Shown piece by piece: positions 1 through 64,000 of a stretch of 64,000 bases of DNA. The DNA comes from Caulobacter sp. FWC26 (lineage in GTDB: Bacteria > Pseudomonadota > Alphaproteobacteria > Caulobacterales > Caulobacteraceae). Where the stretch lies: positions 2,582,001-2,646,000 of the forward strand of contig NZ_CP033875.1 of NCBI RefSeq assembly GCF_002742645.2, given 5' to 3'. The position numbers and the translations under genes are program-made. Under the pieces are notes generated by a model that worked only from the letters and a program-made list of their open reading frames with translations, was not told the DNA's origin and made no database searches. Position 1 is the first letter of the stretch. Each line of letters begins with the position of its first letter.

Positions 1-1
1 G

Positions 2-1219
2 ACGTTCCGATCAGCCACCGCCGAGGATGTACGCCTGTACGAGCGGGCCGAAGCGGCGCTAGCCGAGGCGGAGCTGGCGGGAGAAGTGCTGATCCCAGAG
101 GATGGGATCGATACCTCGGGATGGTCGGACGAGCGATTGAGCGCTTACGGATATGGCCGCTGGCGGGACCTGTTCAACGCCCGGCAACTCCTGCATTTGG
201 GTCTCCTCGCCAAGGAAATCTCCCGCCTCGATCAGCCTCTACGCGGCGCGGTGGCGATGGCGTTCAGCGACCACCTGACCACCAACTGCATGATGGCGTC
301 CTATGCCGGGGGCTGGCGACGTCTGACGCCTTTGTTCTCCTTGAGGGCTTTTCGGCACATCCAGCGCCCGGTCGAACTCAATCCCTGGGTCGAGCGGGCG
401 GGACGCGGCACCTTCCCGAATGCGATCCGCAAGCTGACTTCGGCGGCGGCCTACGCCAGAAGCCCCAAGGAACCGGTCGGCGCCAAGGCCTTCATCGAGG
501 TCCCGACGCGCGCCCATCAGAGGGTCAACCAGATCCACATGGGAACAGCGAGCAATCTCGCCTTTCTGGAGACCGGGTCCATCGATGTCGTGATGACGGA
601 TCCACCCTACTTCGACAATATCGCCTACTCCGAGCTGGCGCGGTTCTTCGGACCCTGGCTCAAGGGCCTGGATGTGCTCGATGCCCGCGAACAGCAGGAC
701 ATCCTGGCCAACAGCCTAGTCGCAAACAAGTCGCGGGCCGGCAGCGTCGAGCGCTACACCGAAGGCCTGGGCCATGCGTTCGAAGAGATCGCCCGCGTGT
801 TGAAGTCCGATGGCATTGTCGCGTTCTCCTACCGACATACCGACGCGCCCGCCTGGCTGGCGCTTGCGGAGGCCATAGCGCGCACCGATTTGCGGATTAC
901 CAGCGTCCTGCCCATGCCCGGCGAAGCAGGCAGCGGCCTGCATGCGCAGGGTGATCGAGGCCTGTGGGACGCGGTGTTCGTTTTGCGGCATGGCGCAGGC
1001 CCCACACCCGTCCTGGGTGTGAGCGACAAGGATGTCGCCGTTGTTGAGGCCGAGGTTTCCGGATGGCTCGCCCGGTATGGCGAACTGGCCCTTCCATTCA
1101 ATGCGATCGACGCGGCGGCGCTTCGAAGGGCGGCTTTGGTCGGCAAGGCGTTGTCGCCAACCCGAAGACAGGACGACTCGAAGCTGATCGCGCTTGAGGA
1201 CGCGCTGCGACGACCCTAG
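2..1219 (+). CDS. DUF1156-type DNA methyltransferase, 3' part
   Basis: The reading frame is open from the left edge, so the gene begins upstream and only its C-terminal ~405 residues are seen. It carries the amino-methyltransferase motif IV DPPYFDNIAYSE near base 600, followed by the rest of a Rossmann methylase fold (RVLKSDGIVAFSYRHTD) and a C-terminal FVLRH strand. This matches the C-terminal half of large DUF1156 / Zn-ribbon DNA methylases, which modify adenine or cytosine in DNA and usually sit in anti-phage gene clusters. The next gene starts about 28 bases downstream on the same strand, so the two are probably co-transcribed. Which base is methylated, and the N-terminal domains, cannot be told from this fragment. 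Confidence 0.8.
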   Translation, partial: TFRSATAEDVRLYERAEAALAEAELAGEVLIPEDGIDTSGWSDERLSAYGYGRWRDLFNARQLLHLGLLAKEISRLDQPLRGAVAMAFSDHLTTNCMMASYAGGWRRLTPLFSLRAFRHIQRPVELNPWVERAGRGTFPNAIRKLTSAAAYARSPKEPVGAKAFIEVPTRAHQRVNQIHMGTASNLAFLETGSIDVVMTDPPYFDNIAYSELARFFGPWLKGLDVLDAREQQDILANSLVANKSRAGSVERYTEGLGHAFEEIARVLKSDGIVAFSYRHTDAPAWLALAEAIARTDLRITSVLPMPGEAGSGLHAQGDRGLWDAVFVLRHGAGPTPVLGVSDKDVAVVEAEVSGWLARYGELALPFNAIDAAALRRAALVGKALSPTRRQDDSKLIALEDALRRP

Positions 1220-1247
1220 ATTGTCCCCAAGTAAAAAGGGGAGCTCG

Positions 1248-4200
1248 GTGCCGTATCTAAGCAAACGCGTCGTTAGCAATTACTTCCGGACTGACTGCCC
1301 ACGTCAGCTGCGCCTGCTCCTTTCGCCTGAAAACAAGCAGTATCAACCGGAACGGGACGCACAGGGCATGCCGCCCAAAACGGTCGCCCGTGCTGGTATG
1401 GCGGCGCTGACGCAGGAAGGCGGCCGTTGGGAGCAGGACAAGCTGAAGGATCTGCAGGCAACCTTCGGCGCGGCGGCCGTCGTTGGCGTCGTCACCGGCT
1501 CCGACTTCCAGGACCAGAAGCTGCAGACTGTCATGCCCAACGCCCAGCCGGGCGTTTTTCTGGTCAGGCCTGCGTTCGAAGTGGGGGCAGCCTTTCAGTC
1601 CGCCATCGGCATTGACGCCCTGGCGGTCACCTACGGCCTAGGATTTGCCAGGCTGGTGCCGGACCTGATCCAGGTAATTGGTCCAGCGGAGGTGGGCCGC
1701 ATCGTGGAGGCCGATGGCTCAGTCCACGACGCGGACGGTCGGATTGGCTTGCGCGTCATCGACATCAAAATGACCGCCGAGCCTAGCGCCTCCTATTTCG
1801 CGGAAATCACCTACTACTCGCTGGCGCTCGCTGGCTGGCTCACCGACAACGGTTTTGCCGACCGATACGCGGTCGTCGCCGAGGCGGCCATCTGGCCGGG
1901 GTCGCATGAAGCCGCAGCGATCGTGCGACTGCAGGCCGACCGGCAGAAGGCCGGGACCACGGCGAGCGCACAGGATCTGGCAATCGCCCTGGCCGAAGAT
2001 ATCGAGACCCTCGAGATCGATGTCTTCGCTCCCCGTCTCAGGCACTTCTTCGTCGTCGAGTTGCCGCAGGTTCTCGCCAGCCCCTGGAAGAATCTCGACT
2101 GGCACGTGAGCACCGCGTGCAGTGGATGCGAATACCTAGGCTATGTGTGGAACGCGACGACACAGGAAAACCCTGATCATTGCATGCCCATGGCCAGGGC
2201 GCAGGGCCATCTTAGCTCGATCGCTTTCCTGCCCCGTGGCGCCCGGCGCGCGCTCGGCGACCGCAACATCAACACCACCGGCTCACTGGCGCCGCTGCAG
2301 GCGGACGACGCGGCTTTCGACTGCCACCCCAAACTGCGCGCGACTAGAACGGTGGTTGCTGGTCGCGCGCAGTCGTTGGCGAGTGGCAGCAGCGCAATTC
2401 CGGCGGGGTCGGGGACGTCGGCGGTCATCCCAAATTGGGCGGACCTCAATCTTTATCTGTCGGCCGACTTCGACCTGGGAAGCGGCCTCACCCTGGCCTT
2501 CGGGGTCGGCGGACACTCTTCGATCAACGGGCAGCGAGAGAAGATTGAAGCGCAGGTGTTCGTGAACGACACGCGAAGTGTCCAAAGCGAAACCCGTGAA
2601 CTGTTGAATTTCCTGGCCTATCTCGAGAAGGCGTTTTCCGACGCGACCAAGGCGAACGCCGACGCCACGGTTCAAATCTACATCTGGGATACCGTCACCT
2701 ACGAGCACCTCTTGCGGGTAATCGGCCGCAACCTTCAGCACGTTCTAGCCGATGGCAGCCTGAAGAAGCTTGCCTGGTTGTTTCCGCCTGAAGAGATCAT
2801 CGAGAACGCCAAGTTGCGCTCGGTGAACGCGCCGATCACCATCGTTCGCAACGCGGTCCAAGCGCTCGTCGCTGCGCCGATCCCCCACTACTATTCGCTT
2901 CTCGAATTGGCGCGAAAATACCCGCCGCCGGTGAAGCCGGGGGGCACGCCGTTCGAGTTCCGCGTCCCGGTAATCTTCGAAGATCCGCTCTCCGACCAAG
3001 TCCCCTCGGAAAGAGCGCATGAAATCTGGACCCGCATGGGCCAGCCCCGTCCTTGGAGTCAGCAGGTCACCCAGCTGCGCTCGACGGTGATCACCAAGCT
3101 TAGAGCCTTGCATTCGGTCATGTGGCGGCTTCGCGTCGACCTGCAGGGCCGCCTAAGCAGTCGTGCACCGAAGATCTCGGACATCAAACCGCCGGCATCG
3201 CTGCGGGGCGTGAGCGCCGATGGACAGGTCTGGTATGCGTTTGCGGGCCTTAATGCGCAGGTCGCCAGCCTGGAGCACGGCATCGCCCTGGCAATGCCCG
3301 TCCATGAACGAGAAGCGCGGTATCTGGCCGCCCGGCTTGACGCGGAGCTGATGGGAACAGATCTCGCGGCGGCGGCCAAAACGCTCGGCGTCATGCTGCG
3401 CCCCGGCGTAAGAATCTATACGCTGGCGGAGGGCTCCAGGGAGGCGAAGTTCGAGGAGGGCGAGTTCCTCTGCGCGCTCTCGCCCGCGTCGGAGGCCGGC
3501 TTTTATTCCCGGCGCCTCAACGACTTCACTGGCGGAACGCCATTGCCGCAGAACCTTCCGTACTGGATCCGTGAGTTTGGATCTCCGGGAAAGTTGACGG
3601 CGACGCAGATCGTCGCGATCGATCGCGATGCCCGCCTCGTCGCCGTAGCGTTCAAGCCGGAGGTCGACGCCTTCCTGAGACAGATCGAATCCTCGCTAGA
3701 TCTCCGGCGCGACGTCGTGCTCGACAAGCAGGTCCAGGATTTCCTGACCGACAGGCTGGAGGCGGCGCTCAAGGCCATTGGCAATCCGCCTCTGGCGATC
3801 AGCGCTGGCGCGCCCACCGCCAATGTCATCGGCAAGGCTGCGCCCAAAACCGCAACGGCTCATGTGCCGGTGGCGGACGTGCTCTGGGATACAAAGAACA
3901 CCGCGCTGGCCGCAACTGGCAGGAATGCGACGGCAGCTCGGGCCACGCTGGAAACGCTGGGCATTGAGCTCAACGACAGCCAGTGGGATGCTTGGCGCGA
4001 AGCGATGGAAAAGCGCCTCGCGCTCATCTGGGGGCCGCCGGGCACGGGCAAGTCGCAGACCCTGCGGGCCATTCTAATGGGGCTGCTGCTTGAGGCGCAC
4101 GCCGCCGGCAAGGTCATCCGCATCCTGGTGACCAGCAACACCTACGACGCGACCGACAACGTCGTGTTGCGCACGTTCGACCAGATCTTAAAGCTCGGTG

Positions 4201-5456
4201 CGGCGACGACCGGTGCGGTCAGGCTGGCCCGTCTACGATCGGATTCGAAGGAAGATGCGCCCGGTCTGCCGGTTGGCGTCAATCTTCACAACGACAAGGC
4301 CGAGCCGGGCGTCCACCACCTGCATGATCTGCTGAGCGGCCGGACGATGTCTGCGATCGTGTCGGCTCCTCCCCAACAGGTGACCAAGTTCGCGGGCATC
4401 AAAGGGGGCAGCGTCGCGCAACCACTTTTCGATATTGTGCTGATCGACGAGGCCTCGCAGATGGACATGGCCAGCGCGGTGCTGGCCCTCGCGCCGCTCG
4501 CGGCTGGCGGATCGGCGATCGTCGTGGGCGATCCCAAGCAGTTGCCCCCGATCCAGGCGGTCCAGGCGCCGCTCGGCCTCGAGTCGCTCGTTGGGTCGGT
4601 CTACGAATTTCTGGCGAACCATCGTGGGGTGGCCTCGAAGGACTTGCTCGAAAACTATCGCTCGAACAAGGAAATCGTCGGCCTCGGCCGTTTCGCCGGA
4701 TATCCGGCCGGTCTCACCGCGCGGTTTCCCGATCTTCGCATGCGGGTTGAAAGCCCCCTCCCCTTGGCCGTCCCAACGGACTGGCCATCGAGCCTCGCAT
4801 TCGATCCGGCGATTGCGCGGCTCTTGGAGCCCACCCAGCCGATTTCTGCCTTCATCTATCCGGAAGGCCGCAGCAGCCAATGGAACGATTTTGAGGCCCA
4901 GGTCGTGGCTTCGTTGCTCTGGATGTTGCGAGGCCACTTGGGCTCAGGCCTGCGGGGCGATCCCGATGCCGCCGGTACAGGGGTGCACGACGCGAAGAGC
5001 TTCTGGACCACGGCTGTTGGCGTGGTCACTCCTCACCGGGCCCATAAGGCTCTCGTGGTGTCCAAACTGCAGGCGCTTTTCGAGCCCCTCGGTGACGACC
5101 GCAGCCTCATTCGCGATGCGGTGAACACGGTTGAGCGGTTTCAGGGTCAGCAGCGCGACGTGATCATCGCCAGCTACGCGCTGGGCGATCCGGACGCGAT
5201 CGCGGATGAGGACGAGTTCCTGTTGTCGCTCAATCGCTTCAACGTGATGGCCTCGCGCCCTCGGGCCAAGCTCATTGTGTTGGCAAGCCAGGAGGTGATC
5301 AATCACCTGCCCGGCGATTTGGAAGTCATGCGCGATTCCCGGCTTCTGAAATACTTCGCCGAGACCTTCCTGAACGATCGCAGCGCCTGCGATATTCCGT
5401 TCAGGGATGGCCCGAACCTTGGAGTGAAGAGCGGCTCGTTCCGAAGCCGCAAATAG
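1248..5456 (+). CDS. RecB-like nuclease / superfamily 1 helicase fusion protein
   Basis: 1402 residues. I chose GTG 1248 because AAAAGGGGAG lies just before it; an earlier TTG at 1194 would overlap the methylase. Residues ~1-330 resemble a RecB/Cas4-type nuclease: Cys17, then a CSGC pair near 291-294 and a Cys near 312 form a possible iron-sulfur staple, and the VIDIKM stretch near 171 fits the PD-(D/E)XK core. Residues ~400-560 look like a YprB-type RNase H-like domain. The C-terminus (~900-1390) is a DNA2/UPF1-type helicase, with GPPGTGKS near 928, LIDEASQ near 1066, VVGDPKQLPP and VERFQGQQRDV. The layout recalls TM0106-family nuclease-helicases. Paired with the methylase, a role in degrading unmodified invading DNA is inferred, not shown. 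Confidence 0.82.
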   Translation: MPYLSKRVVSNYFRTDCPRQLRLLLSPENKQYQPERDAQGMPPKTVARAGMAALTQEGGRWEQDKLKDLQATFGAAAVVGVVTGSDFQDQKLQTVMPNAQPGVFLVRPAFEVGAAFQSAIGIDALAVTYGLGFARLVPDLIQVIGPAEVGRIVEADGSVHDADGRIGLRVIDIKMTAEPSASYFAEITYYSLALAGWLTDNGFADRYAVVAEAAIWPGSHEAAAIVRLQADRQKAGTTASAQDLAIALAEDIETLEIDVFAPRLRHFFVVELPQVLASPWKNLDWHVSTACSGCEYLGYVWNATTQENPDHCMPMARAQGHLSSIAFLPRGARRALGDRNINTTGSLAPLQADDAAFDCHPKLRATRTVVAGRAQSLASGSSAIPAGSGTSAVIPNWADLNLYLSADFDLGSGLTLAFGVGGHSSINGQREKIEAQVFVNDTRSVQSETRELLNFLAYLEKAFSDATKANADATVQIYIWDTVTYEHLLRVIGRNLQHVLADGSLKKLAWLFPPEEIIENAKLRSVNAPITIVRNAVQALVAAPIPHYYSLLELARKYPPPVKPGGTPFEFRVPVIFEDPLSDQVPSERAHEIWTRMGQPRPWSQQVTQLRSTVITKLRALHSVMWRLRVDLQGRLSSRAPKISDIKPPASLRGVSADGQVWYAFAGLNAQVASLEHGIALAMPVHEREARYLAARLDAELMGTDLAAAAKTLGVMLRPGVRIYTLAEGSREAKFEEGEFLCALSPASEAGFYSRRLNDFTGGTPLPQNLPYWIREFGSPGKLTATQIVAIDRDARLVAVAFKPEVDAFLRQIESSLDLRRDVVLDKQVQDFLTDRLEAALKAIGNPPLAISAGAPTANVIGKAAPKTATAHVPVADVLWDTKNTALAATGRNATAARATLETLGIELNDSQWDAWREAMEKRLALIWGPPGTGKSQTLRAILMGLLLEAHAAGKVIRILVTSNTYDATDNVVLRTFDQILKLGAATTGAVRLARLRSDSKEDAPGLPVGVNLHNDKAEPGVHHLHDLLSGRTMSAIVSAPPQQVTKFAGIKGGSVAQPLFDIVLIDEASQMDMASAVLALAPLAAGGSAIVVGDPKQLPPIQAVQAPLGLESLVGSVYEFLANHRGVASKDLLENYRSNKEIVGLGRFAGYPAGLTARFPDLRMRVESPLPLAVPTDWPSSLAFDPAIARLLEPTQPISAFIYPEGRSSQWNDFEAQVVASLLWMLRGHLGSGLRGDPDAAGTGVHDAKSFWTTAVGVVTPHRAHKALVVSKLQALFEPLGDDRSLIRDAVNTVERFQGQQRDVIIASYALGDPDAIADEDEFLLSLNRFNVMASRPRAKLIVLASQEVINHLPGDLEVMRDSRLLKYFAETFLNDRSACDIPFRDGPNLGVKSGSFRSRK

Positions 5457-5464
5457 CAGGACCG

Positions 5465-5490
5465 GCCGAGCCGGATGCATCCAGCTCGGC
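5465..5490. terminator. Hairpin between convergent genes
   Basis: GCCGAGC and GCTCGGC form a perfect 7-base-pair stem. The loop holds the palindrome GGATGCATCC, which extends the stem past one C/A mismatch. It sits exactly between the stop codons of the helicase (+) and the exonuclease (-), so a bidirectional terminator role is likely. There is no T-run on either side, so it may only stall polymerase. Confidence 0.45.
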
Positions 5491-5494
5491 AATC

Positions 5495-6403
5495 TCACCC
5501 CCGCTCGGAAAACCGCTCGAAGGCGGTGATCCGGCGGGGAGCGAGGTCGGGGTCGTAGCCGTAGATCTCCTGGGCAAGGAAGAGGAGTTCGGACTCGCGG
5601 TCGGCTTCGGCGACGTCGATGAACCAGGCCTTGGGGCCGGTGGCGTCGTCGCCGTTCCAGCGGTAGCCGCGGACCTTTAGCTTGTCCTTCTGCTCGAACG
5701 GCGAGTTGGTGGCGACAATGCGCCAGGTCGGGGACCGCGCGGCCTGCAGGAGGTGGGCCAGGGCCGTGCGGCCGTCGCTCAAGGGGCGGCCGAGGACCTC
5801 CAAGCCGGCCAGGCAGTCGTTCTCGGCGCGGTGGCCGTCGAAGAAGAAACCACACCGGCTGGCGAGGGTGGAGAGCCGGGTCCCTTCGGCCCCCTCCCCT
5901 TTCCAATCGACCTGGCTCATCGAGCAGGCCCAGCCCTTGAGCTTGAAGGCCTCGGTCAGGCGCTCGGCGAACGGGCGGTCGAAGGCGGCGTTGTGGGCGA
6001 TAACGATCACAGCCTCGGCGATGAAGGCGGCGACCTCTTCGGGATCGATCGCCCGGCCCTCGACCATGGCGTCGGTGATGCCGGTGATCTGGGTCACCTC
6101 GGCCGGGATCGGCTTGGACGGCTGGCTGAGCGCCACGAACGGGGCGTGGACCGCGCAGAGGCGGCCGTCTGGGTCGTAGTCGAACGGGACCATGGCCAGT
6201 TCGATGATCTCGTCGCGGCGGGTGTCCACGCCCGTGGTCTCGGTGTCCAGATAAATCCCGCGTTTGAGGCTGGCGGGGTCGGCGCCGACGTGCAGGGTAC
6301 AGGCCTCGAATCTGCGCAGTAGGCGATAGCGGCCGCTGGCTTCCAGCTGGGCGGCCATAGCCTCCAATCTAGCGAGGTCAGAGTCTGTCGGGAGATCGAG
6401 CAT
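5495..6403 (-). CDS. DnaQ-like 3'-5' exonuclease (DEDDh family)
   Basis: 302 residues from the ATG at 6403; an upstream in-frame start exists, but the added 59 residues do not look like protein. The DEDDh exonuclease motifs are clear: YLDTETTGVD (Exo I), AHNAAFDRPFAE (Exo II) and HRAENDCLAG (Exo III, with H and D). About 95 residues follow the nuclease domain, containing KLKVRGYRWNGD, a segment I recall from DnaQ-like proteins of alphaproteobacterial mobile DNA. It would remove nucleotides from DNA 3' ends, perhaps for repair or proofreading. It is convergent to the helicase-nuclease gene. Whether it belongs to the defence module, the ICE or neither is open. Confidence 0.8.
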   Translation of the reverse strand: MLDLPTDSDLARLEAMAAQLEASGRYRLLRRFEACTLHVGADPASLKRGIYLDTETTGVDTRRDEIIELAMVPFDYDPDGRLCAVHAPFVALSQPSKPIPAEVTQITGITDAMVEGRAIDPEEVAAFIAEAVIVIAHNAAFDRPFAERLTEAFKLKGWACSMSQVDWKGEGAEGTRLSTLASRCGFFFDGHRAENDCLAGLEVLGRPLSDGRTALAHLLQAARSPTWRIVATNSPFEQKDKLKVRGYRWNGDDATGPKAWFIDVAEADRESELLFLAQEIYGYDPDLAPRRITAFERFSERG

Positions 6404-6629
6404 TGGCGTCCGGGAGAATCGTCGAGCTATCGTGCCATACGAATGCAGGACGTGGCGGATGACCCTCAAGGAGGCCGAGTACGTTCGATTGAACCGCGCA
6501 CGATCACGGCCGAAAATCGGAATGCAGTTCCTGCTCGTTAGCCCGGCTCTAGTCCAGGGCTCGACGCTCACAAGCGTCATCGAGATGGGCCGCTGCCGGA
6601 AAGCGGCCCCTTCCTAGGTCAGAGAAGAG

Positions 6630-7040
6630 TCAGGTTTCGGCCTCGTGATCCTGCAGCACCTCTGCGCGCAATAGTCGGCCAGACGCCAGCCTACGCGAAA
6701 GCGCCTCTAGGAACCCCACATATCGCTCCTGCCCCTTCGCGTTCTGGGCCTTCTGATCGCCCGCGGCCAGGGCCGGAGTCGCTGTCAGCCAGGCCTTCAC
6801 GAACAGAGCGATCGCCTCGTTGGAGATCGTGAGGTCACGGCCGAGCCGTTCCAACTCCCTGCTCATCCGATCTAGACGCCGGGTAACTGCAGCTTCTGCT
6901 GCCTCGTCCGCGTCCGGCGAAAGATAGGCCGCTACAGCTGCCTGGACGATCTCCGACTTTGACCGCCTCATCCGCTTTGAGGCCGCGTCCAACGCCAGCG
7001 AAAGATCCCGTGCCAAAAAGACCTTCGTCTGAATCTTCAC
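6630..7040 (-). CDS. CopG/ribbon-helix-helix family protein of a conjugation operon
   Basis: 136 residues. The first ~45 (MKIQTKVFLARDLSLALDAA followed by RSKSEIVQAAVAAYL) fit a ribbon-helix-helix DNA-binding fold, followed by a coiled-coil-like helical region. In ICEs and plasmids with the trb type IV secretion system, a CopG-family gene of this size lies between traG and trbB. Here it follows the traG-derived gene with an ATGA overlap (start 7040, upstream stop 7037-7039), exactly that arrangement. However, trbB and the rest of the trb operon are absent downstream, replaced by 226 bases without a gene and the exonuclease. It may still act as a repressor of its operon, but its usual target genes are gone. 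Confidence 0.72.
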   Translation of the reverse strand: MKIQTKVFLARDLSLALDAASKRMRRSKSEIVQAAVAAYLSPDADEAAEAAVTRRLDRMSRELERLGRDLTISNEAIALFVKAWLTATPALAAGDQKAQNAKGQERYVGFLEALSRRLASGRLLRAEVLQDHEAET

Positions 7041-8623
7041 AGCGGGATCCCATCATCGGGATCAAGCGCCGCGATCCGGGCCGCAGCCCTGAACCGGCGC
7101 GACTGCTCGGCTTGGACGGACTCGTCGGCGTCCAGGTCAGGCTCAACTTCAGGCTCGACAGGATCCGCATCCATGGCGTCGGCCACCGGGGCATCGAGTT
7201 CCGGCTCGAGGCGAAGGCCGCCCTCGCTCGCGTCTTCAGCCGATCCACCCGTTCCATGGATGCGTGCCGCCGCGATGGCGGCCCAGGCCGACACCTCGGC
7301 CGGCACCAGGATCGAGGGCTTGCGCGGCGGACTCGAAACCCGAAGCTTTAGATCCTGGTCCAGATAATAGCGGACCTTGCTGGCCCGGATCGGAGCCACG
7401 CCGGAGACCTGAACGAGCGCCTCGTCGGCAGGCAGCTGCATCACCTCGCCCGGCGTCAGCAGCGGCCTGGCCGTCTCTTGGCGACTGACCATCAGGTGGC
7501 CAAGCCACGGCGACAGCCGGTGCCCGGCGTAGTTCTTCATGGCCCGCATCTCGGTGGCGGTGCCGAGACTGTCGCTGATCCTGCGCGCGGTGCGCTCGTC
7601 GTTTGTCGAGAACGCGACCCGCACGTGGCAGTTATCGAGGATCGAATTGTTCTCCCCGTACGCCTTTGCAATCTGGTTCAGGCTCTGCGCGATCAGGAAG
7701 GCCTTGATGCGGTATCCCGCCATGAACGCCATGGCCTGCTCGAAGAAGTCGAGCCGCCCCAGCGCCGGAAACTCGTCCAGCATCAGCAGTAGACGGGGCC
7801 GATGGCGCGCCAACTCCAGACCTTCCGTCAGCCGGCGGCCGATCTGATTGAGGATCAGCCGGATCAACGGCCGCGTGCGGCTAATGTCCGACGGCGGCAC
7901 GACCAGATAGAGCGTCACCGGCCGCCCAGGCGTGACGAGGTCGTCGATCCACCAGTCGCAGCGGGAGGTGACCGCAGAGACGATGGGATCGCGGTAGAGC
8001 CCCAGAAAGCTCATCGCCGTGGACAGGACGCCTGATCGCTCGTTTTCGCTCTTGTTCAGCAGCTCGCGAGCAGCGCTGGCGACGACGGGATGGACGCGGT
8101 CACCCAGGTGCGGGGTAGCCATCATGGCCCGCAGGGTCGCTTCGATCGTCCTGCGCGGATCGGCCAGGAAGTTGGCCACACCGGCTAGCGTCTTGTCCTC
8201 TTCGGCGTAGAGAACGTGAAGGATCGCTCCGACCAGAAGGCTGTGGCTGGTCTTATCCCAATGCGACCTTCGCTCTAGAGCGCCGTCGACCACGCACCGG
8301 ACCGGCGCGCCCTTGGCCAGCGCCTTGCGCTTGGCCAGCAGGCGCAAGGCTTGGCGGCGCCCCTCCCCCGCGCTGACGAGATAATAGCCGGTCTCGCGTC
8401 CATCCTTGAACTCGGGCTCGACGACGAGCGGCTGAAGCACGCCCTTGTGGCTGATCGAAGCGGCGCGGGACTCGATCACCTCGGCGCTATGGCCGACGCG
8501 GCGGACGTTCTTGGGCGAGGCCTTGAGGCGGTTGAGGGGGATGTCGCGGACTTCGCCGTACTGGACGACGAGGCCCGCCGGGGTCTGGGCCGCTTGCGGG
8601 GCCGGGGTTTGCTGGGTGGTCAT
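7037..8623 (-). CDS. Chimeric ParB N-terminus / TraG (VirD4) coupling protein C-terminus
   Basis: 528 residues in one open frame. Residues ~20-113 are a ParB/Spo0J-type N-terminal domain (IPLNRLKASPKNVRR, HKGVLQPLVVEP, YYLVSAGEGRRQALRLL). At about residue 114-118 (near base 8275-8285) the similarity switches to the TraG/VirD4 coupling ATPase, starting at SHWDKTSHSLLVGAILHVLY and running to about residue 445. The coupling protein's N-terminal membrane helices and Walker A loop are missing, while the Walker B region LLLMLDEFPALGRL is kept. The fusion is best explained by an in-frame deletion removing everything between parB and the middle of traG. It cannot be an active coupling ATPase. It starts under the duplicated hairpin leader, with AAGGAGG before the ATG. 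Confidence 0.85.
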   Translation of the reverse strand: MTTQQTPAPQAAQTPAGLVVQYGEVRDIPLNRLKASPKNVRRVGHSAEVIESRAASISHKGVLQPLVVEPEFKDGRETGYYLVSAGEGRRQALRLLAKRKALAKGAPVRCVVDGALERRSHWDKTSHSLLVGAILHVLYAEEDKTLAGVANFLADPRRTIEATLRAMMATPHLGDRVHPVVASAARELLNKSENERSGVLSTAMSFLGLYRDPIVSAVTSRCDWWIDDLVTPGRPVTLYLVVPPSDISRTRPLIRLILNQIGRRLTEGLELARHRPRLLLMLDEFPALGRLDFFEQAMAFMAGYRIKAFLIAQSLNQIAKAYGENNSILDNCHVRVAFSTNDERTARRISDSLGTATEMRAMKNYAGHRLSPWLGHLMVSRQETARPLLTPGEVMQLPADEALVQVSGVAPIRASKVRYYLDQDLKLRVSSPPRKPSILVPAEVSAWAAIAAARIHGTGGSAEDASEGGLRLEPELDAPVADAMDADPVEPEVEPDLDADESVQAEQSRRFRAAARIAALDPDDGIPL

Positions 8624-8643
8624 GTCTGCCTCCTTGGGGGCTG

Positions 8644-8672
8644 GGGTTCAGGCGCAAGGCGCGCCTGAAACC
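8644..8672 (-). promoter_or_regulatory. Hairpin leader A just upstream of the ParB-TraG gene
   Basis: Arms TTCAGGCGC (8647-8655) and GCGCCTGAA (8661-8669) form a perfect 9-base-pair stem around a 5-base loop. On the minus-strand transcript it ends about 10 bases before the AAGGAGG ribosome-binding site. The same structure with compensated base changes precedes the DUF3768 gene at 11,091-11,120, so a role in translation or mRNA stability is plausible. Confidence 0.55.
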
Positions 8673-8824
8673 GGCGCCCGTCGGCGAGACCGGGGGTGCA
8701 AGCGGAGGGGCGGCTTCGCGGGGACCCGGCTGCAGGGCGTCCTTGACGGCGTCCCGCTCTTCACGCGTCGCCCGAAGCTGGGCGGAAGCCGATCCAAAGC
8801 GCGCCGGGGGCGGAGCCCCAAGCC
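8647..8824. repeat. Dispersed repeat, copy A (leader of ParB-TraG gene)
   Basis: Two blocks (about 8647-8737 and 8773-8824) are nearly identical to 11,093-11,183 and 11,198-11,249. Copy A carries about 35 extra bases between the blocks where copy B has about 14. Both copies lie directly 5' of a minus-strand ICE gene, with the hairpin end next to the start codon. I see no protein-coding evidence in the repeat. Confidence 0.8.
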
Positions 8825-8931
8825 ACCCGGCCGCGCAAGCGGCCGGCGACAAGGACAAGGCGTGTTTTCTGCGAGCCGCGCGTTTCGGGCAGGCACCTAC
8901 CGCGACATGACCTCGCCGCCCGCCAATCGGA

Positions 8932-9055
8932 TCGGGCCTTCGCAGAGATGGACCCTCGTAGGGACGGTCCCGCCCTAGGCGCCGCAACAGGGCCAGGCTC
9001 CCGTTGCATGGGATGGCCGGCCGTCAGGCTCGGCCTTCGCAGAGATGGTCCCTCG
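8932..9055. repeat. Two direct copies of CTTCGCAGAGATGG-type repeat
   Basis: The 24-base unit around CTTCGCAGAGATGG followed by N-CCCTCG occurs at 8932-8958 and 9030-9055, about 98 bases apart, differing by one indel and one substitution. The spacing and the position between divergent genes fit a pair of protein-binding sites or a duplicated promoter part, but nothing proves either. Confidence 0.6.
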
Positions 9056-9115
9056 CTCCGACAGCGCTACAGCGTCGGCACGCCGCCAGGCGATGGGCGT
9101 GCTATAGACGCGGCC

Positions 9116-9811
9116 ATGGCCCGGAAGACCAAGACCTCGGACGACGACTGGCGCGCGGCCTTCACCCTGGCCCTGGTGGAAACCGCCGTGCGCAATTCCC
9201 GGCTCGAGGAACTGCACACGGGGATCTCGCCCGAGAGCGCCACGGGCGATTACAGCGACGTGAAGGTGGTGACGCCCTACGGCGACATCCCCTGGGCGCG
9301 CCTTTCGAGACTGGACGACGAGGAGATGAAGGCGCTGATGATCGAAGTGGTCGATCGCGTCTACACCGTGCTCACCCATCCAGAACCCTTCATGATGCTG
9401 ATGGGCGCTCAGTCCTGGAACCGGCCAGCCCTTGACCCGGCCATGATGGACGCCGTCGCGCGCCACCGGGCCAAGGCGCGAGGCGTCTCGCGCGAGGACA
9501 TTTGGCGCACCTGGCCGCTCGACGAGACCAAGCTGCGCCCGCCCCTCCGTCGCGAAGCGTTGGCCGTCTCCGATCGGGGTGAGAGCGACGCCGAGGCCGC
9601 CGCTGAAGACGAAGCGCTACACCTGTCGACTGCGGAGGGTGAGATCTCGCCTGAGACCCTGCGCCGGCTGGCCGAGAACCCCGTGACCGACGCGGCCTGG
9701 ATCGCCAAGGTTCGGGAGGCCCTACGCACGGGCGCCGACGGGTGGGAGCGCGCTAACCTGGCTGTGCTCGATGAAATCGAGGCGGCGACCTACGGCCACG
9801 ACGAAAGGTGA
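9116..9811 (+). CDS. Hypothetical protein of ICE remnant
   Basis: 231 residues from ATG 9116; a longer frame back to 8948 runs into repeat DNA and is rejected. I do not recognise a domain. The first ~110 residues are well composed, with segments such as TPYGDIPWARLSRLDDEEMK and VVDRVYTVLTHPEPFM; a low-complexity acidic stretch lies at ~160-185 and a helical tail follows. No signal peptide or membrane segment is seen. It sits 56 bases upstream of the HU gene on the same strand and may share its transcript. The surrounding genes are ICE accessory families, so it is probably an ICE-borne protein too. Confidence 0.7.
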   Translation: MARKTKTSDDDWRAAFTLALVETAVRNSRLEELHTGISPESATGDYSDVKVVTPYGDIPWARLSRLDDEEMKALMIEVVDRVYTVLTHPEPFMMLMGAQSWNRPALDPAMMDAVARHRAKARGVSREDIWRTWPLDETKLRPPLRREALAVSDRGESDAEAAAEDEALHLSTAEGEISPETLRRLAENPVTDAAWIAKVREALRTGADGWERANLAVLDEIEAATYGHDER

Positions 9812-9867
9812 CAGGCTCGCCGAGGCGAAGCAGGCTCGGGTTTTCGATTCCCACACCAGGAGCCGCC

Positions 9868-10146
9868 ATGAACGTTTCCGATCTCGTCGACGCCGCCATC
9901 GCCGCCGAACCCAAGCTGACCAAGACCCAGGCCAAGGCCATCATCGACGGCGTCTTCAAGTCGCTGACCGAAGCGGCCGTGAAGGGCGAGGAAGTCTCGA
10001 TCCCAGGCTTTGGCAAGTTCAAGGTCCAGGCCAAGCCCGCCCGCACCGGCCGCAATCCCTCGACCGGGGCCACCATCGAGATCGCCGCCAGCAAAAAGGT
10101 CGCCTTCACGCCGGCCAAGCAGCTGAAGGACGCCGTCAACGGATGA
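9868..10146 (+). CDS. HU-family DNA-binding protein
   Basis: 92 residues from ATG 9868, preceded by CAGGAG; the upstream in-frame start at 9808 has no such site. The sequence is a full HU/IHF fold: N-terminal helices (MNVSDLVDAAIAA, LTKTQAKAIIDGVFKSL), the SIPGFGKFKV turn, the DNA-intercalating arm with ARTGRNPSTG containing the conserved RNP, and the KKVAFTPAKQLKDAVN tail. It bends and compacts DNA as a dimer. This copy is separate from the core ihfA at 31,516. It lies inside the ICE remnant, where an element-borne HU could serve recombination or silencing. Confidence 0.93.
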   Translation: MNVSDLVDAAIAAEPKLTKTQAKAIIDGVFKSLTEAAVKGEEVSIPGFGKFKVQAKPARTGRNPSTGATIEIAASKKVAFTPAKQLKDAVNG

Positions 10147-10316
10147 CGCGCAAGGCGGCGCCGGGTTGGGCTTCGCGACATTGCCCCCGGCGCCATTCAG
10201 CGTTCGAACAAGGCGCAGGCGACCTCCGGTCGATCAGGGTCACGCTGAGGTTCGTGTCGCCTGCATACCCATCAAGGCGCTCGCTCATGACATAGCCGGT
10301 CGCGTGGGAGCAGCTT

Positions 10317-10550
10317 TCACCCGAACGTCTTGAAGGCGCCAAGCGCGAGCCCCGAGAGACCGGCCAGGGCGACGAGCCTGAAAATCAGCAGCGCCACGGT
10401 CTCGAACGTCCCGGTCGTCAGCGAGGCGCCGAACGACCGATACACCTGAAGGCCGGCGGGATTGCGCCGGTAAAAGCGCCGGCGTTCGATCCACAGGATG
10501 CCCGCGATGCCTATGGCGAGCAGCACCAAGCCCGCGATCCACTCGACCAT
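10317..10550 (-). CDS. Small two-helix membrane protein
   Basis: 77 residues from ATG 10,550. Two hydrophobic helices (~4-20 and ~52-73) flank a basic stretch (ERRRFYRRN) and a QVYRSFGASL segment. Similar small proteins in alphaproteobacterial ICEs are often labelled molybdenum ABC transporter permease, but I see no real transporter features and would not infer molybdate transport. The pattern of helix, RRR-FYRRN, helix is what I recall for that family. It lies downstream of DUF3768 on the same strand, separated by a terminator hairpin, so it probably has its own promoter. Confidence 0.65.
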   Translation of the reverse strand: MVEWIAGLVLLAIGIAGILWIERRRFYRRNPAGLQVYRSFGASLTTGTFETVALLIFRLVALAGLSGLALGAFKTFG

Positions 10551-10637
10551 GATGAAATCCACCGATTGAGCGCCAGCGATGTCGAATCCTACTCGCCCGG
10601 CGCGCGAGTACAAGCCCGCCGGTGACCCGTCGGAGCA

Positions 10638-10667
10638 AAAGGCGGCCGATCCCAAAGGATCGGCCGC
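10638..10667 (-). terminator. Terminator of the DUF3768 gene
   Basis: GCGGCCGATCC and GGATCGGCCGC form a perfect 11-base-pair stem with a 4-base loop. On the minus strand the stem is followed after one base by TTTTGC. It lies 69 bases after the DUF3768 stop codon. Confidence 0.75.
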
Positions 10668-10735
10668 GCCGGGCCCGCCGTGGTCAAGGTTCGTAAGCCG
10701 CCCGCCGCGCCCACCGGGCGCGGCGGCGCTTGTCG

Positions 10736-11068
10736 TCAGTATTCCTCGACCAACATCAGGGTCAGCACCCGCTTGGTCACGGCCGGGTCGGCCGGATCGG
10801 GCGAGGCCATGCACAGGTCCAGGTCGTAGTAGTCGATCTTCCAAAACAGGCGCTGGCCGCCCAGCTCGAACGCGCCAAAGTCACGCTCGCCGTGGGGGTT
10901 GTTGTCGTCGGTGAAGGCGTCGAAGTCCTTCACGGCGGCCACCAGGTGGCCCACGGCCGCCGCGCCCAGCGCCTGGACGCCGGCCGTTAGCATCCAGCCC
11001 GCGCCGGGCTCGGCCCGGCAGGCGTCATTCAAGGCCGCGATCGCGGCGACATGCTCTTGCTCGGTCAT
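10736..11068 (-). CDS. DUF3768 domain protein
   Basis: 110 residues from ATG 11,068 with GGAGAG just before it. The features of DUF3768 are visible: an N-terminal helix (IAALNDACR), a central block with HGERDFGAFELGGQRLFWKI around 58-77, and the YYDLDLCMASPDPADP motif with a conserved tail (RVLTLMLVEEY). The function of this family is unknown; it is common in alphaproteobacterial ICEs and plasmids, next to anti-restriction and ParB genes. It starts directly under repeat copy B with its strong hairpin, the same arrangement as the ParB-TraG gene. Confidence 0.85.
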   Translation of the reverse strand: MTEQEHVAAIAALNDACRAEPGAGWMLTAGVQALGAAAVGHLVAAVKDFDAFTDDNNPHGERDFGAFELGGQRLFWKIDYYDLDLCMASPDPADPAVTKRVLTLMLVEEY

Positions 11069-11090
11069 CGAAGTCTCTCCTCAGGGGTTC

Positions 11091-11120
11091 GGGGTCAGGC
11101 GCAAAGGCGCGCCTGACCCC
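11091..11120 (-). promoter_or_regulatory. Hairpin leader B just upstream of the DUF3768 gene
   Basis: GGGGTCAGGCGC (11,091-11,102) and GCGCCTGACCCC (11,109-11,120) form a perfect 12-base-pair stem with a 6-base loop, ending about 10 bases before the GGAG ribosome-binding site. Compared with leader A, a T-A pair is replaced by G-C, so pairing is kept while sequence changes. Confidence 0.6.
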
Positions 11121-11249
11121 GGCGCCCGTCGGCGAGACCGGGTGTGCAAGCGGAGGGGCGGCTTCGCGGGGACCCGGCTGCAGGCCGCGCCAGCGGCCGA
11201 AGCTGGGCGGAAGCCGATCCGAAGCGCGCCGAGGGCGGAGCCCTAAGCC
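11093..11249. repeat. Dispersed repeat, copy B (leader of DUF3768 gene)
   Basis: Nearly identical to 8647-8737 and 8773-8824 in two blocks (11,093-11,183 and 11,198-11,249), same orientation relative to the downstream gene. The shared DNA includes GGCGCCCGTCGGCGAGACCG and GAAGCTGGGCGGAAGCCGAT. It is probably a common leader or promoter module of the mobile element. Confidence 0.8.
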
Positions 11250-11559
11250 GCGCGGCCACCAGGCCGCCCACCAAGATGAAGCCTGCAAGGAGCCCGCGCA
11301 CTGCGCGTGGCGGGAAGCGGCGTCGAGCCGCCGGCGGCAGGCCAAGGCCTGCCCGCAGGGTCGCGCCCGAGGGAGCGGCGAAAGCCGCGGGACCGAGCGT
11401 GACCGCCGGGGGCTCACCCGACGCCGAAGGCGCGCAGGCTCGCCGAAAGGCGAGCCGGAGCCAGGCGTTGGAACCGCCGAACGCCTGTCTTTGCACGCCA
11501 GGGTACGAACGAAGCGACATCGACTTTGCGGTCGTGGGCGATCAGCGCAAGCCTATCGC
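11250..11559 (+). other. Gene-free region rich in GAAA-capped hairpins, possible structured RNA
   Basis: No convincing gene lies between repeat B and the 71-codon gene. Instead there is a run of hairpins: GCGGC-GAAA-GCCGC at 11,375-11,388; CGCC-GAA-GGCG at 11,422-11,432; GGCTCGCC-GAAA-GGCGAGCC at 11,437-11,456; and CAGGCGTT with AACGCCTG at 11,462-11,487, followed by TCTTT. GNRA-type loops read on the plus strand suggest that the plus-strand RNA is the structured form. No known RNA family is recognised, and the function is unknown. Confidence 0.4.
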
Positions 11560-11775
11560 ATGCCCAGGAAGCTTCCGACGCCTGACACGCCCCCTGATTT
11601 CTTCGACTACCTAAATATATTTCCGGAGCGACTACCCGCGCCCCCCTCCCCGCGTGTCCCCCTCAAGGTCACGGACGATTGGTCCGGTCAGGTCCCCATT
11701 GGCCAGGCCGAAATCCAGATCACCGAGGCCTATCTGGAGAAGGTGCTGGCCGAGCTGTTCGGACCCCTGCCCTGA
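11560..11775 (+). CDS. Small hypothetical protein next to recombinase
   Basis: 71 residues from ATG 11,560; longer frames upstream run through the hairpin region. The protein is proline-rich at the start (RKLPTPDTPPDFFDYL), followed by a hydrophilic middle and a C-terminal helix (QAEIQITEAYLEKVLAELFG). I know no family for it. It ends 20 bases before the serine recombinase start, on the same strand, so co-transcription is likely. Small genes next to large serine recombinases can encode directionality factors, but nothing in the sequence shows that here. Confidence 0.5.
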   Translation: MPRKLPTPDTPPDFFDYLNIFPERLPAPPSPRVPLKVTDDWSGQVPIGQAEIQITEAYLEKVLAELFGPLP

Positions 11776-11795
11776 TCCGCAGGGACAATCGACCG

Positions 11796-13466
11796 ATGGC
11801 CAAACGCAAGACGCCTCCTCCGCCCGCCCTGCCCAGCGCGGCGCTCTATCTTCGGGTCTCGACCGGACGGCAGGCCGAAAGCGACCTGTCCATTCCCGAC
11901 CAGGGCCGCCAGCTGCGCGCCTATTGCGAGGCCAAGGGCTGGCCCATCGCCGAGGAGTTCATCGAGCCGGGCAACACGGCCACGGACGACAAGCGTCCGG
12001 CCTTCCAGAGAATGATCGATGCCGGCCTGACCAAGCCGCCGCCGTTCCACGTCATCCTGGTCCACTCGTTCTCACGCTTCTTCCGCGACCAGTTCCTGTT
12101 TGAGTTCTACGCCCGCAAGCTGGCCAAGAACGGCGTGCGCATCGTGTCGATCACCCAGGAGGTCGGCGACGACCCGATGGGGGTGATGGTGCGGCAGATG
12201 ATGAACCTCTTCGACGAGTACCAGTCGCGGGAGAATGCCAAGCACACCTTGCGGGCCATGAAGGAGAATGCCCGCCAGGGCTTCTGGAACGGCTCGCATC
12301 CCCCGCTGGGCTATCGCGTGGTGGCCGCCGAGCAGCGTGGCGATCGCGTGAAAAAGAGGCTGGAAGTCGATCCCATCGGGGCCGAGACCGTACGCAAGAT
12401 CTTCCGCCTGGCGCTCAACGGCATCGACGGCAGCGGCCCGATGGGCGTCAAGGCGATCGCCACCTATCTCAATGACAACCACATCTACACACGCGGCGGC
12501 GGACGCTGGGGCGTCGGCACGGTGCATCACACCCTGACGCGCACCAGCTACATCGGCGAGCACCGGTTCAACACGCGCCACTACAGAAGCCAGGAACAGA
12601 AGGAGGCTTCCGAGGCGGTGATCATGCCGGTTCCCGCGCTGATCGACCAAGAGACCTTCGACGCCGTGCAGCGCGCCATGTCGCGGCGCAATCCAAGGGC
12701 CATGCCACCAAGGTTCGTCACCAGCCCGATCTTGCTGGGCGGGATCTGCTTCTGCGGCCTATGTGGCAAGGCCATGACCCTGCGCACCGGCAAGGGCGGC
12801 GCCTATCGCTACTACACCTGCTGCACCAAGGCCCGCCAGGGAACCGCCGGCTGCGACGGCATGGCGGTGCGCATGGACATGCTCGACGCCACGGTTATCG
12901 ATCACCTGGAGAATCGCCTGCTCAATCCCGAGCGTCTGGCGACGATGATGGACAACATCCTCGACCGACGCTCCGAGTGGATCGAGCGCCGCCACCGCCA
13001 TGTCGGCGACCTGCGCAAGCGGGCGACAGAAGCCAACCAGCGCCTTCAAAGACTCTTCCAGTCCATCGAACACGGCATCGCGGATCCCACCGACCGGACG
13101 CTGAAACAGCGGATCGCGGAACTCACCTCGATCCGCGACGCGGCCGAGGGCGACGCTGAACGGGCGGCGGCGGCGATCGACAAGATCACGCCCGCCCTGA
13201 CCCCCGACCTGCTGCGCCGCTTCGCGGAAGCCACGCGCGAGATGTTCAGAAGCGCGGATGGCGCCTATCGGCGCGACTTGATCCGGGCCGTCGCGCAGAA
13301 GGTTGAACTGGTGTCCCCAATGGAGGTCCGCATCTGCGGATCGCGGGTGGAACTGCTGCGCACCATCGCGTCGAACAACGGCGTAGAATCGGCGGCTCTA
13401 GCGGTGCCGGGTTTTGTACGGGATTGGCGCGCCCTGCAGGATTCGAACCTGCGACCGTTCGCTTAG
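11796..13466 (+). CDS. Large serine recombinase / integrase
   Basis: 556 residues from ATG 11,796, with AGGGA upstream. The N-terminal catalytic domain has YLRVSTGRQ with nucleophile Ser22, SIPDQGRQLRAYC and the arginine-bearing HSFSRFFRDQF. Then comes the recombinase domain (~195-310, GSHPPLGYRVV, HHTLTRTSYIGEHRF), a zinc ribbon near 320-360 (CFCGLCGKAM and CCTKARQGTAGC) and a coiled-coil (~395-470). These are the parts of a site-specific integrase that inserts and excises mobile DNA. The last codons read through 42 bases of the tRNA-Arg gene on the opposite strand, giving the tail LQDSNLRPFA, which places the attachment site there. Very likely it mobilised this island. Confidence 0.92.
   Translation: MAKRKTPPPPALPSAALYLRVSTGRQAESDLSIPDQGRQLRAYCEAKGWPIAEEFIEPGNTATDDKRPAFQRMIDAGLTKPPPFHVILVHSFSRFFRDQFLFEFYARKLAKNGVRIVSITQEVGDDPMGVMVRQMMNLFDEYQSRENAKHTLRAMKENARQGFWNGSHPPLGYRVVAAEQRGDRVKKRLEVDPIGAETVRKIFRLALNGIDGSGPMGVKAIATYLNDNHIYTRGGGRWGVGTVHHTLTRTSYIGEHRFNTRHYRSQEQKEASEAVIMPVPALIDQETFDAVQRAMSRRNPRAMPPRFVTSPILLGGICFCGLCGKAMTLRTGKGGAYRYYTCCTKARQGTAGCDGMAVRMDMLDATVIDHLENRLLNPERLATMMDNILDRRSEWIERRHRHVGDLRKRATEANQRLQRLFQSIEHGIADPTDRTLKQRIAELTSIRDAAEGDAERAAAAIDKITPALTPDLLRRFAEATREMFRSADGAYRRDLIRAVAQKVELVSPMEVRICGSRVELLRTIASNNGVESAALAVPGFVRDWRALQDSNLRPFA
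13425..13466. other. Candidate attachment site (recombinase/tRNA overlap)
   Basis: The recombinase coding sequence ends 42 bases inside the 3' half of tRNA-Arg. Mobile elements often use tRNA 3' ends as attachment sites and restore them on insertion; a second copy of part of this segment should mark the other island end, left of this window. I found no second copy of GATTCGAACCTGCGACC-type sequence in bases 1-13,400. Confidence 0.5.
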
Positions 13467-13501
13467 AAGGCGAATGCTCTATCCAACTGAGCTAAGGGCG
13501 C
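13425..13501 (-). tRNA. tRNA-Arg (anticodon TCT)
   Basis: A 77-base cloverleaf on the minus strand: acceptor GCGCCCT with AGGGCGC, discriminator G and encoded CCA; anticodon stem TTCGC/GCGAA around loop CTTCTAA; T-arm GGTTCGAATCC. It reads AGA codons. The island lies on its 3' side and the recombinase gene overlaps its 3' half, so it is the probable integration site. Confidence 0.97.
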
Positions 13502-13529
13502 GCGCTCGCCGGCTGGATCCGCAGTCGCC

Positions 13530-13835
13530 CTAGTGGGTCCAGGGCTGCTTGCGGTTGGCCGCGAAATTGTCGGCGTAGGCCTTGAGGATGCGCTTCGGCG
13601 TCTTGGGCTCGAAGAGCTGAAAGGCAATCTCGTGGCGCTGGGCGTAGGCGACAGCCTCGTCACGGGTCTCGAAGGTTAGGCGGATCTGACCGTTCATGTC
13701 GCTGGAAGTCGTCCACCCCATCAGCGGATCGGGCTTGCGCGCGCTCGCCGGCTCGAACTCCAGCACCCAGTCCTTGGTCTTGGCCTTGCCGGACTGCATG
13801 GCGTTCTTGGCGGGGCGATAGATGCGGGCCAGCAT
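13530..13835 (-). CDS. Complex I accessory subunit, NDUFS4-like
   Basis: 101 residues. The sequence shows the ETC_C1_NDUFS4 family pattern: MLARIYRPAKNAMQSGKAKT near the start, WVLEFEPASARKPDPLMGWT, then DMNGQIRLTFETRDEAVAYA and the AFQLFEPKTPKRILKAYADN C-terminus. In alphaproteobacteria this protein is a supernumerary subunit of NADH:ubiquinone oxidoreductase at the cytoplasmic side of the inner membrane, matching mitochondrial NDUFS4. It is the first core gene right of tRNA-Arg. It lies between two tRNA genes on the same strand, as a single-gene unit. Confidence 0.92.
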   Translation of the reverse strand: MLARIYRPAKNAMQSGKAKTKDWVLEFEPASARKPDPLMGWTTSSDMNGQIRLTFETRDEAVAYAQRHEIAFQLFEPKTPKRILKAYADNFAANRKQPWTH

Positions 13836-13861
13836 GGACCTCTCCCAAAGTACCTTACCGA

Positions 13862-13938
13862 TGGTCGGAGCGGCAGGATTTGAACCTGCGACCCTCTGCT
13901 CCCAAAACAGATGCGCTACCAGGCTGCGCTACGCTCCG
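13862..13938 (-). tRNA. tRNA-Pro (anticodon TGG)
   Basis: A 77-base cloverleaf on the minus strand with acceptor CGGAGCG/CGCTCCG, discriminator A, encoded CCA, anticodon stem TCTGT/GCAGA around loop TTTGGGA, and T-arm GGTTCAAATCC. It reads CCA/CCG codons. Confidence 0.97.
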
Positions 13939-13999
13939 AAACATCGGCAGGCGGCTGCTCTACAGGGGTTCGGCGCGCGGATCAACAAAGGCGCGCAGC

Positions 14000-14464
14000 T
14001 CACTTGGGAAAGATGCGGTGCAACACGCGATCTCCGGGCAGAATGCCGAGCTGAGCGGCGCGACCGCCCGCGATTTCCAAGACGCCCAGCACCATACCGC
14101 CCGAGGCCAGCGGCGTGAGGTCATGGGGCCGCGCGTTGCGCGCGATCGAAAGCACCTTGCCGTCGGGCTGGATGAAGATGATGTCCAGCGGGATCAGCGT
14201 GTTCTTCATCCAATAGGCCGCCGGCTGCGGGCGCTTGTAAGTGAACAGCATCCCACGATCCGGGGCGAGCGACTTGCGGAACATCAGGCCCCGCTCTTGC
14301 TCGGCCTTTGTCGCGGCGATCTCGACCTGGAAGCGCGCGCGACCGCGGCTGGTGACGATCTCGACCGTCTCCAGCTTGCTGGCCGCAAAAGCCGAGCGTC
14401 CGCCAACGGCGGCCAGCGCCAATCCGGCCACCAGAGCCCGCCGCTCGATCATCAACTCGGTCAC
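14000..14464 (-). CDS. DUF192 family exported protein
   Basis: 154 residues. The N-terminus has a basic start and a hydrophobic stretch ending at SAFAA, consistent with a signal peptide cleaved near residue 28. The body is a DUF192 domain: RFQVEIAATKAEQERGLMFR, then GMLFTYKRPQPAAYWMKNTL, PLDIIFIQPDGKVLSI and the C-terminal VLEIAGGRAAQLGILPGDRV. The family is widespread and of unsettled function, with a compact beta fold; it may bind a ligand in the periplasm. It lies 61 bases downstream of cspC on the same strand; a shared transcript with cspC is possible. Confidence 0.88.
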   Translation of the reverse strand: MTELMIERRALVAGLALAAVGGRSAFAASKLETVEIVTSRGRARFQVEIAATKAEQERGLMFRKSLAPDRGMLFTYKRPQPAAYWMKNTLIPLDIIFIQPDGKVLSIARNARPHDLTPLASGGMVLGVLEIAGGRAAQLGILPGDRVLHRIFPK

Positions 14465-14525
14465 CCGTCACCTCATGCAAAGCCAGTCTCTGACGAGACT
14501 AGCTTTCAACACGAAGCGGCGAAAG

Positions 14526-15116
14526 TCAGGCGTCGCCCGCCGTGATCTCAGCGACGACCAGCCCCTTGGGACCCCGCGCAAACCGCACCAGCACGTCATC
14601 GCCAGGCTGCAGGTCCTCAAGACCGCCTCGGCGAAGGGTCTCGATATGCACGAAGATATCGCCAGGCTCGGCGTCGCGAATGACGAAGCCATAGCCCTTG
14701 GTGCGGTTGAACCATTTGACCTTCGCGTGTTCCGCTGGACCTTCCGGCGTCAGGGCGCCGCGACCATGGCTGTCACGCAAGCCGTCACGCCTCACCGGCC
14801 CCTCGGCGAAGGTCCGTCGCTGACGTTCCAGCGGCGATGGCGCGCTGGTTTCATCGAGATTGACGACCTCGCTGACCTGCCAGCCCTTGGGCCGCCGCAC
14901 CACGTCGCAAACGATGACGGCGCCTTCCATGGCCGTCTCGCGGCCACAGTTGCGTAGCGACGTCACGTGCAGAAGCACGTCCTTAAGCCCGGTCTGCCCG
15001 GGATCATCCGGTACGATGAACCCATAGCCCTTGCCGGCGTCGAACCACTTCACCTTACCGCTGATGCGCACGAACTCCTCGTGCGCCGCAGCGTCCTCAA
15101 AATCGTAACCAGACAT
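14526..15116 (-). CDS. cspC: Two-domain cold-shock protein
   Basis: 196 residues with two cold-shock domains. The first (~18-90) has [19 protein letters not shown] and DVLLHVTSL; the second (~128-195) has [18 protein letters not shown] and DIFVHIETL. The RNP1-like KGYGF and RNP2-like VHI motifs that bind single-stranded nucleic acid are present in both. The duplicated arrangement with a linker of about 40 residues is typical of alphaproteobacterial CspC/CspD rather than single-domain CspA. CspC in Caulobacter is needed in stationary phase rather than cold shock. The symbol rests on the gene's place beside recJ and fbp, as I recall for C. crescentus; cspD is the alternative. Confidence 0.88.
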
Positions 15117-15288
15117 CCCACCCCTCTGGCTCGCCCAATCAGCCCATCGGAGCGAGCACTACGAGAACAGTGTTCTCGCGTGAGGAGAACCGTCAATGAC
15201 GAAATCACGTCAAAACGGCGCGCAAGGGCGATGCGCGACATTTCGTCGCGGCCACCATGCGGAAATAATTCTGAGATACAGCCGGAGA

Positions 15289-15363
15289 TGGCAGTCCCTA
15301 GGGGAGTCGAACCCCTCTCTCCAGATTGAAAATCTGGCGTCCTAACCGATAGACGAAGGGACC
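15289..15363 (-). tRNA. tRNA-Glu (anticodon TTC), copy 1
   Basis: A 75-base cloverleaf on the minus strand: acceptor GGTCCCT pairs with AGGGACT (terminal G-T), encoded CCA, anticodon stem CCAGA/TCTGG around loop TTTTCAA, and T-arm GGGGTTCGACTCCCC. Identical to the next copy. Confidence 0.97.
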
Positions 15364-15407
15364 ACTTTACCGCCGGAGCGGAAGGTAGCCGTTATATGCC
15401 TCGCGGG

Positions 15408-15482
15408 TGGCAGTCCCTAGGGGAGTCGAACCCCTCTCTCCAGATTGAAAATCTGGCGTCCTAACCGATAGACGAAGGGACC
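15408..15482 (-). tRNA. tRNA-Glu (anticodon TTC), copy 2
   Basis: Same 75-base sequence as the copy at 15,289-15,363, with 44 bases between them. The pair is transcribed in the same direction and probably as one precursor. Confidence 0.97.
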
Positions 15483-15610
15483 ACGGCCCCGCGAGGAAGC
15501 GGGTGTATAGCCGCGCCGTTTGGGGTGCGCAACCCGCTCCAAGATACTTTTTTCAGTCCGTCAACATAGCCCTGGGACGCGTCCCAAAGCGGGCGTCACG
15601 CCCAAAAACG

Positions 15611-17431
15611 CTAGTCCGTATAGCGCGCTCGCGGATCGTGGGCGTCCTCGATCTCGAGCTGCACGCCGTTGCGGCCCATATAGTCGTCAGGTTTGAGCTT
15701 GCCGACGACATCCAAGGGGCCGCCGCCGGCCAGCAACCGCTGCCCCAGCGGCGTCTCGGCGCTGCGCCAGCTGATCGCCTTGATGCGATCTCCGGTCGGC
15801 CCAACGAGATCCATGCGCACGTGCCCGCCCTTGAGCGCCGAGACACGCTCCGGCCGAACCTGAGTCAGCGCGAACAGCGGCTCGGGATTTCCCGGGCCGA
15901 ACGGCGCAAGGCGTTGAAAATCATCCAGCAGCGCCCGACTCGCCGATCGGGGCTGAACCAAGGCGTCGACCTCGACGGCCTCGACCCCCACGGCCTCCAT
16001 CTCATCCGCCAGGCGCTCCTCCAGAAACGCCCGGAGCTCCGGAATCATCTCGGGCCGAATCGAGAGGCCCGCCGCCATGGCGTGCCCACCCCCGGCCATC
16101 AGCAGGCCCGCCTCGAACGCGTCCTGGATCGCCTTGCCCAAGTTCACACCCGGCTGCGAGCGTCCCGATCCCTTACCGACATTGGCCGCCCGATCGACCC
16201 CGATCACGACCACCGGCTTGCGATAACGCTCTCGCAGACGCCCCGCCACGATGCCGATCACGCCTGGATGCCAGTCGTCGCCCGCCACCACGATCACCGG
16301 GGCGTCAGGGTTGAAGTTGCTGCCGCGCTCCAGCATCGCGGCCGCCTCCTCGACGACGGCGGCCTCCACGGCCTTGCGCTCGGTGTTGAGGCTGTCGAGT
16401 TCCTCAGCCAGCGCGCGCGCCTCGAGCGGATCGTCGGTGGACAGGAGACGGGCGCCGAGATCAGACCGCCCGACACGACCGCCGGCATTGATGCGAGGCC
16501 CAAGAATGAACCCGGCGTGGAACACCGAAGGCTCGCCTGAGCCCTTTCCAACTTCGAACAGCGCCTTGAGGCCAGGATTGGCCCAGGCCGACATCGTCCT
16601 GAGACCTAGGGCGGTCAGCGCGCGATTGAACCCGACCAACTGAGTGACGTCGCAAACCTCACCCAAGGCGACGAGGTCCAGCCATTGGCGAAGATCTGGC
16701 TGCGGCCGCTCATCGGTAAAGAGGCCGCGCTTGCGCGCCTCTCGGTTCAACGCCGTGAGCAGGACAAAGGTCACCCCTGCGGCGGCAAGAACCCCCTGCC
16801 CGCTCCGGCATCCGGGACGGTTCGGATTGACCACGGCGGCGGCGGCCGGCGGATCCTCGCGCATCAGGTGGTGGTCGATGACGACGACCTCCAGACCGAT
16901 CTCACCAGCGCTAGTGATGGCGTCATAGGCCGCCGCGCCACAGTCCAGGGTCACGACGAGTTCGGCGCCGCCGTCGCGGATCTTACGGAAGGCCGCCGGG
17001 CTCGGGCCATAGCCCTCGGTTAGACGATCCGGGATATAGATCGGCAGTTCGACGCCCATGTAGCGGAACCAGCGAACCAGCTGCGCGGCGCTGGTGGCGC
17101 CATCGACGTCGTAGTCGGCGAAGACCATGGTCGGCCGTCCGCGCTGAAGCGCATCGATCAGGATCTCGGCCGCCCGGTCCATGTCGGTGAAGCTGGACGG
17201 GTCCGGAAACAGGGCCTTGAGCGTCGGGCGAAGATAGTGCTCGGCCTGGTCCGGGTTGACGCCGCGCGAAACCAGGGCGCGCGCAAGCGGCTCAATCAAA
17301 CCGTGCCGTTGCTGGATCTCTCGAACCACCGCCAGATCGGCCGGTCGCTCGCGCCAGGCTCGACCACTCAGGGAGCGATCGACGCCCAGGAAGGCGTTCG
17401 AGGCGATGGAGGTGACACCGTCGGCGGGCAT
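15611..17431 (-). CDS. recJ: Single-strand DNA exonuclease RecJ
   Basis: 606 residues, the usual RecJ length. The DHH-superfamily motifs are present: VFADYDVDGATSAAQ near 100, VVTLDCGAAAYDA near 160, VIDHHLM near 185, the ILGPRINAGGRVGRSDLGAR block near 310, and DHHA1 motif MAGGGHAMAAGLS near 450, followed by the OB-type C-terminal domain (VRMDLVGPTGDRIKAISWR). RecJ degrades single-stranded DNA 5' to 3' in recombination and mismatch repair. It follows fbp on the same strand, 67 bases after its stop, and may be the last gene of that unit. Confidence 0.97.
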   Translation of the reverse strand: MPADGVTSIASNAFLGVDRSLSGRAWRERPADLAVVREIQQRHGLIEPLARALVSRGVNPDQAEHYLRPTLKALFPDPSSFTDMDRAAEILIDALQRGRPTMVFADYDVDGATSAAQLVRWFRYMGVELPIYIPDRLTEGYGPSPAAFRKIRDGGAELVVTLDCGAAAYDAITSAGEIGLEVVVIDHHLMREDPPAAAAVVNPNRPGCRSGQGVLAAAGVTFVLLTALNREARKRGLFTDERPQPDLRQWLDLVALGEVCDVTQLVGFNRALTALGLRTMSAWANPGLKALFEVGKGSGEPSVFHAGFILGPRINAGGRVGRSDLGARLLSTDDPLEARALAEELDSLNTERKAVEAAVVEEAAAMLERGSNFNPDAPVIVVAGDDWHPGVIGIVAGRLRERYRKPVVVIGVDRAANVGKGSGRSQPGVNLGKAIQDAFEAGLLMAGGGHAMAAGLSIRPEMIPELRAFLEERLADEMEAVGVEAVEVDALVQPRSASRALLDDFQRLAPFGPGNPEPLFALTQVRPERVSALKGGHVRMDLVGPTGDRIKAISWRSAETPLGQRLLAGGGPLDVVGKLKPDDYMGRNGVQLEIEDAHDPRARYTD

Positions 17432-17498
17432 CGGACGAACCTAGCGTGTCGCGAGGATTCGAGCCATGCGTCGCTGAGACGACAAGATCGGACGCCGC

Positions 17499-18476
17499 TT
17501 ACCCCGCGCGCATCTCCCCGCGGATGATCTCGATCTCGTTCGCCGAGCCCAGCATGACCGGAACCCGCTGATGCAGCCGCCCGGGCTTGAGGTCGAGGAT
17601 ATCTCCCGTACCCTCGATCGACTTGCCCCCGGCCCGCTCTACCAAGAGGCTCATAGGATTGGCCTCGTACATCAGACGCAGCTTTCCCGGCTTGTCGGGC
17701 TCGCGCGCGTCCCAGGGATACATGAACACCCCCCCGCGCATCATGATCCGGTGAACGTCGGCGACCATCGAGGCCACCCAGCGCATGTTGAAGTTCTTGC
17801 CGCGCGCGCCATCCTTGCCTTGCAGGCAGCCGTCGATATAGCGGCGCACTGGCGGCGCCCAATGGCGCTGGTTGGACATGTTGATCGCGAACTCGGCGGT
17901 GTCCGGCTTGATCGCGAGATTGGGGTGGGTCAGCAACCAGCGGCCATCGCCACTGAGCGTGAAGCCGTTGACGCCGTTCGACAACGTCAGCACCAGCATC
18001 GTCTGCGGGCCATACACGGCGTAGCCTGCGGCGACCTGGTTACGGCCCGGTTGCAGGAAATCAGCCTCGGTCGGCTTATCGCCGGTCGGCGCCGGCAGAA
18101 CCGAGAAGATCGTCCCCACCGACACGTTCACGTCGATGTTGCTGGAACCGTCCAGCGGATCGAAAGTCACGAGATAGCCGCCGACACGCCCGGTTGGCTC
18201 GATCTCTTCCAGCTCTTCAGACGCTAGGCCGGCGACCGGACCGCACGCCTTGAGCGCCTCGCTCAGCATGTCGTTGGTGATCACGTCGAGCTTCTTCTGC
18301 TCTTCGTCCTGGACATTGGTGCTGCCGGCTGCGCCCAGGCTCCCGGAGAGCGCGCCAGATGCGACGACACCGCTGATCTCGGCGCATGTGACCGCGATGG
18401 TGGTGATCACGTCCTTCAGGGCGGCGTCCGCCGGCTCGGCCGCGAGCCAGGCGCCCAGGTCGACAAAAGCAGTCAT
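17499..18476 (-). CDS. fbp: Fructose-1,6-bisphosphatase, class I
   Basis: 325 residues. The class I FBPase signatures are visible: [15 protein letters not shown] near 65, [10 protein letters not shown], the metal-binding [20 protein letters not shown] near 110, and the C-terminal [18 protein letters not shown] and [17 protein letters not shown]. It hydrolyses fructose 1,6-bisphosphate to fructose 6-phosphate in gluconeogenesis and the pentose-phosphate branch. It lies directly downstream of glpX, which encodes an unrelated FBPase of class II; 61 bases separate them and both are on the minus strand, so they may be co-transcribed. The two enzymes differ in metal and inhibitor response in other bacteria. 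Confidence 0.97.
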
Positions 18477-18537
18477 TCTCTTCCTCGAACCGAAAAGCGG
18501 AACGGCTCATCTAGGTGACGGCCGTGACAGGACGGTT

Positions 18538-19491
18538 TCAGACCTTCCGCTTCATGCGAACTTCACGGACGGTGCCCGTCGAGGAGTTCATCACCAGCGT
18601 ATGGGTGTGGACGCAGCCGTCGCGATAGACGACACCGTCCAACAGACCGCCCCGGGTCACGCCCGTCGCGGCGAAGATCGCCTCGTCACGGACGATCTCG
18701 TGCAGATCGTACTTCTTGTCGAGGTCGGTCACACCCCAGCGCGCGGCGCGCGCGCGCTCGTCGGCGTTGCGGAACAACAGCCGCCCTTGGAACTGCCCCC
18801 CGACGCACTTCAGCGCCGCACAGGCCAGAACACCTTCGGGAGCGCCCCCCGATCCCAGATAGAGATCGATACCAGTCGAGGGGTCGGTCGTATTGATGAC
18901 GCCGGCGACATCACCGTCTGTGATCAGGTGAATGCGCGCGCCCGCAGCTCGGACACCGGCAATGATCTCGGCGTGGCGCGGACGATCCAGAACACAGACG
19001 GTGATCTCGGACGGCGCGACGCCCTTGGCCTCGGCCACGGCCAGAATGTTCTCGCCCGGAGCGCGATCCAGATCGATGACGCCGGCGGGGAGGCCCGGAC
19101 CGCAGGCGATCTTGTCCATGTAGGTGTCGGGGGCGTTCAGCAGCGTGCCCTTGGGGGCCCAGGCCATCACCGTCAGCGCATTCGGCTGGGACTTGGCCGC
19201 CAGGGTCGTGCCCTCTAGCGGATCGAGCGCAATGTCGATCCGAGGCCCCTTCCCCGTGCCCACCTTCTCGCCGATGTAGAGCATCGGCGCCTCGTCGCGC
19301 TCGCCTTCGCCGATAACGATCTCGCCGTCGATGTCGAGCTCATTCAAGGCGTTGCGCATCGCGTCGACTGCGGCCTGGTCAGCGGCCATCTCATCGCCGC
19401 GACCGAGCATCGTCCAAGAGGCGATGGCGGCGGCTTCGGTCACGCGAACGGCGTCCAGGACCAGAGCACGGTCCAGGGTGTTCGAACTCAT
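18538..19491 (-). CDS. glpX: Fructose-1,6-bisphosphatase, class II
   Basis: 317 residues, the usual GlpX length. Conserved segments include AAIASWTMLGRGDEMAADQA, NELDIDGEIVIGEGERDEAP, IDIALDPLEGTTLAAKSQPN and the CVLDRPRHAEII stretch. It catalyses the same reaction as the neighbouring fbp product but belongs to a different fold family that is Mn2+-dependent. In Alphaproteobacteria this type may also hydrolyse sedoheptulose 1,7-bisphosphate. It follows hom by 74 bases on the same strand, which fits a hom-glpX-fbp-recJ transcription unit. Confidence 0.96.
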   Translation of the reverse strand: MSSNTLDRALVLDAVRVTEAAAIASWTMLGRGDEMAADQAAVDAMRNALNELDIDGEIVIGEGERDEAPMLYIGEKVGTGKGPRIDIALDPLEGTTLAAKSQPNALTVMAWAPKGTLLNAPDTYMDKIACGPGLPAGVIDLDRAPGENILAVAEAKGVAPSEITVCVLDRPRHAEIIAGVRAAGARIHLITDGDVAGVINTTDPSTGIDLYLGSGGAPEGVLACAALKCVGGQFQGRLLFRNADERARAARWGVTDLDKKYDLHEIVRDEAIFAATGVTRGGLLDGVVYRDGCVHTHTLVMNSSTGTVREVRMKRKV

Positions 19492-19565
19492 CCGTTTCTC
19501 CCGGCCGCTCCGAACGAAGCGGCCTTGTTCCCAATGTCGCCTTCGTCGCCCAGTTTTCCGGGTCG

Positions 19566-20855
19566 TTAGATGCGCGCGACGCGCAGAAGGCGGGGACGCT
19601 CTAGCACGGTCTCGAGTTTTTCGATGCGGCTAATCGCGTCCAGCAGGTTCGATTCCGGCGTCGCATGGGTAACGAGCACGATCGGCACCCCGCCCGCCCC
19701 TTCCACGGGCTTTTGCAGGAAGCTGTCGATCGACACGCCGCATTCGGCCAGGGTTTCCGAGATCGCCGCGATCACGCCGGGCTGGTCCTGCACCATCACG
19801 CGCAGATAGGCCTTGCCGACCGCCTTGGACGGATCGATGGAGACGAAGGGTTTCAGATCGCCGGCCGGCGCTTGGAACACCGGGCGCACCGCCCGGGTCA
19901 TCACGTCGGCGATGTCGGCCGCAACCGCAGCCGCCGTCGGACCCGCGCCGGCCCCCGGGCCTTGCAGGAAGATCCGGCCGATGCGCTTGCCCTCGATGAA
20001 CAGCGCGTTGAGGGCGCCGCCAGCCTGGGCGAGCGGATGATCCAGCGGCACCAGGGACGGATGAACCTTCACGGCGACGCCGTCGTCGGACTTCGCCGCG
20101 CCGGCGATCAGCTTGATGCGGTATCCCAGATCCTTGGCCAGCTTGATGTCGAGCAGGTCGACCTCGCTGATGCCTTCGATCTCAGCAACCGCAAAGTTCG
20201 GGGCGCAGCCGAAGGCCAGCGCCGCCAGGATGCTGACCTTGTGGCCCGCATCGAAGCCGCCAACGTCCATCGTCGGATCGGCTTCGGCGTAGCCCAGGCC
20301 TTGGGCTTCGCGCAGCACGTCGGCGAACGAACGACCGGTCTTTTCCATCTCCGACAGGATGAAGTTGCACGTGCCGTTGAGGATGCCCGCCACGGAGACG
20401 ATGTCGTCGCCGACCAGGGCTTCGCGCATCATCTTGACCGCCGGCACGCCGCCCATCACCGCCGCTTCGAACAGCAGGGGCGTATGGGTGGCCTCGGCCA
20501 GGGCGGCGAGTTCGGACCCATGCTCGGCGATCAGGGCCTTGTTGGCGGTGACCACCGGCTTGCCCGCCTTCAACGCGGTCTCGACCGCAGCCTTGGCGGG
20601 GCCATCGGAACCGCCGACCAGTTCGACGAAGATATCGATGTCCGGCGAGGCGGCCAGGGCCACCGGGTCGTCGAACCAAGCCAGGCTCGAAATATCGACC
20701 GTACGGGGGCGCGACTTGGAGCGCGCCGACACCGCCGTGACGACCGCCAGATCACCCGCCGGCGCGAAGGCTGGACGCTCCGCGAGGAACTGCAGAAGCC
20801 CGCCGCCCACGGTGCCGAGGCCCGCGACGCCGATACGCCAGGTCTTGTTCGTCAT
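19566..20855 (-). CDS. hom: Homoserine dehydrogenase
   Basis: 429 residues. The N-terminal NAD(P)-binding domain starts at IGVAGLGTVGGGLLQFL; the catalytic part carries VTANKALIAEHG, EAAVMGGVPAVKMMREAL, GILNGTCNFILSEM and QGLGYAEADPTMDVGGFDAG, with the conserved Lys of AHKVSILAALA-type strand. An ACT domain follows at about 345-425 (YLRVMVQDQPGVIAAISETL), which binds threonine for feedback control. It converts aspartate semialdehyde to homoserine, the branch to threonine and methionine. Its gene lies 36 bases downstream of the aminotransferase gene, suggesting one operon. Confidence 0.97.
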   Translation of the reverse strand: MTNKTWRIGVAGLGTVGGGLLQFLAERPAFAPAGDLAVVTAVSARSKSRPRTVDISSLAWFDDPVALAASPDIDIFVELVGGSDGPAKAAVETALKAGKPVVTANKALIAEHGSELAALAEATHTPLLFEAAVMGGVPAVKMMREALVGDDIVSVAGILNGTCNFILSEMEKTGRSFADVLREAQGLGYAEADPTMDVGGFDAGHKVSILAALAFGCAPNFAVAEIEGISEVDLLDIKLAKDLGYRIKLIAGAAKSDDGVAVKVHPSLVPLDHPLAQAGGALNALFIEGKRIGRIFLQGPGAGAGPTAAAVAADIADVMTRAVRPVFQAPAGDLKPFVSIDPSKAVGKAYLRVMVQDQPGVIAAISETLAECGVSIDSFLQKPVEGAGGVPIVLVTHATPESNLLDAISRIEKLETVLERPRLLRVARI

Positions 20856-20891
20856 CTTCGAATCCTCGTTACGCCGTCCGACGCAGCCTTC

Positions 20892-22112
20892 TTAGGCCTG
20901 TTCCATCTTGTTGTTGGCCTTGGCCAGGATGGAGTCGGCGTTGGCGATGAATTTCTTCACGTTGCGTGCGGCTTGGCGGATGCGATGCTCGTTCTCGACC
21001 AGACCTATCCGCACATAGCCTTCGCCATATTCGCCAAAGCCGATGCCCGGCGCCACGGCGACGCCGGCCTCCTCGATCAGCAGTCGCGAGAACAGCATCG
21101 AGCCGGCCTCCCGATAGGGTTCGGGGATCTTGGCCCACGCAAACATCGAGGCCGGAGGGTTCGGGATATCCCAACCCGCGGACTTCATCGACTTGATCAG
21201 CGTATCGCGGCGGCTCTTGTAGATGCCTCTGATCTCGTCGACGCAGTCCTGCGGGCCATTCAGGGCCGTCGCGGCGGCGACCTGCACCGGCGTATAGGCG
21301 CCATAGTCGAGATACGACTTCACGCGGGCGAGGGCCGCGCAAATGCGCGCATTACCGACCACCATGCCTACCCGCCAGCCAGCCATGGCGTAGGTCTTGG
21401 ACAGCGAGTTGACCTCGACGGCGATGTCCTTGGCCCCATCGACCTGCAGGATCGACGGCGGCGGATTGTTGTCGAAATAGATCTCGCCATAGGCGACGTC
21501 GCTGATGACCAGCAGGTCGTGCTTCTTGGCCAGCGCGACAGCGTCCTTGTAGAAATCCAGGTCGACCCACTGGGCCGTCGGGTTCGACGGATAGGACAGG
21601 ATCAGCACGCTGGGCGGCGGCACCGAGTGCTTCACGGCGCGGCTGATGTTTGAGAGGTATTCCTCGGGCGATAGCGCCGGGACGTGGCGAATGATGCCAC
21701 CCGCCATGATGAAACCGAAGGCGTGGATCGGATAGGCGGGATTCGGGCAAATGATCACATCGCCGGGTCCGGTCAGGGCCTGGGCGAGGTTGGCGAAGCC
21801 TTCCTTGGAGCCCAGCGTGGCGATAACCTCGGTGTCAGGATTCAGCTTAACGCCGAAACGGCGGCCGTAATAGTTCGCCATGGCCTTTCGCAGACCCGGA
21901 ATGCCCTTGGAAGCCGAATAGCGGCCAGCCTTTGGGTCGCGCGCGGTCTCGATCAGCTTGTCGACGATATGTTGCGGCGTCGGCATGTCGGGATTGCCCA
22001 TGCCGAAGTCGATGATGTCGGTCCCCTCGGCGCGCAGACGCGCCTTGATCTTGTTGACCTCTTCAAAGACGTAGGGCGGCAGGCGGCGAATACGGTGGAA
22101 ATCGGTGCTCAT
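20892..22112 (-). CDS. Class I/II aminotransferase (LL-diaminopimelate or alanine type)
   Basis: 406 residues from ATG 22,112; the longer start at 22,160 lies right at a likely promoter -10 and would not be transcribed. PLP-enzyme features: GMGNPDMPTPQHIVDKLIE, GSKEGFANLAQALTGPGDV, PNPAYPIHAFG, YPSNPTAQWVD, and the PLP lysine in SLSKTYAMAGWRVGM. The sequence resembles proteins annotated as LL-diaminopimelate aminotransferase in alphaproteobacteria, many of which more likely act as alanine or aspartate aminotransferases. It directly precedes hom, which supports a link to aspartate-family amino acids. The exact substrate cannot be settled from sequence alone. Confidence 0.88.
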   Translation of the reverse strand: MSTDFHRIRRLPPYVFEEVNKIKARLRAEGTDIIDFGMGNPDMPTPQHIVDKLIETARDPKAGRYSASKGIPGLRKAMANYYGRRFGVKLNPDTEVIATLGSKEGFANLAQALTGPGDVIICPNPAYPIHAFGFIMAGGIIRHVPALSPEEYLSNISRAVKHSVPPPSVLILSYPSNPTAQWVDLDFYKDAVALAKKHDLLVISDVAYGEIYFDNNPPPSILQVDGAKDIAVEVNSLSKTYAMAGWRVGMVVGNARICAALARVKSYLDYGAYTPVQVAAATALNGPQDCVDEIRGIYKSRRDTLIKSMKSAGWDIPNPPASMFAWAKIPEPYREAGSMLFSRLLIEEAGVAVAPGIGFGEYGEGYVRIGLVENEHRIRQAARNVKKFIANADSILAKANNKMEQA

Positions 22113-22160
22113 GAGGGCTCTATGCGCCGCGTCGGCGCGCTGGGAGCGAAAGTCGGGCAT

Positions 22161-22183
22161 GGATAGACCCCGAGCGGGGTCAA
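22161..22183 (-). promoter_or_regulatory. Candidate housekeeping promoter for the aminotransferase-hom operon
   Basis: On the minus strand TTGACCC is followed by CGCTCGGG and GTCTATCC, close to the Caulobacter consensus of TTGaCgS then GCTANAWC with a short spacer. The predicted transcript start lies near 22,154, upstream of ATG 22,112 and downstream of the alternative ATG 22,160. Confidence 0.5.
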
Positions 22184-22220
22184 GCCAAGCCAGCCAAAGG
22201 AAGATTATGCCTCCGTCGCC

Positions 22221-22661
22221 CTATTGGGGCTGTGACGGAGGCGCGCTAGCTCGGCCGCGCGCCGCGCGTGCGAAGGCTTCGGTGTCGGCGCGATCGGCCT
22301 CGGTCGGCGCGATGAGCGCCGGCGGCTTCACTTCGCGACGGGCCTTGGCGGCGTAGACGTCGGTGTCCTTCAGTTCCCAGGTGCTCGGCGCGGTGGCCTT
22401 TTCCAGCGCGGCGGCGTCGGCTTGCTGTCGCGCGACGGTGGCGCGGATCTGGGCGGCTGTCGGGACATCCTTGGGAATCGCGGGGATGTCGGAGAATTTC
22501 CGGCGAGGCCCCTTTTCCTTGGCCGCGGCCGTGGCGGCGGCGGCCACGGGAGAGCTGGGATCGACCTGGCTCGTCGTGAACGGACTGGCGCACGCGGAAG
22601 CGCCGGCGGCCAAGCCGACGATCAAACCGATCCGTACGATTTTGCGGGTTTCGCCGTTCAT
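22221..22661 (-). CDS. Small proline/alanine-rich lipoprotein
   Basis: 146 residues. The N-terminal basic start, hydrophobic core and lipobox GASAC near 24 mark a lipoprotein; the rest is hydrophilic, alanine-rich and disordered, with repeated KDVP / VARQQA patches. No enzyme motif or known domain is visible. It is divergent from phaC (93 bases between starts) and lies downstream of no gene on its own strand. A cell-envelope role is likely from the lipid anchor; the specific role is unknown. Confidence 0.72.
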   Translation of the reverse strand: MNGETRKIVRIGLIVGLAAGASACASPFTTSQVDPSSPVAAAATAAAKEKGPRRKFSDIPAIPKDVPTAAQIRATVARQQADAAALEKATAPSTWELKDTDVYAAKARREVKPPALIAPTEADRADTEAFARAARGRASAPPSQPQ

Positions 22662-22754
22662 CTTGTTTCTGGTCTTATGCGATGATCGCGGCGAGCGGAA
22701 GGCGTTCGGCGTCGCTTTTCAAGAACTAGCTTTGGACGAAGCGGAGGAAACCCC

Positions 22755-24767
22755 ATGGCCACGGCGAAGGCCGCCCCCAAGGCTCGCAAGAAAGCCGCGA
22801 CAAAGGTCGAAGGCGCCGACACGGCGGACAAGACTTCCAAGAGCCCAAAGTCACCCAAGAGCGACACGAAGCCCCCCAAGGCCAAGTCTGCTTCCGGACC
22901 GCCGCCCCGGACCGATTCGGCCGATCCACCGCCATCGCCGCCGCGCGGAGAGCCCTCCCCCTTCCCCGCATTTGAGTCCATGTTGTCGCCGGACCAGCTG
23001 AGAATGGTCGAAACCCTGTCGGCAAACCTGGCGCGAGCAGCCGTCACCGCGCAAGGCGCGATCGCCGAAGCCGCGCTGCGCCAGGCCGACCGCCCCGCCG
23101 CCCTCACGCCCGATCCGTTCCACGTCGCCCCGGCCTTAAATGAGGTGATGACCCGCCTCGCGGCCCAGCCCGATCGGCTGATGCGGGCCCAGGCGGACCT
23201 TTTTGGGCAGTATATGGAGCTTTGGCAGAACGCGGCGAGACGCGCGGCCGGTGAAGAGGTCACGCCCGTCGTCGCGCCTTCGGCGGGCGACAAGCGGTTC
23301 AATGATCCGGATTGGGCGTCGAATCCGATGTTCGACCTGATGAAGCAGTCCTACCTGCTTTCGTCGAACTGGCTGAACGGGCTGATCGCCGAGGTCGACG
23401 GCGTCGATCCGGCAACCAAGCGCCGGGTCGAGTTCTTCACCAAGATGCTGACCGACGCGTTTTCGCCGTCGAACTTCCTGATCTCTAACCCCGCCGCCCT
23501 GCGCGAGGTGGTGCAGACCCAGGGCGAGAGCTTGGTGCGCGGGATGCAGAACTTCGCGGCGGATCTGGAGCGCGGCGGCGGACAGCTGGCGATCAGCCAG
23601 ACGGACCTCGCAAAGTTCAAGGTCGGCGAGAATGTCGCAACCGCCCCGGGCAAGGTCGTCTACCAGAACGATATCCTGCAGCTGCTGCAGTTCGCCCCGA
23701 CGACCGAGACCGTCTGCGAGATCCCGCTGCTGATCTTCCCGCCATGGATCAACAAGTTCTACATCATGGATCTGCGGCCCGAGAACTCGATGATCCGCTG
23801 GCTGACCAGCCAGGGCTTCACGGTGTTCGTCGCATCCTGGGTCAATCCGGATCAGAAGCTCGCAGCCAAGACCTTCGAAGACTACATGTTCGAGGGCATT
23901 TACGACGCGGCCCAGCAGGTCATGACCCAGTGCGGCGTCGATAGGGTCAACACCGTCGGCTACTGCATCGGCGGCACGCTACTCTCGGTCGCCCTGGCGC
24001 ACATGGCCGCGCGCGGCGACAAGCGGATTAATTCCGCGACCTTCTTCGCCGCCCAGCAGGACTTCGCCGAGGCCGGCGACCTGCTCCTGTTCACCAACGA
24101 GGAGTGGCTTCAGTCCATCGAGCAACAGATGGACCAGGCGGGCGGCTTCCTGCCCAGCCAGTCGATGGCGGACACCTTCAACGCCCTGCGCGGCAATGAC
24201 CTGATCTGGTCGTTCTTTGTCAGCAACTACCTGATGGGCAAGGAGCCGCGCCCGTTCGACCTGCTGTTCTGGAACGCCGACCAGACCCGCATGCCCAAGG
24301 CGCTGCACCTGTTCTATCTGCGCAACTTCTACAAGGATAACGCCCTGACCCAAGGGCGCCTGAGCCTGGGCGGTGAGCGGCTGGACCTCTCGAAGGTCAA
24401 GATCCCGATCTATGTGCAGTCCTCGAAGGACGACCACATCGCCCCGTACCGCAGCGTCTATCGGGGGGCCAAAGCCTTCGGCGGACCGGTGACCTTCACT
24501 ATGGCGGGGTCGGGCCATATCGCGGGAGTCATCAACCACCCTGACGCCAAGAAGTACCAGCACTGGACGAATGATCAGCTTCCGGCCGACGTTTCGCAAT
24601 GGATCGCCGGCGCGCAGGAACACCCCGGCTCGTGGTGGCCGCACTGGGCCGCTTGGCTGAAGGCGCGTTCGGGCGACCAGGTTCCGGCCCGCGATCCCGC
24701 CAAGGGCAAGTTGAAACCGCTGGAGGACGCACCAGGCTCGTTTGTGCTCGTAAAGTCACAACCGTAA
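22755..24767 (+). CDS. phaC: Class I poly(3-hydroxyalkanoate) synthase
   Basis: 670 residues from ATG 22,755 with GGAGGAAA just upstream. The N-terminal ~95 residues are a lysine/proline/alanine-rich disordered extension; PhaC_N follows (KFKVGENVATAPGKVVYQND), and the alpha/beta-hydrolase domain carries the lipase-like box GYCIGG with the catalytic Cys near 404. The aspartate is in SSKDDHIAPY near 560 and the histidine in GSGHIAGVINH near 587. It polymerises hydroxyacyl-CoA into storage granules. The length is above the ~590 typical of class I synthases because of the N-terminal extension. No phaA/phaB neighbours are present. Confidence 0.96.
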   Translation: MATAKAAPKARKKAATKVEGADTADKTSKSPKSPKSDTKPPKAKSASGPPPRTDSADPPPSPPRGEPSPFPAFESMLSPDQLRMVETLSANLARAAVTAQGAIAEAALRQADRPAALTPDPFHVAPALNEVMTRLAAQPDRLMRAQADLFGQYMELWQNAARRAAGEEVTPVVAPSAGDKRFNDPDWASNPMFDLMKQSYLLSSNWLNGLIAEVDGVDPATKRRVEFFTKMLTDAFSPSNFLISNPAALREVVQTQGESLVRGMQNFAADLERGGGQLAISQTDLAKFKVGENVATAPGKVVYQNDILQLLQFAPTTETVCEIPLLIFPPWINKFYIMDLRPENSMIRWLTSQGFTVFVASWVNPDQKLAAKTFEDYMFEGIYDAAQQVMTQCGVDRVNTVGYCIGGTLLSVALAHMAARGDKRINSATFFAAQQDFAEAGDLLLFTNEEWLQSIEQQMDQAGGFLPSQSMADTFNALRGNDLIWSFFVSNYLMGKEPRPFDLLFWNADQTRMPKALHLFYLRNFYKDNALTQGRLSLGGERLDLSKVKIPIYVQSSKDDHIAPYRSVYRGAKAFGGPVTFTMAGSGHIAGVINHPDAKKYQHWTNDQLPADVSQWIAGAQEHPGSWWPHWAAWLKARSGDQVPARDPAKGKLKPLEDAPGSFVLVKSQP

Positions 24768-24853
24768 CGATCCTGATCGGGTTTTCTCTATAGCGGCGAA
24801 GGCGAACCAAGTTCGCCCAAAAGTCGCCAGGATCGTGGCCAAGCTACCGCACC

Positions 24854-25486
24854 ATGCTCTCGCTTAGTCGTCGGACCGCCCTCGGGATGTTCGCCGCCGC
24901 ACCGTTTCTGGTGCGCGCGGCGCCCGGCTACGCCTTGATCCCGGACGCCGGTCGTAAGCTGGCCGCCGCAGCCCGGGCTCAGGTCGGCGTCACGGTGGAT
25001 TACGACGCCAGCTATCGATCGATCGGCTATCCGAACGGCGACGTCCTGCGGACCAGCGGGGTCTGCTCCGACGTCTTGATCCGCGCCGCTCGCGACGCCT
25101 GGGACATCGACCTGCAGCAACGCGTGCATGAGGACATGAAAGCGGCGTTCGACGCCTATCCGTCGCGTCGAGAATGGGGACTGACCTCGCCCGACGCCAA
25201 TATCGATCATCGGCGAGTCTTGAACCTTGAGGCGTTCCTCGTGCGCCAGAAGGCCAGGCTTCCCCTCCCCGCCTCTCGGCTTTTCGGTGGCGACGCTTTC
25301 GAGAACGTCGCGCCCGGCGACATCCTGACCTGGCGCTTGACGGGCGGGCGTCCGCATCTGGGCGTCGCCGTCAGCGGGCCTGACGCCGTGCGCGTCGCGC
25401 ACAACATCGGCGAGGGCGTGAAGGAAGAGCCCCTATGGCGCTTCAAGCTGCACAAACCCGCCGGCCATTACCGCTGGCGGGTCTGA
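24854..25486 (+). CDS. DUF1287 exported protein
   Basis: 210 residues. The N-terminus LSLSRRTALGMFAAAPFL looks like a Tat-type signal with twin arginine. The rest is a DUF1287 domain: VTVDYDASYRSIGYPNGDV, TSGVCSDVLIRAARDAWDIDL, the PSRREWGLTSPDANIDHRR block, and the GDILTWRLTGGRPHLGVAVS end that resembles papain-like/NlpC-type folds, with the Cys in GVCSDV as the likely nucleophile. A periplasmic hydrolase is the usual guess; the substrate is unknown. The stop codon lies 8 bases from the argC stop, convergently. Confidence 0.85.
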   Translation: MLSLSRRTALGMFAAAPFLVRAAPGYALIPDAGRKLAAAARAQVGVTVDYDASYRSIGYPNGDVLRTSGVCSDVLIRAARDAWDIDLQQRVHEDMKAAFDAYPSRREWGLTSPDANIDHRRVLNLEAFLVRQKARLPLPASRLFGGDAFENVAPGDILTWRLTGGRPHLGVAVSGPDAVRVAHNIGEGVKEEPLWRFKLHKPAGHYRWRV

Positions 25487-25493
25487 GTCGGAC

Positions 25494-26447
25494 CTAAAGG
25501 CCGGCCGCCTCGTCCAGGCCAAGGGCGATGTTCAGGTTCTGAACGGCAGCGCCGGACGCGCCCTTGCCCAAATTGTCGAGCAAGGCGACCAGGCGGGCCT
25601 GCCCGCTGGCGTCCGACCCGAATACGAACAGCTTGAGCCGATTTGTGCCGTTCAGGCCTTCCGGATCGAGGGAGGTCAACGCCTTGGCCTCGTCCAGCGA
25701 GGCGACCTCAACGAACTGCTCCCCCGCATAGTGGTCAGACAGCGCCTCGTGGATGGCGCTCAACGACGGCGCGCCGTGGAGCGCGACGAAATGCAGCGGC
25801 ATCTCGACGAGCATGCCCTGCATGTAGCGCCCGACGGCTGGGGCGAAGAACGGACGGGTCAACAAACCGCCATGCTTCTGCATTTCGGGAACGTGTTTGT
25901 GCGCCTGGGACAGTCCATAAATCCGGAACGGGACCTTGGTGTAGTTGGCGGCGCCCTCATCCTCGAACTCGGCGATCATCGCCTTGCCGCCGCCGCTGTA
26001 GCCAGAGACGGCGTTGTAGGAGACCGGCAGTTCAGGCGGCAGGATACCGGCGCTGACCAGCGGCCGCGTCAGGGCGATCGCGCCGGTCGGGTAGCATCCG
26101 GGATTGGAGATCCGCTTGGACGCTGCGATCTTGCCGCGCTGGTCCTTGTCCAGTTCCGGGAAGCCGTAGGCCCACCCCTCCGCCGTCCGATAGGCGGTCG
26201 AGGCGTCGATGATCACTGTGTTCGGGTTGCGGACCAGCGAAACAGCTTCCTTGGCCGCCTCATCGGGCAGGCACAGGATCACCGCGTCGGCTCCATTCAG
26301 CATCTCGGCCCGGGCGTCGGCGTCTTTGCGCTTATCGGGATCGATCGAGATCAGTTGCAGGTCAGTGCGGTCGATCAGGCGCTCGCGAATCTGCAGGCCG
26401 GTGGTGCCGGCTTCGCCGTCGATGAAGACCTTGGGAGCGTTCGCCAT
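25494..26447 (-). CDS. argC: N-acetyl-gamma-glutamyl-phosphate reductase
   Basis: 317 residues from ATG 26,447; the longer start at 26,480 adds a hydrophobic leader that overlaps the rpsI terminator. It is the short (type 2) Arg[19 protein letters not shown] at the N-terminus, then [17 protein letters not shown], the active-site [16 protein letters not shown] with catalytic Cys, and [15 protein letters not shown]. It reduces acetylglutamyl phosphate in arginine synthesis. It lies directly downstream of rpsI with the rpsI terminator between; the start of argC is 35 bases past that hairpin. No other arg genes are nearby. Confidence 0.96.
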
Positions 26448-26481
26448 GGCGGACTCCAATCCGAACAGGAGACAGAACAAG

Positions 26482-26516
26482 AAAAAGGGCGCTTCGGCCG
26501 AACCGAAGCGCCCTTT
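26482..26516 (-). terminator. Terminator of rplM-rpsI
   Basis: AAGGGCGCTTCGG and CCGAAGCGCCCTT form a 13-base-pair stem with a TTCGG loop; on the minus strand it ends with TTTTTC. It sits between the rpsI stop (26,539) and the argC start (26,447). Confidence 0.88.
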
Positions 26517-26538
26517 CCCAAATACGTAATCGTCGCGA

Positions 26539-27012
26539 TTAGCGCTTCGAGAACTGGAAGCTGCGGCGGGCCTTGGCCTTGCCGTACTTCTTACGCTCGA
26601 CGACGCGGCTGTCGCGGGTCAGGAAGCCGTGCGGCTTCAGGACCGGGCGCAGGCCGGGTTCGTAGTAGGTCAGAGCCTTCGACAGGCCGTGGCGGATGGC
26701 GCCGGCCTGACCCGACAGGCCCGAGCCTTCCACGGTCACGACGACGTCGAACTGCCCCAGACGGTCGGTCACTTCCAGCGGCTGGGCGATCATCATGCGC
26801 AGCACCGGACGGGCGAAATAGACTTCCTGGTCACGACCGTTGATCGTGATCGAGCCCTTGCCCGGCTTGATCCAGACGCGCGCAATGGCGTTCTTGCGCT
26901 TGCCGGTCGCGTAGGCGCGGCCTTGGGCGTCGATCTTGGGTTCGGCCGGAGCGGCAGCTTCCGGGTTGCTGGACAGGCTGGCCAGCGCGTCAAAGCCTTG
27001 AGCGTCGGTCAT
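26539..27012 (-). CDS. rpsI: 30S ribosomal protein S9
   Basis: 157 residues. The S9 core is plain: [61 protein letters not shown] and the basic C-terminus ending SFQFSKR, whose last Arg reaches the P-site tRNA. An N-terminal ~30-residue extension rich in Ala/Glu is normal in alphaproteobacteria. It follows rplM by 3 bases, the usual rplM-rpsI operon, and ends at a strong terminator. Confidence 0.99.
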
Positions 27013-27015
27013 AGC

Positions 27016-27489
27016 TTAGAGGCTCCGGATGTTCTTGGCGTTGCGGCCCGCGAAGTCGACGACTTCGGGGTTTTGCGCTTGGTGCGGGTGCTCACCGTTG
27101 TTGTAGATGAGCAGATGGGTCAGCTGCTTGCGAGCCAGCGGGCTCTCCTTGGGCAGCATGCGCTCAACGGCCTTCTCGAGAACGCGCTCGGGGAAACGAC
27201 CGCCCAGCACCTTGCGCGGGGTGGTTTCCTTGATGCCGCCCGGGTGACCGGTGTGACGATAGTAGACCTTGTCGTCCAGCTTCTTGCCGGTGAACTTCAC
27301 CTTGTCGGCGTTGATGACGACGACGAAGTCGCCGCAATCGACGTGCGGGGTGTAGTCCGGACGGTGCTTGCCGCGAAGACGCATGGCGATGAACGAAGCC
27401 AGACGGCCGACAACGGCGTTCTCGGCGTCGACCACGATCCACTTCTTCTCGACCTCGGCCGGCTTCAGGGAAGCCGTGATCTTTTGCAT
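27016..27489 (-). CDS. rplM: 50S ribosomal protein L13
   Basis: 157 residues, typical for L13: [20 protein letters not shown] near the start, [40 protein letters not shown] and [20 protein letters not shown]. It binds 23S rRNA early in 50S assembly. It is first of the two-gene rplM-rpsI operon. A housekeeping promoter candidate lies 68-95 bases upstream. Confidence 0.99.
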
Positions 27490-27555
27490 GGGATTGATCC
27501 GTAATTTCTAGTGCGTCAGCGCCTGTAGAACAGGCCCCAACGGCGTGAGCGGCGG

Positions 27556-27584
27556 CTGTTACGCGACACGCCCCGCCCTGTCAA
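27556..27584 (-). promoter_or_regulatory. Candidate promoter of rplM-rpsI
   Basis: Minus-strand TTGACA (27,579-27,584) and GTAACA/TAACAG (27,556-27,562) are 16-17 bases apart, with GC-rich DNA between, as expected for a strong housekeeping promoter. The leader before ATG 27,489 would be about 60 bases. Confidence 0.55.
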
Positions 27585-27640
27585 CACCAAGATCTAGAAA
27601 TTTGTGAAAAGCTATTTAAAAACAATTGGATAAACAACAT

Positions 27641-27654
27641 GGTATTATAATACC
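27641..27654. promoter_or_regulatory. AT-rich palindrome upstream of the PhoX-like gene
   Basis: GGTATTATAATACC is a perfect 14-base palindrome in an unusually AT-rich stretch (about 27,595-27,675) between rplM and the PhoX-like gene. It could be a regulator site for the PhoX-like gene, starting 70 bases downstream. The partial Pho-box-like TGTCACGAAAC lies just after it at about 27,674-27,684, but its second half does not match. Confidence 0.4.
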
Positions 27655-27723
27655 GCATTTCCGTATTCGAGTTGTCACGAAACCTCGGCATAGCGTCCCG
27701 CGCCCCTACCCCGAGGACACCCC

Positions 27724-29124
27724 ATGGCCGTATCCCGTAGAACCTTTCTGAGCGCCACCGCCACCAGCATCGCCTTTGGGGCTTTCGCGGCCCGGGCCCA
27801 AGACGGCGCGTCGCCGGCCGAGACCTACCTGAACGAGGTCACGGGCTATGGCCCGCTGGTCACCGATCCGAAGGGCATGATCGATCTGCCCGCCGGCTTT
27901 CATTACCGCGTGATCGCGCAGGTCGGCCAGACGATGAGTGATGGTCTGATCCTGCCAGGCAAGTTCGACGGCATGGGCTGCTTCGCCGCCGGCGAGGACA
28001 AGATCCTGCTGGTCCGCAATCACGAAATGTCGGTCTCGGACGTTGCAGAGGGACCGTTCGGCGCGCGTCAGCAGTTCCTCGACCGGATCGACCGCAGCCG
28101 CATCTGGGATTTTGGAAGCGACGCCGCGCCGCTCCCGGGCGGCACGACGACCCAGCTCTACAATCTCAAGACCGGGCAGACCGAGCGCCAGCACATGAGC
28201 ATCGCCGGGACGCTGGTGAACTGCGCCGGCGGCGTGACACCGTGGGGATCGTGGTTGACCTGCGAGGAGACCACGATCAACGCCGGCGAGAAGGTCGGCA
28301 AAAGTCACGGTTACGTCTTCGAGGCGCCCAGCGCGCATGTCGGCCTCGTCGAACCGGTCGCGCTTACGGGTCTTGGCCGCTTCAAGCACGAGGCGGCCTG
28401 CATCGATCCGCGCACGGGCGTCGTCTATCTGACCGAAGATGTCGCCGACAGCCTCTTCTACCGTTTCCTGCCCAACGACCGGCGCAACCTGGCGGCCGGC
28501 GGTCGCTTGCAGGCCCTGGGCCTGGTCGATGCGCCCGAAGGCGGCGACACCCGTAATCAGAAGGAGCAATCGTTCCCCGTGCGTGGCTGGAAGGCGGTGC
28601 GGTGGATCGATCTCGATGGCGTCGACAATCCGCATGACGACCTGCGGCGCCGCGGCCACAAGGCCGGCGCCGCGATCGTCTGCCGAGGCGAAGGCCTGTT
28701 TTTCGGTAAGGGAGAGCTCTACTTCACCGCCACCTCGGGCGGTCCCAAGGGCGCGGGCCAGATCTTCCGCTATGTCCCCAGCGCCTTCGAGGGCCAGCCG
28801 GGTGAGGCGGACCAGCCGGGCAAGCTGCAGCTGTTCGTCGAAAGCCAGAACACCCGCGTGCTCGACTACGCTGACAATCTGGTGGTGGCGCCGTGGGGCC
28901 ACGTCATCATTTGCGAGGACCGTTATTCGGACACCCTACGCAATCACCTGCGCGGCGTGACGCCTGAAGGCAAGGTCTACACGCTGGCGCGCAACGTCCA
29001 TAAGGACAACTCGGAGTTCGCCGGCGCTTGCTTCTCGCCCGACGGCGGCACCCTGTTTGTCAACGTGCAAAACCCGGGCTTCACCCTGGCGATTTCGGGC
29101 CCCTGGGGCGCGATCAAGATCTAG
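27724..29124 (+). CDS. PhoX-family (DUF839) exported phosphatase
   Basis: 466 residues. The N-terminus AVSRRTFLSATATSIAFG is a Tat signal, cut near AARA-Q. DUF839/PhoX motifs follow: GMGCFAAGEDKILLVRNHE, NCAGGVTPWGSWLTCEET, GRFKHEAACIDPRTGVVYLT, and the calcium/iron site region KEQSFPVRGWKAVRW. The family hydrolyses phosphate esters in the periplasm using Ca2+ and Fe3+. It stands alone between the ribosomal operon and ctaA, preceded by the AT-rich region. Phosphate starvation control is likely for the family, but only a weak Pho-box-like site is visible. PhoX versus a PhoX-like paralogue cannot be told. Confidence 0.88.
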   Translation: MAVSRRTFLSATATSIAFGAFAARAQDGASPAETYLNEVTGYGPLVTDPKGMIDLPAGFHYRVIAQVGQTMSDGLILPGKFDGMGCFAAGEDKILLVRNHEMSVSDVAEGPFGARQQFLDRIDRSRIWDFGSDAAPLPGGTTTQLYNLKTGQTERQHMSIAGTLVNCAGGVTPWGSWLTCEETTINAGEKVGKSHGYVFEAPSAHVGLVEPVALTGLGRFKHEAACIDPRTGVVYLTEDVADSLFYRFLPNDRRNLAAGGRLQALGLVDAPEGGDTRNQKEQSFPVRGWKAVRWIDLDGVDNPHDDLRRRGHKAGAAIVCRGEGLFFGKGELYFTATSGGPKGAGQIFRYVPSAFEGQPGEADQPGKLQLFVESQNTRVLDYADNLVVAPWGHVIICEDRYSDTLRNHLRGVTPEGKVYTLARNVHKDNSEFAGACFSPDGGTLFVNVQNPGFTLAISGPWGAIKI

Positions 29125-29135
29125 CCCCTCACAGA

Positions 29136-29164
29136 CGGCGCTCCGGAAACGTTACGGAGCGCCG
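29136..29164. terminator. Bidirectional hairpin between PhoX-like gene and ctaA
   Basis: CGGCGCTCCG and CGGAGCGCCG form a perfect 10-base-pair stem with the loop GAAACGTTA. It lies between the two convergent stop codons (29,124 and 29,166). There is no T-run. Confidence 0.6.
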
Positions 29165-29165
29165 A

Positions 29166-30197
29166 TCAGGGCCGGCGTACACGCCACGCGAACATGGTCG
29201 TCACCGCCAGGAGCACCGCCGCGCCCGCCTGATGGAGGACGCCCAGGCTGATCGGCACCGCCGCCATCAGGGTCCAGACGCCTAGCGCCGCTTGAAGGGT
29301 GACGGTGATGGCGACCGCCATCGCGGCGCGCTTGCCATCGACGACAAGCGTACGATCGCGCCAGGCGATCACCGCCATGGCGATCGCGCCAACGAAAAGC
29401 ACGTAGGCGAACAGGCGGTGATTGAACTGCACGGCCGCTTGGCTATGGGCCAGCGTGCCCCAGAAGCCTGCACCGGCATAGTCAGCCGGGAAGAAGCGTC
29501 CGTTCATCAGCGGCCAGTCGTTGTAGATTAGTCCAGCGTCATTGCCGGCGACAAGCGCGCCCAGCAGACTCTGGAAGTAAACCGCCCCGAGAAAGGCCAA
29601 CGCCCAGCTTCGCCAGGGGCTGCGCTCCTCGACCCGTGGCGCGCCGTTCCAGGCGTCCAGCGCGGTCCAGATCAGCACCACGAACAACAGCAAGGCCAAG
29701 CCCAGATGCGTCATCAAACGTTCCGGCGCGACCGAGACCCTTTCGGACAAGCCGCTGGACACCATCCACCAGCCGACAAGACCTTGCAGGCCGCCTAGGG
29801 CCAGCATCACCCCGCACCGCCAGACCAGACGGCGGGGAATGTCGCGACGGATGAGGAATACGATGAAGGGGATGGCGAAAGCCGCGCCGACAACGCGCCC
29901 CAGGAGGCGATGAGCCCACTCCCACCAGAAGATGCCCTTGAACTCGTCAAGGGTCATATCGGGGTTGACCAGATGGTACTGCGGGATCTGCTTGTAGAGA
30001 TCGAAACTGTGCCGCCAGGCGTCATCGGACATCGGTGGCAAGGCGCCCAGGATCGGCTTCCACTCCGTGATCGAAAGGCCAGAGTCGGTCAGGCGGGTCG
30101 CCCCGCCCACGACGACCATGGCGAACACCATGGCGGCGACGAAGAAAAGCCAGATCGCGACAGGACGCGAGCGGTCGGAACGCAGGAAAGACGTCAT
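29166..30197 (-). CDS. ctaA: Heme A synthase, COX15/CtaA type
   Basis: 343 residues with about eight hydrophobic helices. The COX15 pattern is visible: [20 protein letters not shown] near 28, [17 protein letters not shown], the [20 protein letters not shown] block, [34 protein letters not shown] and [13 protein letters not shown], with the heme-ligand histidines in EWAH, THLG, NHRL and LHQAG. It oxidises heme O to heme A for the aa3 oxidase, in the inner membrane. The stop is 42 bases from the PhoX-like gene stop. Confidence 0.96.
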
Positions 30198-30347
30198 AGG
30201 GTCGGAAAAGCGCCACTTGTGGGCCGAATTGCGGCGACCTCTTCCCTACGCCCCTGATGTGCGGGCATCAATGTCTGTGTCGCCCGACATGACGGAGGCG
30301 ACGCTTCGTGCGAAAGATCGCGGACAGGCGATCAGCCGGAGTCACAA

Positions 30348-30599
30348 ATGAGTGGGATGGGCGTTTTCGCCGCGACGGTTATCGGCATACTCGCGGGCTG
30401 GATCGCGGACATTGTTCTGGCGCGCCGGCACTCGCTGTTCATCAAGCTCTTGATCGGCGTGATCGGCTCGTTCATCGGAGCGTTCATCGCCTCGCGCATC
30501 GACCTGCATCTGCCAGGCTTCTTTGGCGAACTGGTCGTCTCGAGCGTCGGCGCGATCATGTTCCTGGCCGTGCTCGGCCTTATCCGGAGACCCGCGTGA
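30348..30599 (+). CDS. GlsB/YeaQ/YmgE-family membrane protein
   Basis: 83 residues with three hydrophobic helices and the family pattern GILAGWIADIVLARR...IGVIGSFIGAFIA...VSSVGAIMFLAVLGL. It is a small inner-membrane protein of the transglycosylase-associated / general stress family whose action is not known. The next gene starts with a GTG overlapping its stop codon by two bases (GTGA), so the two are translated together. It is divergent from ctaA with 150 bases between starts. Confidence 0.88.
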   Translation: MSGMGVFAATVIGILAGWIADIVLARRHSLFIKLLIGVIGSFIGAFIASRIDLHLPGFFGELVVSSVGAIMFLAVLGLIRRPA

Positions 30600-30847
30600 C
30601 CTCTTCCGACGCACAGCCCCGCATGATCCCGGCCCGACTTCGAAAGCTGATCGGTTCTATCGGCGTCCTGGTGATTCTTTTCGCCTGGATCTGGATTTTC
30701 ACGAGCCTCTACGATCACCTGCCGCAGAACCGCTTCATCCATCTCGTCTATTTCGTGGCGCTGGGCCTGGGCTGGATCCTGCCGGTCATTCCGCTGATCT
30801 CTTGGATGGGCAAGGCCGATCAGCCCCTCGATACCGGTCAGCGCTAA
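30596..30847 (+). CDS. DUF2842 membrane protein
   Basis: 83 residues from GTG 30,596, overlapping the upstream stop (GTGA). Two transmembrane helices are visible (~20-38 and ~52-70), with IPARLRKLIGSIGVLVILFA and YFVALGLGWILPVIPLISWM matching DUF2842. The family is confined to Alphaproteobacteria and uncharacterised. The overlap argues for translational coupling to the GlsB-like gene. A strong hairpin terminator follows at 30,886. Confidence 0.85.
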   Translation: MTSSDAQPRMIPARLRKLIGSIGVLVILFAWIWIFTSLYDHLPQNRFIHLVYFVALGLGWILPVIPLISWMGKADQPLDTGQR

Positions 30848-30885
30848 ACGCGCGTGATCACGCACCCCACTTGGGACTATACGAA

Positions 30886-30916
30886 AAAGGCCGCCCTTTC
30901 GGGCGGCCTTTGATCT
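30886..30916. terminator. Bidirectional terminator
   Basis: AAAGGCCGCCC and GGGCGGCCTTT form an 11-base-pair stem with TTTC/GAAA loop. It ends the plus-strand DUF2842 gene and, with the longer T-run on the minus strand, the tRNA-Pro(GGG) gene. Confidence 0.85.
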
Positions 30917-30937
30917 TCCACGGTATCCCGAAGGAAA

Positions 30938-31014
<77 letters not shown>

Positions 31015-31077
31015 ACGCGGAAGGAGCGCCCTTATAGGCGCCGCTCCCGGCTTGGGCAACAGCGATTTCGGCAGAAA

Positions 31078-31503
31078 TCAACCGCGCGTCAAAAGACCGT
31101 CGAGTCTCGATTTGACCGCGGTCAGGTCGGCTAGCGCGAAGGCTAGGCGCCCCCGCGCTTCTCCCACCAACGCGGTCTTTTGGCGCGGCGCCTGATAGTC
31201 GAAATCGGCGTCCAGGCTGGCCGAGCCGTTGGAGCCGATCCCGGCGGCGATCACCTGCGCCAAGCCGTGATCGCGATGCAGCTTCTGCACCCCCTTGATC
31301 GTCAGGCCTTCGCTGTGCAGCAGGGTACGGACACCGTTCAGCACGGCGATGTCCTGCGGGCGATAGAATCGACGGCCGCCCGCGCGCTTCATCGGTCGGA
31401 TGAACGAGAATTTGGTTTCCCAGAAGCGGAGCACGTGCTGAGGCACGCCCAGCTCCTCGGCCGCTTCGGAGATCGTGCGGAAGGCGTTAGGCCCCTTCGC
31501 CAC
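31078..31503 (-). CDS. MerR-family regulator
   Basis: 141 residues. The N-terminal winged helix has [20 protein letters not shown] and [20 protein letters not shown], typical MerR; the rest is a helical tail lacking the metal-binding Cys of metal-sensing MerRs. The last ~60 residues include a [12 protein letters not shown] stretch of low similarity. In alphaproteobacteria a MerR-like protein sits directly after ihfA in the plsX-fabH-ihfA cluster, exactly as here. Its target is not known. Confidence 0.88.
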
Positions 31504-31515
31504 CGCAAACGATCC

Positions 31516-31818
31516 TTAGCCGCCCAGAGCGCGATCGATACGCGCCTTCATGACCTGAGAGGCCCGGAAGCCGATCACGCGGCGCGGCTCGATCTCGGCG
31601 GGTTCACCGGTCTTGGGGTTACGGCCCATTCGCGCGCGCTTGGCGCGAACCTGGAAAACGCCGAAACCGGAGAGCTTGACGGTTTCGCCCTGCTCCAGCG
31701 CTTCGGCGACCAGATCGAGGGTGCGCTCGACCAGCCCCGCACAATCCTGGCGGGTCAGCCCGACTTCCTCATGAACCGCCTCGCACAGGTCGGCCCGGGT
31801 CAAAGTAGCGCCCTTCAT
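31516..31818 (-). CDS. ihfA: Integration host factor alpha subunit
   Basis: 100 residues from ATG 31,818; the longer frame back to 31,908 is not protein-like. The IHF/HU fold is complete: [60 protein letters not shown] with the intercalating P of RNPKTGEP. As a heterodimer with IhfB it bends specific DNA in replication, cell-cycle transcription and recombination. It ends 13 bases before the MerR start. Confidence 0.97.
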
Positions 31819-32027
31819 GCAACCCCCTTCACGCGTATAGGAGCGATCTGAAGACCGCCCCAGATGGAGCACTCGCGGCGAGCCCAGGCATATTGCGGCC
31901 GCCCTCAACAGGCCGCGCCCAGGTTCACCGACGACCTCATGCCGCGATTACCGCATGAAGTCAAAGACTCAACGGCGGGAGTTCATGCCGCCAACGAAGA
32001 TTGCGCAAGGCTTATAGAGGCACGCTC

Positions 32028-33005
32028 CTAGAGCCGCACGACACAAGCACCCCAAGTCAATCCGCCGCCCATGGCCTCCAGAAGCAGCAGATCGCCCTTC
32101 TTGATGCGCCCGTCCTTGATCCCGTGCGCGAAAGCGAGCGGGATTGAGGCGGCGGACGTATTGGCGTGGATCGCCACGGTCGAGATGACCTTCTCTTCGT
32201 CGATGCCACACCTATGCGCGACCCCTTGCAGGATGCGCTGATTAGCTTGGTGCGGGATGAACCAGTCGACATCGGCTATCGAGACGCCAGCGATCTCGGC
32301 GGCCGCGCGAATGGCCTCGGAGATGTTGACGACAGCGTGCTTGAAGACCTGATTGCCCACCATGCGGAGCTTGCCAACCGTGCCGGTCGTCGACGGCCCG
32401 CCGTCGACATAGAGCAGGTCCTGCTTGGTCCCATCCGCACGCAAAGCGAACCCGAGAAGGCCCCGATCCGCGGTGGTCCCTTCGCCCTGCCCCGGCTCCA
32501 GGACGACCGCGCCCGCGCCGTCCCCGAACAGGACGCAGGTGCCCCGATCGCTCCAATCCATCAGGCGAGTCATGGCCTCGGCGCCGATCACCAGCGCGCA
32601 CTTGGCGTGGCCTCGCGCCACAAAACCGTCCGCGACGCTCATCGCGTAGACAAAGCCGGAGCAGACGGCCTGGACGTCGAATGCGACGCCGACCGGCGCG
32701 CCCAGCTTGCGCTGGACGATCGTAGCGGTCGCGGGGAAGGTCAGGTCGCCCGTGGTGGTCGCCACGATGATCAGGTCGACATCAGCGGCGGTCTTGCCGG
32801 CCGCCGCCAAGGCCTCCTTGGCCGCTTCGAACGCCATGTCCGAGACTGGCTGATCGTCTGCGGCCTGGTGACGCTGACGAATGCCAGTCCGTTCGACGAT
32901 CCAAGCGTCGCTCGTATCGACGAACTTGGCGAGATCGTCGTTGGTTACGACCTTGGGGGGCAGATAGGCGCCCACCCCCGTTACAACGCTTCTTACAACG
33001 CTCAC
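32028..33005 (-). CDS. fabH: 3-oxoacyl-ACP synthase III
   Basis: 325 residues. The KAS III signatures are clear: VVTGVGAYLPPKVVTNDDLA, the catalytic Cys in DVQAVCSGFVYAM near 112, the His in WFIHPHQANQRI-type segment (VDWFIPHQANQRILQGVAHR) and the Asn of IHANTSAASIPLAF. It condenses acetyl-CoA with malonyl-ACP to start fatty acid synthesis. It overlaps the plsX stop by 4 bases (ATGA-type), so the two are translationally coupled. Order plsX-fabH-ihfA-merR is standard for the group. Confidence 0.97.
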   Translation of the reverse strand: MSVVRSVVTGVGAYLPPKVVTNDDLAKFVDTSDAWIVERTGIRQRHQAADDQPVSDMAFEAAKEALAAAGKTAADVDLIIVATTTGDLTFPATATIVQRKLGAPVGVAFDVQAVCSGFVYAMSVADGFVARGHAKCALVIGAEAMTRLMDWSDRGTCVLFGDGAGAVVLEPGQGEGTTADRGLLGFALRADGTKQDLLYVDGGPSTTGTVGKLRMVGNQVFKHAVVNISEAIRAAAEIAGVSIADVDWFIPHQANQRILQGVAHRCGIDEEKVISTVAIHANTSAASIPLAFAHGIKDGRIKKGDLLLLEAMGGGLTWGACVVRL

Positions 33006-34084
33006 TCGATCGCTCCCTGCGCGTCCGCGCCAGGACCTTGCCCGCCAGCGGGCGCAGCCGTCGCCGCGTTCGCGGTCAAGCGCTTTAGATTCCTGTCGAT
33101 CTCGGCGCGGAAGTCGCTCCGCGCAAGATTAGTGGCCACCCGGATGGCGGAGGCGAAGCCGTTGGCGTCCGCACCTCCGTGGCTCTTGACCACAATGCCG
33201 TTCAGGCCCAGCAGCGGGGCCCCGTTCACGCGGCTGGGATCAAGACGGTGGCGCATTTTCTTGAGCGCGCCCGAAGCGATCAAGGCGCCCAGCATGGCCA
33301 GCGGTCCCGAGGTCAGGGTCGACTTGATCTCGTTGGTGAAGAACCGCGCCAAGCCTTCTGCGGTCTTCAGCGCGACATTGCCGGTGAAGCCGTCGGTGAC
33401 GACGACATCCACCGTGCCGTGGGCGATATCGTTGCCCTCGACGAAGCCGTGATAGTCAAAATCCAGCGCGGTTTCGCGCAGGATGGCATGCGCCTCGCGC
33501 ACCTCCTCGTGGCCCTTCTGGTCCTCGGAGCCGACGTTCAGCAGGCCGACCGTCGGACGCTTGGCCCCATGGACAGCATGGTGGAACGCCGCGCCCATGA
33601 TGGCGAACTCGACGAGCTGGGCCGCGTCGCTTTCAACATTGGCGCCGACATCCAGAACCGTGGTGACGCCCTTCATTGTCGGCCAATTGGCGACGATGGC
33701 GGGACGCTCAAGCTCGGCCCCCATGCGCAGGATCAGCTTGGAAATCGCCATCAAGGCGCCCGTATTCCCCGCCGAAACGCACGCTTGCGCCTGCCCCTCG
33801 CGGATCGCCTCGATGGCGTTCCACATGCTCGAGCCCTTGCCTCTACGCATGGCCTGAGCCGGCTTTTCGTCCATGCCGATCGACTTCTCGCAGTGCCGGA
33901 CCTCACTGACCGCCTTGGCGGCGGGGCACTTGGCCAACTCCGACTCGATCGCGGCGCTGTCGCCGTGGAGCAGGAATCGCACGCCCGGCAGGGCCTGGAG
34001 CGCTTGGGCGATGCCAGGCACCACGATGGAAGGGCCGTGGTCGCCGCCCATGGCGTCGACAGAGATGACTACGGATTGAGACAC
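33002..34084 (-). CDS. plsX: Phosphate acyltransferase PlsX
   Basis: 360 residues. PlsX motifs: VVISVDAMGGDHGPSIVVPG at the N-terminus, SVWNAIEAIREGQAQACVSA, GNTGALMAISKLILRMG and SHGGADANGFASAIRVA near the C-terminus. It makes acyl-phosphate from acyl-ACP for phospholipid synthesis. It starts the plsX-fabH unit; no rpmF lies between it and the upstream DUF177 gene, unlike in many proteobacteria. A 15-base palindrome lies 61 bases upstream. Confidence 0.97.
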   Translation of the reverse strand: MSQSVVISVDAMGGDHGPSIVVPGIAQALQALPGVRFLLHGDSAAIESELAKCPAAKAVSEVRHCEKSIGMDEKPAQAMRRGKGSSMWNAIEAIREGQAQACVSAGNTGALMAISKLILRMGAELERPAIVANWPTMKGVTTVLDVGANVESDAAQLVEFAIMGAAFHHAVHGAKRPTVGLLNVGSEDQKGHEEVREAHAILRETALDFDYHGFVEGNDIAHGTVDVVVTDGFTGNVALKTAEGLARFFTNEIKSTLTSGPLAMLGALIASGALKKMRHRLDPSRVNGAPLLGLNGIVVKSHGGADANGFASAIRVATNLARSDFRAEIDRNLKRLTANAATAAPAGGQGPGADAQGAIE

Positions 34085-34144
34085 GTGGCGCTGTGAGCTC
34101 CGGCAGGCGGTCGCGCCGCCCTCAAGGCGGCGGACGATACATCC

Positions 34145-34159
34145 GCGTGATTATCACGC
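34145..34159. promoter_or_regulatory. Palindrome in the plsX promoter region
   Basis: GCGTGAT-T-ATCACGC is a perfect 7+1+7 inverted repeat, 61 bases before the plsX start, in the 175-base gap between plsX and the DUF177 gene. Its size and symmetry fit a homodimeric regulator site. No factor can be named. Confidence 0.4.
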
Positions 34160-34259
34160 AAGCGGTCGAGTCGGACCTAGTCGGCGCGACAAGATCGTTC
34201 TCGACGCGCTCGAAACGATTTCACCGACCACCGAGAACGAGGCGCATTGGCCGCCTTGT

Positions 34260-34799
34260 TCAGTCTTCCTCGCGCTTCACATTGAGAGTCTTCAGGGCGG
34301 CGAAGGGCGAAATTTCGGTGGGTTCGGGCGGTTGGACAAACACCGCGCCAGGCTTGCGCGGGAACGGGTCCAGTTCCAGAGCCAGATGCTCAACGACATA
34401 GCCGGAGACGTCGATTGTCTCGCCTTCCAGCACGTCGGGCGGGTCATCTGCTTCCGGGTCGGCGGCGAGATCCCCGAACTCTTCCTGGGGAGCGTTCTGG
34501 CTGTTGGCCGGCAGAACCTTCAGGCTGAATCGCGCGTCGATCGGCGTTTCAAAGTCGTCCGCCGTCGCGCTGCAGGTCTGAATGACCCGGGCGCGAAGCA
34601 CGCCGGAGATCGTGGCGCCGTCCAGCCAGGAGGACATATGGACCTCGGCGGTCAGCGCCTCAAGGCCGACTAGGCCCAGCTGCTTGGCGATAGCCTTCCG
34701 CTGGTCGGCCGACGGTTCAAGCCGAAGGCTCACCGCGCCGCGGTCCACCTGCGCCAGCGGAATTGCGCAAGGCCAGGCTGTCGTCACGGATTCGGCCAA
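34260..34799 (-). CDS. DUF177/YceD-family protein
   Basis: 179 residues with the DUF177 end: DDPPDVLEGETIDVSGYVVE followed by HLALELDPFPRKPGA, and internal VIQTCSATADDFETPID. Homologues usually sit beside rpmF and are needed for 23S rRNA or membrane biogenesis in some bacteria; the function is not settled. Its start overlaps the stop of the upstream chaperone gene by 16 bases. It lies upstream of plsX without rpmF between them. Confidence 0.88.
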   Translation of the reverse strand: MAESVTTAWPCAIPLAQVDRGAVSLRLEPSADQRKAIAKQLGLVGLEALTAEVHMSSWLDGATISGVLRARVIQTCSATADDFETPIDARFSLKVLPANSQNAPQEEFGDLAADPEADDPPDVLEGETIDVSGYVVEHLALELDPFPRKPGAVFVQPPEPTEISPFAALKTLNVKREED

Positions 34800-35314
34800 G
34801 TCACGTCTCCTTGCAGCAGGGCGTCCAGCGGCTGAGCCGCCAGGGCTTCACGGGTCTTCAGGACATACGCCGTCAGGGCCGTCGCGTCGCCCTCGCCCCG
34901 CTCTTCCAGCACCGTGCGCTCGACAAAGGCGGTCGTCGCGGCGCTGTCCGGCAGACCGGCGATGGCGTCGTCATAGGCCTTCAGCCGGCCATAGAACGCG
35001 CCCGCGAGCTTCTTCATCTTCTTTCCGACCGAGGTGTCGGACACGCCGATCTCCCGGAACGCATCGTCCAAACCCTTTACATAGGCGTCGAACACCGCCT
35101 GCGAGGTTTCGGCCGCAGCGTCACCCTGTCCCTTCAAGCGTTCGATCAGAAGGATCACGTGCAGGCTGAACAGCTCGAAGCGCCCTTCCATCGAGTCGCG
35201 CACGCCGTGGTCGCGGTAGAAGATCGCCGATCGAGCCTGCCCGACCGCGGACGCATAGAGCTTGCCGCCCGCCACCTTGGCGGGTCTGGGCTTGAGCCAT
35301 CTGTCCAGAAACAT
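34784..35314 (-). CDS. Ubiquinol-cytochrome c chaperone (CBP3-like)
   Basis: 176 residues of the Ubiq_cyt_C_chap family: AIFYRDHGVRDSMEGRFELF, SLHVILLIERLKGQGDAA and VFDAYVKGLDDAFREIGVSD followed by SVGKKMKKLAGAFYGRLKAY. The mitochondrial homologue CBP3 (UQCC1) helps assemble the cytochrome bc1 complex; an equivalent role at the cytochrome b subunit is inferred. The start of the next gene overlaps its end, so the two are coupled. No cytochrome genes lie close by. It is divergent from bamE. Confidence 0.88.
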   Translation of the reverse strand: MFLDRWLKPRPAKVAGGKLYASAVGQARSAIFYRDHGVRDSMEGRFELFSLHVILLIERLKGQGDAAAETSQAVFDAYVKGLDDAFREIGVSDTSVGKKMKKLAGAFYGRLKAYDDAIAGLPDSAATTAFVERTVLEERGEGDATALTAYVLKTREALAAQPLDALLQGDVTWPNP

Positions 35315-35435
35315 TCAAACGCCTCGATTTCGCCGCGACATCCCGCTATGCGCGGAGTCCGTCTTCACGCGGGCATTGAACTAAGCCCGCGCGGGCGATA
35401 GGTCAAAGTCTGCATTTTTCCGGTTCGGAGCCTTG

Positions 35436-35918
35436 ATGTCTCGCCCCGCCGTTTTCGCCGCCGCCGTTCTGGCGCTGGCCCTTGCTTCCTCGGCGTGTAC
35501 GCCGCTGACCAGCTACTCCGGTTTCCAGGCCATCGAGGCCAAGCCGGCGGAGATGAAGGTTGGCGAGGACAGCAAGTCCACCCTGATGGAGAAGCTCGGC
35601 TCGCCGTCGGCGGTGTCGACCTTCGACAACAACACCTGGTACTACATCTCCCAGACCACCGACCGCGTAGCGTTCTATATGCCGCGCGTCATCAAGCGCG
35701 ATGTCGTGGCGATCAAGTTCAACCCGGCCGACGAAAAGGTCGCCTCGGTGAACACCTACACGCTGCAGGACGGCAAGGTCATCGCCTACAACGGCCGTGA
35801 GACCCCGACCCGCGGTCGCGAGATGACCATTCTCGAGCAACTGCTGGGCAACGTCGGTCGGGGCGGCATGCTGCCTCAGGACGACACCGCGCCGGGCCAA
35901 CGCCCCGGCAATCGCTAG
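35436..35918 (+). CDS. bamE: Outer membrane assembly lipoprotein BamE
   Basis: 160 residues from ATG 35,436. The lipobox ASSAC near 21 follows a hydrophobic core. The SmpA/OmlA domain shows MKVGEDSKSTLMEKLGSPSA, NNTWYYISQTTDRVAFYMPR and VASVNTYTLQDGKVIAYNGR. BamE is a lipoprotein of the BAM complex that stabilises BamA-BamD in outer membrane protein insertion. It stands alone and divergent from the cytochrome chaperone gene. A terminator follows. Confidence 0.92.
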   Translation: MSRPAVFAAAVLALALASSACTPLTSYSGFQAIEAKPAEMKVGEDSKSTLMEKLGSPSAVSTFDNNTWYYISQTTDRVAFYMPRVIKRDVVAIKFNPADEKVASVNTYTLQDGKVIAYNGRETPTRGREMTILEQLLGNVGRGGMLPQDDTAPGQRPGNR

Positions 35919-35948
35919 CCAAGACCGATCATCGAGCCGTTGGAACGG

Positions 35949-35976
35949 GCCGCCCATCCCTCGATGGGCGGCTTTT
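35949..35976 (+). terminator. Terminator of bamE
   Basis: GCCGCCCATC and GATGGGCGGC form a perfect 10-base-pair stem with a 4-base loop, followed directly by TTTTCTG. It ends 57 bases after the bamE stop codon. Confidence 0.88.
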
Positions 35977-36221
35977 CTGTATGTCCCGCGAGGATACTTT
36001 GACGTCTTGCGCCCAGGATGCGCCGTCCGCGTCGACACGGACTATCCATGCGCATCAGGTCAGTCACCCAGCGTTCTTCTACTTCAGCGGTCGGATTCGC
36101 TATCTTGTCAGCCGAAAGCAACCTTGAGCGAAACACTCTATCAACTCGATCATAGGATGCTTCGAATTGTCGCGCCCAAGGTTTCATGGCGCAGGTTCAC
36201 GCCCGGAGGGGGAGGCGCACC
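35977..36221. other. Gap between bamE and the response regulator gene
   Basis: Apart from the bamE terminator at its start, this ~245-base stretch has no coding signal. It must hold the promoter of the following response-regulator gene; I could not identify one firmly. Confidence 0.6.
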
Positions 36222-36761
36222 GTGGAGGGGATGGATTTTCGCGACGTCTCGATCCTTTTGGTCGACGACAACGTGAACATGCGCAGGGTGGTCGGCGCGA
36301 TCCTGAAGGCCGCCGGCGTGCGCCGCATTTACGAGGCCAACAACGGCGTCGAGGGCGTGAAGATCTTTCAGGCCCATGAGATCGACATCATTTTCACCGA
36401 TCTCATGATGAAGCCTGGCGATGGCCTATGGTTCATCCATTGGGTCCGCACGGCGGACGCCAGTCCGAACAAGTTTGCACCCATCATCATGATGACGGGG
36501 CACGCGACACGACGCACCTTGAACGAAGCTCGCATGGCGGGCGTGACGGAGTTCCTCGCCAAGCCGCTGACGGCGCGCGGCGTGATGCACCGCATCAACG
36601 AGATCATCAACAACCCCCGGCCGTTCGTCCGGGTCAACGCGTACTTCGGTCCCTGCCGCCGACGGCGCATCGACCACGACTTCCAAGGCGCAGAGCGCCG
36701 AGGCGCCGCCAGAGGCGAGACGGAGACCGCCGAGGAACTGAATCCGGAAGACGTCTACTAG
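36222..36761 (+). CDS. CheY-like single-domain response regulator with C-terminal tail
   Basis: 179 residues from GTG 36,222, which has GGGGGAGG six to seven bases upstream; ATG 36,231 is the alternative. A receiver domain fills ~6-130: DVSILLVDDNVNMRRVVGAI with acidic pair D15/D16, phosphoacceptor D60 in IIFTDLMMKPGDG, T in IIMMTGHAT and the Lys of EFLAKPL. The last ~45 residues are charged (RRRRIDHDFQGAERRGAARG) with no output domain. It is alone, with no kinase next to it; in Caulobacter such receivers often act as adaptors in cell-cycle or motility control. Its partner is unknown. Confidence 0.85.
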   Translation: MEGMDFRDVSILLVDDNVNMRRVVGAILKAAGVRRIYEANNGVEGVKIFQAHEIDIIFTDLMMKPGDGLWFIHWVRTADASPNKFAPIIMMTGHATRRTLNEARMAGVTEFLAKPLTARGVMHRINEIINNPRPFVRVNAYFGPCRRRRIDHDFQGAERRGAARGETETAEELNPEDVY

Positions 36762-36794
36762 GCGGCGTCCGGCTCTCGAGACACGCCCCACAAT

Positions 36795-36832
36795 GGAAAA
36801 ACGCCCCGGAGCTTGCTCCGGGGCGTTTCCAT
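36795..36832. terminator. Bidirectional terminator
   Basis: AAACGCCCCGGAGC and GCTCCGGGGCGTTT form a 14-base-pair stem with a tight loop, flanked by GGAA and TTCC. It lies between the response regulator gene (+) and hppA (-), whose stops are at 36,761 and 36,854. Confidence 0.88.
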
Positions 36833-36853
36833 TCCTGGCTGTCCCTTGGGAGA

Positions 36854-38992
36854 TCAGCCGCCGTGGGCCAGGACCGCCAGCAGTAGCAGAGCCACGATGT
36901 TGGTGATCTTGATCATCGGGTTCACGGCAGGACCCGACGTGTCCTTGTAGGGATCGCCGACGGTGTCGCCCGTCACGGCGGCCTTGTGGGTCTCACCGCC
37001 CTTCTTGTGCAAGACGCCGTTCTTGTCGGTGAAGCCTTCCTCGATCACCTTCTTGGCGTTGTCCCAAGCGCCGCCGCCGCTGGTCATCGAGATGGCGACG
37101 AACAGGCCGGTGACGATGACCCCCATCAGCATGGCGCCGAGCGCCGCGAAGGCGTCGACCTTGCCGGCGATGGCTTGGATCACGAAGAACAGCGCGACCG
37201 GTGAGACCACCGGCAGCAGGCTGGGCACGATCATTTCACGGATCGCGGCCTTGGTCAGGATGTCCACGGCCTTGCCATATTCCGGCTTCACCTCGCCAGT
37301 CATGATACCGGGGTTCTCGCGGAACTGACGCCGAACCTCGGCCACCACAGACTCAGCCGCCCGGCCGACGGCGGTCATCGACAGACCGCCGAACAGGAAC
37401 GGCAGAAGACCGCCGAACAACAGGCCGACCACGACGTACGGGTTCGACAGATCGAAGGTCACCGGGCCCATGCCGTCGAAGAAGCTGCCCGGCGCGGCGT
37501 TCGCCGAGAAGAACTTCAGATCTTCAGTATAGGCGGCGAACAGCACCAGGGCGCCGAGGCCCGCCGAACCGATCGCATAGCCCTTGGTGACGGCCTTGGT
37601 GGTGTTGCCCACGGCGTCCAGAGCGTCGGTGGTGACGCGGACCTCTGGCGGTAGGCCGGCCATCTCGGCGATACCGCCCGCGTTGTCGGTGACCGGGCCA
37701 AAGGCGTCCAACGCGACGATGAAGCCGGCAAGCGACAGCATGGTCGTGGTGGCGATAGCGATACCGAACAGGCCCGCCAGGTTATAGGTCACCACGATGC
37801 CGACGATGATCGTCAGGGCCGGCAGGGCCGTGGACTCCAGCGACATGGCCAGGCCCTGGATCACGTTCGTGCCGTGACCGGACACCGAGGCCTGAGCCAC
37901 CGACTTCACCGGTCGGAAGCCCGTGCCGGTATAGTACTCGGTGATCATAACGATGGCGGCGGTGACGACCAGACCGGCCAGACCGCAATAGAACAGCGCG
38001 TCGGCGGTGTACGAGCGGCCACCGACCTCGACAGCGGTCGGAACCAGTTGGTGGATCACATACCACACGGCCGGGATCGACAGGACGCCGGTGACGATCA
38101 GGCCCTGATACAGAGCGCCCATGATGTTCTGGCTCTTGCCCAGACGAACAAAGAAGGCGCCGATGATCGAGGTGACAATGCAGACCGCGCAGATCGCCAG
38201 CGGCAGCAGCATCATCGCGCTGACGGCCTCGGTCCCGCGGAAGAAGATCGCCGCCAGAACCATCGTCGCGACGGTGGTCACGGCGTAGGTCTCGAACAGG
38301 TCGGCGGCCATGCCGGCGCAGTCGCCGACGTTGTCGCCCACGTTATCGGCGATCGTCGCTGCGTTACGCGGATCATCTTCGGGAATGCCCGCCTCGACCT
38401 TGCCCACCAGATCGCCGCCCACGTCGGCGCCCTTGGTGAAGATGCCACCGCCCAGACGCGCGAAGATCGAGATCAGCGAGGCGCCGAAGCCCAGCGAGAC
38501 GAGCGAGTCGACGACCACACGGCCGGTGGCGTCATGACCCGTCGCGAGCAGCACGTAATAGTAGCCCGCCACGCCCAACAGCGCGAAGCCAGCCACCAGC
38601 ATGCCGGTCACAGCGCCGGAGGTGAAGGCCATCGAAAGACCCTTCGCCAGGCTCTCGGAAGAGGCTTGCGCGGTCCGCACATTGGCGCGCACCGAGATCA
38701 GCATCCCGGCAAAGCCCGCCGCTCCCGAGAGCGTGGCGCCGAGCGCGAAGCCCACGGGCTGTTCCCAAGATTTGAAGAAGAACGCCAGAGCGGCGATCAC
38801 CACCACGCCAACGATCCCGATGGTCGTATACTGGCGGTTCAGATAGGCCTGAGCCCCTTCTTGGATCGCCGCGGCGATCTCCTGCATACGTGCGTTGCCA
38901 GCCGAAGCCCGCATCAGACTAGCCGTCTGCACAGCGCCATATAGCACCGCCAGAAGCCCGGCCCCGATGGCCAGATAAAGCCAAACACTCAT
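36854..38992 (-). CDS. hppA: Membrane H+-translocating pyrophosphatase
   Basis: 712 residues from ATG 38,992, with AAGGGGCGAAG upstream. About 16 helices are visible, with the hallmark segments [56 protein letters not shown] and the [16 protein letters not shown] region near 430. The K+-dependence determinant region [16 protein letters not shown] has Lys and Thr at the key positions, which points to the K+-independent class. It couples pyrophosphate hydrolysis to proton pumping across the inner membrane. It stands alone between two terminator-like structures. Confidence 0.97.
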
Positions 38993-39241
38993 TAGGTTCT
39001 TCGCCCCTTCGCGTTTCTCAATCACGAGGGGACGCCGGTCCGGGCGCAGACGGAATGACGCATGTCAAAGCCGCCACCCGGATCGACGGGCGGGCCTTAT
39101 GGCCTCGTATCCCCTCGATGCTCCCTGAAATATGACGCCGATAACGGCGTCATCCGGATGAGACTGTCAGATGGCCGGGAGGCGCGCAACCCGTGTCGGC
39201 GCAAGCCTTTGGACGCACAAAGCGCCGCTATGGAGCAGAAA

Positions 39242-39739
39242 TTAGGGACGCGGCGACTCGGTTTCGGCAGGCCGTACGGCGCCCGCCTTGGGCGGCATCA
39301 ACTGCTGCCGGGGGATTTGCTTGACGATCTCGACGGACGCCACCTTGCCCTTGCCGAAGAGCGCCGAGCACTGGCTAAGGACGAAGGTCTTCAGGCGGTC
39401 CCCATCGACTTCCTTCCAGGTATCGGCGCGCGTGAACGGCGTCTTATAGGCCGCGCGAACGATAGCGTCGCGCAGGGCGGGCTCCTTGTCTTTGAAGGAG
39501 GAAGCATCCGCGCCGGACGCCAGCTTGAGGTTCATCGCCACGAAGACGTAGTTGACGATCCGGCCATTGGCGATGATCGGGATCGTCATCGATCCCAGCT
39601 TGTATGTCGGGTCCAAAGCCTGCTCGCCGCCTTCCTTCTTCTCGGAGGCCATGGCCGGCGCCGAGACCGAGGACAGGACGACGACGCCGAACACGGCGGC
39701 GACCAGGAAGCGGCGCGAGAGCGAGGTGCGAGCGATCAT
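39242..39739 (-). CDS. Exported hypothetical protein
   Basis: 165 residues. The start MIARTSLSRRFLVAAVFGVV is a signal peptide ending near APAMA. The mature part YKLGSMTIPIIANGRIVNYV followed by FVAMNLKLASGADASSF, ALRDAIVRAAYKTPFTRADT and KTFVLSQCSALFGKGKVASV recalls FliL-like periplasmic domains by layout only. No flagellar genes are near, and I would not name it FliL. It lies 37 bases from the thiL stop on the same strand, downstream of it, so it may be the last gene of the glyA-thiL group. Confidence 0.75.
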   Translation of the reverse strand: MIARTSLSRRFLVAAVFGVVVLSSVSAPAMASEKKEGGEQALDPTYKLGSMTIPIIANGRIVNYVFVAMNLKLASGADASSFKDKEPALRDAIVRAAYKTPFTRADTWKEVDGDRLKTFVLSQCSALFGKGKVASVEIVKQIPRQQLMPPKAGAVRPAETESPRP

Positions 39740-39775
39740 GGCTTACGCCATTAAGCCAAAGGCCTTGAAATTAGC

Positions 39776-40807
39776 CTAACCGTGAAGCCAACCCAGGCGT
39801 GAGGGCGTGACATCACGACCCTTGTAGTAGGCTGAGACCCCCTCGCCTTCCACGAACTCGCCGATCTCGCTGACCTTCACTCCCGCAGCGGCGGCTGCGA
39901 CGCGGAACGCCCAGGCTTCGTTCGGGTCAACCGCACAGACGATTTCATAGTCGTCACCGCCCGACGCCAGCGAAATCCGCCCCTCGACCTGCTCGGGCTG
40001 CTGCTCCAGCCAGGCTTGAGCGCCGGGCGACAGCGGCAAGCGCTCTAAGTCGACCCTCACCCGACAGCCGCTGGCCTTGGCGATATGGCTGCTGTCGGCC
40101 AGGAGACCGTCGGAAACATCGGCGGCGGCCTTGGCGTGGGTTCGCATCGCCTCCCGCAGCGTCACGCGCGGCTCCGGCTGGCGGTACCGGCGAAGCATGG
40201 CGCCGTCGGCGTCCAGGACCTCGCCCCACTGAGCCAGCAAACCGAGCCAACCATCTCCGATCGTGCCTGAGACCATCAGACGATCTCCCGGCTTGGCGCC
40301 GCGACGCAGGATCGCTTCACCTTCCGGAACCCAGCCCAGAAGCGTGGCCGAGACCACGAGGGGACCAGAAGTCGTCACCGTATCCCCGCCCAGCAGCGAG
40401 ATGTCGAACAGCGCGCCGTCCTCGGCCAAGCCGCGCGCGAAGGTCTCCCGCGAGGTGACGTCCGAACCAGACGGCCAACCCACGGCGAGGAAGTAACCGT
40501 AGGGCTCAGCGGCTTTCGCGGCGAGATCGGAGAGATTGGTGCGGAGCAGCTTGCGCGCGACCACGTCCAGCGCCTCTTCCGCAAGGAAGTGGACGCCGGC
40601 CACCATGGCGTCCTTTGTCACGACAAGATCGTAGCCGGGCCGCGACGGCAAAACGGCGGCGTCGTCCAGCAGGTCAAGCGCCACCGGGTCGCCGCGGGTC
40701 AACGGGCGCAGCAGGCGCTCGATATGGTCAAATTCAGTCGCCGGCGCCGCCGTGGCGACCGCCGCGTCGTCTTCAGCGAACCAGTCTTCTTCGTCAGTCT
40801 CGTGCAT
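39776..40807 (-). CDS. thiL: Thiamine-monophosphate kinase
   Basis: 343 residues from ATG 40,807; an earlier start at 40,891 lies inside nusB. The AIRS-kinase motifs are [80 protein letters not shown] and [20 protein letters not shown]. It phosphorylates thiamine monophosphate to the active diphosphate. Its start overlaps the nusB stop by 14 bases, as in many bacteria (nusB-thiL). The order ribH-nusB-thiL is classic. Confidence 0.96.
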
Positions 40808-41243
40808 CACGGGCGATCGCGTCGAGGGCGCCATTGATGAAGCCTGACTCAGGACCCTCAAAAAAGGATTTCGCGATCTCAACATATTCATTGATGACCA
40901 CTTCGGTCGGAACGTCCGAGCGGTACATCAACTCAAAGGCGCCGGCCCGAAGCACCGCGCGCGCCGTGGCGTCCAGTCGCTCCAACCGCCAGCCAGAGGC
41001 CAGGCGCTTGACGATGCCCTGGTCGATCTTGGCCTGGTTGGCCACCACACCGCGCGCCAGGTCGGCGAAGAAGGTTTCGTCGGCGGCGGCCAACTGCTCG
41101 CCTTCGACATCACGATCGAAGCGATGCTCGCCGAACTCGCGGATCACGGAGTCGACGCCCGCGCCCGACACTTCCATCTGGTACAGAGCTTGCACAGCAG
41201 CCAGACGGGCCACCGAGCGCGGTTGGATTCGGTTACCGCTCAT
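40794..41243 (-). CDS. nusB: Transcription antitermination factor NusB
   Basis: 149 residues from ATG 41,243, which overlaps the ribH stop as ATGA. The all-helical NusB fold: [60 protein letters not shown] and the conserved [20 protein letters not shown]. It binds boxA RNA with S10 in rRNA antitermination. It is coupled on both sides (ribH before, thiL after). The extended start at 41,291 adds residues from ribH and is rejected. Confidence 0.97.
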
Positions 41244-41704
41244 CGGGCCTGCCCCAGCAGCTGACGCTTCAGCGCGATGGTCTCCAGACAAGCCTTGGCG
41301 GCCGCGCCGCCCCGATCACCTTCACTAAGCCGAGCCCGAGCCCAGGCCTGGGCTTCGTCATCGACGGTCAGAACTCCAAACCCGATCGCCAGACGCTTGG
41401 CGACGCCCAGGTCCTGCAGGCCGCGCGCAGTCTCGTTGGCGACCAGCTCGAAATGGTAGGTCTCGCCACGGATCACGGCGCCGAGCGCCACATAGCCGTC
41501 GTAGCGAACGCCTACGGGACGGTGACCGGCGTCCTCCGCCATGGCGATCACGGTCGGGATCTGCAACGCGCTGGACACGGTGATGACATCGTATTCGGCG
41601 CCTTGCGCCTCAATGGCCTGTGTTGCTCCGCGCAGCAGTTCGTCGGAGATCCCCGAATGGCTTCGGCCCTCCACGATCAGCAGGCGGATGTTGTCTTCAA
41701 CCAT
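41240..41704 (-). CDS. ribH: 6,7-dimethyl-8-ribityllumazine synthase
   Basis: 154 residues. Lumazine synthase motifs: [20 protein letters not shown] at the N-terminus, [40 protein letters not shown] with the catalytic His, and [20 protein letters not shown]. It makes the riboflavin precursor. It overlaps nusB by 4 bases (ATGA). Upstream genes are nrdR and glyA, not other rib genes, so the usual ribBA-ribH link is broken here. Confidence 0.96.
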
Positions 41705-41769
41705 CTAGCTCAATTCTCCACGGCCGCGCGCGCCGCGCGATCCTACAAACACACATCAGGATTAACGGA

Positions 41770-42243
41770 CTATGGCTCTTCTTCGCCGCCGTCGCTCAGA
41801 CCTTCCTCGGTGAGGAACTTGGCGAAGTCGCTGGTTTCCTTGAAATCCCGGTAAACGGACGCGTAACGGACATAGGCCACGTCATCGAGCGATTTCAACG
41901 CCTTCATGACCATTTCCCCAACCGTCGAAGACGGAAGTTCGGTCTCGCCCATGCTTTCGAGCTGTCGAACGATGCCGTTGATCATCCGCTCGACCCGCTC
42001 GGGATCCACCGGCCGCTTCTGAGTAGCCAGCCCGACGGAACGGACCAACTTGTCGCGATCGAACGGCGAGCGTCGCCCAGAACGCTTGACGATGATGAGC
42101 TCGCGGAGCTGCACACGCTCGAACGTCGTGAAACGGCCGCCGCATTCCGGGCACATCCGGCGGCGACGGATAGCCGCGCCGTCTTCCGACGGGCGGCTAT
42201 CCTTGACCTGGCTTTCGGCATGGCCGCAGAACGGGCACCGCAT
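41770..42243 (-). CDS. nrdR: Transcriptional repressor NrdR
   Basis: 157 residues. The N-terminal zinc ribbon has [20 protein letters not shown] and [16 protein letters not shown]; the ATP-cone domain follows with [40 protein letters not shown] and [15 protein letters not shown]. NrdR senses nucleotides and represses ribonucleotide reductase genes. It lies 33 bases downstream of glyA, as in many alphaproteobacteria. No NrdR box was found in this window; its targets are elsewhere. Confidence 0.96.
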
Positions 42244-42275
42244 GATCTAGCCCCCTCCGCGGCGCTATCCCGCTA

Positions 42276-43562
42276 TTAGTTGTAGATCGGGAAGCGAGCC
42301 GTCAAGGCCAGCACTTCCTCGCGCACCTTGGCCTCGACTTCGGCGTTGCCGTCGGGGCCATTGGCCGACAGACCGTTGACCACCTCGCCGATCAGTTCGC
42401 CCACGCGCGTGAACTCGGCTTCCTTGAAGCCGCGCGTGGTTCCCGCCGGCGTGCCCAGGCGAATGCCCGAGGTGATGGTGAACGGCGCAGTGTCGAAGGG
42501 CACCCCGTTCTTGTTGCAGGTCATATAGGCCCGCTCGAGGCTGTGCTCGGCGTCACGGCCCGTCACGCCCTTGGGACGCAGGTCGACCAGCATCAGGTGG
42601 CTGTCGGTGCCGCCCGAGACGATGTTCACGCCGGACTTCAACAGGGCTTCGGACAGCGCGCGCGCATTGGCGACGACCTGATGCGCATAAGCCTTGAACG
42701 CCGGCTGCAGCGCCTCGCCGAACGCCACGGCCTTGGCGGCGATGACGTGCTCCAGCGGACCGCCCTGCAGGCCAGGGAACACAGCCGAATTGACCTTCTT
42801 GATGATCGCTTCGTCGTTGGTCAGCACCATGCCGCCGCGCGGGCCGCGCAGCGTTTTGTGCGTGGTGGTGGTGACGACGTGCGCGTGCGGGATCGGGTTG
42901 GCGTAGGCGCCGCCCGCGATCAGCCCGGCGTAGTGGGCCATGTCGACCATCAGATAGGCGCCGATCGAGTCGGCGATCTCGCGAAACTTCGCGAAGTCGA
43001 TCTCACGGCTATAGGCGCTGCCGCCGGCGATGATGAGCTTGGGTTTCTCGCGCTGTGCGACCTCGGCCACACCGTCATAGTCGATCAACTGATCCTGCTG
43101 ACGGACGGTGTAGGAGATCGGCTTGAACCACTTGCCCGACTGGTTGGCCGGGCTGCCGTGCGTCAAATGGCCGCCGGCGGCGAGGTCCATGCCGAGGAAC
43201 GTATCGCCAGGTTGCAACAGGGCCATGAACACGGCTTGGTTGGCCTGTGAGCCGGAGTGGGGCTGAACGTTGGCGAAGGCCGCTCCGAACAACGCCTTGG
43301 CGCGCTCGATGGCGATCGTTTCGATCTCGTCAACATACTCGCAGCCGCCATAATAGCGCTTGCCTGGATAACCCTCGGCGTACTTGTTGGTCAGGATCGA
43401 GCCCTGAGCCTCCAGCACGGCCTTGGAGACAATGTTCTCCGAGGCGATGAGCTCGATCTGGTTCTGCTGGCGACCCAGCTCCCGACCGATCCGATCGAAA
43501 ATGTCGCGGTCCGCTTTGGCGAGGTCCGCGCCGAAAAAGGCGTTGAGGTCGGTTTGGGTCAT
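42276..43562 (-). CDS. glyA: Serine hydroxymethyltransferase
   Basis: 428 residues from ATG 43,562, preceded by AGGAG at a good distance; the GTG three bases earlier is the alternative. SHMT motifs: [60 protein letters not shown] and the PLP lysine in [24 protein letters not shown] stretch. It moves one-carbon units from serine to tetrahydrofolate and makes glycine. It is the first gene of the glyA-nrdR-ribH-nusB-thiL run, divergent from mucR. Confidence 0.97.
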
Positions 43563-43726
43563 CACGCTCTCCTGGCGTTGCGGGGAGTCGGCAGAGGCGC
43601 CTTCTTTAACGGGATAGGCGCGGCGATCAATCTCGGAACCACACGGGATGTCGCGCGTTTACGACCCGCAGGGCGCGTCTGCCCCCTGCGTGAGTTCGTA
43701 CGACAACAACGAAAATGGGGAATCTG

Positions 43727-44170
43727 ATGGCGTCTCAGGGCGGCGGAAGTACAGGAGCGATCACCGACGACGTCGACATCCTTGGGCTCAGCGCGGAGAT
43801 CGTCGCCGCCTATGTCGGCCAGAACACCGTCTCTCAGTCGGCGATTCCAGAGCTGATCAGAACCGTCCACGCAGCGCTTTCCAGCCTCAAGAACGGCGAC
43901 GAAGCCCCCCGCCCCGCCGAAAAGGCCAAGCCTGCGGTGCCGGTAAGCCGCTCGGTGCAGCACGACTACATCGTCTGCCTGGAGGACGGCAAAAGGCTGA
44001 AGATGCTGAAGCGCTATCTGCGCTCGCACTATGACATGAGCCCCGAGGACTATCGCCGCAAATGGGGCTTGCCGCCGGACTATCCGATGGTCGCTCCAGC
44101 CTATGCGGCGCGCCGCTCGGACTTCGCCAAGCAGATCGGACTCGGCAAGGGCGTGCGGCGCGGCAGCTGA
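43727..44170 (+). CDS. mucR2: MucR/Ros-family transcriptional regulator
   Basis: 147 residues from ATG 43,727; ATG 43,715 is possible. The Ros/MucR domain is at ~75-140: VCLEDGKRLKMLKRYLRSHY, DMSPEDYRRKWGLPPDYPMV and the YAARRSDFAKQIGLGKGVRR tail. Position Cys84 is followed by Asp87, and the next ligand position holds Tyr97 instead of His, so the classical C2H2 zinc site is incomplete, as in zinc-independent MucR-like proteins. In Caulobacter, MucR1 and MucR2 control cell-cycle and swarmer genes with SciP and CtrA; MucR2 is assigned here from its position between glyA and hemA, from memory. Two GANTC sites (CcrM methylation) lie in the upstream gap. Confidence 0.88.
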   Translation: MASQGGGSTGAITDDVDILGLSAEIVAAYVGQNTVSQSAIPELIRTVHAALSSLKNGDEAPRPAEKAKPAVPVSRSVQHDYIVCLEDGKRLKMLKRYLRSHYDMSPEDYRRKWGLPPDYPMVAPAYAARRSDFAKQIGLGKGVRRGS

Positions 44171-44188
44171 TCCGCCAGGCAAACAAAT

Positions 44189-44221
44189 GAACGCCGCCGG
44201 CTTCCGGCGGCGTTCTTCGTC
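44189..44221 (+). terminator. Terminator of mucR2
   Basis: GAACGCCGCCGG and CCGGCGGCGTTC form a 12-base-pair stem with a CTT loop, followed by TTCGTCTCG. It lies between mucR2 (stop 44,170) and the convergent hemA stop (44,268). Confidence 0.8.
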
Positions 44222-44267
44222 TCGCAGATACTGGCGGCGTCCGAAGCTGAAGGTGCGCGTTTTCCCC

Positions 44268-45494
44268 TTAGGCCGCGTAACCGCCCATACGGGCGACGTT
44301 GCAGTGGGCCCAGAGCTTTTCCATCGCCGCCACCAGCTTGCGCATCATGTCGTCGGTATGGAACGGCGTAGGCGTAAAGCGCAGGCGTTCAGTGCCGCGC
44401 GGAACGGTCGGATAGTTGATCGGCTGAACATAGACGCCGAAATCGGCCAGCAGCATGTCGCTGATCATCTTGCAGTGAACAGGGTCGCCGACCAACACCG
44501 GGACGATGTGGCTGACGCTGTCCATCACCGGCAGACCAGCGGCCTTGAACATAGCCTTCAGGGTCGCGGCGCGCTCCTGATGGATTTCGCGCACTTCCGG
44601 GTGCTGCTTCAGCCAGCGCACGCTCGCCAGAGCGCCCGCCGTCAGGGCCGGCGGCAAGGATGTCGTGAAGATGAAGCCCGAGGCCATCAGACGGATGGCG
44701 TCGATCACCTCGGCGTCGCCCGTGATATAGCCGCCCATCACGCCGAACGCCTTGCCCAGCGTACCTTCGATGATGTCGATCTCGCCCATCAGGCCATCGC
44801 GCTCGGCGACGCCGCCGCCGCGCGGGCCGTACATGCCGACCGCGTGCACCTCGTCTAGATAGGTCATCGCGCCATACTTCTTGGCCAGCGCCACGGTGCC
44901 GGCTAGGTCGGCGATGTCGCCGTCCATCGAATAGACGCTCTCGAAGGCGATCATCTTGGGCGCATCGGCCGGCGCTTCAGCCAGCAGTTGTTCCAGATGC
45001 GCCAAATCGTTGTGCTTGAAGACCTTGCGCGGACCGCCGCCGTTGCGGATGCCGGCGATCATCGAGGCGTGGTTAAGTTCGTCCGAGAAGATAATGAGAC
45101 CCGGCAGGATCTTCTGCACCACCGACAGCGTCGCCTCGTTCGAGACATAGCCAGACGTGAACAGCAGACCGGCTTCCTTGCCATGTAAATCCGCCAGTTC
45201 CTGCTCCAGCAGGACGTGGTCGTGGTTGGTGCCCGAAATGTTGCGCGTACCGCCAGAGCCCGATCCGTGCTCGTCGACGGCGGCCTTCATGGCCTCCAGC
45301 ACGACCGGGTTTTGGCCCTGACCGAGATAGTCGTTGCTGCACCAGACCACGACTTCCTGTTCCGAGCCGTCCTGACGCGTCCAGGTCGCGCGCGGAAACT
45401 GGCCGCGCTGTCGCTTCAGGTCGGCGAACACCCGGTAGCGACCCTCTTCGCGGATCTGAGCGACGGCGCTGCGGAACGCGGCTTTGTAGTCCAT
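44268..45494 (-). CDS. hemA: 5-aminolevulinate synthase
   Basis: 408 residues from ATG 45,494; a longer frame to 45,560 reads through the leader. ALAS motifs are plain: [80 protein letters not shown] and the PLP lysine in [18 protein letters not shown]. It condenses glycine and succinyl-CoA, the alphaproteobacterial route to heme. The glycine maker glyA is close by but in a different unit. hemB, the next step, is at 52,739. Confidence 0.97.
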
Positions 45495-45669
45495 GTCGAT
45501 CTCTAAACCGCCGCCCCGTTGAGCTGGCGATCCCCTAAGTCCAGGCTTGGCTTTTCGCACCTGTCGCCCGCAGTGTCTATCTAAGGGCGTTTACCTAGCA
45601 AATCGAAAGGTCAGATAGCTCCTATCGAACTGCTCGATACCCACCCCACAGCAGCGCCTCTTGGCCGAT

Positions 45670-46566
45670 TCAATGAAGATCGGCCAGCCTTCCGCGCAGT
45701 AACGCGATGATCGCCGAGAAATCCTTGTGGCCGAAGCCGTTGGCGTCGAACAGCGCGTACAGGGCTTCGGCCTGCGCTCCCATGGGCGTCGAGGCCCCGG
45801 CCTTGGCCGCAGCTTCCTGCGCCAGCTTGAGGTCCTTCAGCATCATCGCCGAGGCGAAACCGCCCTCATAGCCGCGATCTGCGGGCGTCTGCGGCCCCAC
45901 GCCCGGCGCCGGACAATAGGACGTGAGCGACCAGCATTGGCCCGAAGACTTGCTGGCGATCTCGAAGAATCGGTCGGCGGCCAGGCCCAGCTTTTCGGCC
46001 AGGGCAAAGGCTTCGCAGGTCCCGAGCATCGAAACGCCAAGCAGCATATTGTTGCAGATCTTGGCCGCCTGCCCCGCGCCATGGTCGCCGGCATGGATGG
46101 TGATGCGCGACATCGGCGCAAGCGCGACTTCGACTGCGGCGAAATCACGCAGCGCGCAGCCGACCATAAAGGCCAGCGTCCCCGCCTCGGCCGCCATGAC
46201 TCCCCCCGACACGGGCGCGTCAGCAAAGCGGAAGCCCGCCTCCGTCGCCTGGCCCGCCACCTGGCGGGCGCTGTCCACGTCGATGGTCGAACAATCGATC
46301 AGCAGGGCGGACTTCGGCGCATGTTTCAGGATTTGCTCGCCATAGACCGCGCGGACATGCGGCCCCGCGGGAAGCATGGTGATGACGACCTCAGCCTCGG
46401 CGACCGCCTCAGCGACCGATGCGGCCGCTTGGCAGCCTGCGCTTACGGCCCGCTGGACCGCAGCCGCTGAGAGATCGAAAGCGCGGACCTGGTGCTGGGC
46501 CTTGGCCTGATTGGCGGCCATGCCGCCGCCCATGTTGCCGAGGCCGATAAAGGCGATACGCGTCAT
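45670..46566 (-). CDS. mmsB: 3-hydroxyisobutyrate dehydrogenase
   Basis: 298 residues. The beta-hydroxyacid dehydrogenase pattern: IAFIGLGNMGGGMAANQAKA at the N-terminus, CSTIDVDSARQVAGQATEAG, FADAPVSGGVMAAEAGTLAF with substrate-binding SGG, and the catalytic Lys in GQAAKICNNMLLGVSM. It oxidises 3-hydroxyisobutyrate to methylmalonate semialdehyde in valine degradation. It is the last of a co-directional group with the 3-hydroxyisobutyryl-CoA hydrolase and acyl-CoA dehydrogenase, which supports this substrate over other hydroxyacids. Confidence 0.93.
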   Translation of the reverse strand: MTRIAFIGLGNMGGGMAANQAKAQHQVRAFDLSAAAVQRAVSAGCQAAASVAEAVAEAEVVITMLPAGPHVRAVYGEQILKHAPKSALLIDCSTIDVDSARQVAGQATEAGFRFADAPVSGGVMAAEAGTLAFMVGCALRDFAAVEVALAPMSRITIHAGDHGAGQAAKICNNMLLGVSMLGTCEAFALAEKLGLAADRFFEIASKSSGQCWSLTSYCPAPGVGPQTPADRGYEGGFASAMMLKDLKLAQEAAAKAGASTPMGAQAEALYALFDANGFGHKDFSAIIALLRGRLADLH

Positions 46567-46637
46567 CTGGTGCTCCCTGCAAAAGCGAACCGCGCCTCAT
46601 GGGCGCGGCTCTTATCGTTGGTCCTGTTCGACGTTTC

Positions 46638-47435
46638 TCAGCGCGCAGGCTTGCGGAACTTGTAGACGAACTGGTCGGTCTTCCCGCGAATGCCGGCGTC
46701 ATAGACGTTTGCAGCGCGGGGATCAGCCGGGTTGCGAAGCACGCGCGTCTCGCCCTCGAAGATGAAGCCGGCGGCCGTAACCTCTGCCTTGACCACCGCG
46801 GGATCGATCCGATGGAGGGTTTCGGTGTCCCGCAGACCCGATCCTGCGTCGGCGACATGGTCCAGGACCAGATAGACGCCGCCCGGCTTCAGCGCGCGGA
46901 AGACCTGCCGATTTACGACGCCGAGGTCAGCGGGGCCCATGAACTTGTTGTGCATGTCGTGGTAGTTCTGAGCGGTGAAGACAAGGTCCAGCTTCTCGGG
47001 CGCGCCGAAGTTGGGCAACGTGTTCAAGATTACCTGAACGTTGGAATAGGCAGGGTCACGCGCGATGGCGTTGACCGCCGGTTCGCGCTTGGCGAGCTTG
47101 GTGAGTTCATCGGGGACATAGGCGTAGACCTTGCCCTTGGGACCGACCGCCTTGGCGAAAATCCGCGTGAAGTAGCCGCCGCCGGGGATCAAGTCCGCGA
47201 CCTTCGCGCCGCTCTTCACGCCGGCGAACGCAAGGATCTCGCCCGGGTGGCGATCCTTGTCGCGAACCATGTCGGCCGCAGGACGCGACGGGTCGCTCAG
47301 CGCAGCCGCGATATTGGCGGGCACAGCGATCGCAACCGGCCCTGACGGCGGAGGTGGTGGCGGCCCCATCATCGGCTCGGTGGCGCAGGCGGCGAGCCCC
47401 AGCACGGCGACGAGACTTAGAAGCGGCTTACGCAT
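46638..47435 (-). CDS. Exported class I methyltransferase-like lipoprotein
   Basis: 265 residues from ATG 47,435. A lipobox GLAACA near 16-17 follows a short signal; a proline stretch PMMGPPPPPPSGP follows. The fold then shows the SAM-site GAKVADLIPGGGYFTRIFAK, VNAIARDPAYSNVQVILNTL, DLVFTAQNYHDMHNKFM and FRALKPGGVYLVLDHVAD. It is the COG4798 type of exported SAM-dependent methyltransferase-like proteins whose substrates are unknown. A methyltransferase in the periplasm is odd, as SAM is not known there, so it may bind something else. It lies between mmsB and the hydrolase genes. Confidence 0.83.
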   Translation of the reverse strand: MRKPLLSLVAVLGLAACATEPMMGPPPPPPSGPVAIAVPANIAAALSDPSRPAADMVRDKDRHPGEILAFAGVKSGAKVADLIPGGGYFTRIFAKAVGPKGKVYAYVPDELTKLAKREPAVNAIARDPAYSNVQVILNTLPNFGAPEKLDLVFTAQNYHDMHNKFMGPADLGVVNRQVFRALKPGGVYLVLDHVADAGSGLRDTETLHRIDPAVVKAEVTAAGFIFEGETRVLRNPADPRAANVYDAGIRGKTDQFVYKFRKPAR

Positions 47436-47492
47436 GGCGTTCCTTCCGAACCGACGTGTTCTTCTTGCCGACAGGTTAGCGCACGACATCCG

Positions 47493-48545
47493 CTACGTCA
47501 GCGGTGTCCATTCCTCATCGGCCGGCAACGGCGCGAAGATTTCGGCAAGGGCCGCATCGGTGACGTCCTCGATGCGAGCGGGCGACCAGCGCGGCGCGTT
47601 GTCCTTGTCGACGATTACGGCCCGCACGCCCTCGATGAAGTCGTGCTTCATCACCACGCGGGAGCCGATGCGGTACTCCATGGCCATGTTGTCGGCGAAG
47701 TCTTCCATCGCCGCGCCGCGCTTGAGCTGTTCGAACGCGACCTTCAGGGTCTGGGGCGACTTGGTCTTCATGACCTCCAACTGCGCCTTGCCCCAGTCGC
47801 TGGAGTCGAGGGTCAGGAACTCGAAGATTTCCTCAACGCTTTCGCCCACGAACAGCCGGTTCAAATCCTGTTCGAAGCCCAACAGCGAGGCCTTGCCGGC
47901 GTCCGAGCGGTATTTGCGGAGAGTCTCGTCGATCCGGCGCGGGTCGGCGACGATCGCCTTCTTCAGGCCCTCGACCGCGCCGAACTCGACGAAGTGGGTG
48001 GCGATCCCAAGGCGCATGCAGTCCGCGCCCTTGATCCGCGCGCCGGTCAGGGCCAGCCAAAGCCCCGCCTTGCCCGGCAGGCGCGGCAGGTACCAGCCGC
48101 CGCCCACGTCGGGGAACAAACCGATGCCCGTCTCGGGCATGGCGAAAGTGGTCCGCTCGGTGGCGATGCGGATATGCGCCGGCATCGAAATGCCCACACC
48201 TCCGCCCATCACGACGCCGTCCATGACAGCGACAACCGGGATGTCGTAGGTGAACAGCAGGTGGTTCAGCCGATACTCGGTGTGGAAGAATCGGCGCGCC
48301 TCGACGCCGTCCTTGGCCCCACTTTCCGCAAGCATCCGGATATCGCCGCCGGCGCAGAAGCCGCGTTCGCCGGCGTGGTCGATGAGGACCATGTAGATTT
48401 CGGGATCCTCGCGCCATTCCAGCAAGGCGCCGATCATAGTTTCGCACATGCCCAGCGTCAGGGCGTGCAGCGCCTTGGGCCGATTGAGGGTGATCCGCCC
48501 GACGTTCTTATCGACGCGGATTAGGACTTCGGGTTCGTCGGTCAT
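47493..48545 (-). CDS. 3-hydroxyisobutyryl-CoA hydrolase
   Basis: 350 residues from ATG 48,545. It belongs to the crotonase superfamily, long HIBCH type: VGRITLNRPKALHALTLGMC, HAGERGFCAGGDIRMLAESG with the oxyanion GD, FHTEYRLNHLLFTYDIPVVA, VMDGVVMGGGVGISMPAHIR with the hydrolase-type Glu region, and FPDVGGGWYLPRLPGKAGLW. It frees 3-hydroxyisobutyrate from its CoA ester in valine catabolism. The acyl-CoA dehydrogenase upstream and mmsB downstream flank it, giving three consecutive valine steps. The N-terminus and length exclude a plain enoyl-CoA hydratase. Confidence 0.92.
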   Translation of the reverse strand: MTDEPEVLIRVDKNVGRITLNRPKALHALTLGMCETMIGALLEWREDPEIYMVLIDHAGERGFCAGGDIRMLAESGAKDGVEARRFFHTEYRLNHLLFTYDIPVVAVMDGVVMGGGVGISMPAHIRIATERTTFAMPETGIGLFPDVGGGWYLPRLPGKAGLWLALTGARIKGADCMRLGIATHFVEFGAVEGLKKAIVADPRRIDETLRKYRSDAGKASLLGFEQDLNRLFVGESVEEIFEFLTLDSSDWGKAQLEVMKTKSPQTLKVAFEQLKRGAAMEDFADNMAMEYRIGSRVVMKHDFIEGVRAVIVDKDNAPRWSPARIEDVTDAALAEIFAPLPADEEWTPLT

Positions 48546-48554
48546 TTCCAAGTC

Positions 48555-49154
48555 CTAAACCGGTTCGGCCACGGATTCACAATCGAAGCGATCTATCTGG
48601 CCGTTCGAGAGCCGGAAAACAGCATCCTGGGGAATGTCGAGCCTCAGGGTCTCCTCGCGCGATAGACTGGCATAGGCGCCGCGCAGCAGCCGGCCGGCGA
48701 CACCGTGGCTGACGACGATCAGGCGCCGTTCATGTTCTGCGGCCTGCTCTTGCAGCCAGGCCGTCAGACGCGTGCTCATGGCCTCATAGGTCTCGCCGCC
48801 CGGCGCGTAGAATCCCCAGGCGTCATCCCCCACAAGGTGCGGGTTCTCGCCATGCACCTCGTCGCGCAACCGACCCGACCATTCGCCGACATCGATCTCG
48901 ACCAGACGCTCGTCGAGATCGACGGTAAGTCCCAGCCGAGCGCCGATCGCTTCGGCGGTGTGCCGCGCCCGGCGCAGCGGGCTGGCGACCAGCCGCCACG
49001 GCGCGGGCGGGTCTCTGCGGATGAGATCGTACAGCAACGCCCCCATGGCCCGGGCCTGCAGAAGGCCTAGCGGCGTCAGGTCCGACTCCATCCGACCTTG
49101 AAGCCGCCCCTCGCGATTGTGGAAGGTCTGACCGTGGCGGCAGAGATAAATCAT
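48555..49154 (-). CDS. Histidine phosphatase family protein
   Basis: 199 residues from ATG 49,154; the ORF's extra 81 N-terminal residues are a shadow of the dehydrogenase frame. The RHG motif opens the protein (MIYLCRHGQTFHNREGRLQG), with PLRRARHTAEAIGARL, DERLVEIDVGEWSGRLRDEV and VSHGVAGRLLRGAYA with the second catalytic His. It is a phosphoglycerate-mutase-like phosphatase; the substrate is not known. It sits between the acyl-CoA dehydrogenase (8 bases after its stop) and the hydrolase gene, so it is probably part of the valine operon. Confidence 0.9.
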   Translation of the reverse strand: MIYLCRHGQTFHNREGRLQGRMESDLTPLGLLQARAMGALLYDLIRRDPPAPWRLVASPLRRARHTAEAIGARLGLTVDLDERLVEIDVGEWSGRLRDEVHGENPHLVGDDAWGFYAPGGETYEAMSTRLTAWLQEQAAEHERRLIVVSHGVAGRLLRGAYASLSREETLRLDIPQDAVFRLSNGQIDRFDCESVAEPV

Positions 49155-49161
49155 GCGGCGC

Positions 49162-50301
49162 TCACTGGCGGAACATCTCGCGGGCGATGATGACGCGCAT
49201 GATCTCGTTGGTCCCTTCCAGGATCTGGTGCACCCGAAGGTCGCGGACAATGCGCTCGAGCGGATAGTCCTGGAGGTAGCCGTAGCCGCCGTGCAGCTGC
49301 AAGGCGTCATTGGCGACCTGGAAGCCGGCGTCGGTGGCGAACCGCTTGGCCATGGCGCAGAGCTTCGTCGCCTCAGGGTGCTTGCTGTCCAGCGCATGGG
49401 CGGCGCGGCGCACCATCAGGCGGGCGGCCTCCAGTTCGGTGGCCATATCGGCCAGCTTGAACTGCAGGGCCTGGAAATTCTTGAGCGGCCGTCCGAACTG
49501 GTTGCGGGTCTCAAGATAGGCTTTGGCGGTGTCGAGCGCGAACTGGGCGCCGCCCAGCGAGCACGAGGCGATGTTCAGCCGGCCGCCATCCAGGCCCATC
49601 ATCGCGAAGCGGAACCCCTCACCTTCCTGGCCGATACGGTTTGCAACCGGCACCCGACAGTTGTCGAAGTTCACCTGCGCGGTCGGCTGGGCGTTCCAGC
49701 CCATCTTGCGCTCGTTGGCGCCGAAGCTGAGGCCGGGCGTTCCCTTCTCGACCACGAAGGCCGAGACGCCCTTGGCGCCCTCACCGCCCGTCCGCGCCAT
49801 GACGACATAGATGTCCGAGACGCCGCCGCCGGAGATGAAGGCCTTGCCGCCGTTGAGGACATAGTGGTCGCCTTCCAGCTTGGCGGTCGTACGCATGTTG
49901 GCCGCATCCGAGCCCGAGCCCGGTTCGGTGAGGCAATAGCTGGCAATCAGCTCCATGGTGGTCAGGCGCGGCAAATAGCGCTGACGCAGATCGTCAGATC
50001 CAAAGCGGTCGATCATCCACGACGCCATGTTGTGGATGGTCAGGTAGGCGGCCACAGGCACGTCGCCATAGCTGAGCGCTTCGAAGATGATCGAGGCGTC
50101 GAGACGCGACAGCCCTGAACCGCCGACATCCTCGTTCACATAGATGCCCGCAAAGCCAAGCCCGGCTGCATCGCGCAGGATATCGACTGGAAAGTGCTTC
50201 TTTTCATCCCAAGCGGCCGAATTGGGGGCAAGCTGTCCCTCGGCAAAAGCGCGGGCGGCATCCTGGATTGCGACTTGATCCTCGTTCAGCGCGAAATCCA
50301 T
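49162..50301 (-). CDS. Acyl-CoA dehydrogenase, isobutyryl-CoA type
   Basis: 379 residues from ATG 50,301, preceded by GGGAGGAA. The ACAD fold is plain: [80 protein letters not shown], and the catalytic Glu region [20 protein letters not shown] and [20 protein letters not shown] with GTNE. It oxidises branched acyl-CoA, using FAD. With hydrolase and mmsB downstream, isobutyryl-CoA is the best guess. It begins the operon; 276 bases of divergent space to the DUF2147 gene follow upstream. Confidence 0.92.
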
Positions 50302-50577
50302 GCGCACTTCCTCCCGTTCGGGGCAGAACCGCCCTCGCCTCTTTGACGGCTGACGTGCCGCGCCAAGCGCGCGGTGTCAATCATGCGGCCCGCCACCTTA
50401 GCCTATCGCGGAAACGCGCGAGGCGCCCGACGCCGGTGTGGCCTGAAATCCTCCGTTACACGGTGTGAATCGCCTGTTGGGGCGCACCCCCTTGATAACC
50501 ATGGTCTTTCGCTCCAAATGCCCTGCTCCGGGGATGGCGTCCTCAATCCTAGAAGCTAGTTTATTGCTCTGACCGTG

Positions 50578-51036
50578 ATGCGTTTCGTGAAAACCCTTAT
50601 GGCTGCCTTGACTGCGGCCCTGGCCATGGCCGCGTTCGCCGCGCCCGCTCATGCGGGCGGCGACATCACGCGCAGCTATGGCGTTTGGCGTAATCCGAAG
50701 AATACGGTCCATCTCGAGATAAAGAGCTGCGGCGCGGCGACCTGTGGCGTGGTGGTCTGGGCCAGCGCCAAGGCCGAGGCCGATGCGCGAAAGGCCGGAG
50801 CCGACACCCTGATCGGCAAGCAACTGCTTCGCGACTTCGAGGCGCAGGACAACGGCTCGCTCAAAGGCCGGGTCTGGGTCCCTACACTGCGCGTCACCCT
50901 TGTCGGCACCGCCGACGTGCTCGACGCCAAGACCATGCGCGCCAAGGGCTGCGTGCTTGGCAACCTGCTTTGCAAATCGCAGGTCTGGACGCGTCTGGAC
51001 GGATCGTCGCTGTTGGCTTCGCGGGCCGCGCCGTAG
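50578..51036 (+). CDS. DUF2147 exported protein
   Basis: 152 residues from ATG 50,578. A signal peptide (RFVKTLMAALTAALAMAAFA, cut near AHAGG) is followed by the DUF2147 domain: GVWRNPKNTVHLEIKSCGAA, CGVVVWASAKAEADARKA, DTLIGKQLLRDF and GRVWVPTLRVTLVGTADVLD. The family is periplasmic and of unknown role. It is monocistronic; the acyl-CoA dehydrogenase is divergent. Confidence 0.88.
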   Translation: MRFVKTLMAALTAALAMAAFAAPAHAGGDITRSYGVWRNPKNTVHLEIKSCGAATCGVVVWASAKAEADARKAGADTLIGKQLLRDFEAQDNGSLKGRVWVPTLRVTLVGTADVLDAKTMRAKGCVLGNLLCKSQVWTRLDGSSLLASRAAP

Positions 51037-51180
51037 GGCGCTTCAAGCCCTAGCCTCGCGAACGTGCTTGATTCAGCGCAAAACACGCGCGACCCTCTAA
51101 GTGTACGCTGATAACCTAGGCGCCCGTCAGAGGCGTCCGGTTCGACTGGCCGCAAAGCGGCCGACACGGGAGGAACGGGC

Positions 51181-52680
51181 ATGGCCGAGGCGGCGACGCT
51201 TCAAAAGTCCGCGCAAGGCGCGGCGACACAGCATTTCGATGTCATCATCGTCGGCGCCGGCATTTCCGGGATCGGCGGCGCCTATCACCTGACGAGGCAA
51301 AGACCGGGCGTGCGCTTCGTCGTCCTGGAAGCTCTCGACGACTTCGGCGGCACCTGGCGGACCCACACCTATCCGGGCATTCGCTCCGACAGCGATCTCT
51401 ACACCTTCGGCTATCGTTTCAAGCCCTGGGTGGGCCCGCCGATCGCCACCGCCGCCGAGATCCTCAGCTACATGGGCGAGGTGATCGACGAGAACGGGCT
51501 TGGCGAGCACATCCGCTACCAACGGCGGATCAGTTCGGCGCGGTGGTCGTCCAAGGACAAACTCTGGACGCTGGAGGTGACCGGCCCCGACGGCGTCGAG
51601 ACCTACACGACCAACTTCCTATGGATGTGCCAGGGCTACTATCGCCACTCGATCGGCTACACCCCCGAGTGGCCGGGCATGGCGGACTTCGGCGGCCGCA
51701 TCGTCCACCCACAGACCTGGCCGGCGGACCTCGACCTGAAGGGCAAGAAGGTCGTCGTCATCGGGTCCGGCGCCACCGCCGCCACCCTGGTGCCCAACAT
51801 CGCGGCCGACTGCGAGCACGTCACCCTCCTGCAGCGCTCACCAACCTACTTCGTGCCGGGGCGCAATGAGAACGAACTGGCCAACACCCTACGCCAGCTC
51901 CAGGTCGACGAGACTTGGATCCACGAGATTGTTCGCCGGAAGGTCCTGTTCGACCAGCACGAGTTTACTCGGCGCGCGATCGAGGAATCCGACGCGGTGA
52001 AAGCCGAACTGCTGGAAGGCGTGAAGATGTTCCTTGGTGAGGACTTCGACATCGCCAAGCACTTCACGCCGCGCTACCGCCCCTGGCGCCAGCGGATCGC
52101 CTTCGTGCCGGACGGTGACCTCTTTCAAGGCGTCGCCTCGGGCAAGGCCAGCGTGGTCACCGACGAGATCGAGCGCTTCACCAAGACCGGTCTGCTGCTG
52201 AAATCGGGCGAGACCCTCGACGCCGACGTGATCATCACCGCCACCGGCTTTGACCTGTCGGTGCTGGGCGATATCGCCTTCGAGATTGACGGCCAACCGC
52301 TCGATTTCGCTAAGACGGTCACCTATCGCGGCATGATGTTCACGGGCGTGCCGAACCTCGTCTGGGTGTTTGGCTACTTCCGCGCCAGTTGGACCCTGCG
52401 TGCCGACCTGATCGGCGACTTCGTCTGCCGCCTGCTCGGGCACATGGAGCAGAAGGGCGCCAAGCAGGTCGAGGTCGCCCTGCGTCCCGAGGACAAGGAC
52501 ATGAAGATCGGGAGCTGGATCGATCCCGAGGACTTCAATCCCGGCTACCTGATGCGCAACATGCATCTGCTACCCCAAGCCGGCGACAAGCCCGAATGGC
52601 GGCACACGCAGGACTACTGGACCGAGAAGGACCTGTTCCCCACCATCGACCTGGACGATGCGGCGTTCCGCTATGCGTGA
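51181..52680 (+). CDS. Flavin-containing monooxygenase (Baeyer-Villiger type)
   Basis: 499 residues. The FAD site FDVIIVGAGISGIGGAYHLT is near 20, followed by VVLEALDDFGGTWRTHTYPG, IRSDSDLYTFGYRFKPWVG and the NADPH site GKKVVVIGSGATAATLVPNI near 195. The signature FxGxxxHxxxWP is recognisable as FGGRIVHPQTWP near 175. It uses NADPH and oxygen to oxidise an organic compound such as a ketone or thioether. No operon partner is close; hemB follows after 58 bases on the same strand, but a functional link is unlikely. The substrate cannot be predicted. Confidence 0.9.
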   Translation: MAEAATLQKSAQGAATQHFDVIIVGAGISGIGGAYHLTRQRPGVRFVVLEALDDFGGTWRTHTYPGIRSDSDLYTFGYRFKPWVGPPIATAAEILSYMGEVIDENGLGEHIRYQRRISSARWSSKDKLWTLEVTGPDGVETYTTNFLWMCQGYYRHSIGYTPEWPGMADFGGRIVHPQTWPADLDLKGKKVVVIGSGATAATLVPNIAADCEHVTLLQRSPTYFVPGRNENELANTLRQLQVDETWIHEIVRRKVLFDQHEFTRRAIEESDAVKAELLEGVKMFLGEDFDIAKHFTPRYRPWRQRIAFVPDGDLFQGVASGKASVVTDEIERFTKTGLLLKSGETLDADVIITATGFDLSVLGDIAFEIDGQPLDFAKTVTYRGMMFTGVPNLVWVFGYFRASWTLRADLIGDFVCRLLGHMEQKGAKQVEVALRPEDKDMKIGSWIDPEDFNPGYLMRNMHLLPQAGDKPEWRHTQDYWTEKDLFPTIDLDDAAFRYA

Positions 52681-52738
52681 GAGCGCTTAAGGGCGGCTTG
52701 GTCTTGCCTCGGCCGGCGGCGCGGTTCACATCAACGCC

Positions 52739-53743
52739 ATGACCACGCCGCCCCTCGCCCCCTACCCGCACACCCGCCTGCGCCGCGTGCGCCAGAGCGA
52801 CTGGGTCCGCCGCCTTGTTCGTGAGACCGAGGTCCGGCCGTCGGACCTGATCTGGTCGATGGTGGTGCATGAGGGCGAAGGCACGATCCCGGTGGCCTCA
52901 ATGCCGGGCGTCGAACGCCTGTCGGTCAAGGAGGCCGCCAAGGCCGCCGTCCGCGCTCGCGATCTGGGCATCCCGGCTATCGCCATCTTCCCGCACATCG
53001 ACGGCTCCCGGAAGGACGCGGCCGGCTCCATCGCCGCCGATCCGGACGGCGTTATCCCGCGCGCGGTCAAGGCCATGAAGGACGCCGCTCCCGAGGTCGG
53101 GATCATGTGCGATGTGGCGCTGGATCCCTTCACCGACCACGGCCACGACGGCGTGGTCGAGGGCGGCAAGATCCTCAACGACGCCACGATCGACCGCCTG
53201 ATCGAACAGGGCCTGATGCAAGCCGAGGCCGGGGCCGATATCCTGGCGCCGTCCGACATGATGGACGGCCGCATCGGCAAGCTGCGCGCGGCGCTGGAAG
53301 CCGCCAGCTATCAGGACGTGATGATCATGTCCTACGCGGCCAAGTACGCTTCGGCCTTCTATGGCCCGTATCGCGACGCCATCGGCTCGGCGAAACTCTC
53401 GGCGGGCCAAGGCGACAAGAAGACCTACCAGATGGACCCGGCCAATACAGAGGAAGCCATCCGCGAGGTCGCCCTCGACATCGCCGAAGGCGCGGACATG
53501 GTCATGGTCAAGCCGGGCATGCCCTATCTCGACATCGTCCGCCGCATCGTCGACGAGTTCCGCATGCCCACCTACGCCTTCCAGGTGTCAGGCGAGTACG
53601 CGATGATCATGGCTGCCGCTCAGAATGGCTGGATCGACAAGGACCGCGCCATCCTGGAAAGCCTGACCGCCTTCAAGCGCGCCGGCGCGGCGGGGATAAT
53701 CACCTACTTCGCGCCGTGGGCGGCGGAGAAGCTGGGGGCTTAG
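52739..53743 (+). CDS. hemB: Delta-aminolevulinic acid dehydratase (porphobilinogen synthase)
   Basis: 334 residues. ALAD motifs: RRVRQSDWVRRLVRETEVRP, IAIFPHIDGSRKDAAGSIA, IMCDVALDPFTDHGHDGVVE with metal-binding residues, ADILAPSDMMDGRIGKLRAA, YAAKYASAFYGPYRDAIGSA with catalytic Lys, and MVMVKPGMPYLDIVRRIVDE with the second Lys. It joins two ALA molecules for heme synthesis. The metal site carries an Asp in place of the Cys-rich zinc site, as in the Mg2+-type enzymes of this phylum. The Nudix gene starts 8 bases after its stop. Confidence 0.96.
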   Translation: MTTPPLAPYPHTRLRRVRQSDWVRRLVRETEVRPSDLIWSMVVHEGEGTIPVASMPGVERLSVKEAAKAAVRARDLGIPAIAIFPHIDGSRKDAAGSIAADPDGVIPRAVKAMKDAAPEVGIMCDVALDPFTDHGHDGVVEGGKILNDATIDRLIEQGLMQAEAGADILAPSDMMDGRIGKLRAALEAASYQDVMIMSYAAKYASAFYGPYRDAIGSAKLSAGQGDKKTYQMDPANTEEAIREVALDIAEGADMVMVKPGMPYLDIVRRIVDEFRMPTYAFQVSGEYAMIMAAAQNGWIDKDRAILESLTAFKRAGAAGIITYFAPWAAEKLGA

Positions 53744-53751
53744 AGCCCGGC

Positions 53752-54147
53752 ATGACCCGCGTCCTCGATATCGTCACCGCCGTGATCCGCAACGAGGCGG
53801 GCCGCATGCTGCTGGTCCGCAAGCGCGGGACGGCGATTTTTATGAAACCTGGCGGCAAGCGCGACGCCGGAGAGGACGACCTGACCACCCTGGCCCGCGA
53901 ACTGCGCGAGGAACTGGGCTGTGATCTGGTTTCGGCCGAGCTTCTGGGCCACTTCAGCGCCAGAGCCGCTAACGAGGCCGGCTTCACGGTGCAGTCGGCG
54001 ACCTATCTTGCCGAGGTGACGGGCGAGATCGGCCCGCGCGCCGAGATCGAGGAATTGGCGTGGGTCGACCCCGCCGCGCCCGGCGATCGGCGTCTGGCGC
54101 CGCTGCTGACCGACGCCGTCCTGCCGGCCCTTCGCGCGCTGCCCTAA
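53752..54147 (+). CDS. Nudix hydrolase
   Basis: 131 residues. The Nudix box GGKRDAGEDDLTTLARELRE then EELGCDL is at ~34-57, close to GX5EX7REUXEEXGU. The N-terminal VTAVIRNEAGRMLLVRKRG is a typical substrate-binding strand. It cleaves a nucleoside diphosphate linked to another group. It follows hemB by 8 bases and is probably co-transcribed. Its stop overlaps the tetR stop on the opposite strand by 4 bases. Confidence 0.9.
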   Translation: MTRVLDIVTAVIRNEAGRMLLVRKRGTAIFMKPGGKRDAGEDDLTTLARELREELGCDLVSAELLGHFSARAANEAGFTVQSATYLAEVTGEIGPRAEIEELAWVDPAAPGDRRLAPLLTDAVLPALRALP

Positions 54148-54758
54148 GACCGCGCTGCAGCCACGGCCTGATCGATCCGCTCCTGGATCAGCGCCTGAGC
54201 CAGCTCGCGCGCCCGGCCTGAAGGACGCCCCAGAAGTTCGCTCAAGGTCGGGCCGAAGAGGCCGACTCCGACGGCCAGAATGATGTTCAGCAGGATGAAG
54301 TCGACCACGCCGTCGCGGTCGATGCGGACATCCCGCGCCACGCGGGTCTCGATGATCTCGTCAACGACGTCGCGCACCAGGGTCATTCGTCGCCCTTCCC
54401 CAGTCATCTCCAGCCAGGCCGCGAGACGCGCCGTCCCCTTGGCCTCGAAGGCGTCGAACAGGGCCTGGGCACCCATGCCGATCTGGGCTTGGTCCTGCTG
54501 CAGCCCCGCGATCACCTTGTCGGCCAGCTGGCGGATCATCCGCTCCATCAGCGCCGTCTCGACGCCGCCGATCGACCCGAAATGGTGAATGACGTTGGCG
54601 TGGACCACGCCGGCGGCCTTGGCCACGTCGGCCAGTTTCAAGGCCTGGGGCCCCTGCTCCACCAGGATCACCTCGGCGGCCGCCAGGATGTTCTCGCGGG
54701 CGGCTTCCGGCGAGCGGCGAACGCGCGGCGTGCGGGATTGCGGGACTTCTATTGACAT
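54144..54758 (-). CDS. TetR-family transcriptional regulator
   Basis: 204 residues from ATG 54,758. The helix-turn-helix is SPEAARENILAAAEVILVEQ, ALKLADVAKAAGVVHANVIH and HFGSIGGVETALMERMIRQL; the ligand part (~70-200) is helical and unique. It is divergent from the metal-dependent hydrolase gene, 75 bases away, and a palindrome overlapping its own start codon is a likely operator. A simple loop of self-repression and control of the hydrolase is inferred. The inducer is unknown. Confidence 0.9.
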   Translation of the reverse strand: MSIEVPQSRTPRVRRSPEAARENILAAAEVILVEQGPQALKLADVAKAAGVVHANVIHHFGSIGGVETALMERMIRQLADKVIAGLQQDQAQIGMGAQALFDAFEAKGTARLAAWLEMTGEGRRMTLVRDVVDEIIETRVARDVRIDRDGVVDFILLNIILAVGVGLFGPTLSELLGRPSGRARELAQALIQERIDQAVAAARS

Positions 54759-54768
54759 TTTTGTCAGT
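54751..54768. promoter_or_regulatory. Candidate TetR operator overlapping the regulator's start
   Basis: ATTGACATTTTTGTCAGT is an almost perfect inverted repeat (TGACA and TGTCA exact, 4-base centre) that includes the tetR start codon at 54,756-54,758. On the minus strand TATACT lies 7 bases upstream of the ATG, so the regulator mRNA may be leaderless. Confidence 0.5.
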
Positions 54769-54832
54769 ATAACCAAATCTCAGGAGCAACAGGAGCTGAC
54801 CAAGCCCCAACTCGGCCCAGGATACAACGCCC

Positions 54833-55690
54833 ATGACCGCCGCGACCCAAGCCAAGCACACCCCCGATGATCTCGCCGTCGCCCCGCGCGACATCCGCTT
54901 CGATCTGGCCTCGGCCCAAAAGGGCCATTGGCTGGGCGGCGACCCGGTCGGCACCGCCGTGTTCAACGCCCTGTCGCTCACCTTTCCCGACGGCGAGCGG
55001 ATGTTCATGGACGCCGTGAAGGCCTACCGCGACCGCCTCACGGGCAAGCTGGCCGAAGACGCCAAGGGCTTCATCGCCCAGGAGGCCATCCACTCGCGCG
55101 AGCACCACCACCTCAACAGCCTGATCGATCGCGAGCGTTATCCCGTCGCCGAGATCGAGGAGACCATTCGCGGCCGCGTGAAGATGGCGCGCGAGCGTGG
55201 CCCGATGGCCATGCTGATCTCGACCATCGCGCTGGAGCACTTCACGGCCATGATGGCCGAGATGCACGCCCGCCACCGCAACCTGTTCGACACCACCGAC
55301 CCCGAGATCGAAAAGCTATGGCGCTGGCACGCCGTCGAGGAGACCGAGCACAAGGCCGTAGCCTATGACGTCTTCCTGGAGGTGACCAAGGACTGGTCGC
55401 CGCTGAAGCGCTACATGATCCGCTGCCGGGCGATGGTGTTCGTGACGATCATGTTCACCCGCAACATCAGCCGCTACGCCGCGCGCCTGCTGGAAGCCGA
55501 CGGCTACACGCCCGAAGCGGCGTTGAAAGCGGTGAAGCGCTTTGTCTGGGGTGATCCCGGCATCTTCCGCCGCGGCTGGAAGACCTATTTCGCCTGGTAC
55601 CGTCCAGGCTTCCACCCGTGGGACCAGGACGACCGCCCGCTGGTCGCCGACTGGATGGCCGAGTTCAACGCGGCGGCGGTGCGGGCTTAG
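54833..55690 (+). CDS. Predicted metal-dependent hydrolase (COG3687 / PF10118)
   Basis: 285 residues. Histidine-rich motifs of the family are HSREHHHLNSLIDRERYP near 85, STIALEHFTAMMAEMHARHR near 130 and WRWHAVEETEHKAVAYDVFL near 165. The membrane-facing helix-rich fold with a di-metal site recalls ferritin-like proteins; the substrate is not known. It is divergent from the TetR gene and probably under its control. Downstream lies a REP-like palindrome pair and the convergent glyS gene. Confidence 0.88.
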   Translation: MTAATQAKHTPDDLAVAPRDIRFDLASAQKGHWLGGDPVGTAVFNALSLTFPDGERMFMDAVKAYRDRLTGKLAEDAKGFIAQEAIHSREHHHLNSLIDRERYPVAEIEETIRGRVKMARERGPMAMLISTIALEHFTAMMAEMHARHRNLFDTTDPEIEKLWRWHAVEETEHKAVAYDVFLEVTKDWSPLKRYMIRCRAMVFVTIMFTRNISRYAARLLEADGYTPEAALKAVKRFVWGDPGIFRRGWKTYFAWYRPGFHPWDQDDRPLVADWMAEFNAAAVRA

Positions 55691-55703
55691 GCCCCTATCA
55701 ATC

Positions 55704-55829
55704 CGATTTCCCCGGCGAAGGCCGGGGCCCAGATCGTAAGGCTGTGAGGTCCTCGCAGAAACGCCCGCGATTCTTTCGGATACGCGGGCGTTCTTGCCTC
55801 TGGGCCCCGGCCTTCGCCAGGGCGATCGG
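55704..55829. repeat. Inverted pair of REP-like palindromes with a central hairpin
   Basis: The hairpin CCCCGGC-GAAG-GCCGGGG at 55,710-55,727 continues as GCCCAGA; an inverted copy with one change lies at 55,799-55,821. Between them is AACGCCCGCG/CGCGGGCGTT (55,760-55,792). The layout looks like the paired repetitive extragenic palindromes of proteobacteria. It fills the gap between the hydrolase and glyS, which converge there. Confidence 0.7.
55760..55792. terminator. Hairpin between convergent hydrolase and glyS
   Basis: AACGCCCGCG and CGCGGGCGTT form a 10-base-pair stem with a 13-base loop, followed by CTTG on the plus strand and by CTGCG on the minus strand. Terminator role is likely from position; no T-run. 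Confidence 0.5.
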
Positions 55830-55835
55830 GTTGGG

Positions 55836-57833
55836 TTACCCCGCGATCAAACCAAAGTCCGCCACCTGGCCCATGGCGTCGCGCACGGCCGCCAGCGTGC
55901 GCAGGCGGTTGTCGCGGTGTTCGGGCTCGTTAACGAAGACGCCGTCCAGATAGGCGTCCACCGGACCGCGCAGCTCGGCCAGCTGGGTCATGGCGCCGGT
56001 GAAGTCTTCCTTGGCCAGGGCGTCCTTCAGCGGTTTGTCCAGCAGGCGCAGGGCGTTGTAGAGCCCCACCTCAGCGGCGCTGTCGGCGGCCGGCTCGGCG
56101 GGCGCGCCGGTCGGGAGCGGACCCTTCTTCTCCTCGGCCTTGAGGATGTTGGAGGCGCGCTTGTAGCCAGCCAGCAGGTTCTTTCCGTCGTCGGTCTTCA
56201 GGAAGCCGTCCAGAGCCTCGACCCGCGCGACGATGCGGGCCAGGTCGTCATCACCGAGGGCGAAGACGGCGTCGACGAGGTCGTGACGCTTGCCTTGGTC
56301 GCGGAGGGCGACCTTCAGGCGGTCGGCGAAGAACGCGATCAGGTCGTCCTTACCGAACTTGGCGAGTGATAGACGCAGGCTGTTTTCCAGGATGATCCGG
56401 ATCACGCCCAACGCTGCGCGACGCAGCGCGTACGGGTCCTTGGAACCCGTCGGCTTCTCGTCGATCGCGAAGAAGCCGACCAAGGTGTCAAGCTTGTCCG
56501 CCAGCGCCACGGCGATCGCCAGCGGTGCGGTCGGCACGGCGTCCGAGGGGCCTTGCGGCTTGTAGTGGTCCTGGATCGCGGCGGCGATCTCGGGGTCGAG
56601 GCCGGCCTCGCGGGCGTAGTAGCCGCCCATCAGGCCCTGCAGTTCCGGGAACTCGCCGACCATGCCGGAGGCCAGGTCGGCCTTGGCCAGGCGCGCGGCT
56701 TCCTTGGCCTTCTCGACATCCGCGCCGACCAGCGGAGCGATCTCGCCGGCCAGGGCGACGATACGCTCGACGCGCTCCGCCATCGTGCCGAGCTTGGCGT
56801 GGAAGGTCACGCCGTCTAGCTTATTGAGCCAGGCGTCGAAATTGCCGGCCTTGCGGTCCTCGTCCCAGAAGAAACGGGCGTCGGACAGGCGCGCCGACAG
56901 CACCTTCGCGTTGCCGGCGGCGATCACCTTGCCGCCGTCGGCGGCTTCGATGTTGGCGATGGTGATGAAGTGCGGGGCCAGGCCCGGCTCGCCCGGCTTC
57001 TTCACCGCGAAGTACTTCTGGTGCGTGCGCATGGAGGTGCGGATCACCTCGGGCGGCAAATCAAGGAACGACGGGTCCATGTCGCCCAGCACCGGGGTCG
57101 GCCACTCGGCCAGGCCCGCGACTTCGTCGAGCAGGCCCTGATCCTCGACCAGTTCCAGGTGACGCGCGAAGCACAGGGTCTTGCAGCCCTCGAGAATGCG
57201 CTGCTTGCGCTCTTCGACGTCCAGCACGACGAAGTGCTTTTCCAGGCCCGCGACGTATTCGTCGAAATCCTTGGCCACGAAGGGCTTGGCGTCACCCATG
57301 AAGCGATGGCCTTCGGTGACGTCGCCGCTTTCGATGCCCTCGATCGAGAACGGCACGACCTCGCGGTCCAGCACGCACAGGATGCGCTTGAGCGGTCGCA
57401 CCCAGCGCAGCTTCTTCGTGCCCCAGATCATCGACTTGGGCCACGGGAAGCCGCGAATGATGGCCTCGACCATCTCGGCGATGATCTCAGGCGTAGGGCG
57501 GCCCTTCTTTTCGATGAAGGCCATGTAGACGCCGTCGCGCTCGACCAGCTGGTCTTGCGTCAGACCCGCCTTGCGCAGGAAGCCTTCCATGGCTTGCGGC
57601 GGAGCGCCGACGCGGGGTCCTTTGAGCTCTTCCTTGCGGTCGGCCTGGGCCAGCGGCAGGCCTTCGGCCACCAGGGTCAGGCGACGCGGGCCGGCGAAGG
57701 TCTTCAGCGCTTCGGGCAAGAAACCAGCGGCGGCCAGGTGCTCGCGCGCCATCCGCTCCAGGTCCTTGGCGGCCTGGGTCTGCATGCGGGCGGGGATCTC
57801 TTCCGAGAACAGTTCGAGGAGAAGTTGGGGCAT
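55836..57833 (-). CDS. glyS: Glycine-tRNA ligase beta subunit
   Basis: 665 residues. The start PQLLLELFSEEIPARMQTQA is the conserved GlyS N-terminus; other signatures are KLRWVRPLKRILCVLDREVV, GHRFMGDAKPFVAKDFDEYV and EWPTPVLGDMDPSFLDLPPE in the B3/4-like region, and the anticodon-binding C-terminus with RALNEVF-type helices (FVNEPEHRDNRLRTLAAVRD). With GlyQ it makes the alpha2beta2 enzyme. It starts 6 bases after the glyQ stop, so the two are translated from one mRNA. Confidence 0.98.
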   Translation of the reverse strand: MPQLLLELFSEEIPARMQTQAAKDLERMAREHLAAAGFLPEALKTFAGPRRLTLVAEGLPLAQADRKEELKGPRVGAPPQAMEGFLRKAGLTQDQLVERDGVYMAFIEKKGRPTPEIIAEMVEAIIRGFPWPKSMIWGTKKLRWVRPLKRILCVLDREVVPFSIEGIESGDVTEGHRFMGDAKPFVAKDFDEYVAGLEKHFVVLDVEERKQRILEGCKTLCFARHLELVEDQGLLDEVAGLAEWPTPVLGDMDPSFLDLPPEVIRTSMRTHQKYFAVKKPGEPGLAPHFITIANIEAADGGKVIAAGNAKVLSARLSDARFFWDEDRKAGNFDAWLNKLDGVTFHAKLGTMAERVERIVALAGEIAPLVGADVEKAKEAARLAKADLASGMVGEFPELQGLMGGYYAREAGLDPEIAAAIQDHYKPQGPSDAVPTAPLAIAVALADKLDTLVGFFAIDEKPTGSKDPYALRRAALGVIRIILENSLRLSLAKFGKDDLIAFFADRLKVALRDQGKRHDLVDAVFALGDDDLARIVARVEALDGFLKTDDGKNLLAGYKRASNILKAEEKKGPLPTGAPAEPAADSAAEVGLYNALRLLDKPLKDALAKEDFTGAMTQLAELRGPVDAYLDGVFVNEPEHRDNRLRTLAAVRDAMGQVADFGLIAG

Positions 57834-57839
57834 CTTAAC

Positions 57840-58739
57840 TTACGCGGCTTCCTGTTGCTCGACCCAGGCGCTGGCGCACATCTTACAAAGGTCGCGAATG
57901 CGGCCGATGTAGCTGGCGCGCTCGGCGACGGCGATCGCGCCGCGGGCGTTCATCAGGTTGAAAAGGTGGCTGGCCTTGAGGACCATGTCGTAGGCGGGCA
58001 GCACCAGGGCCTTGTCTTGGTACGAGCGGGCCAGCATCAGCGGCACCTGCTCTTCCATCTGCCCGAACTGCTGCTTGAGCACGGCGACGTCGTAGCCGTG
58101 GAAGTTGGCCTCCGACTGCTGGCGCTCGTTCTCCAGGAACACCTCGCCATAGGTCGTGGCGCCGAGGGGCGAGTCCGGATCGTTGAACGGCAGGTCGTAG
58201 ACGTTGTCGACGCCGAACACGTACATGGCCAGGCGCTCCAGGCCATAGGTCAGCTCACCCGCAACAGGGTTCACATCCAGGCCGCCGACCTGCTGGAAGT
58301 AGGTGTACTGTGACACCTCCATGCCGTCGCACCAGACTTCCCAGCCCAGGCCCCAGGCGCCGACGGTCGGATTTTCCCAATCGTCCTCAACGAAGCGGAT
58401 GTCGTGGGTTCGCAGGTCCAGGCCGATCGCTTCCAACGAGCCGAGATACAGGTCCTGCATGTTCTCGGGGTTGGGCTTCAGGATCACCTGATACTGGTAG
58501 TAGTGCTGCAGGCGGTTGGGGTTCTCGCCATAGCGACCGTCGCCCGGACGGCGCGAGGGCTGCACATAGGCCGCGTTCCAGGCCTTGGGACCCAACGCGC
58601 GCAGCACCGTGGCCGGGTGCAGCGTCCCCGCCCCCACCTCGACATCGTGCGGTTGCAGGATCACGCAGCCCTGCCGGCTCCAATAGTCATGGAGCGTCAG
58701 GATCAGGCTTTGGAAGGACTTGGGTTTTTCGCGCGACAT
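57840..58739 (-). CDS. glyQ: Glycine-tRNA ligase alpha subunit
   Basis: 299 residues. Class II motifs: [40 protein letters not shown] and [20 protein letters not shown], with motif 2/3-type [20 protein letters not shown] and [20 protein letters not shown]. It activates glycine and charges tRNA-Gly with GlyS. First gene of the glyQS pair; upstream is the fasciclin gene with its terminator. Confidence 0.98.
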
Positions 58740-58757
58740 CGATCGAAGCAGGCCTAG

Positions 58758-58789
58758 AAAAAAGTCGGCGGACCATAGGGCCCGCCGAC
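58758..58789 (-). terminator. Terminator of the fasciclin gene
   Basis: GTCGGCGG and CCGCCGAC form a perfect 8-base-pair stem, followed on the minus strand by TTTTTTCT. It lies 36 bases after the fasciclin stop (58,825) and 19 bases before the glyQ start (58,739). Confidence 0.82.
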
Positions 58790-58824
58790 CGGTGCTTCAA
58801 GCGATGTCCTGGCCTTGAAGGGCC

Positions 58825-59730
58825 TTAGTTGCCCTTGGGCGCGGTGCGCTTGCCGGCGTTCGAGTCCGGCTTGCCATACTTGGCGCGGTTTTCAGGTGTA
58901 TCGGCCACGGGCGGGTTCGACACGACGTTGGCGTCGCCGGCCTTCAGAGTGGCCTGTTCGTCCGGGGACTTCGACGAGACGGGCACGATGCCCGAGGCGT
59001 TCACGCCGGCGGCGGGCGCGGCCATGGCGGTCGGCGAGGCGGCCGGGTCAGCGGCCATGTCGGTGCTCATGGCCGGCGTGGCGGGCGTCGGATTGGTCGC
59101 CGCCTGAACCATGGACGTCATCGACTCGCGGGCCGCGACGTTGGTGGAGGCGTCCGTCGCCGAGGCGGCGGCTTGCAGACCGGGCACGTCCTTGGGCAGG
59201 AGCACCTTGTCGACGACGTGCAACACGCCGTTGCTGGCCATCACGTCGGCCTGGGTGATGGTCGCGCCATCCACCATCGGCGTCGCGCCGCTGCCGTCCA
59301 GGAGCAAAGGCGAGCCTTCGACGCTCTTCACCTCGCCCTTGGCGCCCTTGATCTTGCTGGAATCCACCTTGGCGTTGATCAGGTGATAGGTCAGCACCTT
59401 CTGCAGCATCGGCCCGTTCTCCGGCAGCAGCAGGGTGTCCAGCGTGCCGGCCGGCAGGGCGGCGAAAGCGGCGTCGGTCGGCGCGAACACCGTCAGGTTC
59501 TGATTGGTCTTCAGAACATTGGTCAGGTTCACGGCCGACACCGCTTTCAGGAAGGTCGTGAACTGACCCGACGCCTGGGCGGTGTCGATCAGGTCGCCCT
59601 TGGCCACGACCGGCGCCTGCGCAGCGGGCGCCGCCGTCGCGGAGGCCTCGTTAGTCTGGGTCTGGGCGTGGGCGGCGCCAGCCATCAGGGCGATCGCGGC
59701 GGCGGCGGTCAGAAGATGTTTGGAGATCAT
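58825..59730 (-). CDS. Exported fasciclin-domain protein
   Basis: 301 residues. A signal peptide (KHLLTAAAAIALMAGAAHA) is followed by an Ala-rich linker and one FAS1 domain at ~45-180: FTTFLKAVSAVNLTNVLKTN, LTVFAPTDAAFAALPAGTLD and LTYHLINAKVDSSKIKGAKG, DGATITQADVMASNGVLHVVDKV-type ending with the conserved VLHVVD. A long Ala/Pro-rich tail (~190-260) and a KPDSNAGKRTAPKGN end follow, likely disordered. FAS1 proteins are adhesion or surface proteins. It has its own terminator and is the only gene of its unit. Confidence 0.92.
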   Translation of the reverse strand: MISKHLLTAAAAIALMAGAAHAQTQTNEASATAAPAAQAPVVAKGDLIDTAQASGQFTTFLKAVSAVNLTNVLKTNQNLTVFAPTDAAFAALPAGTLDTLLLPENGPMLQKVLTYHLINAKVDSSKIKGAKGEVKSVEGSPLLLDGSGATPMVDGATITQADVMASNGVLHVVDKVLLPKDVPGLQAAASATDASTNVAARESMTSMVQAATNPTPATPAMSTDMAADPAASPTAMAAPAAGVNASGIVPVSSKSPDEQATLKAGDANVVSNPPVADTPENRAKYGKPDSNAGKRTAPKGN

Positions 59731-59814
59731 GGTCGCGTTCCTCTCGGTTCGAGCGATTTACGCCCGACGTCGAGAGTCGGTTCCCTGCTCACCGGTACGT
59801 GATCGCGGAAAACA

Positions 59815-60165
59815 TCACTTGAAGAAGAAGACCAGGCCCGCCCCACAGACGATCAGGGCGAAGCCGAGAAGGGTCGTCAGTTTGATCTGTTCGCCGAGAT
59901 AGAACACCGAGAACAGCGTGAAGACGATCAGCGTTATCGCCTCTTGTCCGGTCTTGAGTTGAGCCGTCGAATACATCGTGCTCCCGAGTCGGTTGGCGGG
60001 AACGGCCAGCATGTATTCGGGAAGCGCGATCATCCAGCTCGTCAAAATCGCGAGTGGCAGAGCCATGCTCTTGTTCTTGAGGTGGCCGTACCAGGCGAAG
60101 GTCATGAAGATGTTGGACGCCACCAGCATCAGCCAGGGCGCGACCTTCAGGATGACGGGCGGCAT
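59815..60165 (-). CDS. DMT-family/DUF486 membrane protein
   Basis: 116 residues with four helices and the DUF486 pattern KVAPWLMLVASNIFMTFAWY, ALPLAILTSWMIALPEYMLA, VPANRLGSTMYSTAQLKTGQ and TLFSVFYLGEQIKLTTLLGF. DUF486 proteins are small inner-membrane members of the drug/metabolite transporter superfamily, with no known substrate. It stands alone on the minus strand, 84 bases from the fasciclin start, and is divergent from glnK. Confidence 0.9.
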   Translation of the reverse strand: MPPVILKVAPWLMLVASNIFMTFAWYGHLKNKSMALPLAILTSWMIALPEYMLAVPANRLGSTMYSTAQLKTGQEAITLIVFTLFSVFYLGEQIKLTTLLGFALIVCGAGLVFFFK

Positions 60166-60829
<664 letters not shown>

Positions 60830-60855
60830 CGCATCGGGAAAAGGGGATACCGACG

Positions 60856-62388
60856 ATGAAACTCACCTTCAAACCGCTGGCGGGGCTTATGCTCGCCGCG
60901 ACGCTCGTAGGGGCGCCGCTCGGCGCGACCGCCCTCGCCCAGGAGGCCGCGCCGGCCCCCGCCGCTGCGCCCGCCGAGGCTGCGCCGGCTCCGGCCGCCG
61001 CGCCTGCGGAAGCCGCGCCCGCGCCCGCCGCCGCCGCACCGACCATCGAAGACAAGATGGACAAGGGCGACAACGCCTGGATGCTCACCTCAGCCCTGCT
61101 CGTCCTGCTGATGATCCTCCCGGGCCTGGCCTTGTTCTACGGCGGCCTGGTGCGCTCGAAGAACATGCTGTCGGTGATGATGCAGGTCTCGACCGTCGCG
61201 CTGATCGGCTTCGTGGCCTGGTTCCTGTGGGGCTACAGCTTCGCCTTCACCGACGGCGGCAGCTGGGACAAGTTCGTCGGCGGCCTGGGCCGCGTCTTCC
61301 TGAAGGACGTGACCCCGGCCAGCAACGTGGCGACCTTCTCCACGGGCGTCGTCATCCCCGAACTGACCTTCATCGCCTTCCAGTCGACCTTCGCGGCCAT
61401 CACCGCCGCCCTGGTGGTCGGTTCGCTGGTCGAGCGTATGAAGTTCGCCGCCATCGTCGCCTTCGCCGTGCTGTGGCCGCTGCTGTCGTACTATCCGATG
61501 GCCCACATGGTCTGGTGGTGGCCGGGCCCGAACGCCATCGCTCTGGCCCCGACTGATCCGGTCAAGTCCGGTCTGCTCTGGGGCTTTGGCGCTCTGGACT
61601 TCGCCGGCGGCACTGTCGTTCACATCAACGCTGGTATCGCCGCCCTGGTCGGCGCCCTGATCCTTGGCAAGCGTCAAGGCTACGGCAAGGAGCCGATGCC
61701 CCCGCACTCGCTGACCCTGACCCTGGTAGGCGCCGGTCTGCTGTGGGTGGGCTGGTTCGGCTTCAACGCCGGCTCGAACCTGGAGTCGAACGGCTACGCC
61801 TCGCTGGCCATGGTCAACACCTTCATCGCCACCGCCGGCGCGGGCCTGTCTTGGGTCCTGGTCGAGTGGATCACCCGCAAGAAGCCGTCGGCTCTGGGCC
61901 TGGCCTCGGGCATCGTCGCCGGCCTCGTCGCCGTGACCCCGGCTGCCGGCTTTGCCGGTCCGATGGGCGCGCTGATCCTGGGCCTGGTGGTGTCGCCGAT
62001 CTGCATCATCTTCTGCTCGGTCGTGAAGAACGCCTTCAAGTATGATGACAGCCTGGACGCCTTCGGTATCCACGGCATCGGCGGCATCGTCGGCGCGATC
62101 GGAACCGGCCTCGTGGTCAACCCGCTGTGGGGCGGCGCAGGCGTCGTCGACTACACGAGCTGCGGCAAGGACGGCGACCTGTCGACCTGCGACAGCGCTG
62201 TGTACGACATGGGCGTGCAGCTGATGGCCCAGATCAAGGCGGTTGGCGTGACCGTCCTGTGGTCGGCCATCGCCTCGGCCATCGTCTTCTTCGTGATCAA
62301 GCTGGTGATCGGCCTGCGGGCTTCACCGGAAGCCGAAGAAGAAGGTCTGGATATCTCGGAACACGGCGAGCGCGCCTACCACAGCTAA
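60856..62388 (+). CDS. amtB: Ammonium transporter AmtB
   Basis: 510 residues. A cleaved signal peptide (KLTFKPLAGLMLAATLVGAP) is followed by an unusual Ala/Pro/Glu repeat at about 30-60 (EAAPAPAAAPA repeated about three times). Then 11 helices follow: NAWMLTSALLVLLMILPGLA, FYGGLVRSKNMLSVMMQVST, AFTDGGSWDKFVGGLGRVFL and the channel stretch LDFAGGTVVHINAGIAALVG with the ammonium-conducting His pair in VVHINAG and the second in the IHGIGGIVG segment. It carries ammonium into the cell and is blocked by GlnK. A strong terminator follows. Confidence 0.97.
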   Translation: MKLTFKPLAGLMLAATLVGAPLGATALAQEAAPAPAAAPAEAAPAPAAAPAEAAPAPAAAAPTIEDKMDKGDNAWMLTSALLVLLMILPGLALFYGGLVRSKNMLSVMMQVSTVALIGFVAWFLWGYSFAFTDGGSWDKFVGGLGRVFLKDVTPASNVATFSTGVVIPELTFIAFQSTFAAITAALVVGSLVERMKFAAIVAFAVLWPLLSYYPMAHMVWWWPGPNAIALAPTDPVKSGLLWGFGALDFAGGTVVHINAGIAALVGALILGKRQGYGKEPMPPHSLTLTLVGAGLLWVGWFGFNAGSNLESNGYASLAMVNTFIATAGAGLSWVLVEWITRKKPSALGLASGIVAGLVAVTPAAGFAGPMGALILGLVVSPICIIFCSVVKNAFKYDDSLDAFGIHGIGGIVGAIGTGLVVNPLWGGAGVVDYTSCGKDGDLSTCDSAVYDMGVQLMAQIKAVGVTVLWSAIASAIVFFVIKLVIGLRASPEAEEEGLDISEHGERAYHS

Positions 62389-62410
62389 GGCTGGCCTAGG
62401 CGAAACGTCG

Positions 62411-62448
62411 AAGGGCGCGGAGGGAAACCTCCGCGCCCTTTCTCTTTC
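62411..62448 (+). terminator. Terminator of glnK-amtB
   Basis: AAGGGCGCGGAGG and CCTCCGCGCCCTT form a perfect 13-base-pair stem with a GAAA loop, followed by TCTCTTTCTG. It starts 22 bases after the amtB stop. Confidence 0.9.
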
Positions 62449-62463
62449 TGCAACGTCGAGCGC

Positions 62464-63102
62464 CTAGATTCGTCTCGCCGCTACGATCGGAACGACCGGG
62501 TCCAGCATCTGCCCCTCCATCACCGGGTTGGTCGCCTTGCCCGGGGTCGGCAGGTTCAGGATCTTTCGGACGATCTCCATGCCTTGCACGACCTGACCAA
62601 AGGCCGCGAAGCCGACATTGTCGCCCTCCCCGGCCGGATTGGCGTCAAGATAGGGCGCGTCGCCCACGCAGATGAAGAAGTCGGAGTCGCCGGTTCCGGG
62701 CGCCTTGCGAGCCAACGAGATCGTCCCGTCGACATGCCGAAGACCGGTCTGTGTCGTCGGCTCATGCGCCACCGGCGGGAGCAGCTTCTTCGGATCGCCC
62801 TGCAGGCCGCCCTCAATCAGACCGTAGTCGACCGAACTGGGCGCCTTGGCCGAGCGCCAGAAGCTCGAACCGTCATAGCGCTTCTCGTCGACATAGCGCA
62901 GGAAGTTCGCCACGGTCAGCGGCGCTTGACGAGCCTTCAGAGCGATGACGATCGACCCTAGACTGGTGTCGAGGCGGACCAGCACGTCACCGGCGCCCGG
63001 GACGATCGGTGTCGCGGGCAGACTCAGGATCTGCGCCGAGGCCAGGCTCGGCGGGACGGCGAAAACGCCGAGAGCGGCCAGAACGTCGCGACGTTTCATC
63101 AT
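62464..63102 (-). CDS. Exported peptidyl-prolyl cis-trans isomerase (cyclophilin)
   Basis: 212 residues. A signal-like N-terminus (MKRRDVLAALGVFAVPPSLA) with a twin-arginine-like RR precedes a cyclophilin domain: LGSIVIALKARQAPLTVANF, YVDEKRYDGSSFWRS, KLLPPVAHEPTTQTGLRHVD, GTISLARKAPGTGDSDFFIC and NVGFAAFGQVVQGMEIVRKI. It likely folds periplasmic proteins at prolyl bonds. Its stop is 75 bases from the amtB stop, convergent; ispE precedes it on the same strand 7 bases upstream. Confidence 0.93.
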   Translation of the reverse strand: MMKRRDVLAALGVFAVPPSLASAQILSLPATPIVPGAGDVLVRLDTSLGSIVIALKARQAPLTVANFLRYVDEKRYDGSSFWRSAKAPSSVDYGLIEGGLQGDPKKLLPPVAHEPTTQTGLRHVDGTISLARKAPGTGDSDFFICVGDAPYLDANPAGEGDNVGFAAFGQVVQGMEIVRKILNLPTPGKATNPVMEGQMLDPVVPIVAARRI

Positions 63103-63109
63103 CGTCTCC

Positions 63110-63997
63110 TCAGCTCAGGCGGCAGCGCCGCACCCACCAGTCTGGGCGCATCGCCTTCACGCGTTCGGCCAGACCTTCAGCCTCGATATCGCTGGCGCAG
63201 AGGGCGAAACAGGTCGCGCCCGAACCCGACATGCGGACCAACAGACTCTCAGGCTCCTCGCGCAGCGCGTCCAGCACCTCGCCGATACGCGGCTCCAGCA
63301 TCACGGCGGGCGCTTCCAGATCATTGCGGGTGGCGACGGCAAGCCAGGCGGCGGCCTCTTCGGCGCTCTCCAGATGGTCGGGCATAAAGGGCCGCGCGGC
63401 GCCCTCCGGGTGTAAGTCCGCATCATAGGCGCGATAGACCGCGCCCGTGGGCGACGGCGCGCCTGGATTCACGAGGACAGCGTTCATCTCCGGTAGGCCT
63501 GGCGCGGGCGAGAGACGCTCGCCACGCCCCTCGGCCATCAAGGCCCGTGCGCGAAAGCACGCCGCGCCGTCAGCGCCCAAACCCGCAGCCAGCGGCTCCA
63601 GATCGTCATCCGACAGGCCCGGCGCCAAGGCGTCCCGCAACAACTTAAAGACTGCGCCAGCGTCGCTTGAGCCTCCGCCGAGACCGGCAGCTATGGGCAG
63701 GTGCTTTTCCAAGATCAGCCGATAGGGCGGAATCGGTCCGCCCAGTCGCCTGTGGAACGCCTGAGCCGCGCGGACCACCAGATTATCGCCGTCGGCCGGG
63801 ATTTCGCCCCCGAACGGTCCGGACATCTCGAACGCAGGCGCGTCGCTAGGCTGGATATTCACCTGATCGCCGACATCGGCGAACACCATCAGGCTGGCGA
63901 TCGGATGATAACCCTCAGCGTCCGGCCCGCCGACGTGCAGGAACAGATTGACCTTGGCCGGGGCGAATGCTGACAGCCGCATGATCTCGTGACTCAA
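63110..63997 (-). CDS. ispE: 4-diphosphocytidyl-2-C-methyl-D-erythritol kinase
   Basis: 295 residues. The GHMP-kinase motifs are FAPAKVNLFLHVGGPDAEGY at the start, LPIAAGLGGGSSDAGAVFKL near 100 and RMSGSGATCFALCASDIEAE near 265. It phosphorylates CDP-methylerythritol in the MEP isoprenoid pathway. The start is at 63,997 or at the internal ATG 63,982; the gene may also extend beyond the window, since only 3 bases remain. It precedes the isomerase by 7 bases. Confidence 0.95.
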   Translation of the reverse strand: MSHEIMRLSAFAPAKVNLFLHVGGPDAEGYHPIASLMVFADVGDQVNIQPSDAPAFEMSGPFGGEIPADGDNLVVRAAQAFHRRLGGPIPPYRLILEKHLPIAAGLGGGSSDAGAVFKLLRDALAPGLSDDDLEPLAAGLGADGAACFRARALMAEGRGERLSPAPGLPEMNAVLVNPGAPSPTGAVYRAYDADLHPEGAARPFMPDHLESAEEAAAWLAVATRNDLEAPAVMLEPRIGEVLDALREEPESLLVRMSGSGATCFALCASDIEAEGLAERVKAMRPDWWVRRCRLS

Positions 63998-64000
63998 GGC

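Follow-up and report, generated by a model that had tools for sequence, protein, structure and literature searches.

How does a single open reading frame come to consist of the beginning of a parB-type gene and the end of the gene for a TraG/VirD4 coupling ATPase, and is its frame open by chance or by selection? The question is raised by a locus of Caulobacter sp. FWC26, studied here within a stretch of 64,000 nucleotides (the window). The original prediction for positions 6630-8623 described an in-frame ParB-TraG chimera of 528 residues. That interval holds a CopG-like gene (6630..7040) besides the chimera, and the chimera itself is real: the ORF, the Pfam domains and the same-genome matches agree.

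The ParB-TraG chimera and its parent element

The chimeric ORF (7037..8623, minus strand; read from homology and the ORF itself) starts with ATG and encodes 528 aa. Its ParB-derived part (8288..8623, minus strand) was predicted to span the first ~113 residues; DNA alignment and codon count give 112 codons, ending at a site termed B1 (TGCGTGGTC|). The TraG-derived part (7037..8287, minus strand) runs from TraG residue 236 to the end and begins at site T1 (|GAC GGC GCT CTA GAG). In DNA alignment with an intact relative the switch of partner falls at 8286-8288, and the codon count puts it at 8288|8287. By homology, chimera residues 113-528 correspond to the C-terminal 416 residues of an IncP-type TraG, which begin at residue 236; TraG residues 1-235 are missing. 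When the chimera is read against intact TraG, what we take to be the Walker A motif and the membrane helices both fall within the missing 235 residues, in keeping with their predicted absence. Pfam finds ParB_N at chimera residues 24-95 with 24.5 bits (slightly below the cut-off of 26.3) and T4SS-DNA_transf (PF02534) at residues 117-432 with 218.7 bits, entering the profile at position 142. PF12696 scores 99.8 bits, showing that the C-terminal TraG part is present. HTH_ParB and later ParB domains were not detected in the chimera; the intact ParB-like ORF of the same genome has HTH_ParB as well. The same-genome matches are 86% for the TraG part to intact TraG and 82% for the ParB part to the intact ParB-like ORF.

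The NCBI model for the TraG subfamily (NF010450) scores the chimera at 674.1 against a cut-off of 674, above it by 0.1 bit. The chimera may therefore be misnamed TraG, as is P0005, the corresponding protein of a second genome (G072). NCBI annotation would call it a conjugal transfer protein, hiding the join. G072 is a single 4.14-Mb contig in which the same junction is found (P0005 is named Caulobacter vibrioides); the proposed search for the fusion in other genomes was thus answered. An assembly artefact, which the original prediction had named as the danger at the junction, is ruled out since the window lies inside a 4.5-Mb contig and the identical junction is repeated in G072.

An intact relative of the parent element is located ~130 kb away in the same genome. 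Its TraG (own genome 2722332-2724281) and the matched part of its ParB-like ORF (own genome 2746135-2746473), both identified by homology, lie on the minus strand in the expected order, and window and relative share 79-80% DNA identity on either side of the junction. The prediction of an internal deletion joining two ICE genes at least 10 kb apart was right, because T1 and B1 are 22.6 kb apart in this relative. It was concluded that the chimera marks the place where 22.6 kb were deleted from the interior of a Tn4371-related integrative conjugative element (ICE). Four TraG loci of this element family, the window's included, are found in this genome. Between the two sites the intact copy carries genes for an RlxS-like relaxase (518.8 bits with the RlxS model, below its cut-off of 850), a lytic transglycosylase, a signal peptidase, DUF2840, HTH and DUF736 proteins. 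None of these genes turned up in the window element. With this block went the 5' part of traG and the 3' part of parB. The intact relative has relaxase, TraG and trb; the window copy, lacking the relaxase and TraG residues 1-235, is a deletion derivative of this kind. The further claim that the conjugation genes in between were lost holds for the relaxase and DNA-processing block and not for the trb operon (trbB, C, D, E, J, L, F, G, I and DUF2274), which is kept outside the window at -15657 to about -6570, looks complete and shares 80% DNA identity with its counterpart in the intact relative. The deleted element keeps trb and cargo; judged by its gene content, it would be unable to process its DNA or couple it for transfer.

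Upstream of the chimera is the parB leader (8624..8844, minus strand), which has an RBS-like AAGGAGG and matches by homology the leader that precedes parB in the intact element. It belongs to a family of leader repeats of ~100-200 bp (window 8609-8832 and 11057-11257; own genome 2700445, 2746524 and 2761296) that precede parB and a DUF3768 gene and also lie near both ends of the intact element. A search for direct repeats found only these leader repeats near both ends of the own intact element. Rfam gave tRNAs and one sub-threshold match for the leader repeat, and no match for the window copies. Beside parB lie a conserved element gene of 231 aa (9116..9811, plus strand; comparison with the intact relative), the HU-family gene of the element (9868..10146, plus strand; Pfam and comparison) and the DUF3768 gene (10736..11068, minus strand; comparison), which has its own leader repeat at 11057-11257. 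On the other side, the copG gene (6630..7040, minus strand), encoding a ribbon-helix-helix protein with RHH_1 at only E 0.06, starts with a GTG that overlaps the TraG stop (GTGA). It is followed by genes for a DEDDh-type exonuclease (RNase_T by Pfam; 5495..6403, minus strand), a large helicase-type cargo protein (AAA_11/AAA_12 by Pfam; 1398..5456, plus strand) and a DNA methyltransferase, also cargo, with its 3' part in the window (Pfam, below cut-off; 86..1219, plus strand). The exonuclease gene adjoins the fusion in G072 also (L062 12253-13149, 59% identical); it has no match in the stretches of two intact elements checked. The deleted element's trb operon is separated from the start of the window by a Gabija-like GajB/GajA pair (608 and 614 bits; L017 14890-18848, which is window -5110 to -1152).

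A large serine recombinase gene (11796..13466, plus strand) is a possible integration gene, linked to the element by its position only. Its frame enters tRNA-Arg(TCT) (13425-13501) in antisense and overlaps it at its end. The recombinase lies beside this tRNA gene, and no attachment-type direct repeats were seen at the ends of the window element. Exact direct repeats of at least 15 nt of the element-end kind were not found for the window element and G072 in the ranges searched, and a scan of nine stretches beyond the window revealed no tRNA genes near element ends. At window 15289-15363 and 15408-15482 stand two tRNA-Glu(TTC) genes, identical and in tandem. One of the two Ku genes of this genome (C3:2697458-2698342) is ~2 kb outside the left leader repeat of the intact element.

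Recurrence of the T1 and B1 breakpoints

Site T1 has the form CCN|GAN before codon 236 of traG, and the TraG part then begins (D/E)GALERR. Eleven TraG 3' parts, the window's included, start at T1, and the ten besides the window's are each nearest to a different intact TraG. Ten of the eleven (again with the window's own) are among the 120 matches listed, of 8000 scored proteins, in a search with the chimera, and have a non-TraG or near-absent N-terminus before T1. The ParB partner joined at codon 112 or its equivalent, i.e. the B1-T1 join, accounts for 4 of the 11 (the window protein, P0002, P0005 and P0007). P0020 joins a later ParB codon to T1, P0083 and P0084 a DUF736 domain (PF05284), and P0067 and P0098 N-termini without a Pfam match. 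P0072 has only five residues before T1 and could be a small deletion inside TraG. In G010 the T1 start is seen at the DNA level, directly after a copy of the element's non-coding leader. The automatic aligner runs one or two residues into the partner for P0067, P0083 and P0084. Of 24 automatic "fusion" calls, 9 were counted as T1 and 15, with other breakpoints or frameshift-like by eye, were not; P0072 was taken from the "truncated" list. P0265, a frameshift at T1 by eye, was excluded from the count, and P0168 and P0206 (other genera by their place in the list), in which the TraG match starts no more than ~5 codons from T1, were also judged frameshifts by eye. A second search, of shorter proteins only, added no case counted as exact among 110 new entries.

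Placed on a tree of 113 TraG 3' parts, the 11 junctions require 11 changes, 10 of them forced by supported branches (a quick method, in which P0067 has a long branch and P0086, a ParB-TraG fusion with another joint, was labelled "intact"). The nearest intact TraG ranges from 100% (P0002/P0048) down to 76% identical. A CTA codon 10-12 nt from the junction is shared by the window and four intact relatives (the own copy and L022-L024) and is lacking in G072; of 338 Leu codons counted in four genes of the intact copy, 12 are CTA.

Protein searches are complemented by a TraG probe of 200 aa across T1, run against 75 genomes of the genus, which found 44 full-length loci of this family, 6 loci with a break within the span of the probe and one copy with a frameshift (G012). 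Four of the 6 breaks are at T1. In the window, G010 and G072 the TraG part begins there (the matches start one or two residues early), and in G009 the left half ends at T1 by DNA, though the match continues. The other two lie 2-5 codons (G059 C34) and ~49 codons (G014) from T1. If breaks fell uniformly over the 200 codons, 4 of 6 would hit one codon with a probability of about 2e-6. Left halves ending at the same codon are G009 and P0232 (one among 120 left-half proteins listed), both followed by unrelated sequence. T1 breaks were not found in two sister genera (101 and 131 genomes with 28 and 23 full-length loci; two further g20 matches end at contig ends), and the difference is not significant alone (4 of 50 loci in the window's genus, none of 51 in the sister genera; p = 0.056). 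Of 503 related loci in GTDB r220 the best 80 all span T1 intact, as does the single IMG/VR locus (81 of 81 further loci).

Site B1 has the form GTGGTC|GAY after codon 112 of parB, where the ParB reading ends after TGCGTGGTC in the window and after TGTGTGGTC in G072. Eight ParB loci of the family, counting the window, are broken early, half of them at B1 to the nucleotide: the window, G072, G074 C24 (L080) and G009 C44 (L081). TraG follows B1 in the window and G072, and unrelated DNA in G074 and G009; that in L080 has no Pfam name. P0002 and P0007 agree with B1 at the protein level. The right half of this ParB gave no match in G009, G072 or G074. The other early breaks lie ~8 codons before B1 (G074 C27) and 16-25 codons after it (G013, G035 and G059). 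The latter three form a second break zone after DENxSR|, ending at the same codon in G013 (L083) and G035 (L084) and one codon later in G059 (L064). The G013 break stands head to head with TraG near codon 443, and the G059 break is a direct join to TraG near codon 435-440.

DNA-level evidence at T1 or B1 comes from the window, G072, G010, G009 and G074, and the remaining junctions, most of those at T1, are known from protein only, several of them metagenomic. The same joint recurs in independent copies at both T1 and B1, to the nucleotide where DNA is available. A full-length match to the chimera occurs in 2 of 390 family genomes, the window's own included (scoring was confined to the top three candidates in each genome). 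GTDB r220 contigs outside the window genome yielded nothing with a degenerate junction pattern, and a second full-length fusion was found neither in viral contigs nor among the plasmid matches listed. These counts speak against a two-domain protein family common in unrelated genomes, named in the original prediction as what would overturn it.

The open frame and the origin of the breaks

Both B1 and T1 are on codon boundaries (phase 0), so the joint is always in frame, and this alone accounts for the open frame. G059 joins other sites of parB and traG, likewise in frame; all three genomic ParB-TraG joints (window, G072 and G059) are therefore open (chance 1/27, p = 0.04), and selection on the frame is weakly suggested. 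The CopG overlap that had been called usual for traG was confirmed in part: traG TGA and copG GTG overlap as GTGA in the window and in its intact relative, by letters also in G001, and possibly in G072 (4 of 6 copies), and the copG ATG lies 10 nt beyond the traG stop in G010 and 7 nt beyond it in G059. Ribosomes that enter at the parB start would traverse the traG 3' part to the overlapping or adjoining copG start, and the frame may be kept so that CopG, a likely T4SS repressor, stays expressed. In Bradyrhizobium copG1, downstream of traG1, is reported to repress trbE1 and traG1 outside symbiosis (PMC11201211). Given this repression of T4SS genes and the copG start at the traG stop, retention of the frame for copG translation is a reasonable proposal. 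The open frame may thus matter mainly through translation that ends at the copG start.

The chimera itself is probably not a working coupling ATPase, since Walker A and the membrane helices are missing. At 217 columns conserved among 100 intact TraG proteins the window copy has no changes, as is the case for P0002, P0007, P0072 and P0084, and P0067 has 13, the highest of the copies. Fusions average 2.5 changes against 0.8 in intact proteins, and as a set they do not differ clearly from these (p = 0.09; P0086 omitted). The window copy carries R225W at a position that hardly varies (at least 90% conservation in another alignment). By these comparisons, sequence constraint does not decide on function. 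Structure models from the same 42 rows gave pLDDT 49.5 for the chimera and 62.3 for intact TraG, both poor and different only in degree, so that they say little about the chimera.

A single ordinary microhomology deletion, with the matching breakpoints elsewhere due to coincidence or search artefact, could be read from the 2-4 bp common at the junction, which are typical of such events. traG deletions with other joints do exist (P0053, P0086, two G059 loci, G003 and G014), and protein searches reveal in-frame joints only. The genome search, however, is blind to frame and yet placed 4 of 6 breaks at one codon. B1 is used exactly with unrelated partners, and the tree asks for eleven independent placements; we consider this account unlikely. 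Less probable again is one old ParB-TraG fusion that was inherited or spread and had its TraG part replaced later through recombination with intact elements. The identical join in the window, P0002, P0005 and P0007 fits it, as does the co-residence of elements of this family (the four TraG loci of this genome), and the weakly resolved tree of the ParB N-domain permits one origin for five of six B1 copies. Such replacement has to contend with lineage-specific TraG letters that begin at the junction codon (D or E) or within 10-12 nt of it, and with the variety of partners at T1, which include DUF736, further N-termini and non-coding sequence. The ParB part of P0007 moreover groups with the B2-broken G059 copy (99/98), away from the other B1 copies.

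Selection may instead have favoured the chimera as a protein, with the all-alpha domain of TraG carried on the ParB N-domain and, for example, hindering the coupling of related elements in the cell. The same in-frame product occurs four times, five copies are unchanged at the 217 columns, and an intact relative is ~130 kb away. Against this, T1 follows non-coding DNA in G010 and unrelated N-termini in other copies. P0067 and the window's R225W show change at conserved positions, several copies are too near intact TraG for constraint after the deletion to show, and confidence in the model is low; we think it improbable, a little more so than the ordinary deletion. Were T1 a site at which a mobile element attaches or inserts, or a recombinase acts, with deletions as by-products, this would agree with left and right halves that end at the same codon, with the large serine recombinase in the window and with a gene near the G010 junction that we take to be IS110-like. 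The partners vary, though, and have no core in common with T1, and a site-specific recombinase is disfavoured because matching cores would be needed. traG split by an insert at T1 was not seen in the three genera searched or in the 81 further loci, and exact direct repeats at the element ends were lacking in window and G072, as given above. This reading we rate as low as that of an old fusion.

Repeated fixed-site breakage with end joining is favoured because it fits all cases, including the four B1-T1 joints. The element would be broken at T1 and B1 by a putative sequence-specific nuclease or another site-bound process, and the free ends would then be joined to each other or to any available end, mostly in hosts that carry Ku. 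Ku is encoded in 7 of 8 genomes examined and is absent in G072. T1 and B1 share 0-1 bp to the left of the cut and 2-3 bp to its right, and this similarity at the same offset is of chance level (in 8 elements, between 16% and 75% of in-frame position pairs reach such a score). Without similarity beyond chance, a single recognition sequence cannot explain both sites. Homologous recombination is unlikely since sequence common to both sites is missing, and simple microhomology is insufficient since the same sites are reused. A word TGGTCGA(T), common to T1 and B1 in 5 of 8 elements, is displaced by 6 nt and would not yield the observed joint. A serine-recombinase GA core fits the four ParB joints and fails for L080, L081 and G009. 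Hairpins at T1 are not consistent across 6 elements; the parB stretch to the left of B1 ranks in the top 1-8% of 40-nt windows for stability in all 5 elements compared.

Taken as a whole, the best explanation is a deletion scar with reused T1 and B1 sites, arising from fixed-site breakage and end joining, its frame perhaps kept for copG; we hold it to be somewhat likelier to be right than wrong. The step from recurrent breaks to a nuclease is one that we infer. A sequence- or structure-specific cutter borne by Caulobacter-type hosts or by rival elements, which destroys Tn4371-related elements at traG and parB sites as an anti-conjugation defence and leaves end-joined scars, is a tentative proposal and rather doubtful.

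Relation to known systems

Tn4371-related ICEs have been described (in the available parts of PMC2789088 and PMC11448139), and the intact relative and the remnant agree with the alpha types (RlxS relaxase, TraG, TrbBCDEJLFGI and ParB) in the genes they carry and in how these are arranged. The window copy differs in missing the block between traG codon 236 and parB codon 112. Those parts of the two papers do not mention recurrent exact breakpoints, and a small literature search found no description of T1 or B1 recurrence in the portions of papers available. The chimera resembles IncP-type TraG/VirD4 coupling ATPases (NF010450, PF02534) in its 416 C-terminal residues, including LLLMLDEF, which we take to be Walker B-like, and differs in having no membrane helices and no Walker A. 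It resembles ParB/RepB/Spo0J proteins in the N-terminal domain, where query residues 20-97 match the solved ParB 6t1f (presumably the Caulobacter protein), and differs in having no helix-turn-helix or later domains.

Mobile elements commonly leave deletion remnants, whose ends are usually regarded as haphazard. The remnant is like other decayed or defective elements, presumably of the kind termed dICE or CIME, in that conjugation is partly lost and cargo and trb are kept; taken alone it is ordinary. The remnant family differs from them in that independent copies decay at identical breakpoints, and this reuse of both breakpoints is not ordinary. Ends at the same nucleotide in independent copies point to cutting or recombination of these elements at fixed places. 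If the cutter is a nuclease of the host or a rival, it would represent a new layer of defence against conjugative elements that can be read from its scars.
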